Positions 1-64,000 of a stretch of DNA of 64,000 bases are shown here, one piece after another. Source of the DNA: Choanephora cucurbitarum (taxonomy: Eukaryota > Mucoromycota > Mucoromycetes > Mucorales > Choanephoraceae); assembly GCA_025331435.1 (NCBI GenBank), contig JAIWNI010000039.1:62001-126000 (forward strand), given 5' to 3'. The position numbers and the translations under genes are program-made. The notes beneath the pieces are model-generated. The model was not told where the DNA came from. It worked only from the letters and a program-made list of their open reading frames with translations, and did not search any database. Position 1 is the first letter of the stretch, and every line of letters starts with the position of its first letter.

Positions 1-9
1 ACAACATAC

Positions 10-398
10 CTCAATAAAGTAGAAACAGCGTCATAGAATGCATTCAACATGCTCAATAGAATCAACTCATTTTCTTCCATAGAACCAACCACATAAAAGA
101 AGATGTCGATATTTGAACGATACAACACAATCTGGTTGTCATATAAAATAACTTCGCCTAACAAAAAAGAAAGTACATCAGAACTCAGGAACCCCTCCAA
201 AAGAAAGAAAAGTGCTCATCTTGTTTAATCTACTTTACTTCCTTGAGCACGCTTTGTCTTGTCAAATAAACCCTTTTCAAACTGCTTTTGTTGCTTTACG
301 CTTGTTTGCTCAGAACCGTAATATTTAGCTAAAACACGATTGCCCTCTGCATCAAGTAAGATGACAGCCTTAATGGAGTATAAAGACAGATTGACCAT
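10..398 (-). CDS. RET3: Coatomer subunit zeta (zeta-COP), 5' part, runs off the window
   Basis: Small subunit of the COPI coat, which forms vesicles for Golgi-to-ER retrograde transport. The protein starts [20 protein letters not shown], the typical longin-type opening of zeta-COP, and continues with [17 protein letters not shown] and, in exon 2, [20 protein letters not shown] and [19 protein letters not shown]. Exon 1 is 398-239 and exon 2 is 157-10. The intron starts GTAAAGT and ends TTAG, and the join restores a Ser codon. A second donor (GTATGT) at position 9 shows the gene continues beyond the window edge. The ATG at 398 is the family start. Identification rests on family resemblance over about 110 residues and is firm. 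Confidence 0.93.
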
Positions 399-547
399 TA
401 TTGTAAAATGAGAGCAAAATAAATATTAGAAAAAAAGAAGGAGACGCAACAGCATTTCATTTGCAGTTTGGTTCACATTCTAGTTTCCGCCCTGATTTCA
501 TTTATTTTTTTTTGTGGCAGTCTTCATTAGCTATTTTACAATTTATT

Positions 548-2274
548 TTATTGTTCTTCTTCTTCTTCACTAAGGCCTTCTGTTTGCTCAAAATAAGTTT
601 CCCAAAGAGCAATAATCTGCTTTTGATGTTCAATCATACTACGTAGGAATTGCTCAACACTATCTCGGAAATCTTCCACTTTTTCTTTATCGAACCGATC
701 AAGTTCGTTCTTTATAAGTTTTGAAACATGTTGAAATTCTTGCTGCAATTCTTCTACCTTGTCCTTCATCTCATTGATTTCCTGTTGATGTACATTCAAC
801 TTCTCGGTCTTGTTCTTCTGTTGTGCCTTTAGCTTCTCAAAAAAGGCCAATTTCTTTTGTAATTCAGAATCAGCTTGTTGATACGTTTGATAGGCTTTTA
901 CGCGTGCATTAAAGGTAATCTAAGTCACAAACTATTCAACAGGAGGATACAATGCTACATCAGAAGCAAAACTTACTCGAATAGAACCAATGATACGAAT
1001 GTACTCATCAATGGTATTTTCCAATGTGATAATATCATATTGTGCTTGTTGTTCATGTAACTCTTTCATCTGCTTTTGAATTTCACCCAAAACCATCAAA
1101 TGGGTCGATAGATTTCGATTGAGTTCTGCTGAAGCCAATGGGAACATACTTTCACCAAATTCTGAAGTAGCCATACCAAGCTCTAATAAAAAAAACCAAA
1201 AAGTTATTATACAAAAAAAAAAAAAGCCAATGATTGTAAGCCTGCCTTTTCTCTGTTTGACAACACCTTCAACACTTTTCAACAGACTTCTCAGTTGAGA
1301 TTCTAAACCATCCAATTGATTCTTCTTGGACTCAAACCATTCGTCCACTTCAACAAATTTACTAAACGGACTGGTGGCTGCATTGGATAGCGTCTCACTA
1401 AAGGACCTCATGAAACTCATTTTGGAATTTTCAGGCTCTGCTCGTCTCTGTCTCTTTTCTACATTGAATGATTCGCTTTCCAAAAACACTTTAAGATCCG
1501 GATCACCATAGAGCATAGGATGAGCAACAATCTTCTGAAGACATCGCTCTAAGGCAATTCTTCTAGATTCAACAAAATCGTCCTGAAAGCGTCCCAATGC
1601 ATGTTTTTCGGGAACAGGTGGTACAATCACACCAGGGTTACCTGATGTCAGTTGATTGTAGAGCCATAAAAAGTCTCGGTATCTTCTAGCTACAATAAAT
1701 TCAGAAGATCTGAAGGAAGGCGAATTTGTCTATGATAGTGATTTAGAATCATCATATCGATTTTTTTTTTGGGAAAGCATTTACTTTTGTTCTGACTTTA
1801 TATACAATATGGGCATTGATAGCATCGCCTACTTTCTGTGGATCTTCTATCGATACCTCAAAGAAAGGTCGAGAACCACTTTCAGGCACTCGCAACGATT
1901 CTGACTGTACAAAAAGTAAGCTTTCAGACCGGTCTTTCTATTTATGTCCGACTTATGCTTACTTGGGTATCTTCTATGGTTTCTTGTGTTTCAACATGTA
2001 GGTCATCCATGTGTTCGGTAATAGACTCAGTCATGTCCTTTGGTGATGGCGTTGATAGTGGTGTTGATGGCCGTTGTGAATCAGTTTCGCTCTCAGGCTG
2101 CTCTACCTTAGTTGGTGTTGCAGTCGTCATAGTAGGTACTAGTGGTGGTGAAGAAGTAAGTGTTGGTCCACCAAACTGATGTGTTGACTGAGAGGGTGCA
2201 TCAGCAAAAGGGTTTGATTCAAGTGCGTCTTCTCCAAAGGCTAAAGAAGAGCTGTTTGAGTCAAAAGTGTTCAT
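548..2274 (-). CDS. VPS5: Sorting nexin Vps5/Snx1-type (PX-BAR), retromer subunit
   Basis: Retromer SNX-BAR protein that binds phosphoinositides on endosomes and shapes recycling tubules. Five exons: 2274-1963, 1904-1785, 1729-1246, 1182-959, 919-548, giving about 503 residues. The first ~104 residues are a low-complexity Ser/Thr/Pro-rich leader starting MNTFDSNSSS. A PX domain follows (RRYRDFLWLYNQL, then NPGVIVPPVPEKHALGRF). After a linker comes a BAR domain made of long helices, ending in a Glu-rich tail. Residue EL in KQRKELGMATSEFG is split by the third intron. That intron appears to be GC-AG (AAAG|GCAGGC), because only this join keeps the BAR helix in register. All other junctions are GT-AG and in phase. 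Snx1 and Vps5 names both fit; Vps5 is the fungal one. Confidence 0.92.
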
Positions 2275-2909
2275 GGTAAGCAGATTAGGTAGGAAAAAAG
2301 AAAGGTTCAAGATAATGCCTATATTAGGTTGGTTAAAATTCAATACCTCAGTCTCTCTCTTTCTCTCTCTTTTTTTTGTATCTCCACCTCACTTTTTTTA
2401 AAAAAAAAAATCATTCATTTGATGCTGCTTATTGTTTAGTATCAACTCAAGTTGGTAACTCTTGAGGAACTTGTAAAGCCTTTCATATGGCCAAGAAAAC
2501 TATATAGTGAGAAGGTTTTTGCTGTATAGCTCTAAAGAGCAATGTCTCTTTTTTTTTTTCGAAGTATTATGCAAGCAAGAAATACACATACAGACTATGT
2601 CCTTTTAGAGTGAAATCATTCTATTGAAATTCAGAGAGTTCTACAAACGAGAATTTGTTGTAACAGAAATAAACAATAATAGTTATTATACTTTATCGAG
2701 TGGAGTTGAGTGAGACAAATAGTAAGAGGGATAGTTATTTTCTTTAAGAATAAAAAAAGAAAAAGGTATTTTTTGAAGAAACTCTGAAAAGGGAAGTAAT
2801 GAGAGAGAGAGAGGGGGATAAGATATATATGTGTGTTATAAAAAAATCTAAACTATTTTTTTAGGAGAGGGTTCATTTCTGCTATTAAAAAAAGAGGCAA
2901 GAAAAGGGT
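2275..2909. other. Intergenic: Vps5 promoter and 3' region of the multi-KH gene
   Basis: No gene seen. The stretch holds CT-rich runs directly upstream of the Vps5 start (on the minus strand a GA-rich leader), an A/T homopolymer at 2394-2410 and a GA repeat near 2801-2814. Both neighbours are on the minus strand, so it serves as terminator of one and promoter of the other. Confidence 0.5.
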
Positions 2910-5900
2910 CTAATGTGTCAAACTATTGTTGCTAGATTGACCACCTCCTATTGTCATATTGTTCAATAAGCTTTGAACGACTAAAAGAAAAAAAAATAAG
3001 TTAAGAAGGATCCTTTTCTATAAGGTTACTAATAACTTACTGACAGTCTCATCAGCAGAGGAATGATTTGCTGAAAAAAGAGCGGGAAAGTCTAAAGGCT
3101 TTTCCAGTCCAGTAGTTGAAGATACATGAGGATTGCTAGATTGCACCGATGCAGTTGTGGTATTGTTTTTGTTATTGACAGCAACGGCCGCACCAGCAAT
3201 GGTAGGTGTCGAAATGGATGGGGATAATGCAAATTGAACTGCTGTTGATTGAGATAAGGGTTTGTTACTACCTGATGTTGCAGTGTTGGATGGATAAATC
3301 AATGGTGGAGGGGGTGTCTGAGTACGCATGTAGTTGTTTATTTGAAAGGGTAAATTGCTTGACTTCTTTGGTGAAGAATCAAGTACGATATCTGGCATAG
3401 ATTGACTTGAATGCATTGAGCTATTGTTGCTTCCTGTGGATGTTGAAGATGTTGGTACGACATAAGCATTGTTAAAATCTGGCTTTTGTCCTAATGGTTG
3501 ATAAAAGCTTCCGTTTGTCTTTGTGTTATTGCTTTGATCAATGGTATACAACTTTTTTGAAATTAGCTCTCGAAAAAAAATGTCATCTATTTGTCTTACC
3601 ATAGAATGTGGCTTTGTTTCCAAGCCTGAAAGAGGTGGACTACCAACAAAACCATTCAAAGATACTTGTTGAGGTGGGTTAGACCAGATATCAAGACCAC
3701 TCTGGGCAGCAGGTGGGCCATTACGGAAGCTCAAAGGAGACACAAATGGCATGGAGGGTGGGGGTGGCGCTAAAGGCTTATTGGCTTCAGGTGAGTCAAA
3801 GATTGCGCGTAAACTGTCGACTGTTCTTGACGAATTCATGTCTCTGAAGCTCTTCCATGAAGCATCCAATGGATTTCCTCCGACAGCACAAGGGTAGTCA
3901 AACAAAGAATAGCTTTTCAATCCATTGTGCATGCCAGACAAGGGAGGTGGGAAATCAGTCAAGAGTGAGGACGAAGAAGAGGCTGTGGGAGACACCAACT
4001 CTAGAGGTACATCTTTAGTTAACCTTGACTTTTGCATTGATTGATTAGATAAGTTGTTACCTGAAGGCAAGCTGGGTCCAAGGATACGACTGTCAAAGAC
4101 AGGGAAAGAGGAAGAGAATTGATTGGTGGTAGAAGGAGCTGTGTTTACATGGCGAACAATAGCACTGTCGTCATAGAGGTTGACTTGTTGACTTTTGAAA
4201 TAACTAATCAAAATCTCTAATGCGGGATTCAGGCGATCAATGATGCCCTTTGTCATCTTGAACGCAATAACCTCATCGCTCTCGTTTGCATCGTCCTGCT
4301 TTTTCTTTTTCAATTCAACTGTAATGTTGTGCTCATTCGCAATACGTTGTACGATATCTTTGTAAGAAGCTGATTCTAACACAGATTTCAAGTGAGTTGA
4401 GAAGGGTAAATGAACATCATATTCTTCGGGAACAATGGATCTGACCATCTGTGCAGCCAGTCCAACTTGAGATTCAGGCCCTACAAGGGTCAGGTAGTTA
4501 CTGGCAAGTTCGTTGTCAGGCCAAATCAAATGTGTGTTTGTCTTCTTTGTCATCTCAGCCAAAAAGGCGGCTTGATCATGGATCAAAGTTCGGTGAAGCC
4601 AAAAAGGAATATCGTAAAGCACTTGCTCTACACAATCTCTGTCTTTAGGGTTGATCAAGTCCATAACAGCATGGCGCAAGTTTTCGAGATTGACTTGGTT
4701 CTTCATGGGCGTTCTGGCGACTACATTGTCATCGTTATCGTAATAACCACCCAAGGCAGCAAATTCTTCTGCATTTGAAAATTTGACGTAAACGCCATAC
4801 TTCTTCATGATACGTTGAATGTTCTTTCCTCCAACACCAATGATGCGCTTATGGTATACTTCAGGTACATAAAATGAAATTTCAGCAGGCAACTCTTCTT
4901 GTAACAAAGTCAAGCCGTCCAGAGCTTTGTTGAAGTTGTTGCTTTCGACCTCAATTATAAAGTTGTATTCGCTAAAAGGAAGAAACTTTATCTTTGCGCC
5001 TGATGTCTTCATGATCTTGTTGATCTTTCCACTCTTTTTACCACTGATAAATTCGCGTTGATCGTTGGAGAGTTCGACGTTAAAGATTGTGCTCTGGTGA
5101 AACACTTTCAAGAATGACATATCATGCAAACGTTGGTAAACGTTTCGAATAGCACGTTCAGTACCAAAGGCCTCAATGCAACCTGGATCAACGCGGTAAG
5201 ATACTTCGGCGCCTGAGATTTGAGATAATTGAGAGACGAGTGTTGTAATGTTGGCCATCGAATTGAAAATAGGATGGACGTTGTCCACACCGTAAATGAC
5301 ATTGTCGCGGTTAAAGTAAAAACAAGCCTCATATACGCTACAGGCCTATTACGATGAATGAATAGAAGAATAGAGTTAAAGTTTTGTACGTGATGATATC
5401 GAAAATTAAAAAAAGGGTACAAAATAGGAGAGAGAGAGAGAGAGAGAAAATATTACTTACTAAGAAATGAAGGGAGCGAAGTGTGCGTTCAGCATTTACT
5501 CTGCTTTCAGCATATACAGTAACAATGTTGCTACCAGACCCCATCTTGGGAAACAATAAGAACGAGCCATTGTCTCGCATTACTTTCCGCAAATCGTTTC
5601 TGCGGTGCAGCAACATCCAATCTAATTTTCTAGGGTGTAGCACAGCATCTTTATGATACATAGATTGAGCCTAGGGAAAAATTTGTTTGATTAGCAAAAT
5701 AGAAAAAAAATTATTTGATGACGCTTTACATATACACACACACATATGTATGTCGTTATATATATATATGTGTGTATATGTATATGTATATATGTATGCC
5801 TGTACCTTCTGGGAGGCTAACTTTGTCAACATTTCCTTGACGCGCATTACATCGTTGGCTTGGCCTGTGATATAAATAGGAGGAGAATAGTTATCATCTT

Positions 5901-6559
5901 TTTGAAATACAAAGGGTGAAGGAAAGTAAATTGAAGTAGCAGTTTCTTCTAAAATGGACTGAAGTCCAGTACGTTTTCGCCCACATATCAAATGATGCAA
6001 CTTGTATGGAATAGCTACAGTATCTACATATAATTCAGACTATTTACGAAAGGCATTTAGTACAAGAAAAGAGAAACGAGTCGTCTGTTTGCTTACCAAT
6101 CTATCTAACATGACCAATGTTTGAACTCGGGCAAGCTCAGCATTGTCGGGTATACCAGTGATAAGAATAGAAACAGTGTTTTGTGAAGCAAAAGAAGATT
6201 GTGGTATTGGCTCTGTAATAGAGATTGTTGTGTGTGTATCATTGGCAATCTTTTCACATTCTGTTCGTAGCTTGCTACAGTCCTGATCAGGAATCTTGAG
6301 ATTCAAGTGGATCTAAGTTAGATCAGAGAGTGTGTAGGTTAGTGGTTATGTGTCGATAGGAGAAGAGAAACGAGTTACAGGCTCTGAATGTAAGGTTTAC
6401 TTTAGAAGGATATAGATTCATTATTTCCGTTCTTGTTGCCATGACATTTTCTTCTTGACCAGCTATTGTGAGGTTCGAGCCTTCAGCAGTTATTTGACAG
6501 GTCAGTGAAGTTGGAAGTTTATCTGTCTGTCCAAAACAAAAAGAAAAGGCGCAGGTCAT
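2910..6559 (-). CDS. Multi-KH domain RNA-binding protein (vigilin/Bicaudal-C-like)
   Basis: Predicted cytoplasmic RNA-binding protein of about 1,064 residues. Exons: 6559-6401, 6312-6097, 6039-5806, 5670-5461, 5345-3041, 2980-2910; all junctions are GT-AG and in phase. The last exon encodes IVQSLLNNMTIGGGQSS and a stop, reached by a GTAAGT donor at 3040. About eight successive KH-like units occupy the first ~680 residues. Only one carries a canonical GxxG loop (RIIGVGGKNIQRIMKKYG). Others are degenerate, such as LICGRKRTGLQSILEE and ISGKKSGKINKIMKTSG. The C-terminal ~380 residues are Ser/Pro/Asn-rich and disordered. The start is uncertain: the ATG at 6559 is followed by TTTTGGACAG, which could be an acceptor for a missed upstream exon. 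Specific targets are unknown. Confidence 0.85.
5429..5446. repeat. GA dinucleotide microsatellite in an intron
   Basis: Run of about nine AG units inside the fourth intron of the multi-KH gene, close to the GTAAGT donor. No function implied. Confidence 0.8.
5731..5799. repeat. AC/TA/TG-rich microsatellite in an intron
   Basis: Alternating purine-pyrimidine stretch (ACACAC, TATATATA, TGTGTATA units) filling much of the third intron of the multi-KH gene. This makes it the longest intron of that gene. Confidence 0.7.
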
Positions 6560-7459
6560 GTTTTCTTTTTGAAATGATAGCGTAGTGGCAATGATTGGTA
6601 GTGTGTGTGTATAAGTGTGTGTATATAAGATAGAAGTGGTGGTATCCTTGTATTATCTCTTTTCTTTCTTTTTTTTCTGTGTAAATTCTATTTTTCTTTT
6701 CAGGTATTTTTAAGGTTGCTCGTCTCTATTTAGACAGTGTTTTCTCTTAAGAAAAGAAAGAAAAAAGAGAGAAGAGCGGGTAAAGATGCAGATAAAAAAA
6801 AAAGAAACGAAAAACAGCAATAAAAAAAATAAGGAAAGGAGAACTCTAACAGCAAAAAAAAAAGCAAAATATATATATATATGTAAAAGAAAATATTGGT
6901 TTTTTCCAATCCATTTGCGGATTCATATTTTTTTTTTTTTGCGGACAGGTTTTTCGGCGGGGCTGCTGCGTCCGAAGTATAACTCCGCTAACGATAAGCA
7001 ATTCTATTGGTTTTTTATAACCAATAAGCGTTGCTACTATTGTCGTTGTATGAAATTACTGTCGCTTATTTAAACTTTCGTACTTAATACAATACATAGT
7101 TTTCTGCTTTAGCCTAAGCAAAAGAAAACAAACACAAGTGACAACCCATCGAGACTTTCTTCTACTAGACGACTTAACGAGAATCGTTCAATAATTGTAA
7201 GCTTGTTTAACCGTACAAGTAGTTCAAATGGAAACGATAGCTAGACGAATAAAGTAAGTTGTGTCTTCAACCTCTCTTATGCTGAAGTCAGAAACAAGAT
7301 CGTTTATGCCTTCCAAGATTACCAAAACTAGAGCTCATTTGAATAACGCTATTTCGACTTTAGGAGAATAATGTATTAGTGGAGTATATTGATCAGGAAC
7401 GAAACGAAGAGCTGATCATTATATCAGCTGAAGAAACGAAAGGCTGTAACAAAAAACAG
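6560..7459. other. Promoter region of the multi-KH gene and low-complexity DNA
   Basis: Upstream of the multi-KH gene on the minus strand, with TG repeats near 6601-6626, long A/T runs and purine-rich blocks. The open frames here are low-complexity Lys/Phe strings and are not credible genes. From about 7100 the DNA passes into the decayed element that follows. Confidence 0.5.
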
Positions 7460-8730
7460 CATGCTTCCTCTTGAGCTGTAGGTGGAACTTCTTGCTATCC
7501 TTACTCATAGAGGAAGAATCTCAAGAGCAGTTGCTGAACCTTCTTAGACCAGAATGGTTCCAAAGGATATTTCGTGAGCTTCGCGTGCTTCGTCATGACA
7601 GAGTTGAGCTCCAATGTTTGCTCTCTGAGTATAACAAGCGGAACGGAATTTCTCAAGCTTTCCGCCTGAGGACTTTTCTTCCTTTAATGATCAGAAGAAA
7701 TACGTCGGCTTTGTACCTACCAGAGCGTACATTCGGACCATTCAGATAGAAATCACAAAAGCTCTTCAACTAAGAATGGACAAACATATGATGATTTTGG
7801 ATGGAAAGATCTTAAAGGGCACTTGATCATTCAGGTTCTTAAAATATATGACCAAAATTGACGACACAAGTGTGTTTATTGATTTCTGTACTATGACAAA
7901 TGAATATGAAGAGACAGTGCATCAAGCATTAGTCCCATCAGAAGCACTGTTGTAACTGAGGCGCTCTTTTGAGAAAACATGAGAAGCATACTTCGACTAC
8001 GGACATTAAATGTCAATCGCTTTTTTTTCACTGACAATGTAAAGGATGACCAATCTTGCATTGAGAGGATATTTAAATCCCTTAAAGAAAGTGTAGAATC
8101 TGTAAATTTTCAAAGGATGAACACTAATGATGTCAATACTCTATGTTTATGTAGCGACTTTGATAAGATGCTTGGGCTAGCATAGCTATTTATGAAGCCA
8201 CCAAAGCTATCCCTTAGACTGGTTCGCGTATCAATTCAAATAGTTGCATATCAGGAGCATTTGTTTCATTAAAGCCTCGAGGTTTGAAACATGTGGTTGC
8301 TCCTGGCCAAATTGAACAAACCAAAGATAACAAGAATGCTTAAAAAGATTCTTGTCTTTTCAAGGTATCTAAAATCAATACTTCGAGTTACATAGTGAAT
8401 TCTGAAAATTACAATGATAGACAAACCAATGAAGCCAAAAATTCCATGGCTCTTGCTTGTTTAGGCTCGCTTTCTGAACTTGGATTTATTATTGGAATAC
8501 TTAAGTCTGATTTGATCACGACAACAAAAGAGGAGGCGCAAGAAGCTGGTAATAGTGTCTATCCTGCAAGTCAAAGGATTGATGCGAGACGTAATTCGCT
8601 TAAAGCTATTAGTCTCAGTGATTCTGAGAAAAGCACTGAAGTTGTTGAATCGATCAGTGATGCAGATGTTAATGTTGCTTTTGTAGAAAAAACTTTAAGC
8701 ATTGCTATCAGCTGTTCAATTCCAACTTAA
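7460..8730 (+). pseudogene. Decayed transposase-like gene (RNase H-like core)
   Basis: A coding relic broken by many stops and frameshifts. Readable pieces in shifting frames, in order: LSEYNKRNGISQAF, then FVPTRAYIRTIQIE, then RMDKHMMILDGKILKG, a piece reading EAYFDYGH, then FFTDNVKDDQSCIERIFKSL, then a longer open piece at 8395-8730. The spacing of LDGK and FTDN is like the first two acidic residues of an RNase H-fold (DDE-type) enzyme. From memory the strings resemble a repeated fungal family with the DUF6729 domain; I could not check this. No intact frame remains, so it is almost certainly non-functional. Confidence 0.5.
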
Positions 8731-9905
8731 AAATAAACTATAAGTCATACACAAACAGCATAATCACAAACGAGTTTCTATTCATGTAGTCAAGGATTTA
8801 TTTAATTTGATGGATATGACAAGGTCTTATTAGTAGCACAACCTCTACAAGGAATTTACTCAAAGATTTAGTGATATACTTCTTGTTCTGGATGAAAATA
8901 ACAAGAAGTTGGCTTTAGAAGCGCTGATAAAGAATGGAGAAAGCTAGGAAATGAAAATGAAGCGCGATCGCCCTGGATTTGAGAAAGAGTCAAACAAAAG
9001 ATTTGCTCTCCTGTTACACTTCTACCAGTGTCACACGTTCCTTTTCTTTCTTTTGAGTCCTAAGATGCTCTAAGTTAGCACGCTCTCCTTAAGACAAAGC
9101 GTCTTGGGCGAAAGCACTGAGTGATTCAAAGACTGTGCAGTTAGGCCATGCCTCGGATCTGCCAGGCGTCCAGTTTTACCCTAAGAAATAGAAGAAAGAT
9201 AGGTATGGTCTCACTCTTTACAGGTACTCGAGAGAAACTAGTTCACTAGAAAGAGGAGTTCAGCAGAATCGTATGAGAGAGTTTGAGTCTATTGGTACAG
9301 ATTCAGAGCTTGTCTTTGCAGCGCTATTTAATACCGATTAAGACATGATTTTGATATTGGAACTTTCAGCCGTCTTTGATTAGAGTACAAGGGTCGTTAG
9401 AATCCTTGATTAACTTAGCATCTTGGTTGTTTGCACCAAGCTACGTAGATGGCTGGTCGAGATCTAAAGCGTTTGGCAATTGAAGTTAATGCCTTGAAAT
9501 TTCATGGCTCCGAAGAAGTTTTTAACACATGTTCTTTGCCAGATGAATAAATGCATTGGTTGGGTATTGAGAAGGTGGAAGAAAGTACAGTGAGCTCGTG
9601 TCTAAATAGTCCAGTGTATAGTGTGGACAAAGAACCCTCTCATTTTTGATTGGTAATGAAACAAAACTTTACTACTAAAGCATTCGTGTTAAAAGAATAC
9701 GTAAATCAAGAAACTCTCAATTACATAAAGCGACAAATAAGACTTTTTGTTCTGTTATTAACTATATTAAACTATATCACAATTAAAAAAACAAGCTCCA
9801 TCATCATGTGTCGCAAGACACCATGTCTTCATCTTCGACAAATACAAGCCCAAGTTGCTCTAATTCGAGCTGTTCCATAACTTTTTGCTGCTTGTTCAAC
9901 TCATT
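8731..9905. other. Decayed sequence, possible 3' remnant of the element
   Basis: Short coding-looking pieces on the plus strand interrupted by stops, for example around 9180-9330 and 9440-9600. None is long enough to name. This is probably the continuation of the preceding relic. Confidence 0.35.
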
Positions 9906-10696
9906 CTACACATTTGAAGCATATGCTATTAGTATCATCATAACTTGAGAAACGAAGCCACTTACATAAATGAAGGTAAAAATATCATATATTGCGATCA
10001 AGTAATTCTTTTCTTCAAAAGTTGTTGGTAGAAGTGCTGACGAACATTCTACAACTTTGTAAGTGCTCTTACTCTTGACTGAATACCTCAGCAGGGTGAG
10101 CTTTGTCTGGATTAGGTGAGCAGAAAAGACTTCGATCTCCTTCATTGTCTTTGTGCTAGCGTTTGGAAACGCACACATGACGGACTTGATCGCATCTGTA
10201 GCACTTTGGATGTTTTTCAAAGAGGCTTCTAGCACATGATCAACATCAGCGGTCATTTTCAAACTACGTAGCTTGAGTTAAATAAACTTATCTACTTATA
10301 TGACCAAAATGCCTACCCTAAAGATTCTATTACAAAGCATGGGTTGTTTCTTGTATCGATACCCATCCCGTCCAACAATCTTGTCCCGGTTTCTTCCTGG
10401 GTGGTATAGGGGCAGCATCTTTATTTTTTTTCACACCTAAGTTAAATATGTTCGTTACTTGCTCGTTTGTAGTAGAAGCAAAACTTACCAAGTAAACGGC
10501 TTAAGCCCCGTAATATTTGCAAAATACTTGAAGTATTGCACTACGTGCTCGACATATATTGTTCGTTCATCGTTGACAGGAATTTTGGTGATTCCATTGT
10601 AATTACGATGAAATCGACGAACGAGTCTATTCACTATGGTTTGTGAGAGAATAAAAAAGTGGTCGGCTGTGGCTCTAAATTGAGCAACCACAGCTT
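9906..10696 (-). pseudogene. Broken lineage-specific gene of unknown function
   Basis: Two coding pieces on the minus strand. The first (10691-10487) contains VNDERTIYVEHVVQYFKYFA and ends ...LKPFTW at a GTAAGT donor. The second (10262-9906) starts KMTADVDHVLEASLKNIQSA and continues as a helical segment with KLTLLRYSVKSKSTYKVVEC. Splicing to the TTTAACTTAG acceptor at about 10440 gives TWCEKK and then a stop. One extra A in the following run of eight A would restore a frame reading into GRDGYRYKKQ. An in-frame stop also lies just before the first piece. I therefore call it broken, unless the A-run is a sequencing error. It shares the NxERTxxVE signature with the gene at 25107-26014. Function unknown. 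Confidence 0.45.
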
Positions 10697-11112
10697 TTTA
10701 TTGGGAACTCTATAGTGGGAGCTGCTCTAAAAAAAAACTGAGCTTATCACAACAAAAAGATGTGGTTTTTCAAGCAAACATCAGTTATTATATACTGAAA
10801 AATGGAATAAAGAAAGTTGCTATCACATGGCCTGACTGTCTTTTGATCTGTTTGGAACATGATAAAAGCAAGTTAGGCACTAGACACTGATGCAATTCAC
10901 CAACCCTTAAGGAGTCTATACTTTGCCAACAAAAACAACAAGTCTCACCGCTAGATTGTTTTTACAAATCACATCGTTCAGCCTTGATTTATTTTCATAA
11001 AACTAAACATTAATGCTCTTTAGGTTATATTTTTGTTATTAGCATGTCTTCTTTCTAATCAAGGATTTGAGTGTGTAGGATGGTGGACGAGAATCGGAGC
11101 CTATGCTTATTT

Positions 11113-11289
11113 TACAATAGTCGCTTTATTTAAGAGTGTGCATATTCTTGAGAAATACACTCTTATATTGAGCATACTCTTAAATCGAATGGTATTGTAG
11201 CGCCTGAAGCGATTTTCAAGTTGAAGGGTTGCACTCTTATATTGAGCATACTCTTAAATCAAACACTCTTAAATCGAGCGACTACTGTA
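11113..11289. mobile_element. MITE copy 1, Tc1/pogo-type ends with TA flanks
   Basis: A 177-bp non-coding element. The left end reads TACAATAGTCGCT and the right end, reverse-complemented, TACAGTAGTCGCT. In both ends a segment ending ATTTAAGAGTGT follows, giving imperfect terminal inverted repeats of about 27 bp that begin at TA. A 29-bp direct repeat (11158-11186 and 11232-11260) lies inside. Two more divergent copies occur in the window. It has no coding capacity, so it would need a transposase from elsewhere. Confidence 0.75.
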
Positions 11290-13348
11290 CAAAGCGATAT
11301 TTGCATAGCCAGAACCAATCCTAATTAAAAGTAACACTAGCTTCGTATCACTTAGCATTTTTACATTTAGGATAAAATGTTGTTAAGAAAATTGATAAAC
11401 TAGGAATACAACTTCACGTGAGACAGATTGTAATTATCAGCTCACTGTCTACTCCTAATTATTTTGAAAGCTTTGATTAGACTCTTTCCCTCTTCAATCC
11501 CCCGGGACCCATGTTTTTTAACCGAAGCGACAGTTTAAAATAGCTTCTTCGCTGCACTTTGTGTATTTTAAACTATAGCAAAGGTTTAGAAAGCATGGAT
11601 GGATCCCCCTACATTGCCCTTTTATTCAGATTAAGCAGCTCGCGGCAGCGCTAGCTACTCACAATGAAAGTTGGCTTCTCCGAAACGCAGCACAGGCTAC
11701 ACGTCACCGTAGTTGTCAGTTGCCAATATAGTTTACTGTAGAGTGGCAAGATACTACATAGGCTGGTTTCATTGTTCATAAAATAACTTTTCTTACGAAT
11801 GCTAAATATAGTGTCAAAGATTAACTCTAAAAAAGCATTTGATTGAAAGGTGTCACAACATTCTTTCTGTAGCTTATAAAACTCCTTAGACAAATTATAT
11901 GATTGCTTGACAACATGTTTGCACTACTTGCTCAATGCCTCGGTTTTATCAATGGAGATAGAATGTAGCATATTTCGTTTTAAAATACATCACTAAATAA
12001 ACTGACATCATTATTGGAAACTGAGAATCAGTTTATTTGCTCTCGAATAGCTCTCATTATGTAGAGCAATAAACAGTTCATTTATTTTTACATCATATCG
12101 ATGGCTTGTTTCCCTTGCGATGCTCTTGACTTCCGCTAAAAAGGTTTAGACATCCGTTCAATTTAGCGATTTTCAAAACCGTTGTGGCTCTTCAAAAGCA
12201 CCTGCTCTTCATTATATCAGTTCGACTGTATACTTATTAGAATATCACTGGAGGTGATTGCACGGTGCTTCTTGAATGCCCTACTGAAAAAATAGCAGTA
12301 AGGTTGATAACGAATATCTCTTTTCATCAGTTCAATAAAATTCTATTTAACATTGATGTTGGAAACCTTTTTTCCACTTTTCAGTCCCCGCTATCAAAAA
12401 ATTTTTATGCAGTAAGAGGTGTTTGAAAAGAAAAGCCACTTCTCGGTATATTTCCATTTTTGTCCATTACCGATGACATTTCTCAATTTCTTCAAAGACT
12501 TCGTGTTCTCTTTTTACTTTGATCCTTTTGAAGAGAGCAGTCACGCATTTTTATTATGTGTTCCTTTGTTTCCTTGAACCTCTATGTATATGGATCTTTT
12601 GAGACTCCTGTAATGACTATTGTTGCAGTTTTATGGTATTCTCATATATTCAAGTTTTGTTCATAGAGTTCTTGTTTGATATGTAACTTTCTCTTGTCGA
12701 GTTCATGCTCATTTACTCCTTCATAAACTAAAATGCTCTTTGACAGCATTTTGTTTATGGATCAAAACTAGGGATTTAACTAGCTCCATCAGATACTGAA
12801 GTTATATTGTGATGAACTTCTTCACTTTTAGAGCACTTTTGAGTCGGTAAAGAAGCTGTCGATCTTGTGCTACGTTGTTATTGTTGTCAAAACTATCCAT
12901 CGCAGGTTTCACGAATGCGCGGCTTAGGAAGTTACAAAGAATGCGAAGGTTCTTTACAACGATTTTAAAACTACGCAACTTGGACTATCAGAGTATTTAA
13001 CACTTTACGATCAGATACTATCGTTAGTTAAGAAATCTAGATAGGGGAGTACAGACAGATTATATGGCGACAAGCTTTTAAGCTTTTAGTTGTTTGTACC
13101 AAAGGAATCTCATTCTTTGTCTTTTCTTTTCTTGGTTTTAAATAGACCAGTGCATTGAGAATAGGCAATTAGTATACATATATTTCATTGTATTAAACAA
13201 CATTAGTATTTATATTGTTCGTAGCATTACTTGTAAGTCTTTCTCCCTAAATTTTAGCTTTTGCCCGCTTATAATGAATTGGTTATTTTATTTTTGGTAA
13301 TTCTTAATACTTCGAGTCTAAGATAAAGGCAGTATTTTCATGGTTTAT
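11290..13348. other. Gene-poor stretch with unrecognised coding fragments
   Basis: No intact gene found. A minus-strand open piece at 11893-11651 (containing EFYKLQKECCDTFQSNAFLELI) has protein-like composition but no recognisable family, so it may be a relic. The rest is AT-rich with stops in all frames. Confidence 0.4.
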
Positions 13349-13738
13349 TTACATAAATATTGGATCAAAATAGGACAATTCGGAAATAGTGGTATAATAT
13401 TCTTCAGGTTTTATGCCAACAAGGTTTACATGAACATATCTTGACCACATGTTGCCGTATTGAACCTTAAAATCGAATGCTGCTCTTTCGCAGCCAGTTC
13501 TTTGAAACTCTACATCCTTGATGCAAATAATTTGATCTGTATCGCATAATGTATTGTCAGGGTAGGACTCCAATGGGCTCCATACGATAACTTGTGTGCC
13601 ATGAATGTTTGTATGCTGCACTCTCAATCGTACTATAGCCGAACATGACATGGTAGCGATCCACTCATTTGCAAGGGTAACCTTTAGAGCACACACAAAG
13701 AGAATAGCGACAAAGATAAAGCGAGAAGTGAGGCTCAT
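13349..13738 (-). CDS. Small secreted protein, paralogue A
   Basis: 129-residue single-exon protein with an N-terminal hydrophobic signal peptide (MSLTSRFIFVAILFVCALKV, cleavage likely near TLA-NEW). The mature part of about 105 residues has four cysteines (MSC, LCD, IIC, GCE), suggesting two disulfides. The core ICIKDVEF and FDFKVQYGNMWSRYVHV is nearly identical in the divergent neighbour at 14438-14824. No family recognised. On the minus strand a TATAAATA box lies 79-86 bp upstream of the ATG (13817-13824). Likely extracellular; function unknown. Confidence 0.8.
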   Translation of the reverse strand: MSLTSRFIFVAILFVCALKVTLANEWIATMSCSAIVRLRVQHTNIHGTQVIVWSPLESYPDNTLCDTDQIICIKDVEFQRTGCERAAFDFKVQYGNMWSRYVHVNLVGIKPEEYYTTISELSYFDPIFM

Positions 13739-14437
13739 TGGATTTGACAGAAGTTAAAAACTTATACAAAGAGCTGTGCGTGTGCTTCTTTTTTTTTTGT
13801 TTAATTTCATGGTCATTATTTATAGAAATTGCAAAAATAAACTCTCGATGCTTTTCTTTCTCATAACAAAGACAGTAAACCACCAAAAGAATACACTATG
13901 ATTTGCCTAAAGACAATCAAATTATGCATTTATGCAACAAATGATGCTGTCAATCACTGAACAACGAATCTATTTAACAACTAGCATTGATTATTCATAC
14001 AATCAACAGCGTCAATTCAGACGAAGGTGCTTGATCGCACTACCTATTCAAACAGACAAGTTCATTTTATGCTGTTTGTTAGCTCTTGTATTTTGACTTT
14101 AATTCTCGTTCCCAAAGTGTGATTTGATTTTTTGAGTAGTGTTTCTTTGTCTTCAAATGATATGCATGTAATAAGTTGATTGAGGGTTTGTTTGATATAT
14201 TAGCAATGGGCCAATGCATAGATGAAGATCGACATGAATCTACTTATGTACTATTAATGACTTGGCATTTATTAAGAAAACACAATCAATCTATTTTAGT
14301 GAATAAATATCGCTTTTTAAGATGATTTACCATCTTTATACAAATAAGAAATATCGAGATTTCATTTTGCAATTCTTATAAATAGCAATCAAAGAAAAAA
14401 AAAAGAGGGCGTTCATATCTACATAAAGTTCTATTCA
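13739..14437. promoter_or_regulatory. Shared divergent promoter region of the secreted paralogue pair
   Basis: 699 bp between the two start codons. Each gene has its own TATAAATA motif: 13817-13824 for the minus gene and 14377-14384 for the plus gene. Each is followed by a purine/A-rich leader. No coding sequence seen between them. Confidence 0.6.
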
Positions 14438-14824
14438 ATGAGCTTCACTTCTCGCTTTATCTTTTTCGCTATTCTCTTTGCGTGTACTCTAAAGGTTACT
14501 CTCGCAGATGAGTGGATTGCCAATATGAAATGTGGTGCTTCATTGGAGTTACAATTGCAGCATATAAATGACCAAGGCCATCAGTCCCTTTCCTGGAGTC
14601 CATTGAGCACTTATTTTGGAGACAAATTGTGTGACGAAAGCGAAGTCATTTGTATCAAAGATGTGGAATATGACAGATACGCTTGCCAAACTGCATCTTT
14701 TGATTTCAAGGTTCAGTATGGTAACGTATGGTCAAGATACGTTCATGTCGATATAGCTACAATCAAGTCTAGCAAACAATTTCTTGATGGCATTCCAGTT
14801 AGCTTTACCCCATTGTTTATGTAG
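14438..14824 (+). CDS. Small secreted protein, paralogue B
   Basis: 128-residue single-exon protein with signal peptide MSFTSRFIFFAILFACTLKV (cleavage likely near TLA-DEW). It has the same four-cysteine pattern as paralogue A (MKC, LCD, VIC, ACQ) and shares WSPL, ICIKDVE and FDFKVQYGN-WSRYVHV. The central and C-terminal parts differ more, while both proteins end PxFM. It lies head-to-head with paralogue A, so an inverted duplication is likely. TATAAATA lies about 55 bp upstream of the ATG. Function unknown; an extracellular role is inferred only from the signal peptide. Confidence 0.82.
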   Translation: MSFTSRFIFFAILFACTLKVTLADEWIANMKCGASLELQLQHINDQGHQSLSWSPLSTYFGDKLCDESEVICIKDVEYDRYACQTASFDFKVQYGNVWSRYVHVDIATIKSSKQFLDGIPVSFTPLFM

Positions 14825-15308
14825 ATAGATTATATAGATGCCACTTTTTCTTAGACTTAGTTATTACGCGTATTAAAGATTATCATAAGATGTAATATTT
14901 TGAACTCCCTAAAAAAAGCTTAATCCAAATTGGGTGGAACTTTGTGTTGTTTTGGATCAAACATGATTATATAATGACAGTAAAGCTTTGAAAAACTTAC
15001 CCAACGAAAACCAAGTAAATTTTCTAGACTAAACACTATGTTGGAACATTATACACATACCTTTTCAAAATAAAACTGTTGAAATGCTAAGCTTTGTAGT
15101 CACACAAAGTAACAAATCAATGTAGCCTGTACAAAAGGCTCTGTTCTTATTTTGAATAGAACATTGCTTATCTTTTCGTTTTGTTTGATAGGTCATATTC
15201 AATATGAGCCACATTTAAGCAAATACTTTCTCCTTCTTTTGTGGTAGATTCTTTTTTCGAAAAATTGTGAGTCAGATCGCTTTCCGAGGTTCCAGGCAGC
15301 GTGAGATT
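14825..15308. other. Intergenic downstream of secreted paralogue B
   Basis: No gene seen; AT-rich sequence with stops in all frames up to the next MITE copy. Confidence 0.5.
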
Positions 15309-15488
15309 TACAGTTGTTACTTATCTAAAAGCGTTTATATTCCTGAGAAATAGCTACTCTCATACTAAACATACTATTAGGCCAAATGATATTTTAGCGC
15401 TTAGGCCAACTTTCCTTCCAAGGAACTGCTTTCTTCTGGGCTGATCTTACCCTCGAGCCAAGCATTTCAATTCAAGCGACTTGCTGTA
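15309..15488. mobile_element. MITE copy 2 (divergent)
   Basis: 180 bp, closely matching copy 1 in length. It starts TACAGTTGTTACTTAT and ends AAGCGACTTGCTGTA, with TA at both edges. The interior aligns with copy 1: TTTATATTCCTGAGAAATAG here against GCATATTCTTGAGAAATACA, then CATACT and ATTTTAGCGC against ATTGTAGCGC. More decayed than copy 1. Confidence 0.6.
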
Positions 15489-16019
15489 TCAACAGATAAT
15501 CTTTGACGTAACAAGAAAAGATACAGAAACACATGGAAGTATGGCATTGTCCTCAAAAATCTAGCAAGCAACTATTTATGGTATATAAACAAAGGTAGCA
15601 CAATAGAAAAATGAATCAAATTCTACTAATAGTAATGATTTTCTCAAAACCCCCCCCCCCCTATCCTTAGTTTAGACTACCGCCTTTCACTCACGAGATT
15701 GGTTAACCAATACCTTGGTAATTGTTTCACGGAGAAAGATGCCATCTTAAACAATCTAAGCTAGCTATAATATAATTAGAAGATGGTAACTTGTATATAT
15801 GAAGCAATTGACCCCTTTCATACAAAGGAGGTATCTGAGATACAATATCTTGAAAGGTCACTGGACCTTGAGACATCAACTCTCTCTCTCTCTTTCTCTC
15901 CTTTGACACCAATAAAATGAAGATCGATATTCTCATCTTCTTCCTCGTTACCCTTTCTTCTCTTTTTTCTTGATCCAAGGCAATACAGCTCTTATGGATA
16001 TATATCCCATGCTACTGAG
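15489..16019. other. Intergenic upstream of the beta-trefoil gene; contains a C12 run
   Basis: Contains a run of 12 C at 15650-15661 and CT repeats near 15881-15900. Short open frames occur on both strands between 15727 and 15978, but none could be tied to a family or spliced convincingly to the gene at 16020. Confidence 0.5.
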
Positions 16020-16809
16020 ATGAGTAATTACGACTGGTTTTACATAAAGCATATTGCAAGCGAGGGTGTGATGTCTTCTGCTGCTCAGACAAAGGCACAA
16101 CCACAGGTAGTAGTTGTCAATCCTCGAATGACAGATGATGAACTATGGTGTTGGAACGGATCATATCTCATGAATAAAAGTACAAACCTTGTTCTTGATA
16201 TTCATAAGGGTAAGCTGTCATCGTCATGCTTAATGTGTGTTCATCTTCTTATTCCTTTTGTGTGTAGGACGTATTCGTTTCTCTGAAGACACAGAGATCT
16301 GCTTGAATCAGATGAATCCGTCTGGGGAATCAGACAATCAACAGTGGTTTTCTAATGTTGACTACAAACCTGCCCGTCGCCTATTTGGAAAGATAGTGCG
16401 AGCAAAAGTGCCTATGGGTAGTCTCATTTACTCTGCCACCAACCATGATTGGGTACTTGAAACATGCCCGAAAACAAGAAAAGTGATTCTGTTTCCAGTA
16501 CACAATGATCATTCAAGACAGCAACAGCGATGGGAGTTTATTCCCGAAAAAGAGATGCCACTTTTACATCAAGAGCAAGAAATTGAAGAGCCTAGTTTGC
16601 TTTCTGAAACTGATTCTACTGACTCCAGCATCAGTTACTATAGTCCTACTTCATCAATTTCTCAAGCTTCTTCAGAATTCACTTTTGGCTTGACTCCAGC
16701 TAGAAAAAGAGGATCTTCTCAATCATCAATCTCATCGTCCAGTCGTAAAGAGAGTCTAAATGATTCCACACTTTGTCCATATTTCCCTTACCATCCAAAG
16801 CAGTTGTAA
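16020..16809 (+). CDS. Ricin-B-like beta-trefoil protein with a Ser-rich tail
   Basis: Two exons, 16020-16209 and 16268-16809 (GTAAGC donor, TGTAG acceptor, phase 1), about 243 residues. The first ~150 residues contain repeated beta-trefoil-type units: WFYIKHIASEG, LWCWNGSYLMNKSTNLVLDI, QQWFSN and QRWEFIP at regular spacing. These resemble fungal ricin-B-lectin repeats that end in a Q-x-W motif. The last ~90 residues are Ser/Thr-rich and probably disordered. No signal peptide, so probably cytosolic. Sugar binding is not demonstrated; many such proteins in fungi are uncharacterised. The ATG at 16020 is the first in frame. Confidence 0.7.
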
Positions 16810-16977
16810 ATAAAAATAAATAAGAGAGAAAAAATCTTTTTGTATGTGTCTACTTCTTTTCTATGCATCAAAGTGGTGTTTATTCATTTACAGATTATGA
16901 AAAGGAAAAAAAAAGCCGATATCCTCTCTTCTTTGTTTAGTAGCTGGTATGGTACATGTATTTTCGTCTTATTGAAT

Positions 16978-17357
16978 CTAACTGGATGTTTCCTTAAATT
17001 TCTTTGCTGCTTGTTCCATCCAAGGCTTAGGTGCTTGAGGCATTAATTGAGCCTATAGTATGATAAAGAAAGTAAGATATTTTTCTCCTTTCTTTCTATT
17101 TCTTATTCGTTATACTCTACATTAACAAGAATCTTTTCAACTGTTTCTGTAGGTTGAGCACCAACAGTCAACCAATATTTTGCACGGTCAAAGTTAAGAT
17201 TGATCAGCTTGCTGCCTGTTTCATCAGGAATAGGGTTGTATGTGCCAATCTTCTCGATAGGCTTGCTGTTACGACCTGTACGGGCGTTGGCAATAACAAT
17301 GTGATAGAAAGGTAAATTACGGCGACCGTGGCGAGCAAGACGGATACGAACAACCAT
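16978..17357 (-). CDS. MRPS16: Mitochondrial small ribosomal subunit protein bS16m
   Basis: Ribosomal protein S16 family: MVVRIRLARHGRRNLPFYHI, then KPIEKIGTYNPIP, then FDRAKYWLTVGAQPTETVEKIL. Exon 1 is 17357-17121 and exon 2 is 17052-16978, joined by a GTAGAG donor and TATAG acceptor in phase 0, so the protein continues NAQLMPQAPKPWMEQAAKK. Total about 103 residues, a usual length for mitochondrial S16. Without splicing the frame ends early at VEYNE. Assigned to the mitochondrial ribosome by family. Confidence 0.9.
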
Positions 17358-18102
17358 AGTATATGATGAACACAGAAAAAAAATTGGGTCCCTTGCCTTC
17401 TTAGTCTTTTACTTTTTTTCGAGACAAGTCACAGTCATGTCAGGTGATTTTGACAGCTTGAAGTTGCCTTACAAAGCTATATGCAATCTTGCCAAAGCTT
17501 TGGCAGAGTAGCTTCTTTTCATAAAAACACAAGGTCAAGAAAGCCAAATGAAGCTGAGACTTGATGAAGGTTTCTTGTTTGGCTTTGTGTACAGAAGGCC
17601 TATTTTCGATTAATAACTACAAGAAGGGCGTATTATTCTCACCTACCAAGGCACATTTTGCATCGTAATCTTATTTAAGAGATTTTGAGACAAATACTTG
17701 ATACAACCTTTGAAGCCTACCTTCTTGATATTCAGACTTAGCGGCTCCAAAGCGAGAAAAAGTGTTGCTGCCTTGAAGTGACAAAGTATTTTATTTGAAG
17801 CCATCGACAACCTCCTCTGACTCATGTCCGTGAAAAGGAGCAGAGATGGACAGTCCAATTAAGGTAAGCTCAACATAGCCTGATGTTGGGAAGGCGTATA
17901 TCAAAGTAGAAAAGGGTCTAATCGATGGGCAAGCAGTGCCTATATATGTATGATTCATGTTTGCAGAACTTGTTGACTAAGGTATGTCATGTTCTCTACA
18001 TTGGTTGACCCTGTTTTGAGTTTAACGAACTAGTACTACTGCTTGTCACACTTAAACCAACAACAGGCATTTTGAGCGTTTATTTGATCTAGTACGAGTC
18101 TT
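17358..18102. other. Intergenic, S16 promoter and downstream of the fusion gene
   Basis: No convincing gene. A short minus-strand open frame at 17858-17643 lacks an ATG start and matches nothing I know. Confidence 0.45.
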
Positions 18103-19873
18103 TTATTCATTGGAAACAAATCTTTTCAACACAAGACATCGGTCCCAGCCCTGATCGTCTTTGTAAACTGCGTACTGCTGCCAGCCATCATCAAACCACA
18201 GTTCTTTGACTTTCTGCATCATGCCTCTGCCGCATTCCAATACAACAACACCATCTTGCCTCAAAACCATAATTGCAACATCTTTGAGTATATGGTACCA
18301 CTCATACCCATTCTGGCCAGCAAATAAAGCCTCGGGTGGCTCTTGCTCAAACGTGTTCAATTCCCTCTTTGTTTTGGATACCTTGGCTTGATCCAAGTAG
18401 GGTGGATTGCATACAAGCACATCAAACGGCTCTTCAGAAGGAGGCAAAGAAAATGTATGGATGTCTCGTGCGAGCCATTTAATTTTATCGCCACTGTTAT
18501 TTGAGAGCAACTTGCTGCTATTTTCCGCTGCTATCTTCAAAGCTGCTTCACTGATATCAATGCCCACACCAGTTGCAGAGGGCGATAGCCTTTTAAGAAT
18601 AGAAATTAACAGATTTCCGCATCCTGTGCCCATGTCAATGATCCTTGTGTTCTCTCTATCTATCCCTACTGCATCTACTGTAGCACGAACTAATGTCTCT
18701 GAGCTCCGGCGTGGAATAAGACAATCTTTCGTGATCTTAAAGACATGACCACAGAACTCCTTTTGCGAAATCACATAAGAAGCTATTTGATTTTCTGTAA
18801 GTGAATCAGGATCTATGCCAGCTTCTTTCAGTTGCTCAATCTGCTTCTCCTTTTTCTTATTGAAAAACCTCTCTTCACGATCGCAAATCACTTTGAATTT
18901 TGAAGGTTCTGGCTGTATACTTACGATAGACGTGTTTAAGATTGGATGTGTAAAGGAGATAGAGATAAGTGATGTGCACAGTCCTTTGTCACTGTTCACT
19001 TTGAGAGGACATGTGAATTGTGAATTGCCTATGATAGGATGGCTGGAATGGGAGTAAAATGCTCTTCTTAGATTTACACTGTTCAAAGGTGTGTGAAGTG
19101 AAAGGTCTAGGCAAGTGATATGTCCTGAATTGTTTGAAGGTGTTTGAGATACAATTGTCATGCTTCGAACAACTTTTTCCGGAGCACTTAATCCAGATTT
19201 ATCAGCTTGAAAGAACACTGAGACATCTGTATCGCTGACAAATCCATGACATAGCACACGCATAACCATTTCAATCTTGTCTTCGTTATAGAGCTGTAAC
19301 ATGAGTTTTTTGGCATTTTCAGTCTTGGTAACGATAACCTTGAGACATAAAGAATGTTAGCAAGTAGAAAAATGCCTAATATGGGTGCTTACCAAACCAG
19401 ATGCAGCCTTTTGTATGTCGTTGACACAGAATAGTTTCTCCTCTACTGACTCTCTCTTTGCAATATTGTATCGAACAGCCTTTTCAAACATGACTGGATT
19501 CTAAAGATATTGTCAGTGCTTGCTGCATGTTGTGCAGTTATAGACAACTTACCAGTCCGGAAGGTTTCCATACAATAGCCAGATGATCGTCTTCATAGCA
19601 GATGCCTATGGGTATTGCTTCTATTTTCCTTGCTTCTTCCAAGTGTTTGTCGTACTTGATCTCAATAACATCGCCTGCCTTTACGAACTGAGTCTCTTCA
19701 GACACGACACCATTCAATGAGATCTCTTTCCTAACAAATGAGCGATGAAGATTCTCCTTTGAAGAAAAGAACTCTCTGTAGTGTTGCAACAGATATTTTC
19801 TAATGCGCTGATGATCAGACTCGTTTGGAACGACTATTTTTAGATGAGCTATGTTAGCTTTAGGTTCACTCAT
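18103..19873 (-). CDS. Fusion: degenerate RluA-type pseudouridine-synthase domain plus PrmC/HemK-type methyltransferase
   Basis: About 554 residues from three exons: 19873-19553, 19500-19393, 19338-18103, all GT-AG and phase 0. Residues ~35-75 look like an S4 RNA-binding domain (KEISLNGVVSEETQFVKAGD). Then comes YEDDHLAIVWKPSGL, typical of RluA/RluD pseudouridine synthases. The catalytic HRLD motif is replaced by NDIQ (134-137) directly before KAASGLVIVTKTENAKKLM, so the catalytic Asp is missing. The C-terminal third is a PrmC-like SAM methyltransferase: IPRRSSETLV (351-360), motif I DMGTGCGN (378-385) and NPPY (454-457), which in this family binds a glutamine amide. Likely a methyltransferase with an RNA-binding front end. 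A standard Mtq1 is also encoded at 42021-43067. Confidence 0.85.
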
Positions 19874-20128
19874 TGTGGAAACAAAACAAAAAAGTAGAGA
19901 AAGAGGTCACAGAGCAGAGGTCAAATATGTCTAAACTATTTAGTTTATTCAAGATAAGAGTTGCGTATAGATAGAATACAAGGTATAGTGTAAGAAAGCC
20001 TTCCTTTTATCTACACTCAGCAACAACACAATGATAGGGAGGCGGTAGCACTGTATGTAAATGTGTGAGTGTATAGATGTCAAATATGTACAAACTATTG
20101 ATGATGTTGAAAGAAAAAGAAAAGAGGT

Positions 20129-21421
20129 TTAGTTGTTTAACAATGGTCTACGTTGATCTTCGTTATGTTCATCGTCATCTTCCTGATCAACAGGGTCATA
20201 TTTTCCTTTCTTGTCTTTTCTGAATGGCATGCAGCATAAGATATAGGCAATACCATGCCAAGCTGAAACAAATAAGCCTTTGATATCTTGAAACAAACTG
20301 GCTCGACCATTGATAATTCTTTCTGGTCTCAATCGATGACGATTGTCAATCATAGCTCGGATAGATGTTACGACAGCACTTAATACACCTAAAGCTGTAC
20401 TAGCTGATATCAAGAACATGATGATTTGTTGATATTTGACTGCATTGCTGACAGGTGCACCACCCAAGATTTGACCAGTCATCATACCGGGGATAGCAAT
20501 TAGACCAATTACAGACATTTGGTTGATGGTGGGTAACATAGATAATCTAACAGCTTCGATAGCAATTGATTGGCCTGCTTCCCATCGACTAGCTCCAAAA
20601 GCTAAATAAGTTTCGATCTGTTCTCTACGGTTGCTGACACTGGACAGGACAGAACTAAGAGCAACAGCCATACCGCTCATAGCATTGCCTAGAAGCATAC
20701 CCATAGTAGGAATAAAAATTTCAGGAATCCAAAAAGGCTTTTGCTTCATAGCAAATCGAGTACCAATGATACCAACGACAAGGGTAGCAATACCTGAAGA
20801 GACCAATACTGATAAAAACTATTAGATTTGTTAGGTTGTGAGAAATCACACAAGGTGTTCGGTATTTCTTTTTTTTTTTGTAACCTTACCATGCCCTTGT
20901 ATGACTGTTTGGACTTATTATAAACAGTCTCATAGGCACCAAGAAGGATCAGAACGACTATTGTGTAGTGATGTTTTTTTTAGTAATTGTATATACGTCA
21001 TTTCATCGTACTTACAAGTCATAAAAAGCACAAGTGCTGGATGTCTAGCTTTGAATACATCTTCTAAGATGAAACCCTATCGTTTTTAACCAATCGCTTT
21101 AGTGTACAAGAAAAAATTAATGGGTAGGCTGTTGTAGCACTCACCATAATAGTTAACTGAATTAGACAACGAACGGCAGCAACAATTAATGTTTTCTCAA
21201 GCTTCAATCCCAAGACAAGAGAAATGCCGCCTAAAGAGAATGTAAATGTCAGTCAATGGTCAATTAGAATGAAGACGGAAATGCATACCGTTGATAAGAA
21301 TAAATGATGATGCAATAGCAACATTGATCCAGCTAAGGGTAGGAGCAGCACTTGGTTTGTCTCCTTCTTGCCCTATTGTAGTTATGTTGGCTACAAAGTC
21401 AAGTACTGTGCTTGAGTCCAT
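20129..21421 (-). CDS. UPF0014/FetB-type multi-spanning membrane protein (ALS3/STAR2-like)
   Basis: About 345 residues from five exons: 21421-21289, 21230-21145, 21076-21016, 20957-20890, 20818-20129, all in phase. About seven hydrophobic segments are seen. The family core is clear: GNAMSGMAVALS, then YLAFGASRWEA, then PTINQMSVIGLIAIPGMMTG and QILGGAPVSNAVKYQ. These match the bacterial FetB and plant ALS3/STAR2 membrane subunits of ABC-type exporters. A cytosolic acidic tail follows (DQEDDDEHNEDQRRPLLNN), ending in a possible acidic dileucine sorting signal. In bacteria and plants these proteins pair with a separate ATPase; none is seen nearby. Substrate unknown. The ATG at 21421 (MDSSTVLDF) is chosen because it opens the exon. 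Confidence 0.85.
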
Positions 21422-21878
21422 TGTTTGAAACAAATAAAATGTAAAGAAAGAGGAAAGAAAGGAAGCAAACAAACTAGTTGAAACTTAAAGAGAAAAAAAA
21501 AAGATTGTGCGACAGTTTTTCTCTGATGTCTTTCACTTTAGTTTTATTTTATTTACCCGATCTCTAGGTAACTTATTGGATGCTGTATTTAAATAAACTT
21601 CATCTGATTATAAACCCTTTCACAATTTCCTTTTTTTTAGCATTGTTACTTTATCTGACATCTCTAATTTGTATCACTAGGTTTGCTAGTACGTTGAGAG
21701 TACTTCAGAAAAAGAAAAAGCTATGTATGAGCATTGATCTACATAAAAGCAGTGGCAAAACGTTAGTGTTTCTTATTAGTGCGACCATCAATTTTTTTTG
21801 TAATGCCGAAAAAAATTTTAAACTTTTCCCCTTTGTGTTCTCATTTCCTTCCGTTTTTCATTTTCTTTGTGGAATGCA

Positions 21879-24020
21879 ATGACAGCTGAAAAAATGAATG
21901 CATACACGAGCTGGATACTTGATAATGGTGGGCGCATGAACAAAATCGAAATCCGAAACGGTAGGGATATTTCTTTTATTTTGAGACCTTTGCTCATCAT
22001 TTTTATTATTAGATAGTGAGGATGCCAACAATGGTGTCTATGCAACTGACCGAGTAGAAGACGGTGAAAGCTTCTTTACTATACCTTTTAAGATTTGCAT
22101 TTCCGAACGCATTGCTCGTCAAGCACTTCCTTTTTGTAGCAAGTATTCTGGTCATGCTGTATCCGCCTTGTTTTTAGTACTTGAGAAGGCCAAGGGGGAA
22201 ACTTCTTTCTATTGGCCTTATATTAACATCCTTCCCAAGTCAATTAAGACAGCAATGTCCTTTGATGAAAAAGATCTCACGTTTGTCAAAAACACAAATC
22301 TAGAATCTGTTGTGAGAGAGAGAAAGGCTAATCTTTATGCAGAGTATGAGGGACTTTTAAACGAGCTGCCCGAAACGTTAGACAAGGAAAGCATTAGCTG
22401 GTAAGATATATTGTATTGCGTTGATAGGTTGTTAACAGACTCCTTGGCAAACCCAACTACAACCGTATAGGGAGGATTTTCTTTGGAGCTTTTCTGTCTT
22501 CTCATCTCGTGCATTTCCCTATACATTGATTGATCCTCATACCGAAGATCAATCAGCACAGGTGCTATGTCCCTTAGCAGACGCTCTCAATCACAAGCCC
22601 AATACAAAAATCACATGGTCCAGAGAAGGTGATATGGACAATGGTTCGCTTACTTTCATTGCAGGTGAAGCTCATAATGCAGGCAATCAAATCTTCAACA
22701 ATTATGGACCCAAGGTATGATTGATGATGCATTTCTCTTTTAAACGCATACTCATTGCTTTTTCTTCTTGCATAGTCAAATGAAGAGTGTAATTATATAC
22801 AAATATATGCATGAACTCTTTAAACTATCTTTGCTAACATACGTAAACAGTATTGCTAGGATATGGTTTTTGTTTTGAGGTAAACTCATTTTTCTCATGC
22901 ATTTAGACAGATGGACTAAGCAATTTTAACAAAGCACAATGAACACGACTTTGTTGCATTGAAGACTAATTTCTCGCAAGACCCCAATGGCCAATTGAAG
23001 CTGGACATTCTAAACCAGTGCCATATATCATCTGGGAACACAGATCCTTTTACTTTCTACATCCATAGACACACAATTCCCGATGTATTCCTCAAAATGA
23101 TGCGTGTGCTTGTAATGAACTCGATGGAGACAAAGTTCTATTCGAAATGCACAGAAGGCTCATTGTTGGACTTCATTGGTTACAGAAATGAAATTATGGC
23201 TTTGAATGTTACCATTTCACTTTTACAGGGCCGCTTAAGTGCATTGAAAACCGTCGTTTTCAAAGATGAGAGTAGCTTGACATCTTGGCAAAAATATGCA
23301 TTGATGTATCGCAAAGGTAACCAGGACAAATGTTAAATCTATACAGGTTTCATCTTGATTCTTAAAAAAGTTCAATTGTAGGCCAAGAAGATATTTATGA
23401 AGCTACTGTCAAAAAAATTGAGGAAACGAAGCGTTTGTTGATACAAAGGATGAAGCAAGATCAAAAAGAGAAATCAATTGCTCCTGTTGCTCCATTCATA
23501 ACCATTTTGAATCCTTCCCATTCCTTTTCTTCTATTGATATTGACTCCGATGATTCGTTTTATACATTGGATCAAGTGGTTATCACTGTTCAAAGTATTT
23601 TAAAGAAGAACCCTGCTTTAGAACAAGTTGTCAAAGATAATTTCGATGATTTAGAAGCAGAAAGAGACATCATCATGATGCTTGGGTTAATTGGTGAGAA
23701 TTCAAAACCAAACAGTCAATATAGAGAGTTTTTTGACAAAGTAACCGAGAGAGCTGTTGTGTAAGCCAATTGCTATATATCGCTTTATATCTTACTTACG
23801 CACATTGTTTATGAATAGAGACAAGCATCTGGAAGAAATAGAAGATGATGTGTTGGAAGAGCTACAGGAAATGTATGAATCTATGGTACCCGCTTTTGCG
23901 GAAGCATATCCATCTGTATTTGATCTGGCTTTGTATAGTTTGGAGGCATTTGTATGGGCAGATTATGTCATTAGCAATTATTCATTGTCTGGCAATCTGT
24001 TCGCTATTGTGCCTTTGTAG
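21879..24020 (+). CDS. SET-domain protein lysine methyltransferase (SETD6/RKM type)
   Basis: Eight coding exons: 21879-21960, 22013-22400, 22471-22714, 22776-22788, 22851-22879, 22935-23316, 23382-23760, 23819-24020, giving about 572 residues. The SET domain is split by an insert, as in the RKM/SETD6 group. Recognisable parts are GVYATDRVEDGESFFTIP, WEDFLWSFSVFSSRAF, CPLADALNHKPN (Asn197-His198, cofactor site) and NNYGPKSNEELLLGYGF. Exon 4 is only 13 bp and exon 5 only 29 bp. Both are needed to build LLLGYGFCFEHNEHDFVALK, so this junction deserves transcript support. The C-terminal half is the helical substrate-binding region. Likely methylates a non-histone protein; the substrate cannot be told. 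Confidence 0.82.
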
Positions 24021-24030
24021 AAAAAACTAC

Positions 24031-24968
24031 TACAGTATGAACTGTAATAACTCGAGGATTTATAAACTCCGAAACTTTATCATGTAACTCATTGTTCTTT
24101 GTTGGTCTTTTCATCACTCTTTTCTTAATAAACATAACAAAAAGAGCACTTTTACTGTTATTCCATCATCTATCTTTCCAAATACGATTATGGTAGAATA
24201 GGTGGTGCTTTTGTCTATAAAAGTAACATTGCTCGGATCGCCAACCTTCCTAAATCAACTGTACAATCAGCTTATAAAGGAATTCAACAAACACCGACCA
24301 CTCTTCCTAAAACTTCAATTGAAAGAAAAAGGCTTCTTTGTCAAACTGATATGAAAGCAATTAAGATGAGCGTTTGTCGTCGACCGACTCAATCAATTAG
24401 GGCTCAACATAGTCCCTTTTTGAGTTCTGACAAGAAAGTTTCTTTGACCGCTTTTCGAGCAACCTTGAGTCGTATGAACTTCAAGTCGCGTGTCGCAACA
24501 AAGAAACCAGCTCTGAAGCGAAGACACAAAGAATTACGTTTAGCTTGGGTCAAGGAAGGGCTACACTGTCCAAAAGCTGATTGGAGTAAGATGATTTGGT
24601 CTGATGAGGCCAAGTTCATCCTAAAGAGTGCTAGTGCTAGAACTAGAGTAATTGAAAAAGATTAAGAAAGGTACAAGAAAAGGTACATTAAGGGCATCCA
24701 CAAGTTTGGTTTGGGTTCTGTGATGGTATCAGGATGCTTTCATGCAAATGGTGTTGGACCTTTAGTCGTACAGCATGGATCAATTGATCAAGAAATGTAT
24801 GTTCAATGCTTGGTCAATTATTATCTTCTTTGTATTGAGAAATTGACAAAGAACATCAGCATTGACTACATATTGCAGGAAGACAATGCCTCATGCCATG
24901 TAGGAGCATAAACCAGCAAGATACTCTTTAATTTTCATGATCCGCGAGTTATTTCGGTTCACACTGTG
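24031..24968 (+). mobile_element. Decayed Tc1-type transposon
   Basis: Ends show inverted similarity: left TACAGTATGAACTGTAATAA with CTCGAGGAT following, right (reverse-complemented) CACAGTGTGAACCGAAATAA with CTCGCGGAT following. The interior encodes a broken Tc1-type transposase in the plus direction: SRMNFKSRVATKKPALKRR, then ADWSKMIWSDEAKF (first acidic residue), then GLGSVMVSGCFHANGVGPLV and YILQEDNASCH (second acidic residue). Stops at 24663 and 24909 and the missing C-terminal part show it is dead. The right edge is approximate. A shorter relative lies at 57478-57756. Confidence 0.7.
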
Positions 24969-25106
24969 GTCTAAACGCAATAGGAAAAACTCAAAAAAGC
25001 TTGAACAGATACGTTTTGAAAGTTTTATTACAAGTTGAAGTAAGTAAAAGTTAAATACAATTTTTCTTAAAAAGACAATTAACCTTTGATTTACACTTAG
25101 AAGCTT

Positions 25107-26014
25107 TTGCAGTTAAGATGTTTGGCAGCTACAGGAAGAGAACACTCAGCAGTTAATGTTAACAACACATCACAAAACGAACAAGTAAACATTGCTGGCG
25201 TCGACAACATAACCATGAGTCAATCTGTAAGTAAAACAAACAAAACTAGATGTATTCGTATAAACTACCCTCTTAAGCGTAACGAGCGATGTGCTCTTCA
25301 TGATATAGTGAATTAGGTGCTTGTTTTCTCACTGGAATATGATTAACTTTACTGATTCTCCTAGAGGCTGAAACGAATGTAGATGAAGGCTCATCAATAT
25401 ATAAAATCCATCAACTTCCTACGCCGGCTGAGCGCCCTTATAAACCCAAGTTGCGTAAACTTCAAGCTGAAGCTTTAGGTCGGTTTATCCGCTTTGAAAC
25501 TTCATTTTCTCAAACCAACTTAACGTCAGAAAATCTTTACAACCAATACAGAAACGAACAAAAAGAAAAGTGCTCGCTTAAATCATTTGGTTTATTTGAT
25601 CATGTCGTTGAATTGTTAGACAGTGAAACCGGTTATGAATTATTCCTTGAAAAAATGTGGACATCGAAGCTTAGTACGAAACAAGACAATCGCAAAGACA
25701 CCTTCTTCGATATAATAAGATATTCTCTCACAGCCTTCCATCATGTTTGCAAATCACCTCCAAATTATCTTTCGAATAATGAAAGAACACATTTTGTTGA
25801 AAACATCATGCCATCATCATTATCAGCACTACGAAAATCACTTGATTTCATTGAATTTATGTATGTTTGCGAACTAGAATGTTCTGTGCAGGAACTCATC
25901 TGTTTTTTTTGTTTTCTTAAGAAGCTTGCCATGAAAACCAAAGGATCCAGAAACAGCTCATTAGAGAAAGCATTGGCTGTAGCTCCTTCAATGACCCTAC
26001 CATTGGATCAGTAA
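25107..26014 (+). CDS. Lineage-specific protein of unknown function, 5' end uncertain
   Basis: Two coding pieces joined by an intron (donor GTAAGT at 25230, acceptor ...CTAGAG| at about 25366). The open part before the donor begins at 25107 without an ATG. An in-frame ATG at 25215 gives MSQSAETNVDE, and a further upstream exon is possible since CACTTAG precedes AAGCTT. The second piece runs to the stop at 26014 and contains RPYKPKLRKLQAEALGRFIR, SLKSFGLFDHVVELLDSETG and NNERTHFVENIMPSS. The NxERTxxVE signature is shared with the broken gene at 9906-10696. Compared with that gene the C-terminal half looks missing, so it may be truncated. No known domain recognised. It lies directly behind a dead Tc1 element. 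Confidence 0.5.
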
Positions 26015-26948
26015 TAAAAGACGATTGATATCCCTTCATCTTCTCTCTCCCTTCGTATCATCAAGTGATAATGTAATCGTAAAACAAATATACCACATCT
26101 ATAATTTATTCTAAAAAAATTAGACCAAAGCAAATTTATCGTTAAATAAAAACTTCCACTACATTCAAGAAGTGTTTAGATTAAAATTCCAATTCATGTT
26201 CTAAGTTCCATTGCACTGCTGAGTGTGGAAGCACTAAAGTTTGAAAAATCGTGCTTTTTGATGATTTGACAGTAGAATGACTTAGTCAATCTTAAGATAC
26301 TAACAAGATTGAATATGTATTCTAAAAGCTTCCATTATGCTGCCACTTGGTGCTTGACAATACGCTATATGAAAATTTTGTATGCGCTTATTGACATTTT
26401 GAAAACTGCTGATTGGATTTTTTCTACGCTTATTGATTTTGAGTATCTCAATCAATTCTGTTAGAATTAATCTCGACACTTGAATTACCAACTTAAACAT
26501 AAGAATACAGAATAAGAAATGTGTAGCCCAACCTCCACACCCTTTTTGACCTCGTTCAAAAGATATATTTAGCTTTTTTTTATCGCTGACTTTAAATAAA
26601 AAGAAGGTAAAGTAATCATATTTCTTATTTTGTATTCTTATGTCTAAGTTGGCAAATAAATATGCAATTTACTTCTTTGAAAGTGCGCAAATAACTTTTC
26701 TGTTTGGTGTACATGAGTGCTAGTATAATATGCAATAATCAAGCCATGTCAGATATCGAGCCAAGAAATGAAAAATATGAGATACAACTGATCGTCTGTC
26801 TCATATATTATTGACTTTCTTTTAAATTGCTATTTTAAATTTTCATTGCAAGTTTTAATTTTCTTTATATATTTCACATTCATTGTGTAACTTCTTCTTT
26901 TCTCCTTCCCCTTTTATAAAGTATTAGATTAGAAGAGAAAAGAGCCCT
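26015..26948. other. Intergenic, includes the Fmp27 promoter
   Basis: AT-rich, no gene seen. CT-rich sequence (CTTCTTCTTTTCTCC) lies about 60 bp upstream of the next start codon, the usual look of promoters in this window. Confidence 0.5.
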
Positions 26949-29900
26949 ATGTCTCTCAATATCTATCATTGTATAGTCATAGTATTGGCACTATGGGTAC
27001 TGCGCCTATTCTTGCGTACAACACTTGCATTTCGCTTTCACTTCTGTTTTGGACGTATTGGATTCTTCTCAATCAGTGATGTTCAGTATCATCATCACAA
27101 ATCTTCGGAAACAGCACTTTGGTCAGTGAAGATCGGGAAAGTTAAGCTTCGAATGCAAAAGCGCCCAACCCTGAATTCGCCTGTACCTTTCATTACATTA
27201 TATGTAAGTGGAATAGATATTCAAGTACACAACTTGGCTGCCTTAGTTGCCCATCGAGTCCAAAGAAAGCAACAAAAGAAACAACATCAACTCAGCAAAC
27301 GGTTTTCTCGTGTGAGTCATTCTCTCAACAAAATACCATGGTGGTATTCATTGTCTGTTGTCAAGCAATTTTTCAAAATTACATCGGCCTTACCAGCTCA
27401 ACTACTTATGGCTGGATTAGCCAATTATGTGGATGTCCATCTAGAGGATTTCTGCCTAAAGATAGAAGAAAAGGCTAAACTCAAAGTAAAGAACATCAAA
27501 TTTAGTTCTGTCCTGTTTGCAAACATAGCAGAGAAGAGGAACGAAAGCCAGATACCCAATTCCATACCTAGTCGCCCCAGAATACCAAACAAGTTTAGAA
27601 AGAGCTATCAAAGACACTCACTGAAGCGCGCCGAGCATTTGTTTAAGGAGAAGTTTTTCGAAATTAGAGTTGATATTGGAGCTATATCTCTTGATGAAGA
27701 ACAAAGCAATATGTTGGCATTACCTTCAGGGGGACATGTCTCAGTCTCTTGTCACTTTTCAGCAGGCTGTGTGACACTCAAGGATATTGATATCAACACA
27801 CGCATTGATAAGTTTCATATTCATTTGAATCCAATTGTGTCATTCATTCAATACATGAAGCAATTCAAACAAAAGAAAGAGCACATAGTAGAACAAAGTA
27901 TAGAGGATTTACCAAAGAATAGAAAGTCAATGATACTCCAAGTGTTACGTTCTGCTTCACTGACAATTGAAGAGACAGCGATAAAAGTCAAGCATACAGA
28001 AGACGTTACAACAAACTTGGTAGTAAACAATGCCTGCTTCAATGTCTTATCTGAAGCAAACATTGCTTATATCGAGCCTTACTACAAGATCAACAATACC
28101 TATGATTCGGTTGCCTGGGACATATTTGATCCTCAGAAATCAATCAGAATGATGCATATACCCAGCACAAGATTGTCAGCAAGCATTTCGCACAGCCTAT
28201 TCAGCTCCATTGCAGAAACAGAGCTTGATTCAATTCCTTCTGACTTTGACCACAGGGCATCACTTTTAGACGATTTGAAGCCAAACAAGCGATATGTAAA
28301 TATTTCGTTGGCTATTGATGAACCTTTGATTTCTTTAGACATACGCAACAAGGATTTGATAGAAAAACTGAAGTCCAAATCAGAAACAACAGTGAAGAAG
28401 GACACAAAGCGGACTATGTGCACATTCAAGAATTTGCCTCGAAGTACTTTTAGTTTCAATATCAACCATCCTTCAATTAAGTTGGAAAGCGGCGTTAGTC
28501 AGACAGGTGTCATCTCTTGGTCTGTCATCTCATTTCAATTTGACGGTCAGTACACTGCACAAAAGAATCGACCTAGGTCAATTATTCCTCGCGCATTCAA
28601 GCCAGTTGCAACTACGTTACATGATGATGAGCAATCTGGATCTAGAGCAAATTCAACGAGTACTCAGCATTCTCGAACTTCTTGGACCAATCTGTTTAGA
28701 AGAAGCTGGAGGATGAAAGACGATGGCGCCCATATGGAAAAAGCTTCAAAATGGTACTATACAACTTCATTTGATTTCTCGGCACAAAACAATATATTTG
28801 ATATCGTAAATGATGATGCTCCAGTAAAAAGGCATCCCTACTTTTTCTCAATTGAGCAACTTGAGCTCAAGACAAGCTTGAGAATGGATGTCTCTTTTGA
28901 AGAAAATCCATACACATCACAGCAAATTCAGCTCATTTGGGATTTAAATGCATACCATATTGGAATTGAAGCAGAATGTCGAAAGCCAGTCCTAAATTTG
29001 TGGATCAAATTAGAAGACAAGAAGACAAGCCAACTAGAATACTGGGTAAAAGAAATTCTCGCACCTCTCTCTAGTGCAAAGAGGCAAAAGGAGCAAAAGA
29101 AGGACGTATCTCAAGATAAGAATAGTATAACATACGATGTACTTTCGGTTATAAAAATGCAAGTGAATGTGTTAGACACTTCATTCGTATTTGAAGGTTT
29201 GGATCGTGGTATCAAAGGGCACAGAGAAGTACCTGATGGCTATTTGGATAATGCTCCCACAAAAGATATCGATGCTCGAATTGCTCTTTCAGTTGCAAAA
29301 GTATCATGGTCATTCAATGGCTCTCGCGTTTTCGGAAAGCGCAAACACAAGATTGCTTCAGGCGAAGTGTCAGCCGAATCAGATCATGAGGATACCAAAG
29401 GAAAGTCTTTCAGCTATGAAGAATCCAACCAAACCGCTTTTGGTACTTCGCGCTTATCTCTGCAACATATTGTCGTCGACAGATACTTTAATATCAACAA
29501 CGAGTGTGATTGGAAACATGATGGGCAAAATAGAACAACCGTGATGTGGATTTCTCGTGTCAACACTCGCACTGAATACCTTTTATGTCAAGATTCCCAT
29601 TGTGTCAACGTCTCTCCTTCTGTGGTTATAAAAAAGATCGGGTTGGAGTACTCTATCACAAACCATTATGCTTGTCTGGTTACGGCTCTTTCCACCTTAA
29701 ATAATCTGAAAAGGCTGTTTCCTAAAAAGGATAAAGGAGCTCAAGCAAGCCATAAAGCAAAAAGGGTATCTTTGCAAGATGTTCAGTTTCAATTGAATCG
29801 CGCAGATGTTCATGTTTATCTACCAGGTGGCCAAACCGAGCTATACCTAAGAACTGATAACTTACGAACTCATTGGAAGGGAAGTAAAGATAAGCTTCCT

Positions 29901-32900
29901 CGTACAGTTGTTCAGAACATCACTCTATTTGGTGCAGCACCTTACAAAGATAATTGCTGGGATCAATTGGTGGAAATAGACAGTCTTTGCTTATCAGTTG
30001 AAAAACCATCAGAAGGTTTAGATGCCTTGAAGCAGTTATCGATGGCCAAACTATATTTGCGAATTCCTTATGGCTACGAGATGTGTAATGTTCTAGATGG
30101 TACAGTCACTTTAATGAAGGGTATAAAGGCGACACACGCTCGGTTATTGAAGGACATACCCTTTTTATTCTTTGGACCGAGTGAAAAAAAAGAGCCTGCA
30201 ATTATACAGCCTATCCGTCTCATGTGTAACCTGCTTACTGTTCAATTTGAAGACGATCCATTTGAAGCAAGACTCAGAATGATTTGGAGGACTGGTGTAG
30301 CAGAACAAGTCAACCGTATCGCTATTCAAGATGCGTTTGAAGCAAAAGCGCAGGCTTTGTTGGGCCAATCAAACAATGGAGATTACACAAATGAAGGCAA
30401 GCTACAAAAATGCACAATGTTTTCAGTTGATTATATACTAACTTTTTTAAAATGATCTTAAAGATATATCGAAAAAGTTAGAAGCAGATGCTCGAGTTAG
30501 TGAAGCATGGCAAGGTCTTCAGAAACATAATTCAAAGTCTTGGAAGCGTCACATAGATAGCTCTCTTTCAAAAGAATTATCCGCTTATGACAAAATTCAA
30601 GAGGGTCATTATAGACATTCAGCTATTGCTGGTCAACTAGATGAAAGCTCAGACAGTTTGCCTAATGAAGAGATCTCCCAATTAGTTAGCATGTTCTGCA
30701 TCGATATTGTTGATTTGCCAAAGTATCCGCCCCTTTTGAATTTTACTATCAAAAACAGTACGTTTGATTTTAGACCACCCGAGTTTGATCTCAGCAGCAC
30801 TAGACAATTTATGCATGATGTTGGTAAGGGCCAGCCTTTAGATAAGCCTTCATCAACCATGATACCTTTCTATTTGCATTGGAAAGCTGGTGAAACATGG
30901 GCTCAAATACGTGATTATCCTTTGCCGATCTTTTTGGTTCCATCTGATAATAGCCGGGTTGAAGAAGTAGCAACAAGTGATCTTGAAGAGCCGGCAGTAG
31001 CTTGGTCGCTTTCTGGCAACTATGTTCTTGCAGATGATATGGGCGACTTGGAAGGTACACGTCAAATACATATCCTTATGATTGATGAAGACCATACTGG
31101 TTACGCAATCGATATAGCCCGTACCAGTACACCACTCAAGTTTTATTCTATTGTGAATATTGACGTTCACAACTCAAGCTTATCCCAGCTTTGTTGGTCA
31201 ATACCTTATCAGCCTGCCATACAAGATATAATGCGTGTACTCGACACATTTACAAAGCCACCAGCTGACCCATCTGATAAGGTTGGGTTTTGGGATAAGC
31301 TTAGATTGATTATTCATACTAGAGCAAAAATTTCTTTTACTGGGGGAGGTGATCTTGCTATTGTCATGAAAGGCTCCCGAGACCCCTACGATATTAGCGA
31401 AAAAGGATTTGGTCTTGCTAAGGTATGGAGAAACGATGTTGTTTGCCTATTGGGACATGAAAACAACGAAGGTGAATTTATGCAAATCATCAGTGGCGAT
31501 TATGCTTTTGGTGTACCTGATCTGGTACACGGTGGTTACATTGCCCCTTATGTTGTTGGATCCAGTTACCCTATCGACAATACAAAGAGTGGAAGAGCTC
31601 GTCAGTCATTTTCTTCGTTCAATTCGTCGAATCTTTCAAAAGATCGAGAATCTCGATTTGTCAAGATTGCACTTAAATTATCTGGTGGTATTCGAATGGG
31701 CATAGGCTGTGTTTTGGAGCGAGCTTGTCATTCTGATTGTAATATATGTGATGAAAACAATGCAGATATATCCTCTGAAGAAAGAAATTTACATAAACAA
31801 AAGCTACTAGAATTCCTGCCTCACTATCACGTCAAGTTAAAGGCACCACAACATGTTCATGAAAAGGTAAAGTACTATAGAAGTCATACAATACTAATTA
31901 AAACGTTATGTGAGCAATTTAATAATTAACCGAAATATATAGGATTATGATGCTTATAAAGGGTTTAGATCAGATTTCATCCACTTTTCTATTAGTATAA
32001 TCAAGTTATCTCCCTACGAAGAAACAGATACTGATAGAGGAAATGTTGTTGGAAATTCAATGCATTTAAGTCCAGGATTTATGGATCATTTTGTGTCTTG
32101 GTTCAGGCTTTTTGGTGGTGCTATGAGTTACCCATTGCGTAGTGGCTCCCTCTTCCCCAAGTTGGACAAACGAGCGTCCAAGAAATTCGGCAGACATATG
32201 AAGACGATGAAATACAAGATTGTGGTCAATCCTCTTACCATCGGCTACTTTCTAAAAGACAGCAATATCGAAGCTGAAAATATTGCTATGGAAGAAACAG
32301 GTGATGTTGTTGGTCTCAAAGGTTTTGTGAAGAACTTTAGCGTCGATATGCATATGCAAAGAGAAATCATCAATATTTCTGATTACAAGTTGGACCAGAA
32401 GCGACTGAAAGCTAATTGGCCTATTGCCGAAGCTGAAGTGCAGCTAAGAAATGTTGACCTGCGAGCTGTACTTGCTACATATTTGAATGAAAACAATAAC
32501 GAACTTGTCAACTCCTTAGATAACATGAATGGAAATGATCATATTGATTATATGTCAGACAGTAGCGACCATGGTCTAAACATGATGGAAGGACTAAACT
32601 ACAAATTCGTTAACGATTCAGAATCTGCTGACTGGGTAGATCTAGACGATTTTATTGAAATGGGTATCCCTACACCTCATGCTCTTCCTAATATTCAAGT
32701 CTTGCCGTTTTCATTTATACCGCGCATCCACTATCTTCGCCAAACTAATCGAGATGAAATGGAAAAGTACAAGTATCTGCGCAAGACTCATGATTGTATC
32801 TTTGGATCAGCAGCTAGTAAGTGGTTTGATTTTTCCTCTTTTTTTTTTATTACGCATTCTCCTAACACTCTTGCTTTCTTGTAAGGTGTTCGTGAAACTC

Positions 32901-35900
32901 AAATGGAACTACTTCGTGACAGAAGTAAGAGCATTGATGTTCAGATAAGAAAGCATCAAACGCGCCTGCACAACATTGAATCCAAGCGTCTTCAGCATGG
33001 ATCAGATGAAAAGTCTTTAGAAGAGATGGTAAGTTTTCACATACTGTTTATAGCTATCTTCGTTTTCTCATATGTTTATTCAATGAAAATAGTCAGATGC
33101 TATTGTAGACAAAACTCGCATACTGTATGAAAAAAGAGAATTGCTTCAGAAATACCTCAGAGAGCTTTCAATGCAGTCGACATCAGATATGAATCAGGAC
33201 GACAAATCAGGCAATCAATCTTATTCCTCAATCTTTGGCAAAGACTCACTTACGCAATGGGAAGAGCTATTGGGCCCTTTCAAACAACGGTATATATTAC
33301 ATAATCCTCAGATTGTTTGGAACAATTCTGTCAGAAATGTACTTTACCATGCAATGGATCTGCGAGACCATCGACGAGCATTATCTTATTACATGACTGC
33401 TCGTACTATCAAATTCTTGAGGGATCTGATTGATACAGCCGACAACAAGTACAACTCAAGTCACAAGCAATTTGATTTTGATAGTGATGAAGGCGGTATG
33501 GACAACTCAATGGCCGAAGAATTAATTGCAAAGCTGCTGGAAGAACAAAGCACTAAATTTTACGTACCAAATGAGACTGACGAGGAAAAGGCAACAGGCA
33601 GTGATGATTTTGATGAAGTCGATATGTCCCTGAGTGACAACGTGAATAGCCCAAGCATGCAATTGAAATCCATTCCTAGGAGTTACAAAATGAAGACAAG
33701 TTATTTGATTGATCTACTTAATCCTCAGATCAGTCTGCAGAGTGATTGCGATCCAAACAACATTGTTCTTGTGGCTAATGAACGAACACAAGTCAAAGGC
33801 TTAAATATTGTGGATGAGACAGACCCTGACATTGAAATGGAAATGGTAAAGCATCGTACAGTTGTCAGCTTACAAAATGTCCAGTTTTTCGTTGCAAAGA
33901 AGGAGCAGTTCGACAGTGTTGACCTATTGCTTGATAATCATTATGGTGCAAAAGACAGCGATCACTGGCTTACTTGGATCCCACCTGAGATGCTTATTAG
34001 CTATGCCAAAGGTTTCGAACAATTTCAACGTATTGGCGACCGTATTGAGGCAACTTTGCAATATGACAAATACAATCCTCTAAGAATTAAGATGAATTCT
34101 ACAGTTCATTCTCAAGATCATCCATTTGAAGATTATTGCGATTCAGTTCAACTCAATTTCCCTAACTTGAAACTAGTTATGGACTCTGCTCAATACAATG
34201 CTATATATCAGGTAGCCACTGATTTATTGCTTTATAAGGAACCTGCAAAAAAGGAGCGACTTGCTCGATTGCGTGAGATCATGATGGCTGCAGACCGCGC
34301 CAGTCCATACGAAGTGACAGAGAAAATTGTAGAACTACAAAATAGAGCTAGACAATTGATTGCTGCTAGAGACCAATACCGCCAAATAGCTTACATGATG
34401 GATGAAAAGCATATAGAAGAGCTCAAGTCTATTCGATTGGATCTGTTTGATACACAAGAAGAGCTTTATCTCGGCATGGAAGCAATTAAGTTGATGCAAA
34501 GCAATCATCGTAAAGAGTACGATGAGCATAAAATCAACCTCAAGTTTGTTTTCTGCGCTCAAAAAATCGAATGGGAGATGCTTTCAAAGGGCGATGTACC
34601 TCTTTGCGAATGTACACTTAATAATCTTACTTTCAACTTCGTTAGCAAAGAAGACCATTCTTCATCAAACACGCTTGAAGTTGATTTGGTACAAGTGAAG
34701 AATGTTTCTCCATCCCCTGTATTTGTAGACGTACTTGGACCTTATTTCGATAGTCGCAAACCTTATGACTTCTCACGTCATAAGATGCTTCGATGCTACT
34801 TCGTATCACTGGCTCCTGTAGGTGGTATTCCTGTCATTCAGCACTTAGAAATCAACCTTCACCCGATGCGTGTACAAATGACTTACAGCTTTGGTAAAGC
34901 TCTGGCCTACTATTTGTTTCCTCCCGAAAAGTCTCAAAAACAAATTGAAGCTACACATATAACCACATCCATTTCTACACCTACAATCGCTTTAACTACA
35001 GACTCAGAATCAGCTATATCTGATCTTCCTGCCAGCTCAGATCAAAGCCAAACAGGAATGACTGAGCATACGGAGAGGAATGCTCAGCAGCAGCTAAAAT
35101 CAAATAGCTCTGCTGCCAATGGTGCCAATCAAAGCACTTCAGCGCCAACTTCGCTCAGCAATAATATACCAACCCTTGAAATGTCAAAGATGAACGCGGG
35201 TAGTACTGTACAGCCTCCCTTGCGTGAAGACGATGAACCGGTTGATAATTCCTCCTCAAGTAGAAGATCGAAGAGAAGCAATCAACAAAAACTAAGTAAA
35301 AACAAAGCCTCTGACGATTTGTCTGTTATGAAGAAGAGAGCATCAAGTAATAGAACCTTCATTCTTGTAAAAATACCAGGAGCAAGACATTGTCTAAGCT
35401 ATCAGGTACGTTTTACTACAAATCTTTATATATACAACATTGCCGTGTTTCAAAAGAGTATGAGATCATGAATGGGACTAAGCTTTCTTTTTCTTGTTTG
35501 ATTAGGGCGCCAAAGAAAAAAATATTGAAGATCTAAGAGATTTTGCTTTTGAGCAACCAAAACTGGAGTTTAGAAACGAAACTTGGTCTTGGTTCGAGTT
35601 AGCCTCTAACATTAAAAAAGGTGAGGAAACTATACCAACGAACATGAGTATATGGCTAACAAATCAAACAACCAAACATACCAGATTTCATGAAAGCAGC
35701 ATTGCTTCACAACAGTACAGCATTACTGAAAGAAAAACTCTTACGACGTCATCCTCGTGAAAACAACAAGATATTTGAATCTACTGCTTCTCTAAACGGT
35801 TCTATATCGAATTATAACAGTGAACCAAACAGTAGAGCATTTGATGTAGACAATATTTCAGAAAGCTCAAGAGATGATATAGACGATTATATAGACATAA

Positions 35901-36325
35901 AAGATACAGCCTCGTTACATTCAGCGCATTCTCAAGAATTGTCAATAATTGAGCCTGAAGCAGCTTCCAAGAAGAGCCATTTATGGTCAAAGTAAGGCAT
36001 TTTTGAAAGCGTGTATTATGGTTATATTCTAAACTATAGTTCTCATAGGCTCAAGAAACCAAAGAAAGCTGTACCTGAGCATCAAAAAATTGGCAAGCTT
36101 GAACCAAGTGATCAACATATGTCTGCCGAAAACCTTTCATTAGATAGATCTGAAAAAGAGCATTCGTTAGGATCCCAAGTTCATCTTGCATCATCTGCCC
36201 AAGCACGTAGTATACAAGAAAACGATCAATTAACTATAAAAGGTCGATATTTACTTGGCAAGTATTACAATGGCCCAACACAATGGCTAGCTTCTGGGAG
36301 GCCTCTCAAAACAAAGTCAAAGTAA
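26949..36325 (+). CDS. FMP27: Fmp27/Hob (BLTP2, hobbit, SABRE) bridge-like lipid-transfer protein
   Basis: Very large protein of about 2,959 residues. Exons: 26949-30396, 30464-31866, 31943-32816, 32886-33028, 33093-35405, 35506-35620, 35685-35991, 36049-36325, all in phase. The first intron appears to be GC-AG (GAAG|GCAAGC, acceptor CTTAAAG after a TACTAAC branch site), which yields NEDISKKLEA. The N-terminus (MSLNIYHCIVIVLALWVLRL) is a membrane anchor. GFWDK at about 1424-1428, within SDKVGFWDKLRLIIHTRAKI, is the signature that names a domain of the Fmp27 family. The rest fits the repeating beta-groove rods that carry lipids between ER and plasma membrane. The C-terminus is low-complexity, Ser- and Lys-rich. 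The cell role is known from the family, not from this sequence. Confidence 0.92.
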
Positions 36326-36355
36326 AGCAGTTGTAAACCAAAAAGAATAAAAGCC

Positions 36356-36376
36356 TTCAATTGTACAATAATTGAA
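36356..36376. terminator. Inverted repeat in the 85-bp convergent 3' region
   Basis: TTCAATT, seven spacer bases, AATTGAA, lying between the stop codons of two convergent genes, with AATAAA just before it on the plus strand. It could act in 3'-end formation for either side. A 7-bp AT-rich stem is weak evidence. Confidence 0.3.
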
Positions 36377-36410
36377 ACAAACACTTTTCCATCTTGTTTT
36401 AATATAAGCA

Positions 36411-37709
36411 TCAAAACGATATAAAAAAGGGTTTTGGTTTGGGTTTTGTCTGTTTTTTCTTTGTATTAAACAAGGATAGCTGGCTTGATGAGTTTTTGAG
36501 TATCTGTATGAATTTGCTTTCTTTCTTCTTGGTTTGGTCTGAAGCTTGAACTTGTATATCTACCTGACTTTCCAATACTAGTGGTGAATTACAGCTGTCT
36601 TCTACTTCTAAATCATTGTGTTCACTGCAGATGTATCTTCGCAGTTCCTCACGGTCTTTTTTCTGCTGATTAGTAATATCATCGACAGGAAGCTCTAAGC
36701 TGTTGCAGCTACTATTTGAAGAAGGCTGCAGACTTGTGCAGTCTTGGCTATCCTTATCGGCCTCATCAACTTGCTCAATAAGCATATATTTGACTAGCTT
36801 TTCTTTGTAGCATTCGTCTAACACGGTCTCTTCCTTCTTGAGCAATAACTTGCTCCCAGACATGCTTGTATCATCGTAATCAGTACTATCGTTACTTTCA
36901 TCCGTTTCACTTTGATAGTAATCGCAGTAGCAAGATGTGGTGTAGTTATTTATGCTTTGTCTGATCGTGTATGGATATGAAGCATGCTTGGCACAAACGC
37001 AAAGACCGAAGGGCTGAGAAGTGTCTCTATCTTCATCGTCACACACCTCACTATCATCATCTCTTTTACTGCTTTCAGCGCTGTGGTAGCTACTGTTGCT
37101 TGAATGATCAAATGTATAGACATCGTTTGCTGAAAAGCTTCTCTTCATTCCAACTTTTTCATGACAATGATAGCAAGAAAGACCTTTGCGTGACATAGCA
37201 AAGTGATTAGTTTCTAATTGTGATGAACGCATACAAATGGCTTTATCATCACATTTACTGCCAAAATTGCTTAAGGTAGGTGTTGATGGAGAGCTTCTTA
37301 TTTTTGTGGGACGAATTGTGTCAGAAGCAGATGATGAAGTAGATGTCTTTGCAAAAGAAGGATAGATCAAGTCAGGTTGAATAGTGGCAGCAGAGTCATT
37401 TAGTACATTATCGTTTGAGGACATTAAATCTATAACTTTTTGTCTAGCCACCACTGCCTGCTGCATCCAATAAAGTCCCATAGTAGTGCATGATGTTTCC
37501 TCTTGTTTCCTCCAGGTATTCTGAGACATCTGCTGTGCATCAGACCAAACTTGATTCAGAAAGCAATAAAATAAACCGAGCAGATCTTGCTGTTCAAAAT
37601 CTGACGACTTAAATGATAAGTGTTTCGATTGTATTTGCCACAAATCAAGTATCTTCTTATATTCAGTTTCAGTGCTATTTCGTATTTGTTTTCTAGTGCC
37701 TGTTGTCAT
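36411..37709 (-). CDS. Uncharacterised acidic Ser-rich protein, 432 residues
   Basis: Single-exon gene with an ATG at 37709. The N-terminal ~110 residues look folded and helical (EYKKILDLWQIQSKHLSF, LLGLFYCFLNQVWSDAQQMS, LYWMQQAVVARQKVIDLM). The rest is Ser/Asp/Glu-rich and probably disordered. It has several Cys-containing clusters (SCYHCHEK, LCVCAKH, SCYCDYY) that could bind metal. The C-terminus is basic (KKKQTKPKPKPFFISF). Convergent with the Fmp27 gene, 85 bp apart. No family recognised and no signal peptide seen. Confidence 0.75.
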   Translation of the reverse strand: MTTGTRKQIRNSTETEYKKILDLWQIQSKHLSFKSSDFEQQDLLGLFYCFLNQVWSDAQQMSQNTWRKQEETSCTTMGLYWMQQAVVARQKVIDLMSSNDNVLNDSAATIQPDLIYPSFAKTSTSSSASDTIRPTKIRSSPSTPTLSNFGSKCDDKAICMRSSQLETNHFAMSRKGLSCYHCHEKVGMKRSFSANDVYTFDHSSNSSYHSAESSKRDDDSEVCDDEDRDTSQPFGLCVCAKHASYPYTIRQSINNYTTSCYCDYYQSETDESNDSTDYDDTSMSGSKLLLKKEETVLDECYKEKLVKYMLIEQVDEADKDSQDCTSLQPSSNSSCNSLELPVDDITNQQKKDREELRRYICSEHNDLEVEDSCNSPLVLESQVDIQVQASDQTKKKESKFIQILKNSSSQLSLFNTKKKQTKPKPKPFFISF

Positions 37710-39533
37710 TGCTTAAAGAGATGAAAAGAAAAAGAAACAAAGAAAGATACAATCTGTCTTCTTTTCTAGAGTGAATTGTTACTACTGAAGGAATCAAGCA
37801 AGACATTCCATAAGCATGTGCAGTTATGAAAACAAGCTCAAAAATACAGGAAATAGACGCAAATAAAGCAAAGCCAATTTTTACTTGGATAAAGCGTTGC
37901 TTCAGTGTAAGAATGTGTTTGAGTTCAGAAGGCCCCTTCCCTCCCTTTTTTCAATGGATTTGTTGAGAAATATACATAGTATCGGGTTGATCATTCTTCT
38001 GACAAAGAATTTAATAATGAAAATGGCATTAGGTTTGTCAACCTTTCTCTCTTTCCCACTCACACTAGATATTTCGGTATGCCTACAAATAAAATGATAA
38101 TGGTGAGCTTTCAGTCAATTGTTTTACGTTAAAAAAATCGACCGTTTAGCATGCACTAAAGTATTTTAGAGAGAGAGCTTGTTGTACAAATTTTTGTTTA
38201 CATATACAAGTTGAGTTAGGAGCAAAAAGCTTACAGAATTGCGATCATAAATTGCAAGGACAACTCTTTGGCGTTGCTGGTTATCTGTGATGTATAAAAT
38301 ATATGGTTGATATCTGGCAGAAAGAAACATGCTCTTTAGTTTGTAGTGATTGAACAGTATCCAACCTTTAGAGCTATGATATTACTTCTCTTAGATATTC
38401 AAAGACCAATCTTGGTTTTCTTTTTTACAAAACAAATCTGGTATACCAGTCAACTCAAGCGCCTCCAAAATAGCAAAATTGAATGAATCATTCAAGTCTA
38501 CAACAGTTTCTCATACAACCATGCTATAAAACAATTCAAAAAATAGGGTTATATTTTTGCAAAATTGTTAGCTGACATGTTTTTGTAGATGTACAGTAAA
38601 CCTGTTTGTCTGTGGTTCTTGATTTATGCTACACTTTGTCCATTGCGAATGCATAACATGAAATTATCACTACTTGTATCTTTACCTAACCCCCCTCAAG
38701 ACAACAAAAAAAAAGTAGCCTTGTAAAGGTTAATTGCCTGAAAACGACTCTTCATATCAAGATTCCATTCTTCTACTTGACATTATAGATTCGTCTATTT
38801 TTTGAGATGGTAAAAGATACTACCTTCTATAAAGCTTACAGCAAATCCTTAGCGTTTAACTAACAGTGAAGATGTACAAATATGCTCAAATATGTTAGTT
38901 GATGGCTTCACCATGAGACTAAAACATTTAACTTTTAATTAATTGCACAAGCAGATAGGGCCAGAAGATTCAGAAATAAGAGCAAACGACAATAGTAATA
39001 GAGGTTCTTTACATTACTGCGACTTTCAGGATGGTGTTTCAAGTTTAGTAGATCATCATGAAAAAATTTATGGTCTTCATTAAATTATATACAACGCTCC
39101 TCTCATGAACATTGCAGTTTCCGAAGCTTTAGTAATACTCAAAGCTTTCAGCAATCGGCGCTTTGTGTTACTTGAGAACTGTCTATGGGAATGAGAGTCA
39201 GTTTCAGGAACAAAAAATGTTCATGAGAAGACTCCGTACAAGAGCCTTCAAGACTTCTCAATAAATCTTGAGACTAAAGCTCAAGGTCATCTCTATCGTC
39301 AATCAATCTGATGTGGTCTAACTCTTTGTATATGCATGTATGCATTTCTTTTTTATTTGATACACCAAATTTTCTCTCCCTGATATGAGATTTATTTTTA
39401 AATACATAAAGCCACAGCATTATCTTGGGCAGCTGTGTTATTTTATATGGAAATTAGACTCCTCCTCCACTACGACTATAAAGAGGAAGACAGCTTTAGC
39501 TCAAGAACACAAACAATCATTTTACTATAACTT
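37710..39533. other. Long gene-poor stretch
   Basis: No gene found. Open frames here are short and AT-biased (for example 37885-38097). Contains the promoter of the minus gene ending at 37709. Confidence 0.45.
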
Positions 39534-39832
39534 TTACCTAACATCTCTTAGACCGATTCCTTTGTTTTTTGTATACCAATCAGCACGAATACGATCGAGA
39601 TTAGCTGAATCAAATGTAGGCTCTCCTGATGGAACAAACCTCAGAGGTTGTGAAGCCATGGTAGATGTATTAATTTTCTTTGCGGTATACACTGTAACGG
39701 CAGCCATAGTAAGTGGAACGGCCCTGCCCAAAACCCAAGGTGAACACTTTCTCTTCTTTTTTATTTGTTAAACAAATGTATTCTGCTTGCTTACCAGTAA
39801 ATAGAACCTTTTGTTGTTAATTGATTAGGCAT
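39534..39832 (-). CDS. Candidate 75-residue protein with one hydrophobic segment
   Basis: Two exons, 39832-39795 and 39723-39534 (GTAAGC donor, GGGCAG acceptor, phase 2). The ATG lies 12 codons before the donor (MPNQLTTKGSIYW). Splicing gives AVPLTMAAVTVYTAKKI, a short hydrophobic stretch, followed by a polar tail with PLRFVPSGEPTFDS and IRADWYTKNKGIG. Size and layout resemble small mitochondrial inner-membrane proteins, but I do not recognise the family. The clean splice join and good start support a real gene; expression is unproven. Confidence 0.5.
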
Positions 39833-41477
39833 TGAATAATATGGGAAAAAGAAAGTGAAAAAAGAAACAAAGGAAGGATAGTAAAAAAAAAGCAAGCTGT
39901 TCTTTTTTATGCATTAAAAAATGAGGTTATTTTTTTTTACTACAAGTTACACACACGCACATACTACAAAAGCTAAAAGAATAAAACACACATGAAATTA
40001 GCAAGCATAAATAGAAGAAGTTGCATATTTGACAGATAGAGTCTGTGCAATCTCAAGCAAATTTTTCCACAACATTCGTAAAGTTGAGTCTGGATAATGA
40101 CAGAATCTTTAGAAATCCTCACACACAAATATTGGCTACATTCAGAGTCGGAACCTTTTTTGTAAATAACGCTTCTCTTTTGATCTGTTTTCTGTTTAAA
40201 GATCGAAATCGGTAAGTGAATGCGATAATATATTGACATATTTTCATCCTTGATTTTACCTAAATTAAACAAGTATGAAAAACGAAATATAATTTGTTGC
40301 ATAATAAAAAGAGAAAGGACACTATGTGATGTTCTGGAAGAACCTACTTTGGAATTTTAAATGACCATTCAGCAAGCTGTTTAGTCAATGAGATGACAAT
40401 GCATACAATATAATCATAACATATTTACTCTCTAAGGAGAGCTTCATATAAGAGCTTTAGACTATCATCTTTCTTATCTTTTTGTATGAATTATCTTCTC
40501 TTTGTTCTATCAAACTTATGATAGAGGTATGTTCCATTGTTAAACAGAGAAAATAAAATGATTTTTCCCGTAGCTTATGCTATTTGCTTGTGGTGAATGT
40601 TGGCAGTATTGATGAGCTTAGGCGGATTACAAAGATGTCAAAGGCCATTATACACGAATTTTGAAACGAATGATTGCAATATCAATACTAGTTCATCAAA
40701 TAAAGTTGGCATTAGCATCATCAGAAGAGCTCTTACTTCCTGTTAGGAAACAGATCTGAGCAGCTGGTAGTAGAGCTGAATTGTTAGACTGACATTATAG
40801 AAAAAAAGGAGTAGCTTCAACTCTTTCGACAAAAACCTTCTTAAGGCTGAATGCCGGGATAGTCGAGTTCGAGACATGTACTTGAAAGATACGTCTGTAT
40901 GTTCCTGAACTTTTCGCCTTGCTTCTTACCCCAAAACTCCTTATCCTTCCTACATGAATCAACCTGGTACCATGTCCTCATACATGCATAATTCTCGTGT
41001 TGCTTTTCGTGTTTTACAGATTTGTCCAGAAATCTATATTTGTTGAAAGCATTAAATCCATTAGAAATTTTAGATACCAATTAGGTGTATTAAAAGAAAA
41101 GTGTCTGATCTTTGTAAAGAAAGACAAGAGCGTTTGGCTGTGTGCATCACTTGTTTGTTTTGCTTTTTTCATTCTCATGAAAGTTGCTTAGTGTGTCGGT
41201 AGATTTCAACAACCCAAATGATCCCATAAAACTGGTCATTCAGTTGATGATGTAAACCTTAAGGTTCTGTGACCTGCTTAAAAATCCAGCAAATCCTCCA
41301 TTTTGTTGTGTTTATCTTCATGTTATTTCTCTCTTCTTTTTAGAAAAAAGAGGAGACTACTCGAATATAGTGTGTGTGTGTGTTTTTAATAGGAAAGAAT
41401 GTTCCTGGTACTAGAGCATGAGAGGCATACGCTGAACCAGTCTTATATCTTTGACTAGTGAAATACAGTTTTTTCAA
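39833..41477. other. Gene-poor stretch with a possible coding fragment near 40841-41080
   Basis: Mostly AT-rich non-coding. A minus-strand open piece ending at 40841 (containing KHEKQHENYACMRTWYQVD and KEFWGKKQGEKF) has protein-like composition but no ATG start and no recognised family; it may be a relic. Confidence 0.35.
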
Positions 41478-41487
41478 CCCGTTCCTA

Positions 41488-41594
41488 CCTTGGGAATTTG
41501 TCGGGTTAACTCGGCATCTACTTGGCCGAATAGAATATGCTGATCTTTCAAGGCTTCAGGAATCTCATTGATTTCATAATTGGTTTGTAACTTC
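41488..41594 (-). pseudogene. Isolated exon-like fragment
   Basis: A minus-strand open block bounded by an acceptor (CACTTGTAG|AAG) and a donor (CCCAAG|GTAGGA). It encodes about 35 residues including NYEINEIPEALKDQHILFGQ and VDAELTRQIPK. Composition is strongly protein-like, but no partner exon could be found on either side. Probably a surviving exon of a decayed gene, or part of a gene whose other exons I missed. Confidence 0.35.
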
Positions 41595-41883
41595 TACAAG
41601 TGACACCCCTTCTACGTTTGATGCTTCCATTTAATGAGTTTACTGTTCTCTCTTCCTTGTTGCTTTCGTCAATTAGTATTTCATGTCGAAAGGATATCAA
41701 AGTCTAAAGAAAAAACATCTCAAAATAAACATGTTGTTTGCTGTGGCAATTCGTCCGTTTCTTTTTTTTTCTTTAGGCATTATTTGAGCAAAGTCTCACG
41801 AACTGAGGGCTTCTATCGCTTGACAAAAGTTTATTTGGCTCAATTCAAAAAGACAGATATATAAAAATAAAGCAACACATCTT

Positions 41884-41972
41884 TGGCTATTATAATAGCC
41901 ACACTGCCTTACGAGTAATATTTTAGGAGTGCCAAGGCAGATGTTTGTATGGCAAGTCACTGCAATGACTTG
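41884..41972. repeat. Row of three inverted repeats upstream of Mtq1
   Basis: Three successive inverted repeats in 89 bp: a perfect 18-bp palindrome TGGCTATTATAATAGCCA (41884-41901); CTGCCTT/AAGGCAG (41904-41910 and 41934-41940); CAAGTCA/TGACTTG with a six-base loop (41953-41959 and 41966-41972). The last ends 48 bp before the Mtq1 ATG. They could be operator-like protein sites, RNA hairpins in the leader, or the end of an old mobile element. Confidence 0.7.
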
Positions 41973-42020
41973 GAGTTTTTTTTTTTAAGTTAGATCAGCC
42001 TTGGCTCTGTCAAAGTCAAA

Positions 42021-43067
42021 ATGCGCTCAAAAATTGTATCACAACAAGCAAAATGGATAAAACTGCTTTCAGCAGCCTGTGAAGGCGATATAGGGCATGC
42101 TAAGAGACAGCTGTTTTGGTTGAAAGAGAAAGTGGTACCTGACTCACATAGAAGAATGACGAATGACCTTTTAGATCAGGAAGTTGATCTACTAGATCAG
42201 TACGTCCATGAGCATGTTCATCATCATAAACCGTTACAATATATTTTGGGTAATACTAGATGTAAAACATGATAGTTGGCTTTCTTTTGATAGAAAAAGT
42301 TCTGTTTATTCTTCATGAATAAACTTATCAAGGTACACAGCCATTTTGCGAGTTAGATATTTTGACACGCCCTCCTACACTTATTCCTCGGTACGTAATT
42401 TATATTGTTGCTAGTAACAGCTGTCCCATGCTCATGTTATGAACCAAAACTTTCTAAAATAAACGATAGGTGGGAGACGGAAGAATGGACATACAAAGTT
42501 ATTGATCTTATAAAGCAATACGACATTTCAGCAATGAAAAGGCCATTGCATATTTTAGATATTTGTACCGGCTCGGGATGTATTGCACTCGCTTTAGCGA
42601 AGCACTTGCCCAAGAGCACAGTACATATCACTGGCCTTGATATATCCAAAAGAGCTATTTCATTGGCAGAGGAAAACCTTGATTTACATCGACACGAACT
42701 ACAAAATTCGGTAGAATTTAAGCATCAAGATGTTTTTCACTATCCTATAGAAAAAACTGCAGTGGATCTGATTGTATCAAATCCGCCTTATGTCACACAA
42801 GAAGAATATACCAAACTGGATCCAAATGTAAAAGACTGGGAGGACATACGTGCACTTGTGGCAGAAGAACAAGGAACTCGTGTTCATCAGCGTATTATTG
42901 ACCTAGCTAGTGCTATTAAGCCCAGATTTTCTCCTTTTCTATTCATGGAAATAGGCGGTACACATCAAGTGGGTCTACTGAAACAAATGATGAAGGACAA
43001 AGGTATCAAAAAGTCGACTGTCTGGAAAGATTTAGCTGGACAAGATCGAGTTGTTGTCGGCTATTGA
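42021..43067 (+). CDS. MTQ1: Peptide-release-factor glutamine methyltransferase, Mtq1/HemK type
   Basis: About 294 residues from three exons: 42021-42249, 42333-42390, 42470-43067. Methylates the GGQ glutamine of a translation release factor, in mitochondria for Mtq1. The helical N-terminal domain ends PLQYILGTQPFCELDI and joins TLIPRWETEEW, the usual PrmC linker. SAM motif I is DICTGSGC (126-133) and NPPY is at 200-203. The C-terminus (DLAGQDRVVVGY) is typical of PrmC. No clear mitochondrial presequence, though the N-terminus is basic (MRSKIVSQQAKWIK). The gene is flanked by inverted repeats upstream and a strong hairpin 28 bp after the stop. Confidence 0.9.
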
Positions 43068-43094
43068 GATATAAAACATTGACTTAGCATTCTC

Positions 43095-43126
43095 AAGAGT
43101 TCTCCAGGACACGCTGGAGAATTCTT
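43095..43126 (+). terminator. Strong hairpin in the Mtq1 3' region
   Basis: A 13-bp stem with a single G-U wobble (AAGAGTTCTCCAG, loop GACACG, CTGGAGAATTCTT). It starts 28 bp after the Mtq1 stop codon and is followed by TTCT. It would form in the transcript as well as in DNA. Function in a eukaryotic 3' UTR (stability, processing or localisation) is open. Confidence 0.6.
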
Positions 43127-43588
43127 TCTGTATCGATATGTGCAAAAATAAAAAGATTGTTCTTTTACAAAGAAAATCAAAAGAGCAATCGTTAGAGCTG
43201 TTGGATTCCAAATGGAATCATGGCTTGCAATCTATGATGCTATCATTAGGTTTTTCTTGTTAATAGATTTTTGGGTTTTCTTTTCTGCTGAGCATGCTCT
43301 TCTTCGATGTTGCTTATTGAGTCTTAAAAAAGGATTTCTCTTGATCGCAGGTATACCAAAATTAAAGAAAATCTGTTGTCATAATCCTTAATGTTCTGTA
43401 ATAATAAAACATATATAAAAGACGTATGGTTGTAATATCAGTAGCTGTCAACACAACAATCTTACGAAGCAATTCTTCACCTTAATGAATTTTTAAGAAC
43501 AGCGTTTTGTGACTCGTTCAAAATACTCCTTTTGAAGCAGTTTGAGACATAATATAAAACTTTTGTTTCTTCTTACAAAGAATATACA
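43127..43588. other. Intergenic, promoter of the FUBP-like gene
   Basis: No gene seen. ACATATATAAAAGACG near 43410-43425 contains a TATATAAA box about 170 bp before the next start codon. Confidence 0.45.
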
Positions 43589-45774
43589 ATGAGCGGCAAA
43601 GACTATTCAGCTGTACCCCCTCCAGACTCCTTAGCGCGTCCTTCAAGTAGCGCCCAAGTCAACTTTAGCGATGCTTTATCTAAAGCAAGAGCTATAGCAG
43701 AGAAGTTAAAGCAGCAATCAGCTGGCAACGCCTCAGCCTCCATGACCTCCTCAGTTTCTCCCCAACAGCAACAGCAGCCATCTTATTCATCGTACAATTC
43801 TTCATCAGACTACAACAGCTCTAGCTCTTCAGGTGGAATTTTCTTTTGTTTATGCATTTTAAGCAGAAAACTCATCCTCTTTTCTTTTACTGTAGGAACA
43901 AAACGAAGTTATGATGATCATACTTATCGTGCTGGACCTCTTTTGTATGGCTCTCAAAACGAACACGACAATAAGAGAACAGCATACGATAGTGGATCTT
44001 CACGATCTTCTTGTATGACTTTCCTCGTTTCTTCCACCTTCTTTAATTCTCACTCTCTTCCTTATCATTATAGATGGATCAGGCTCCAAGCGTTATGGAT
44101 TAGGCTCTGAAGAAAGAAAGTCTCACCATTCTCATTATGGAGGATCAGGAGGACAACAAAGCCATCAAGAAGAATACAGTGTACCTAACCATATGGTAGG
44201 TCTCTTGATCGGCAAGGGAGGCGAGAACCTCAAGAAGATTGAGCGTATGTCTGGTGTTACTAAAGTTCAATTTGCTAGTGGTAAGCTAATTCAATACTAC
44301 ACAAAAAGAGAGAGAAGTAGAATAGCTAAAACAAAAGGGTGGAATGAAAATTTTAGATCCTGTTGGAGATCAAAGACCTGTCCATTTAACAGGTGAGGCT
44401 GATCAAATAGCCGTTGCACGAGACATGATCCGTCAAATGGTTGCAGATGCCAAAGCAAACGAGAGCAACCGTTATGGCAATCGTAGCTCAAACGATTATA
44501 GCTCTTCTCGACCTTCATCCAGCGAAAGCACACTGACAATTCGTATTCCCTCTTCTAAAGTTGGTTTGGTAATTGGTCGTGGTGGTGAGACTATTCGCGA
44601 TTTTGAAGAACGTAGCAAGGCCAAGATTTTCATTGTCTCAGACAGTCATGGTGAGCGAGACAATGAAAGAGTGATCAACCTTGTAGGTGAAATGTCTGCT
44701 GCTCAACATGCTAAAACATTGATTGAAGGCATTGTGTTTGGAAGTAACAATGTAAGTTGGCTTAAAGAGAAAGAAAGAGAAAGAATGTTATTGACAAGAT
44801 TTGGGGGGAAAAATAGTCTTATGATCAACCACAGTATGGCGGTTATGGGTCAGGTATGGGACGACATGACGAGCGTGTGTTCGTTACCGTTCCTTCTTCT
44901 GCTGTAGGTCTCATCATAGGAAGAGGGGGTGAGACTGTCAGATCTATGCAGGAACAATCAGGCGCTCGAGTCAAGATTGATCCCACTAACGATCCTAATG
45001 CTAAAGAGCGCACAGTCAATATCTCTGGTGATCCGAAGGCTGTCAGCATAGCCAAGCAGATGGTTGAAGATAAAGTGGCTGAGGTAAGCTTAATCCTTTC
45101 TTTTTGTCTTTGTGCTCACCATCATCTCAACACTTCCCTTTCCTATCGCTTTTCCATTCTTCTTTGCTACATCAACAGGCTGGTCGAGGTAGAAGCGGGG
45201 GCTATCAACAGCATGACTACAACAATGCCTACAGCCAGTCATCATCTCAACAACAACAGCAGTACGGTCAATATTATGGCCAATACGGTTACGATCAATA
45301 TGGTAAGGATGTGTTATACACTGTCAAAAGAGCTTGCTTATTTACACTTGTGAATTAGGTGGCTACCAGCAATATCCAGATTATTACAACTACTCACAAG
45401 GAGACCAAGCATCTTCAAATGGCCCACATCAAGAGGCTCCCACCGACGATTCAAGAGAAAAGAGTGACAGAGACGACCAACCTCAGGATCATGCCGAAAG
45501 CCAAGGTGGACCAGATGCTGTATCAGCATACTATGCTCAATATTATGGAGGCCAACAACCTACACAGGAACAACAAGAAGCATACTATCAGTGGTATCAA
45601 CAGTATTACGGCCAACAACAGCAAGCCGCTCCTTTATCATCAGAGCAGGCGAATGATGAAAAAACAGCAGATACCACGTCTAAAGACCATCCTACTTCCA
45701 CGAGCACTGCTGATAACAACGACGATATAGATGGTGAGCCTATCTTAGCCAATCATGATGATACCGACAACTAG
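43589..45774 (+). CDS. Three-KH RNA/ssDNA-binding protein, FUBP/KSRP-like
   Basis: About 583 residues from seven exons: 43589-43832, 43896-44012, 44074-44280, 44357-44751, 44835-45083, 45179-45302, 45359-45774. The N-terminus is Ser/Gln-rich and carries a KR-containing stretch (GTKRSYDDHTY). Three KH domains have intact GxxG loops: LIGKGGENLKK (GKGG 167-170), VIGRGGETIRD (GRGG 263-266) and IIGRGGETVRS (GRGG 350-353). The C-terminus is Tyr/Gln-rich with repeated YYAQYYGG and YYQWYQQYYG, like the tyrosine-rich tail of FUBP proteins. Likely a nuclear or shuttling regulator of transcription or mRNA; targets unknown. Confidence 0.88.
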
Positions 45775-47109
45775 TCATTGATCTAATATTCTTTAAACAC
45801 TTTACATTCGACTTTGTTCCCTTTGTTTTCTATATGTGTATTTATGTAACATTAATAAGGAACATACAACTATAGCTGCGTATATGTATATAAGAGAGGT
45901 TTATTGAGTAAGCAAAATCCGGTTTTGATGGTAAAAGAAAAATATTCAGTAGGTATAACACTCATCAGGAACAATGAAAGTATATGTTTGTCTGTAACTG
46001 TGTGTATTTGTGTATACGTGTGTGTGTATGTGTGTTTGCAGCTCAAATGAGAAGTATACTACTTTGGAGTTGTATATTGTCTCATTTGGTCAATGTATTT
46101 TTTCAGGGACCTTGTACAATTTCATGAACTCAATCAAGGTAGGTACAGATGTATGATATGCGCCTTGACTTGGGTAAAGGGATAAACAGTTTACCATCAC
46201 CTAAAGGATCAACTGTTTGGGGAATGGTGTTGTTCATTTCAAGCAACATGGTGTAACTGGAGTTCTTTTACTTTCAGGAAATTGTCCTTCATAACCATAA
46301 GTTACTCCAATATGTGGACTCTGACAGAAACTGTTTGAAGCAGACTCGGACTTATCGTGTTTCTGTAAATAAGCTCTGGTACAAAGTCTGCTTATCAAAA
46401 TCAACTCATGAAAAACTTCTGCTAGTTCATCACTTCCCCCACTCCCTCCAACATCTCTGGTAAGATTTGCTTAAAAAGTGTCAATCCAGGTCTGTTTTTA
46501 CCCAATGATTGTCCAACACAGGGTGCAATTACCATTCTCTCAGGCACTCCGTATTGGAATATCTCAATATAGTGTAGAGTAGGACACCTGATTGATGGTG
46601 TCAAATAAAGGATACATTCACTTACTTTATGGAACTTTGTTACCATGATGAAAAGAGAAACTTTCTAGTTAAATTAGTCGAATCCATGTTGTTGTGATTG
46701 GTTTTGATAAATGACTTTCTAGTCATACAATTGATATATCAGTCAACAAGTTGTATGCTCCCAAACTACACACAAACTTTGATAAGGTGCTCAGATTGAT
46801 TATATCTATTAAACAAATTAGAAGAGACAAACAAAGTCTTTTAGTTTGCTTTCTTTGCGATAAAAAAAAAAATAGACGCCGTAAAACGGAAGCAACAATC
46901 TGGTACTTCTTTAACTCAAAAAGAAGCAAACATGTCTGTAATTATCCTTTGGCTCTTGATTTTTTTTATGTATGATATAGTCTCTCCCGAAACACCTGAG
47001 GCTCAATAAACAAACAGCTTCAATTTCTTAATGCTTGTACTTTTGCCTCGGGAGAGAATGGGCACGCATAAAGAGAGGGAGGTAACATGATGAGATAGAT
47101 ATAAACTAA
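45775..47109. other. Intergenic with an unidentified minus-strand coding relic
   Basis: Minus-strand pieces at about 46646-46422 (YGVPERMVIAPCVGQSLGKN, LTLFKQILPEMLEG) and around 46400-46130 (HIGVTYGYEGQFPES, VDPLGDGKLFIPLPK) read like protein but are broken by stops and change frame. They look like one decayed gene of unknown family. The rest is AT-rich with TG repeats near 46000-46035. Confidence 0.4.
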
Positions 47110-47212
47110 GACAGTAGCTGATGTATTCAAAAGTATTGTGGCTCTTGGGAAACACACTTTGTATTAAACATACGCTTAAATCAACCACTTCTGAATTAAG
47201 CGACTTGCTGTA
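47110..47212. mobile_element. MITE copy 3 (short, divergent)
   Basis: 103 bp starting GACAGTAGCTGATGTATTCA and ending GAATTAAGCGACTTGCTGTA. The right end is the same as in copy 2 (AAGCGACTTGCTGTA). CTTGGGAAACACACT and ATTAAACATACGCTTAAATC inside match the copy-1 segments CTTGAGAAATACACT and ATTGAGCATACTCTTAAATC. About 75 bp shorter than the other two, probably an internal deletion. Confidence 0.55.
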
Positions 47213-47266
47213 CTTGTAAAACACTGCACAAGACTACAATTGTTTCGGTACAGATAACTTATGTTT

Positions 47267-48445
47267 TTATTTTGGTTCACAAACAAGCAATTGTTGAAAG
47301 CCTTGTTGAGATACTTTCTTGGTTGCCAAATGACATGCAAACTCAAGTGCTTCCTCCAATGATGCATCAAAATGAGTCATATGATAAATGACGCCAGCTA
47401 TGAAGGTATCGCCTGCACCCACGCTGTCAATGACTTCATCAACAGGCGGGGGTAAAGCGTGCCATGTTTGTTTTGTTTTGTTATTGAATGCAACAGCACT
47501 TTCAGCACCCCAGGTACAGAAAGCAATTGCACTAAATGCAATCGTCAGTAGGCGTCTTTAGATCACTTTTTCTTTGGCTTTTTTGGGCCTACTTACTTTG
47601 GACAGAGTCTTTTCTCTAGCTCGCTTAAAAAGGAAGCTGGTGTCTGATACCCATGATGTTGAGCATACAGTTTTGAAAAGAAAGCAATGTCTCCCTAAAA
47701 AGAAATATCAATAGCTGATTAATTTTTTGTTATTATTTTAAGCTTTACGAGAGGTAGTAAAAGATCAATATCTGGTCTATCAGGCTTTTCTAATTCAACA
47801 GAGATTATCAATTTTGAGTCCCAACCTTCCTGAGTAGCCTTCTTTTTCAGCCATTCAATCTGACGTATTGTTTCGGCAATATTGCGACCTTCAAAATGAA
47901 CCCACCAACCATTATCAGAATGAAGCTGTTCAAACACTTTTATGAATTCCTCCAAGCTTATTTCATCCAAACTAACAAAGAAAAAAAGAAGGTTTGAGTC
48001 AACAAAGCATTTGTGCATTACACTCTTCTTTACTTGTTGTTGGATATAATCGTTCTTGAACTGGTCTCCTTGCTATGAATGATAGTGGAAGAAGGTGTGA
48101 TTTGATTTTGTCTGTATAAGAATGTATCACTTGTCTTGATAGGTTTTAATGACTCAATGATGTAACTGCAAAAGATAGTCTGTCTCGGTCAATAATTGGC
48201 TCTAATCAACATCCTTTTTTCTCCTTATTTTACCTTGATGTCTCACGGGATCCAACAGCAGATAGGTAGTACACATTGGATGGTTGAGATTGTGCTAATA
48301 CCTGAGCAGTGTTGCATGTATTTCCGCCTAGCCTTTGTTCAGCAGCAAATGCCCTTAACTTGGTATCTTCTTGAGGGAAATAATCAACATGTAATATGTT
48401 GTCCAGATAGACTTGTCCGACTAACAAGATAGAATGACCTTTCAT
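47267..48445 (-). CDS. Ketohexokinase-like PfkB sugar kinase
   Basis: About 309 residues from five exons: 48445-48234, 48165-48034, 47971-47749, 47694-47597, 47531-47267, all in phase. PfkB-family kinase that transfers phosphate from ATP to a sugar. The layout follows ketohexokinase (fructokinase, KHK): ILLVGQVYLDNILHVDYFPQ, RLGGNTCNTAQVL, GWWVHFEGRN, ISVELEKP, GDIAFFSKLYAQHHG. The C-terminal signature is DSVGAGDTFIAGVI with catalytic Asp263. Length matches animal KHK (298). Fructose or another ketose is the likely substrate, by family only. Shares a 244-bp divergent promoter with the TCP11-like gene. Confidence 0.88.
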
Positions 48446-48689
48446 TATGAAAACAAAAAGGAGAAGAGGGGGGGGGGGGGTTAAGTTAGAAAGAAAGACA
48501 AAAAATAATCATACACACATACTCCACGTGTGATAAGTCACAGGGCCATAAAAAGAGAGCGAGAGATAGATAGTAATCCTTAGTTCATTTTTTCTTCTTT
48601 TTTTTTCATTTCTCTTTGTTTCCTCTCTTTTTTTTTTCTTTTTTTTTTGTTATTTCCAACTCTCACTTTATTAAGCCTTCAATTTTATA
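48446..48689. promoter_or_regulatory. Divergent promoter of ketohexokinase and TCP11-like genes
   Basis: Holds a run of 13 G (48468-48480) just upstream of the kinase start. A palindromic E-box CACGTG (48535-48540) overlaps into TGATAAG, a GATA-type site. A CT-rich tract leads up to the plus-strand gene. E-box and GATA sites suggest control by bHLH and GATA factors; this is inferred from motif only. Confidence 0.5.
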
Positions 48690-51460
48690 ATGGAATCTAT
48701 TGCAAGTGACAACAAAGAGAAAAAAACAGGATTTTATATTCTAGGTGATGTATCATCTTGTCAAAAGCCTTTTCATTTAGAAGAGAGATTCAAGCGGACT
48801 TTGAAGATCCAGCAACCGAAAAGGAAAAAAGATAGCTTTGAGGCAAAACAGGCAGCTCTTTTGGAGGCTAGAAAGAGAAAATTAGATCAGCGTCTCCAAA
48901 AGGCTAAGCGAATTGCAAAAGAGGCAAAGGATAAGCAAAAGGATAGAATTCAATTGCTATCAAAATCAATGGCTATAGCCGAGTCCAATCGAAACGTATA
49001 CATTGAGCAAAGAAGAGCCTATTCCAAAAGATTGGTTGATAGAGCGAAGCGTGTGGCACTTCAAAATCAAAAGAGATCTGAGCAGGAACAAGGTAGAAAG
49101 AGAGAATTTTGTAGAAAATGAAAGAATCTTTTTTTGTATTAATCATTTTCTTAGAAAGGCGTAGGGCTGAGCTTGAAAGGCGATTAGAAAAGACAGAGGA
49201 GAGACGATTGGCTCATTTGAACCGATATAAATTACAAAAAAAGAAAGTGATCCCTCCTTCTTCTTCTTCTTCTTTAACTAATACTGAAGATACTATGCCA
49301 ACCGTCTCTACCAAAAAGATAGCCACTCCTCCTCTATCTCCATCTCTAACAGCCCCAAAGAAGAAACCTTCATCTTGGTCAATCATATTAAAGGCCTTCA
49401 AGGAGTTGGGCTTACCATCACCTTCTTCACCTGACACTTGGTTAGAATTTAATGCACTTGGTCAATTACTCCATCAGCCCAAGGTGGTTGTGGTTACCAC
49501 AAAAGTACTCAATACAGCCCTCAAGACGGTAGACGAAGAAAGCAGACACCGTGCTCGAGTTTTACTGACTTCATACATGACTCTCATGTGTCCTAAAGAG
49601 GTATTAGAGGACGTGAATGGTCCAGAAGAAAAGCGCTTGCATGCATCCGCCAAAGAAATGCTGCAGCTATTTGAAATTTGGTTAAAGGCACATGGACGAC
49701 CAGGTGCTACTACTGCTCGCATGGCTTTTGTTAATGCCTGGAACGACTATAATTTGCTGTTTGAAGCTTGGAAATCAAGAGATTGCGATCAATTGATGAA
49801 GAACATGATCATTTATTATGTCGAACTCTCTACACTTCGCCAGACAGTCATTGCTCAGAGCCATGGTGATGAAGCTGTCGGAGAACAGCTTAGACAGCAA
49901 TTGGAGCAAATCAAGGCTAAACTGCAAAAGTTGGGTGGCAGCGAAGCATTGAATAACTTACAGAGAGCTTTGGAATCGTCTGCCTCCTCCACCTCAACAG
50001 GTAGAAAGAAACAACAACAGAACAACACACCTCGTTCTTCAGATGAGATGGATATGTTTGAACAGCGTCAACAACAAGAGAAGTCTGAACAGCTAGGCCA
50101 ACTTCTTAGTGGTTTTGCACAACCTACTTCTGGCATCACCAATGAATTTTTGGCACATGAATTGATTATGGATCCTGAATTCAAGTTGCAGCGTCATGGA
50201 CCAACTGATGAATTAGAAAAAAGAGTGCGTCTGATGGCTGAAAAGGCATTCTTTGATAAGCTAGAACAAGACATTCAACAGGGTAAAGCCGATATGTCTC
50301 TACCTTCAGTGATTCAAGATGTCAAGATGGTAAGCTTGAAAGAGAGGAGGGGAGAAATGCAAAGAGAAAGCTAACCAGTTATTGTTTCTTAACAGCGTTT
50401 GTTGTCACTTGTTCGCCCTCACACTTCATTGCATAAACAAATTGATGAATCTATCGATCTAAGCTTAATCAAGCAACAGATAAAGCAACACTCATTTGAT
50501 ATGCAGCACATGATTTCATATGTGTTGAATACAATGTCAGGCATGTGTGCCCCTGTACGAGATGAAGAAATACAAAATGCCAAAGCATCACCTGGCATGA
50601 TTGATCAAATTCGCTCAATCTTGACTATCCTTGATAATATGAACCTAGACTTGGCCAACTTTAGACTACGATCTTTACGCCCTCATTTGATGTCAATTGC
50701 AGTAGAATATGAACGTGAAAAGTTTGCTACTATGCTCAACCAAGGCACTATTCAGCTTGTGCGCACAAAGACATGGTTGACTGATTCCACTCAAAAGCTT
50801 TGTCAAGTAGCTGCTGAACGTAACCCAGAAGGTGTCTTGCCAGAGAAAAACAATAAACCCTCACATGATGCTGTATTTGAAGATGCCTTTGTGTCACTTT
50901 TGGTGCAACCTCAACCCATTGCTCATTTAAGCGATTTACCTGAGACACTGTACCTGGACGTGAAACGAATGGGCGAGTACCAAAATGAGGTACAGGCAAC
51001 GACCATGGTAGCGGCCTTACTTATGCTGGCTAAGAATTTTGGATCTGTTCATCAACAACAACTATCGAGACTAGCGAGCCGCTTATTTGCCATGCTAGAA
51101 GACAGCTCCACCTCAATTGACAATCTAGCATTGGAAATTGAAAGATCAGCCAATGTCCGACCTGAAAGAAGAGCGATGGTGAGAACAATGGTAGACAAGA
51201 CCATCAATCAAACGGATACAGTGTATTCTTTACTCTCGCGAAGAATTTCTTCTGTCATTAGAAACACGATTCAAAACAACCAATTCGTTACTGAAGCTGT
51301 CTTGACCAGCAATGGACTGGATCCCATCCGAGCCCAACTGCAGTCAATTTCACTGAAGGTACTAAGATTGGCTAATCACAACCGTAAAGTATACTCTAGC
51401 TGGTACAGTGACATCATTGCGGAAGCATTGAATGAAAATATGGTTGCCCCAAGCCAATAA
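48690..51460 (+). CDS. T-complex protein 11 / Sok1 family protein
   Basis: About 880 residues from three exons: 48690-49092, 49155-50329, 50396-51460. The N-terminal ~170 residues form a highly charged helical region (EARKRKLDQRLQKAKRIAKE, ERRRAELERRLEKTEERR). After a Ser/Thr-rich linker comes the TCP11 domain, with its hallmark MSGMCAPVRDEEI around residue 577. In yeast the family member Sok1 acts as a suppressor in cAMP/PKA signalling. Biochemical activity is not known. Good ATG context and clean splice sites. Confidence 0.88.
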
Positions 51461-51935
51461 ATTGTTATGCAGTCAAATTAATTGAAGAGACTCTAATAAA
51501 CTTTTTTTGGCTCCTTTTTTTTTTCTTTCTATCACATGAAAATCTAATTGTTTGTTTATAAGATGATTGAATAGAACCAGAAAAATAAATACAAAGGTAG
51601 GCTTATTAGGATAGCCTACTTATTTCTAATGGCCCTCTATCTGCTTAAGCTATAAAATAAAGGTATGCAGAAACAATAAGAAATGAATGGTAAAGCGTGT
51701 AAGTGGGACTCATGCAAAAGAAAAAAGAGTAGTTTTCCTCCTTTCAGGTGTGTTTACCAAACATGGTAAAAGCGACCGAGTTTGTTATCATCATTTCAAA
51801 AATAGCAACATGATTAACACCATTTACAATCATTAGAGCAGAGCCATAGAAGCAAAACGCCCTTATTTATATTTTGAGGCAAATTACATACATAAATACA
51901 AAGAAAACATGATACAGCATATCTTTTTGAGAAAG
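51461..51935. other. Convergent 3' region between TCP11-like and CC1-box genes
   Basis: No gene seen. AATAAA-type signals occur on both strands. A small inverted repeat of TAGGC(TT)/(AA)GCCTA type lies near 51597-51620 (TAGGCTTATT...AGGATAGCCTA). Confidence 0.4.
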
Positions 51936-53546
51936 TTAATGTTCTAATAAAAGGTCAGGACCTTTCCATAAGTTGATAAAGATGGCAGCTGATAAAATGA
52001 TAGCAAATCGACACCAGCGGAATAAGGAATAAAACAAGTAACGAATGTGAAAAAGGATACGGTTGATAAGTCCACCTTTGGGTAATGACTCTACCTGTGT
52101 TTGTGTTTGTCGTTTAATGAGGGCTGGATAGAGATCATGTTCGGCATAGGCGGCTCCATTTCCTTCTGGACCGAATAAACTTGAGTCAGATAGGCTCTTT
52201 GTCATCAGTTCTTCAGCATCCTCCAGAAATGTACGATCATCTATCCCCAATGTCGAAAGAAGCGTGTCTACTGCATAATCAGCGGATGCATTGTAAAAGG
52301 AAGTAAGGTGGCGCTCAGTCATTTCATAGAGTTTGCTTGATAGACCTTCATCACTACTTAAATCTGACAAATTTGTTTCTGATGCGCTCTTTCTCACTGT
52401 ATGGTTCTGACTCCAAACATGCTCTAGTTCACCCAGCAGACTTCTCTGTTGCTTTTGGTTAAGCAAGAAAGAGCCAATGGTAGAAGAGGCCGATCGCTTG
52501 GATGTCAAACTTGGTGTATTGAGAGACCAAACACCGCGATCGCGCAGCTTTGATAAGATCATTCGATGGTCTTCCAGACTGTCGTTTAACTCTTTAATGT
52601 GTTTTCGTTGCTGTTCGAATGCCTCTTGAAGCGTCATGTAGTTTTGCTGAGTCAATTCGAACTTTTCAAACTCTCTCTTCAATCTGTTTAGATCGTTTAG
52701 AGAGACGATCAATTTGTCTTCTACTGACTTCTTTGATAGCTGAAGGTGTTTGTTTTCCATACACAGTTCTCCTAGCTTCTTTGTCAGTTCATCTAGCAAT
52801 TCCAAGTCTTCTGATTGTCTTTGCTCAAATTCCCTTCGCTCATCAAGCTGACCCACATGTTGAATCTTTTTTATTTCTTCCAGCTCTTGAACCTTCTGCG
52901 CTGCCAGGTCAAGATCATGCTTCAACACCTCAATTTCTGCTTCTAGTTTTTGATGCTTTTTATGGTAAGCTTGGTTTGTCAAGTCAGATTCCTTTTGCGT
53001 CTGTTCTAACAAGAGTTGTAGTTCTGCATTTTTTCGTTCAAGTGATTCAATCATTTCATCATAAGATCGCTTATTTGAAATAAAGCGCATGTTCTCGTCT
53101 TCTTTGTGCTCTTCTTGCTGCTTTTTGGTCTCTATTTCACATTTCCGCACATTTTCCAACAGCTTGTCATAATCCGACTTCAACGCTTGATTGTGCTCCA
53201 ATAAAGATTTGCCAATTTCTGCCGCTAGTAATAAATCTTAAAAAATAAAAATAAAATGACTTTTTAATTCATGTGAATAAGCTATCAAGGATACACTAAC
53301 GAAGCCCTTACTTTTCTCCTTTTCTCTTAATGATTTATATGCGTTTTTCAAAAGAGAGCCTAGCTCTGAAGCAGACTTTTCAGCTATACCAGAAACAACA
53401 GAAGACAAGAAAGAAGCATTTGATTCAGCAGGTGAACAAAGTGGTTCCTCTTCATGATGTAATTTATCAGTTGGTGTTGACTGCGAAATTTTGTGACGAG
53501 GAATGACCTGAAGTCTAGGTCTGGTTTTGATTTGAGAAGCAAGCAT
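51936..53546 (-). CDS. Coiled-coil, tail-anchored protein with a CC1-box-like motif (possible dynein adaptor)
   Basis: About 511 residues from two exons, 53546-53312 and 53236-51936 (GTAAGG donor, TTTTAAG acceptor, phase 1). After a disordered N-terminus comes NLLLAAEIGKSLLEHNQ (residues 79-95), matching the A-A-x-x-G CC1 box of dynein adaptors such as BICD, HAP1/TRAK and Spindly. A long coiled coil follows (about 85-310). Then SLLGELEHV (LLGEL at about 345-349) fits the L-x-x-E Spindly-type dynactin motif. Near the C-terminus is one hydrophobic stretch (RFAIILSAAIFINLW) with a short tail, so it is probably anchored in an organelle membrane. Overall similarity to BICD-type proteins is low; the function is inference. 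Confidence 0.72.
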
Positions 53547-55192
53547 AAGGATGGAAAGGAAAACTGAAAAGAAGGGAAAAGAAAACAAAAAGAAAGTACT
53601 AGTTATTTATGTATGAAATCGGAGTTGTGCATGATCAACGTTTGTCTGTCTCTCCACTTTCAACCCCCCCTTTTTTTAAGCATCTGCTGACTTGCGAAAC
53701 TTTGTAAAGTAGTGTTACAATAAAGTTGCACAGGTTCATTATACGAGCATGATCAAACAAAAGACTGTAGTACAGAGTAGTGAACAATAGAACAGAGTCA
53801 GCTTATAATGATTGGGTTATTTCCCTAAAGAAAATAACACTCAAGCATCAAAGAAAACGTGATATTAAACAGGTACATTTTAACACCAAATTTATATAAT
53901 TTTTTTTTGGTTGAAAAGCAAAGTCAGCTTGGCCAACTTTTTTTTTCTTGATCAGATGCTACAAGCCATGTCTCTAGAAAGATAATTTCGTCGCACAACT
54001 TTTCTACTAAGAAAACAAAGATGGCAGGAGCACATTTCATCAAAACAGAGGGGGTAGAAGATGTTTATGACAAAACATTTATGCTTTTGGAATTTAGCAA
54101 ATTCTTACAAAAAAAAAGCACCGTAGAAACCAATCGCTTTAACTAAAGAGTCTGATGTCATTATGCAAAGCCTTTAGGCCATAGAACAAGAAAGCTGTTT
54201 ATACTAACGAGAACTAGAGGGCCTATTTTTCTCTCTTTTTTCTTATGCTTTACCAATGTCAACAAATGCCTATTTCTCCATCAAAACAGATCACTGGATC
54301 GAATGATTTAAAATGGCCTTGACCAGTAAAAGCGGTGCTGGTCATTTATAGGCAGATTCGACGTTATGTCAATATATTTGTGGCGTCAAAACGATGTGTG
54401 ATTTGATGGTTTTGCTATTACCATTTATTGGTTTATGCATGTAGGTTCCTATGTGCACAATGATATAAGCTCATCTGATCTCCGCGTCTTATAGAGCAAC
54501 AGAGCCCTTCATAAGCAGCCAAGAAGCATTGATTTCAGTCTCTGTAGAATTAGTCATAGTATCGAGACAAACTAGGTCTTCATTGGCAATTCCTTAGTAT
54601 GAAGCATGGATAGAACTGTTTCTAATTCGCTTTATTGAGTTAGGGCCTGCTCTTTTGTTCATGTCAGTGTATCCTACAATTGCAGATGCCTAGTATTGTT
54701 TCGCTAAATGTCTTGAACTGAGAACCTGGTAGAATACTCTTTGACCATGTGCTTAGCAGTACAGAGAGCTTAAAATAAATCATGTCAAGAATATCAGTTG
54801 CTGCTTTTGTAGATGAAACAAGCTTTTTATTTTTTTTAGGGAAGAGATGCTTAGGTTACATTGGTACAGCAGTTTTTTTCCTGGAACTGATATCCATTTC
54901 AGGTACCAATAGCCTACACAATTGTTTTGTTATGGTTGTAACTGTCGCAGTCTTGAAGAGAATTAGCTCAACAATATTTCATTAGAGAAACTCTCCCATT
55001 CAATGCATCTCTCAGCTGTTCAGCTCAATCTACCGATCTTCCTTTTGAACGCCATGAATTAAGCTCTAAGATTAGTTTTCCCTCCCTATTTCTTTGTAAC
55101 TTAAAAGAATTTCTTAGAGCTGTACTACAAGAAACGGCTGATCTCTGAAAATGGCAATGTAAACAATGTTTATTTATATACAATTATTAGTC
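53547..55192. other. Gene-poor stretch
   Basis: No gene found. AT-rich, with short open frames of no family (for example 54782-54985). Includes the promoter of the CC1-box gene and a C/T block near 53665-53678. Confidence 0.45.
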
Positions 55193-57432
55193 TAAACAGA
55201 TATATTCTGGATCAATTGTTTTGCGCTTCTTAGGCGTGTTATTCGTCAGAAAAGCAAGTTCAATTTTGGTATTTGAATTTAAAACATGTTGGCCATATTG
55301 ACCTTCAACAATGTACCTAAATAAAGTGCCGTTTGTTTTTACTTATTCACTCTACGACAACGCTCTCTTAGACTTACGTGATTGTACTGTATGGTGTGAA
55401 TAGAAAGTCTTCACGAAGGTATTTCTCAGTCAACAAATGATTTAGAGTGCGTTCAATATCCTTTGATTTGGCAGAATTAAAAGTGAGTCAAGCTTTGCTT
55501 TTTTGATACAAGTTCTCTTACATAATCATTCAATGATCGATCAATTGGAATCTGAATATGACTATCTTGTTGAACTTGACTCTTTGCAATCCCTAAACCG
55601 CGCCCTTGCAACATCTGGACCAGTTTACTCATTGTCACTCGCTCATTTACGCTCTTGAGGACGCGGCACAGTCGAATAATTGTTTCCGCAAGTGGACGAA
55701 TGTTTTGGGTGGTAACAGTGCCTTTAGGACGAGTACAATTATCACAAATGCCACAGATTTGATCAGGTGTTACTTGATTGACTAATCCTTCTGACGATTC
55801 AGCAGCATCAAGTGAGAAATATCTCTCAAACAGTACTTTGCGACACGTAACATAATCTTGAGCATATCGAACCATCTCATACACTGACAATTGAATCAAT
55901 CTCTTGACCCATGTTTTTGTTTCCTTATGTACTTACATCCTGCCTGACCACTCACTTCACCTACCACCAACGAAGAAAGACGCATAGCTTATTGTGTTGT
56001 CAATTGATATGCCTCTGATTGTAAAAGATACCTACTTACCATCTGTGCCACGGTAGTAAATAATGCACTCAGCTGTCTTACCATCACGACCTGCTCTACC
56101 ACTCTCTTGATAATAGCCTTCCATTGACTTGGACATGCAGTGATGAATGATGAATCGTGTCTCAAGATGATTTATGCCCATACCAAATGCAATGGTAGCA
56201 ATAATCACTTGAAGTTGGCCACGTCTCCATCGTTGATGTATGTATTCTTTATCTGATTCATCCATATCTGCATGATAAGCACCACATTTGATTCTTCCTT
56301 TACTTTCACGATAGATGCTACTTGCTACTGTCTCTGTGTCCTTTTTGCTTAGACAATAGATGATGCCAGATTGGTTTGGGTAATGCGTCAATATCCAGTC
56401 AGTGATATGGTTGATTGTTTCATCTGCTGAATCTGGTCGTTGTACCACCTTATAGATCAGATTGGGCCCTATTGAACAAAACGTCATTGTAGGATAGGTG
56501 GCATACAAAGAAAGGATGCTTACGATGAAGAGGTGCACTAAAGACTAATGTCCCCTTATCTACATGAGGCTGCTTCATGTTCAATATCTTCATGACATCT
56601 TTCATGACAGACCAGGGACATGTGGCTGTAAGTGCCATAATTTTGGTTTGAGGAAATACAGTGCGCAATACATTCAATTGCTTATAATCAGGTCTGAAGC
56701 ATATAAATTGATAAGTATATGAATGGACTTTGCTTATACATCATCTTACCTGAAATCATGTCCCTGCTGAGAGCAGCAATGAGCTTCATCAATGACAATA
56801 CGGGTTAACATGCCAGCATCATATGCCTTGTTCAACCTAGCCATAAAGCGTTTGCTTTTGGCAATCTTTTCTGGTGTAACATACAGTAGCTTAAAATTAG
56901 TGGTAGTTGCTGGCTTGACAGGCAGCATGTCCCTCTGTACTTCATTCACTTGTTCTTTTGTGGATGTGCCTGTCAGATAGACAGCAGAAATATTGGCCTC
57001 TTTCAAATGGTATACTTGATCTTTGATTAAAGATACTAGAGGTGAAATAACGAGAGTGAAGCCATCTTCAAGAAGAGCAGGTAGCTGATAGCAAAGTGAT
57101 TTTCCACCACCTGTAGGCAACACTACAAATATATCGCGTTCTTTGTCAAGTGCTGCATTAAGTACAGGTAATTGAAGAGAGCGAAAAGACTCAATGCCAA
57201 AGTACGTTTTGGCGTGTTCTACAAGACTATCTGACCACTCAAAATCTGTAGAATGATAAGGATGGCTTTCTTTACTGTCATGTCCTATCGCTTGTCTTGC
57301 AAGATTATCCATAAGCTGGGCTCTCTGCCCAACAAGCTTTTCTCGATCTGCCTTGAGAATAGCTATGGATGTGTCAATTGATTCTATTTCTTGATTTATT
57401 TCGTTAAGTTGGCCCTTATAATCAAATGACAT
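55193..57432 (-). CDS. RECQL: RecQ1-type ATP-dependent DNA helicase
   Basis: About 637 residues from seven exons: 57432-56750, 56693-56524, 56468-56040, 55987-55937, 55883-55510, 55460-55378, 55316-55193. Length and layout fit RECQL1, including the N-terminal coiled coil (QLNEINQEIESIDTSIAILK). Walker A is PTGGGKS (106-112) and Walker B DEAH (215-218). Motif VI is YYQESGRAGRDG. The zinc site uses C in VTCRKVLF and the CGICDNC cluster. The winged helix ends LNHLLTEKYLREDFLF. Odd points: the aromatic loop reads SQQGHDF (221-227) where RecQ helicases have SQWGHDF, and motif V reads GMGINHLETRF in place of GMGIDKPDVRF. It probably still unwinds or anneals DNA in repair, but its activity is uncertain. 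Confidence 0.88.
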
Positions 57433-57477
57433 GTTAAAGAAAAAAAAATGTAAAAAAAAAGAAGGGCGGCTAATATA

Positions 57478-57756
57478 TACAGTGCGAACTAACTAATTCG
57501 GGGATTTATGAACTCCGTGATCTGTACCTTTTTGAGTTCTGGCAAGAAGGTTTCTTTCAAGTAATCTCGGATCGTATGAACTTCAAATCGCGTGTCGTAG
57601 CAAAGAAGCCAGCTCTGAAGCAAAGACGCAAAAAATTGCGTTTGGCTTGGGCCAAAGAAAGGCGGAACTGGACAAAAGCTGACTGGGGTAAGGTAGTTTG
57701 GTTTGATGAGACCAAGTTCACCCTAAAGAGTACGCGTTTGAAGTCTGAGATTAAAT
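57478..57756 (+). mobile_element. Truncated Tc1-type transposon copy
   Basis: Left end TACAGTGCGAACTAACTAATTCGG resembles the left end of the element at 24031-24968. It then jumps, with about 320 bp missing, straight to the transposase segment MNFKSRVVAKKPALKQRR and DWGKVVWFDETKF. The sequence ends shortly after. Closely similar to the other copy where they overlap. Dead. Confidence 0.65.
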
Positions 57757-58710
57757 AGGGATGTGCACAATGCACAGATTCCATGTCTAATACATATCCA
57801 AAAAATATAGAATGAGTTTGTTGCGGATTAGATTATGCAGAAGTCTTTTTTCTTCTTAGTTTGCGTATATCTAGGTAATTAAGAGAGTTTAACTGAGAAG
57901 TTTATGGTCGATCCGAGATGATCAGCTTGTCTAACTTTTTTTCATGTCGAATTTTTGAATTGAAAGAAAAAATAAAGTCGAAAGTGTTGAACAACTAAAT
58001 CGTTTTCAAGCTGGGAAAAGGAAAAGATAAAGTGAATTTGAGATCAATTCGAATCAATTAAAACGGTCAGTCTTTGCCTAAAAGAGGGTGATTAAGAATT
58101 GAGTCTGGAGTCATGTTTAGCGAATAGTGAAGAAGAGAATTTCTTAATCTCTTTAGCGTAACTCAAGTATAATGTAGAGAATGGAATTTCGAAGGTCAAC
58201 AAGTCCAAGGAGAGTAAAGCCAATATTTTTAAAAAAAAACCACTTGCGTCACTTAGTCAAGTCATGGAATGTTGAAGAGCTCTGTAAAGGAACGTTAAGC
58301 GAAGAGGTTTATGAGATTTTAAGCAAAGAAGTGAACTTTTATTTTTACCAGTTTGTGGTATCATAAAAGTCAGTTGTAAGCTGATACACCTAACAAAGAC
58401 TTTCTCATACATTGTACCACCATACATCTTGATCTTGTAATCTCAAGCCTTTATTCTTTCAGCATGCTTAAATCAAAACGCTTTTTGAAGGTGCTGTAAG
58501 CAAGTTCATGCAAACCTAAAACATTTGTCATTTCTGTCATTTATCACCGCCTCTTCATTGATGGATAACCAGTTTTTCTTCTTACCACTGCTCAGATTGT
58601 ACTAAATATTGATCATTTCTTATTTTTATTTCCTCATCATAAAATGTACAGTAAAGGTAAGCTTTGTTTTAAAGCAGTAGTCATCATTCTGCATGTTTTG
58701 ACATTGCTTT
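57757..58710. other. Decayed or non-coding sequence
   Basis: A plus-strand open frame at 58181-58366 has somewhat protein-like composition but no family and no splice partners. Otherwise nothing recognised. Confidence 0.35.
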
Positions 58711-58900
58711 TCAAACAGTGGCATTTAACCATTTTGATAACCATTCCATACTGTTTACTCTTCCGATGACCATGCTCTCCAATGGCACTCCTTTATGATA
58801 TAACTCATGCGATGCACATCTGATGCCTGCCTTTCTCACATACACTGACATTCTCTTGATGACTAATTCTTGATATACTTCATGATCCAATCCCTATCTA
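58711..58900 (-). pseudogene. C-terminal relic of an unidentified protein
   Basis: A minus-strand open block of about 60 residues ending at a stop (58711-58713): LDHEVYQELVIKRMSVYVRK, then GIRCASHELYHKGVPLESMV and INSMEWLSKW-like sequence (IGRVNSMEWLSKWLNATV). Strongly protein-like but preceded by an in-frame stop and no splice site that restores it. Further pieces occur upstream to about 59220. Family not recognised. Confidence 0.3.
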
Positions 58901-61900
58901 CATTCCAATCTTTGTAGCAAATCAGTATCTAGGCTTTCTTCTGTTCAATCCATTCTCTTGATGCTTGCCTTCGCTGACCCATCATACTCTCATCCTATCC
59001 GCTTTCTTCATCTGTTGTATCATCAGTTGGCTAATTCATTCTTTCTATAGATCATCCACCTCTTTGGTCACTGTTCTCTCTGGATTATGCTTCCTGTTTA
59101 CCTACATCGTCTCTCTTATCCCATCATGCCTAACTGACTCTGTTGACTTCAAACCTTTTGGCACTTTGCTAATCCAAATTACTGCTTTGGTCTTGCCGTG
59201 GTTCCAGTGCCACATCTAAAAGCCTAGTTACATGTGCTACCTACCCTGATGTACTCATCAGTACATCACCTACTTCATTGTCAAACTATTACCTGCTATT
59301 GACTCCTGCGATACTGATATCGTCATCTTTCGTCGCTGCTTCAAACTTGTATTGCGGCTTAATTCTGCTACTCGCTTTTAAGGTTTAGTACAAGACCGAT
59401 AAACGCATTTGATGACTTATTCAAGCGCAAAGCTTTGGAATCTTCCGCGTATCGTCAAGAAAGGTGAAGAAACTGGCTCTCCGACAGTAAATTGTATTCT
59501 ATTTCGCGCAATTTTTCCTTTGGTGGGGGTTCCGGTCAAGTTCAAGTTCAAATCATTTGCTTCAAGAGCATGATGTAATCATCATTAGTCAATAAGGACG
59601 ATTCCAACTTTTTTTAACAGGTGATTCAAGTCTCATCTTTATTCTTTTTTTTTTTTAGGTAGACTGTCTATCTAATGCTTCTTCGTCTACATCGCTTGTT
59701 GTGTCGGACGTAGGCTCTTCTGAGGACTTATTCTACTACTTCATGTGCATCGTCTGGTCTATAGGCTTTAGGAAAAAAAAAGTGAAATAAAAATGGGCGC
59801 GCCAAAAAGAAAAAGTTAGCTGGGTTTCAAAGCAAAGTCAATTCAAGCGCTACAAGCGGCAGAGGACTTATTTAAAGGCTATATCTATCATAAAAAGGCC
59901 TACCATCCAGCTAGAAATTGCTCTTAAGGGTCAACCAAAAGGCGTGCTTGGATCCTCAATGCACCGTTCTATTCGGAAGAGCCCATAGAATCATTCCAGC
60001 TAGTGAAGCGATAGCTGGAAACCATGCTATGCTAAAGAAGGGTCCAATTATGGAATATATAGGTGTTTTCCTTTTTATTATAATAAAGAAGCATTATCTG
60101 ACCCTATACATTCAATAAACATACCTAAATCTTAAATGACGCTCGATTCGAAGAAGCTCAGTATGGCTATTAAACAAATGAAGCACACCATGGTTCTAGA
60201 AGGGCTTCGGGGAACATGTTCATTCATATACCTAGAATTCATCGAGGCTATTCGTTGCCACTATTCGTTTGTCCGGTTATATGACCTTTTTCATTGGATT
60301 ACAAAGCGTTATTTTAAAAACTTAAAGCAGTGAAGAAACATGTATTGTACATGGAAAACATGTCTGGTACACGTTTTGGATGTGTGTCATGCAAAGATTC
60401 GGCCAAAATACACATCCGTTTTGGGTAGGTGGTGTGCACATCCCGTTTGCCGTGATATATATAATTTGTTGAAGACTCTAGACATTTGTTTTCTTCCTTT
60501 GTTCCGGTTGCATTGGATGGTATTGGCTTACCATGTAATCAGCAAGAGGTTTGCAGTCGCGTTGTTTTCATTCTCTCATTAGTCCTCGCGTCTCCCTTGA
60601 CCGACTCATGTATAGTTTTTTTTTTCTTTTGCTAAAATGTAACCAAATCTAATTACATCAGGCCCTAAATTGTAGGATTCCAAAGCTTTCATGCATTTTA
60701 TTTGACTTTCATCATAAGATTCTGCTTTTCACAACTACATATTTCAAGTCTAGTCTATACGTCTACCCTCCTTATCCAATACTAAGCTGCTTAGTTACAC
60801 TGATGGTATTCTCGCGTTCATAATCTTACAGATTTGTCACACTTGTTTGTCTTACTTGGATGCGCCAGACACACAGACTACCTTTATGAAACTCTGTCTT
60901 GACCAGTGAGGCGCACAGTTGATTTATTTCTCAGTACGAGCTGTGTCACGTCATCTTCTTCATCCGTTTCTGTATGCATATCTCAACCTTTGCAAGCTAA
61001 AACTATAGAATCTCATATTGGCAAGTCAACTAATTCAAGTAAAAGATGATCTTATGGATTCAAGAAAAAGAAACTTTTGAACAGGGAGCCTGGCTGTTTT
61101 CCTCATTCTACCTTTTAAGAAGAGGCAACCGCTTTCCTACTGAGACGAATAATACTATCTCTCGATAGCTTTCTACATAACAATGTCGTTTACTTGTATT
61201 CTTCTTCTCTTCTTGAAACAATTCACTTCGACCACAAATCCCTCCCCCCCCCCCCCCCCCTCCTTTTTATTTAGTATAAGATGAGGCAGACCGGCTACTT
61301 CTAGGCTCAGTCTAGTATATTCATCATTCCATCATTTACATGTCCAATCCAACCTTTGTGCTATGTCAATCATGCTGTGATTTGCTGAATTGACATGCAC
61401 CTGCTAGTTTGGATAGGGAGGAACTTTTGCTAGATTTTGATTGCTCTCTTTTTTCGAACCAAGACTTTTCATTGAAATAAAATAAAAAACGGGTTATTGG
61501 AAATTGTATTTCAAGCATTTCTTATGTTCTCATATTTCGGACAATACATCTATGTCTAGAGATAAAAAAAAAGACTTTCAAAGAGAAAGCAGAAGAAGTC
61601 TTAGCTGAACGAAACGATGACCAACTGGAGGCAGCATATTCGACTTTAGTCATAGATCCAACATTTTGATAGAACAAGATAGCAACCGTTGCTTTATGCA
61701 TAAAAACCGGTTTAATGATCACCCTTTGCCTGTTTGTTCCACTATTTAGGAACTAGAATTAATCATAATTTAGCCAAGACATCTGCGACATAAAATAATG
61801 TTGGCTTTGTTCTTAAGAAGGCGCATAAAAACTATCATCATTAATGCTATTCAAATGTCTTTTATTAGTAAGCAAATCCATAGTGTTCTTGGTGTTAACT

Positions 61901-63290
61901 TGTAACGTTTGAGGAAGAAAGCAGTACTTTATTCATTCAGTTTCCCCTTTTGAGATTAGAGTATTGCTCTTTCGGGTTGTCTGGAAAGGCCATGAAGTCT
62001 GTATAGCTACCATTGTCTGACACGTTTCTATGATGTATCATTCGCTTTCCATACTTGGATAGAACTTGATTTGATCTCCATTATACCTTCTTTGTAAGCA
62101 ACTTTGTCTGACTTATTTGGTAACAAAGGGGAAGAAGTTCGTTTGTTCTTTCGAAGCAAGTAATAGCATTTTCTTTTTTAAGCTACACTTTATTTAGAAA
62201 CATTTGTAAATTAAAAGTACACTGATTGTTATTTCAATGTCATTCTTGTCTCAAACACCGCAAAAGAGACAGTCGTCTTCTTTCTCTTTTTTTTAATACA
62301 TTGCACGAGCTACAAGACTTATATTGTATAAGCTTATCCCTCCCGTTCCTTCTTCTATCAAGCAAAGCGATTCACTAAAACTCAAATAAGCTTGAACAAG
62401 TCGGCGCCTAGCTAATAGCATTTCGGCCATTCTTCTTAACAATCAAGCTGAGCAAAAAAAAAAAGTTAAAAGAACAATATATTAATTGTATCAGATAATT
62501 CGATGATGTATAACTTCTCTTTTTGGGGATATTGTCCGCAACGCTTATATGAATTTCTTTTATAAGGCAAGGTGCATATATAAGACAAAAACATCATTAA
62601 TAATCTTGATTCAAATTTTCAATTGCTTACGCTTCATGTGTCACAAAAGTTATGTTTGTGTAAGATAGAATGACCCCAGGCTCATCAATATAACTGCAAT
62701 ATGACGACTTATCTGTCATAACAATGGGATATTTTTTGCTATTGGCAAGTTAAAAAAAGAAGGAACCTCCTTTTCAATTCTCTTGCCTGAACCGAAGGCT
62801 TACATAGCATAATTCAAATTCAGGGCTAGGTGTGACAAAAGAGAGAGAGAGAGAGAGACAAAAAAAAAGAAAGAAAAAATAGCCCATACCCTCAAATAAC
62901 TCATTGAACTGGACTTTTAGCTCTACTTCTCTTCATTCTTTTGTGCGTCAAATGATTGAATACAATGCATAGAGCATGCTAAAACTATCTGTCAAACAGG
63001 TACACAGGATTATCCCCTTTATAATCAATTTCCGTTTTCGACCTTAATTTGTAACCTGAAAAAAGCTAAGTGTTCTTGCTACTCCGATGCACACGCTCGA
63101 CCACTCACCTCTTCTTTTTTATTTTCTAAAAAAGTTTTTTTCTAAAACCAATTACTTCACTTTAGGTTATAAGTCAGAGGCATTTTTTTTTGAAATAATT
63201 TCTTTCTCTTTCCCTTTCATTGTTCTCTTTTTCTTCTTATTTCTTCTTATTTCTAGTTGCGTACTACTTTAAGTATACGTTGTAAGAAAA
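58901..63290. other. Long gene-poor stretch upstream of Bem1
   Basis: About 4.4 kb with no gene I can support. Short open frames at 59918-60118, 60136-60333 and 60340-60582 match no family and have no clear splice partners. Contains a run of 17 C (61244-61260), a GA repeat (62841-62858) and long T tracts. The last few hundred bases hold the Bem1 promoter with a strongly CT-rich leader (63190-63255). Confidence 0.45.
61244..61260. repeat. Poly-C run (17 C)
   Basis: One of three long C/G homopolymers in an otherwise AT-rich window (others at 15650-15661 and 48468-48480). Flanked by CCT on the left and TCC on the right. Confidence 0.85.
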
Positions 63291-64000
63291 ATGTTTCTTT
63301 CTAAAAAGGAAAGATCAAAAAGTCTTCGACGATTCACCAAAGCAAAGATATCAACACCTGTTGTTCAATCCGCCAATTCAAACCTTGAATTACCCAAGAA
63401 AATTATCAAGGCACTCTACGACTACGATGCAAAATCACCTCACGAAATTTCTTTTAAAAAGGGTGACTTTTTTCATGTTGTTGCAAGAGAAAACGATCCT
63501 CAATGGTTTGAAGCATGCAACCCAGCCTTCAACCTTAAGGGCCTTGTGCCAGTTAATTATTTCCAAGTGATTGATAAGACAGAGAGAAGTCTGAATGTTA
63601 ATAGACCTATTTCATCGTCTACCACAAACTCTTCGTTGACATCCGAACTTGATTCTGGGTTTTCTGATCTTTCTATCCATGGTAATATTACAGATTATAC
63701 TTTTTCTTTATTAGATGTTAAGTAATCATGTAAAATAGGTAGCAAAAATAAGAAACAAATATATGGTGTAGTAATGTACAATTTTAAAGCGGAGCGACCT
63801 GACGAATTAGAAGCACAAGCAGGTGAAGCTATTGTGGTGATTGCACAGACAAATCATGAGTGGTACATTGCCAAACCAATTAGTAGATTAGGTGGTCCTG
63901 GTTTGATCCCTGTCTCGTTTGTGCAAGTACGTGATGTAGCCACAGGTGAACTCATTGACGATAGAGATGAAAAGCCTTCTCTACCTGGTGTAGAAGATTG
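63291..64000 (+). CDS. BEM1: Bem1-type polarity scaffold, 5' part, runs off the window
   Basis: Scaffold that links Cdc42, its GEF and PAK kinases at sites of polarised growth. Exon 1 is 63291-63681 and exon 2 starts at 63739 (GTAATA donor, AAATAG acceptor, phase 1) and reaches the window end. The first SH3 domain is at about residues 37-97 (ALYDYDAKSPHEISFKKGDF, ending GLVPVNYFQVI). The second starts at about 140 (GVVMYNFKAERPDELEAQAG, ending GLIPVSFVQVRD). Two tandem SH3 domains with this spacing and linker are typical of Bem1. The PX and PB1 domains expected further on lie outside the window. Confidence 0.88.

Follow-up and report, generated by a model that had tools for sequence, protein, structure and literature searches.

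An RluD-like module in front of a PrmC/HemK-type methyltransferase: a recurrent fusion protein of early-branching fungi

Introduction

What role might a pseudouridine synthase fold have when its catalytic aspartate has been replaced and the fold is joined to a PrmC/HemK-type methyltransferase? This question is raised by a gene of the fungus Choanephora cucurbitarum, found in the window, that is, the whole stretch of 64,000 nucleotides that was analysed. To our knowledge, yeast and human have just two established HemK-type enzymes. The PrmC- and Mtq2-type enzymes characterised so far methylate the glutamine of a GGQ motif.

Results

Gene model and domain layout

The fusion gene lies on the minus strand and encodes a protein of 554 residues (the window protein) in three exons (19873-19553, 19500-19393 and 19338-18103). 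A preliminary description, made from the letters of the DNA, had placed it at 18103..19873; this position was exact, and two phase-0 GT..AG introns do join the exons in frame. The features are listed below; row counts refer to the alignment of 45 fusion proteins described in the next section.

19553..19873, minus strand: exon 1, residues 1-107, with the N-terminus, the S4 domain and the start of the RluA domain; its start matches the full-length Blakeslea ortholog P0001
19501..19552, minus strand: intron 1, 52 nt, GT..AG, phase 0
19393..19500, minus strand: exon 2, residues 108-143, containing motif II
19339..19392, minus strand: intron 2, 54 nt, GT..AG, phase 0
18103..19338, minus strand: exon 3, residues 144-554 and the stop codon, with the remainder of the RluA domain, the linker and the entire methyltransferase in a single open frame
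19628..19852, minus strand: S4 domain, about residues 8-82, within the part of the Blakeslea model (6-311) that aligned to full RluD (2ist)
18898..19627, minus strand: RluA/RluD-like catalytic fold, about residues 83-290, split by both introns
19556..19567, minus strand: motif I, KPSG, residues 103-106; K in 44 of 45 rows
19411..19422, minus strand: motif II, NDIQ replacing H/NRLD, residues 134-137; the catalytic Asp position is Gln137
19000..19080, minus strand: motif III region, residues 230-256; Arg234 is retained, as is HPIIG
18823..18909, minus strand: linker helix EPxKF...RE, about residues 287-315, from the RluA C-terminus to the methyltransferase; helix at 289-315 in the Blakeslea model
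18121..18777, minus strand: PrmC/HemK-type methyltransferase, residues 331-549
18613..18636, minus strand: SAM-binding motif DMGTGCGN, residues 378-385; D378, G380, G382 and G384 in 45 of 45 rows
18397..18408, minus strand: catalytic NPPY, residues 454-457, in 45 of 45 rows

The third exon stays open from the interior of the RluA domain through to the stop codon, so the two halves meet inside a single exon. The deposited Choanephora model (P0002, 444 aa) is 100% identical over the part that it covers; it starts within exon 2, and the S4 domain and KPSG (motif I) are missing from it. Two neighbouring frames on the same strand were also noted. A small Ribosomal_S16 frame (17103-17408), close to where the fusion gene ends, holds the full domain PF00886 (E 7.8e-27). 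A UPF0014 family frame (20129-20818) matches PF03649 (E 4e-51) over profile positions 87-241 of 242 and so probably has more exons upstream.

Distribution of the fusion

Protein searches bore out that the fusion is real and recurrent, occurring in many early-branching fungi, a red alga and environmental sequences. Each search scored about 8000 candidates, and the distribution given here is that among the matches listed. Fusion members among them came from Mucoromycotina, Mortierellomycotina (Lobosporangium), Glomeromycotina (Paraglomus, Glomus, Funneliformis), Kickxellomycotina (Coemansia, Zancudomyces), Entomophthoromycotina (Massospora), Blastocladiomycota (Paraphysoderma), Chytridiomycota and Neocallimastigomycota (Anaeromyces, Neocallimastix, Piromyces), the genus names being those of the database matches and the fungal group names assigned by us. 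The last three we take to be mammal-gut genera. The red alga is Rhodosorus marinus (taxid 101924), represented by an entry with an MMETSP label, which presumably denotes transcriptome origin. No named match from Dikarya, animals or plants was present among the roughly 8000 candidates scored per protein search.

One hundred proteins were fetched, 44 of which entered the alignment (A3) that, with the window protein, has 45 rows. Another 28, sorted by length and coverage, were fusion members left out as near-duplicates or as shortened, partial, fragmentary or joined models, and the remaining 28, sorted by length and Pfam, were PrmC-like with no RluA half detected. A second, alignment-based search returned seven proteins: the query itself, three relatives or pieces (P0045, P0048, P0050) and three lone PrmC-like proteins (P0046, P0047, P0049). 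Some of the 45 rows are incomplete: P0036 and P0056 are without the S4 domain and P0072 nearly so, P0014, P0016, P0065 and P0096 have a partial one, P0030 and P0076 are without part of the RluA domain, and P0035 is a deposited model without motif II.

Several deposited proteins had features of their own. The fusion model of Entophlyctis luteolus (P0069) runs on into Arp2/3 p34-Arc (residues 604-834), probably by the joining of two adjacent genes. Distinct fusion proteins were found under one species label in Rhizopus delemar (P0009/P0010) and in Rhizopus stolonifer (P0003/P0013), with P0010 and P0013 near-identical, so that either paralogs or mislabelled assemblies are involved. P0048, an N-terminal piece of the fusion, carries a precomputed PF12680 match and is perhaps a further fusion or a joined transcript, and the first part of the PrmC-like P0077 resembles, by eye, an unrelated phosphatase-type domain.

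The methyltransferase half

Both profile searches and structure comparison agreed with the earlier assignment of the back half to the PrmC type with DMGTGCGN and NPPY intact. The PrmC methyltransferase fold was recovered, NPPY occurred together with the SAM motif in all 45 rows, and the PrmC-like EPxxA was retained (E in 42, P in 44 and A in 44 of 45 rows). In the linker, P288, K290, F291 and E298 were each found in 41 or 42 of 45 rows.

The best NCBIfam model for the window protein was TIGR03534 (release-factor PrmC), which 44 of 44 relatives also matched at E 0.01. Its score of 167 bits lies below the cut-off of 199.1, so release-factor specificity is not implied; the genome's own Mtq1 also fell short (193.1 bits). 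With the hemK subfamily model TIGR00536, the window protein reached 116 bits, above the cut-off of 115.5, and Blakeslea stayed just below it (110.9). TIGR00537 (Mtq2) gave 24.1 bits against a cut-off of 87, by which Mtq2 identity was excluded, and the bifunctional PrmC/TrmB model NF002421 (PRK01544) gave 90.5 bits against 567. The PrmC N-terminal domain PF17827 had no listed match at E 1 in the window protein, P0055, P0038 and P0067; the lone PrmC-like P0041 matched it at 7.7e-20 and the genome's Mtq1 at just 0.12.

The fusion differs from the PrmC/HemK enzymes of E. coli (2b3t) and T. maritima (1nv8) in the S4–RluA module of about 290 residues in front, as well as in scoring below the TIGR03534 cut-off. 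PrmC/TrmB proteins (PRK01544, NF002421) resemble it in that PrmC is joined to a second, RNA-modifying domain, but the partner is a different one. According to PMC5372719, Mtq2/HEMK2 requires Trm112, and in PrmC it is NPPY that coordinates the RF1 GGQ motif.

The front half

The preliminary description had taken the later RluA motifs to be absent. This did not hold, as the front half is a complete RluA fold in which Arg234 and HPIIG are present. The combination of S4 domain and RluA fold that marks RluA-family pseudouridine synthases was found, and residues 6-311 of the Blakeslea structure model (pTM 0.83) aligned with the complete RluD structure 2ist. Profile matches were weaker: PF01479 (S4) matched 8 of 44 relatives at E 0.1, and TIGR00005 scored 54.7 bits on the window protein, below its cut-off of 192.7, with 38 of 44 relatives matching at E 0.01 (best E 5.3e-33). 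RluD and RluC share with the fusion the S4 domain, the catalytic fold, KPxG and the motif III Arg; they differ from the window protein in that its catalytic Asp, motif II Arg and Tyr are replaced and a methyltransferase follows.

At these positions, the window protein has Q137 (Asp), D135 (motif II Arg) and M169 (Tyr), and the motif III Arg is R234. Across the 45 rows, the catalytic Asp column holds Q in 20, E in 8, D in 8, G in 3 and M, N, A, P and Y in one each, with a gap in the remaining row. Gut fungi or chytrids account for all eight Asp rows (Anaeromyces, a protein 82% identical to that of Anaeromyces, Neocallimastix, Piromyces, Borealophlyctis, Nowakowskiella, Siphonaria and Rhizoclosmatium); Asp, Tyr and the motif III Arg occur jointly in five rows, four of gut fungi and that of Borealophlyctis. 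Relatives with HRLD in a known domain order would have spoken against the preliminary reading; HRLD was looked for and is read in none of the 45 rows, one of which is gapped at this place. For the motif II Arg, the count is 4 of 45 rows overall and 0 of the 35 fungal rows (one of them a gap); for the motif III Arg, it is 36 of 45. In Borealophlyctis, HQPRIHL..HPVIG aligns to HQIRVHM..HPLVG of RluD in motif III. By way of control, motif II reads NRLDLPTSG and NRLDIMTSG, and motif III HQIRVHLR, in the genome's two further detected RluA loci.

According to PMC3919597, the motif II Asp is present across all known pseudouridine synthase sequences, the Tyr is highly conserved, if not strictly invariant, and motif III contains an Arg. 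In the aligned sequences, the pseudouridylation Asp is seen to be lost in the window protein and in most relatives examined. The label 'inactive' given to the window protein agrees with its Q137; it cannot be stretched to cover the whole family, given the Asp in 8 of 45 rows and the Asp, Tyr and Arg together in 5. The Asp-bearing rows also are without the motif II Arg and may therefore be inactive as well. A motif III Arg in 36 of 45 rows but a motif II Arg in only 4 fits binding without catalysis. The catalytic centre is hence mostly gone, and much of the remaining front half is retained. The net charge of S4 and RluA, computed for five rows, was +2 and 0 in the window protein and identical in Blakeslea, +4 and −2 in Mucor, +4 and +3 in Borealophlyctis, and +6 and +4 in Anaeromyces.

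Constraint differed with evolutionary distance. Over all 45 rows, columns conserved to at least 90% numbered 33/222 in the methyltransferase, 4/45 in the linker, 5/203 in the RluA domain and 0/75 in the S4 domain, the last figure being lowered by rows with a partial or absent S4; the front half hence evolves faster over long distances. Between Choanephora and Blakeslea, identity was 64/75 (85%) in S4, 158/203 (78%) in RluA and 175/222 (79%) in the methyltransferase. Across 14 Mucoromycotina rows (91 pairs; 5 of 19 rows omitted as incomplete or doubtful), pairwise identity averaged 51%, 50% and 54%, respectively, which agrees with the earlier claim that the front half was kept. Within the window protein's own group, it is not decaying.

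History of the two halves

The methyltransferase tree comprised 76 rows (the 45 fusion rows, the methyltransferase-only piece P0081, a duplicate of P0096, the 28 PrmC-like proteins and the window's Mtq1). A branch with 100/99 support separated the 45 fusion rows, P0081 and the P0096 duplicate from the 28 PrmC-like proteins and Mtq1; the latter is a long branch (2.16), so its exact placement is unsure. The Mtq1-like gene of PrmC type lies in the same window at 42021-43067 on the plus strand (exons 42021-42249, 42333-42390 and 42470-43067; 294 aa). Its product is 25.6% identical to the fusion protein over 266 columns, it is without the RluA module and, unlike the fusion, it clusters with the free-standing PrmC-like proteins. 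An origin of the fusion as a recent duplicate of this gene, 22 kb away, was excluded by that identity and by the position on opposite sides of the 100/99 branch.

Three fungal groups were recovered in the methyltransferase tree, namely Mucoromycotina (19 rows, 100/98), Glomeromycotina (3 rows, 100/99) and gut fungi (4 rows, 100/100). The same three appeared in the front-half tree, built without motif II (95/85, 100/100 and 100/100, respectively), indicating that the halves were inherited together inside these groups. The two trees disagree in places inside Mucoromycotina, for example on Pilobolus; deep branches of the front-half tree are long and weakly supported, and the deeper order is unresolved in both. 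The simplest reading of these sequences would be that the fusion arose once. On the unrooted front-half tree, the Asp state requires two changes, which fits one gain and one loss, or an ancestral Asp and further losses counting the RluA origin.

Discussion

The reading that we favour, at about an even chance, is that of an old eukaryotic fusion of S4, an RluA/RluD-type fold and a PrmC/HemK methyltransferase, the latter acting on a translation-linked glutamine while the dead module docks the protein on RNA. With SAM as the donor, the enzyme would methylate a glutamine on its side-chain amide, and the protein bearing this glutamine would be translation-linked and cytosolic or nuclear. The S4–RluA module would no longer isomerise uridine; it would dock the enzyme on structured RNA, probably rRNA of the ribosome or pre-ribosome, and so assume the substrate-selecting place of the N-terminal domain in free-standing PrmC. 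The data establish the architecture, the intact SAM and NPPY motifs and the joint inheritance of the halves in three fungal groups. Beyond that, our confidence is highest for an active methyltransferase, predicted because its motifs are invariant, and falls by way of the glutamine amide target and the cytosolic or nuclear site to RNA docking, to which the front half of Choanephora lends little because it is not basic (S4 +2, RluA 0). PMC5373646 makes docking plausible in that, in E. coli K-12, one RF2 variant relieves the effects of inactivating either rluD or prmC, so that the two bacterial enzymes meet at termination. Pseudouridine synthase folds also sit on ribosomal intermediates as assembly factors, as with mt-LAF3 of trypanosomatids and human PUS1; both are mitochondrial, and the portions of the source texts available to us mention no methyltransferase fusion. 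PUS1 was bound to a mitoribosomal intermediate with its catalytic pocket pointing away from the rRNA (PMC13294482). Counting against the favoured reading, the established targets of PrmC- and Mtq2-type enzymes are GGQ glutamines, and the fungus seems to have one enzyme for the mitochondrial release factor and another for the cytosolic one.

It could be argued that the back half is instead an RNA methyltransferase, for example for adenine N6, which the RluA fold steers to rRNA, tRNA or snRNA. We consider this unlikely. The glutamine amide target of the favoured reading is predicted from PrmC being nearest by both profile and structure and from the retained EPxxA. Also unlikely is that the RluA module serves as a protein–protein or dimerisation scaffold with no RNA role. 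Such a scaffold would suit the module's almost neutral charge in the window protein and the confidence of the overall model, but the S4 domain and motif III, which face RNA in relatives such as RluB (PMC3919597), are retained.

An organellar release-factor or ribosomal-protein glutamine methyltransferase, additional to Mtq1/HEMK1, is distinctly less probable, even though the top NCBIfam model is that of release-factor PrmC. The fungus has its own Mtq1 in the same window, across the 100/99 branch (subject to its long branch there), as well as an Mtq2-like exon on another contig (61.3 bits, below the cut-off of 87), and a mitochondrial presequence is not evident by eye in the window protein. Furthermore, three anaerobic gut-fungus genera have kept the fusion. 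PMC10978972 describes the hydrogenosomes of mammal-gut anaerobic fungi as being without a genome; its hints of organelle translation factors concern tortoise-gut genera, which differ from the three that bear the fusion. Taken together, genome-free hydrogenosomes in fusion-bearing genera and the separate Mtq1 and Mtq2-like exon suggest that the fusion protein is probably not organellar; the gut-fungus argument covers gut fungi, and other lineages may differ.

That the front half is a working pseudouridine synthase relying on another residue, making the protein bifunctional, we regard as very unlikely. The full fold and the motif III Arg are retained, and the triad of Asp, Tyr and Arg survives in 5 of 45 rows; the window protein itself, however, has Q137, D135 and M169 in place of Asp, motif II Arg and Tyr, that Arg is seen in none of the 35 fungal rows (one a gap), and mutation of the Asp abolished activity in TruA, TruB, RluA and RsuA (PMC3919597). 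Lastly, a chimeric gene model or bacterial contamination, which the incomplete deposited Choanephora model might suggest, is improbable in the extreme: the junction falls within one exon, the gene is interrupted by two introns and sits on a contig of 261,799 bases, and the same order recurs in proteins of many other species, including the MMETSP-labelled Rhodosorus entry, so that a gene-joining artefact was rejected.

We return to the RNA-docked glutamine methyltransferase as the favoured reading. Both domains are of known kinds; their combination, its breadth and the series of Asp loss appear undescribed, and for the domain order, which the preliminary description could not match to earlier work, no description was found in the literature searched (most subscription journals lie outside it). 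The fusion looks like an old, overlooked kind of PrmC/HemK methyltransferase, not a quirk of a single genome. More tentatively, and at slightly less than an even chance, it may constitute a third ancient eukaryotic HemK/PrmC class beside Mtq1/HEMK1 and Mtq2/HEMK2, with an RluD-like carrier and a glutamine of the cytosolic translation machinery as its target, the synthase being dead in most lineages and maybe working in gut fungi and some chytrids. Indeed, in those chytrids and anaerobic gut fungi where the Asp survives, the RluA module may still be catalytic, or may recently have been so.

A third HemK-type enzyme, widespread in early-branching fungi and present in a red alga, would imply that a methylated glutamine or an RNA site has been overlooked, probably one belonging to the translation machinery. 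In this family, the pseudouridine synthase domain also ranges naturally from Asp-bearing to Asp-less forms while its partner stays unchanged, so that the conversion of a dead RNA-modifying enzyme into a docking module can be tested directly. If the synthase does still work in gut fungi and some chytrids, a bifunctional enzyme would have been caught while turning into a targeted methyltransferase.
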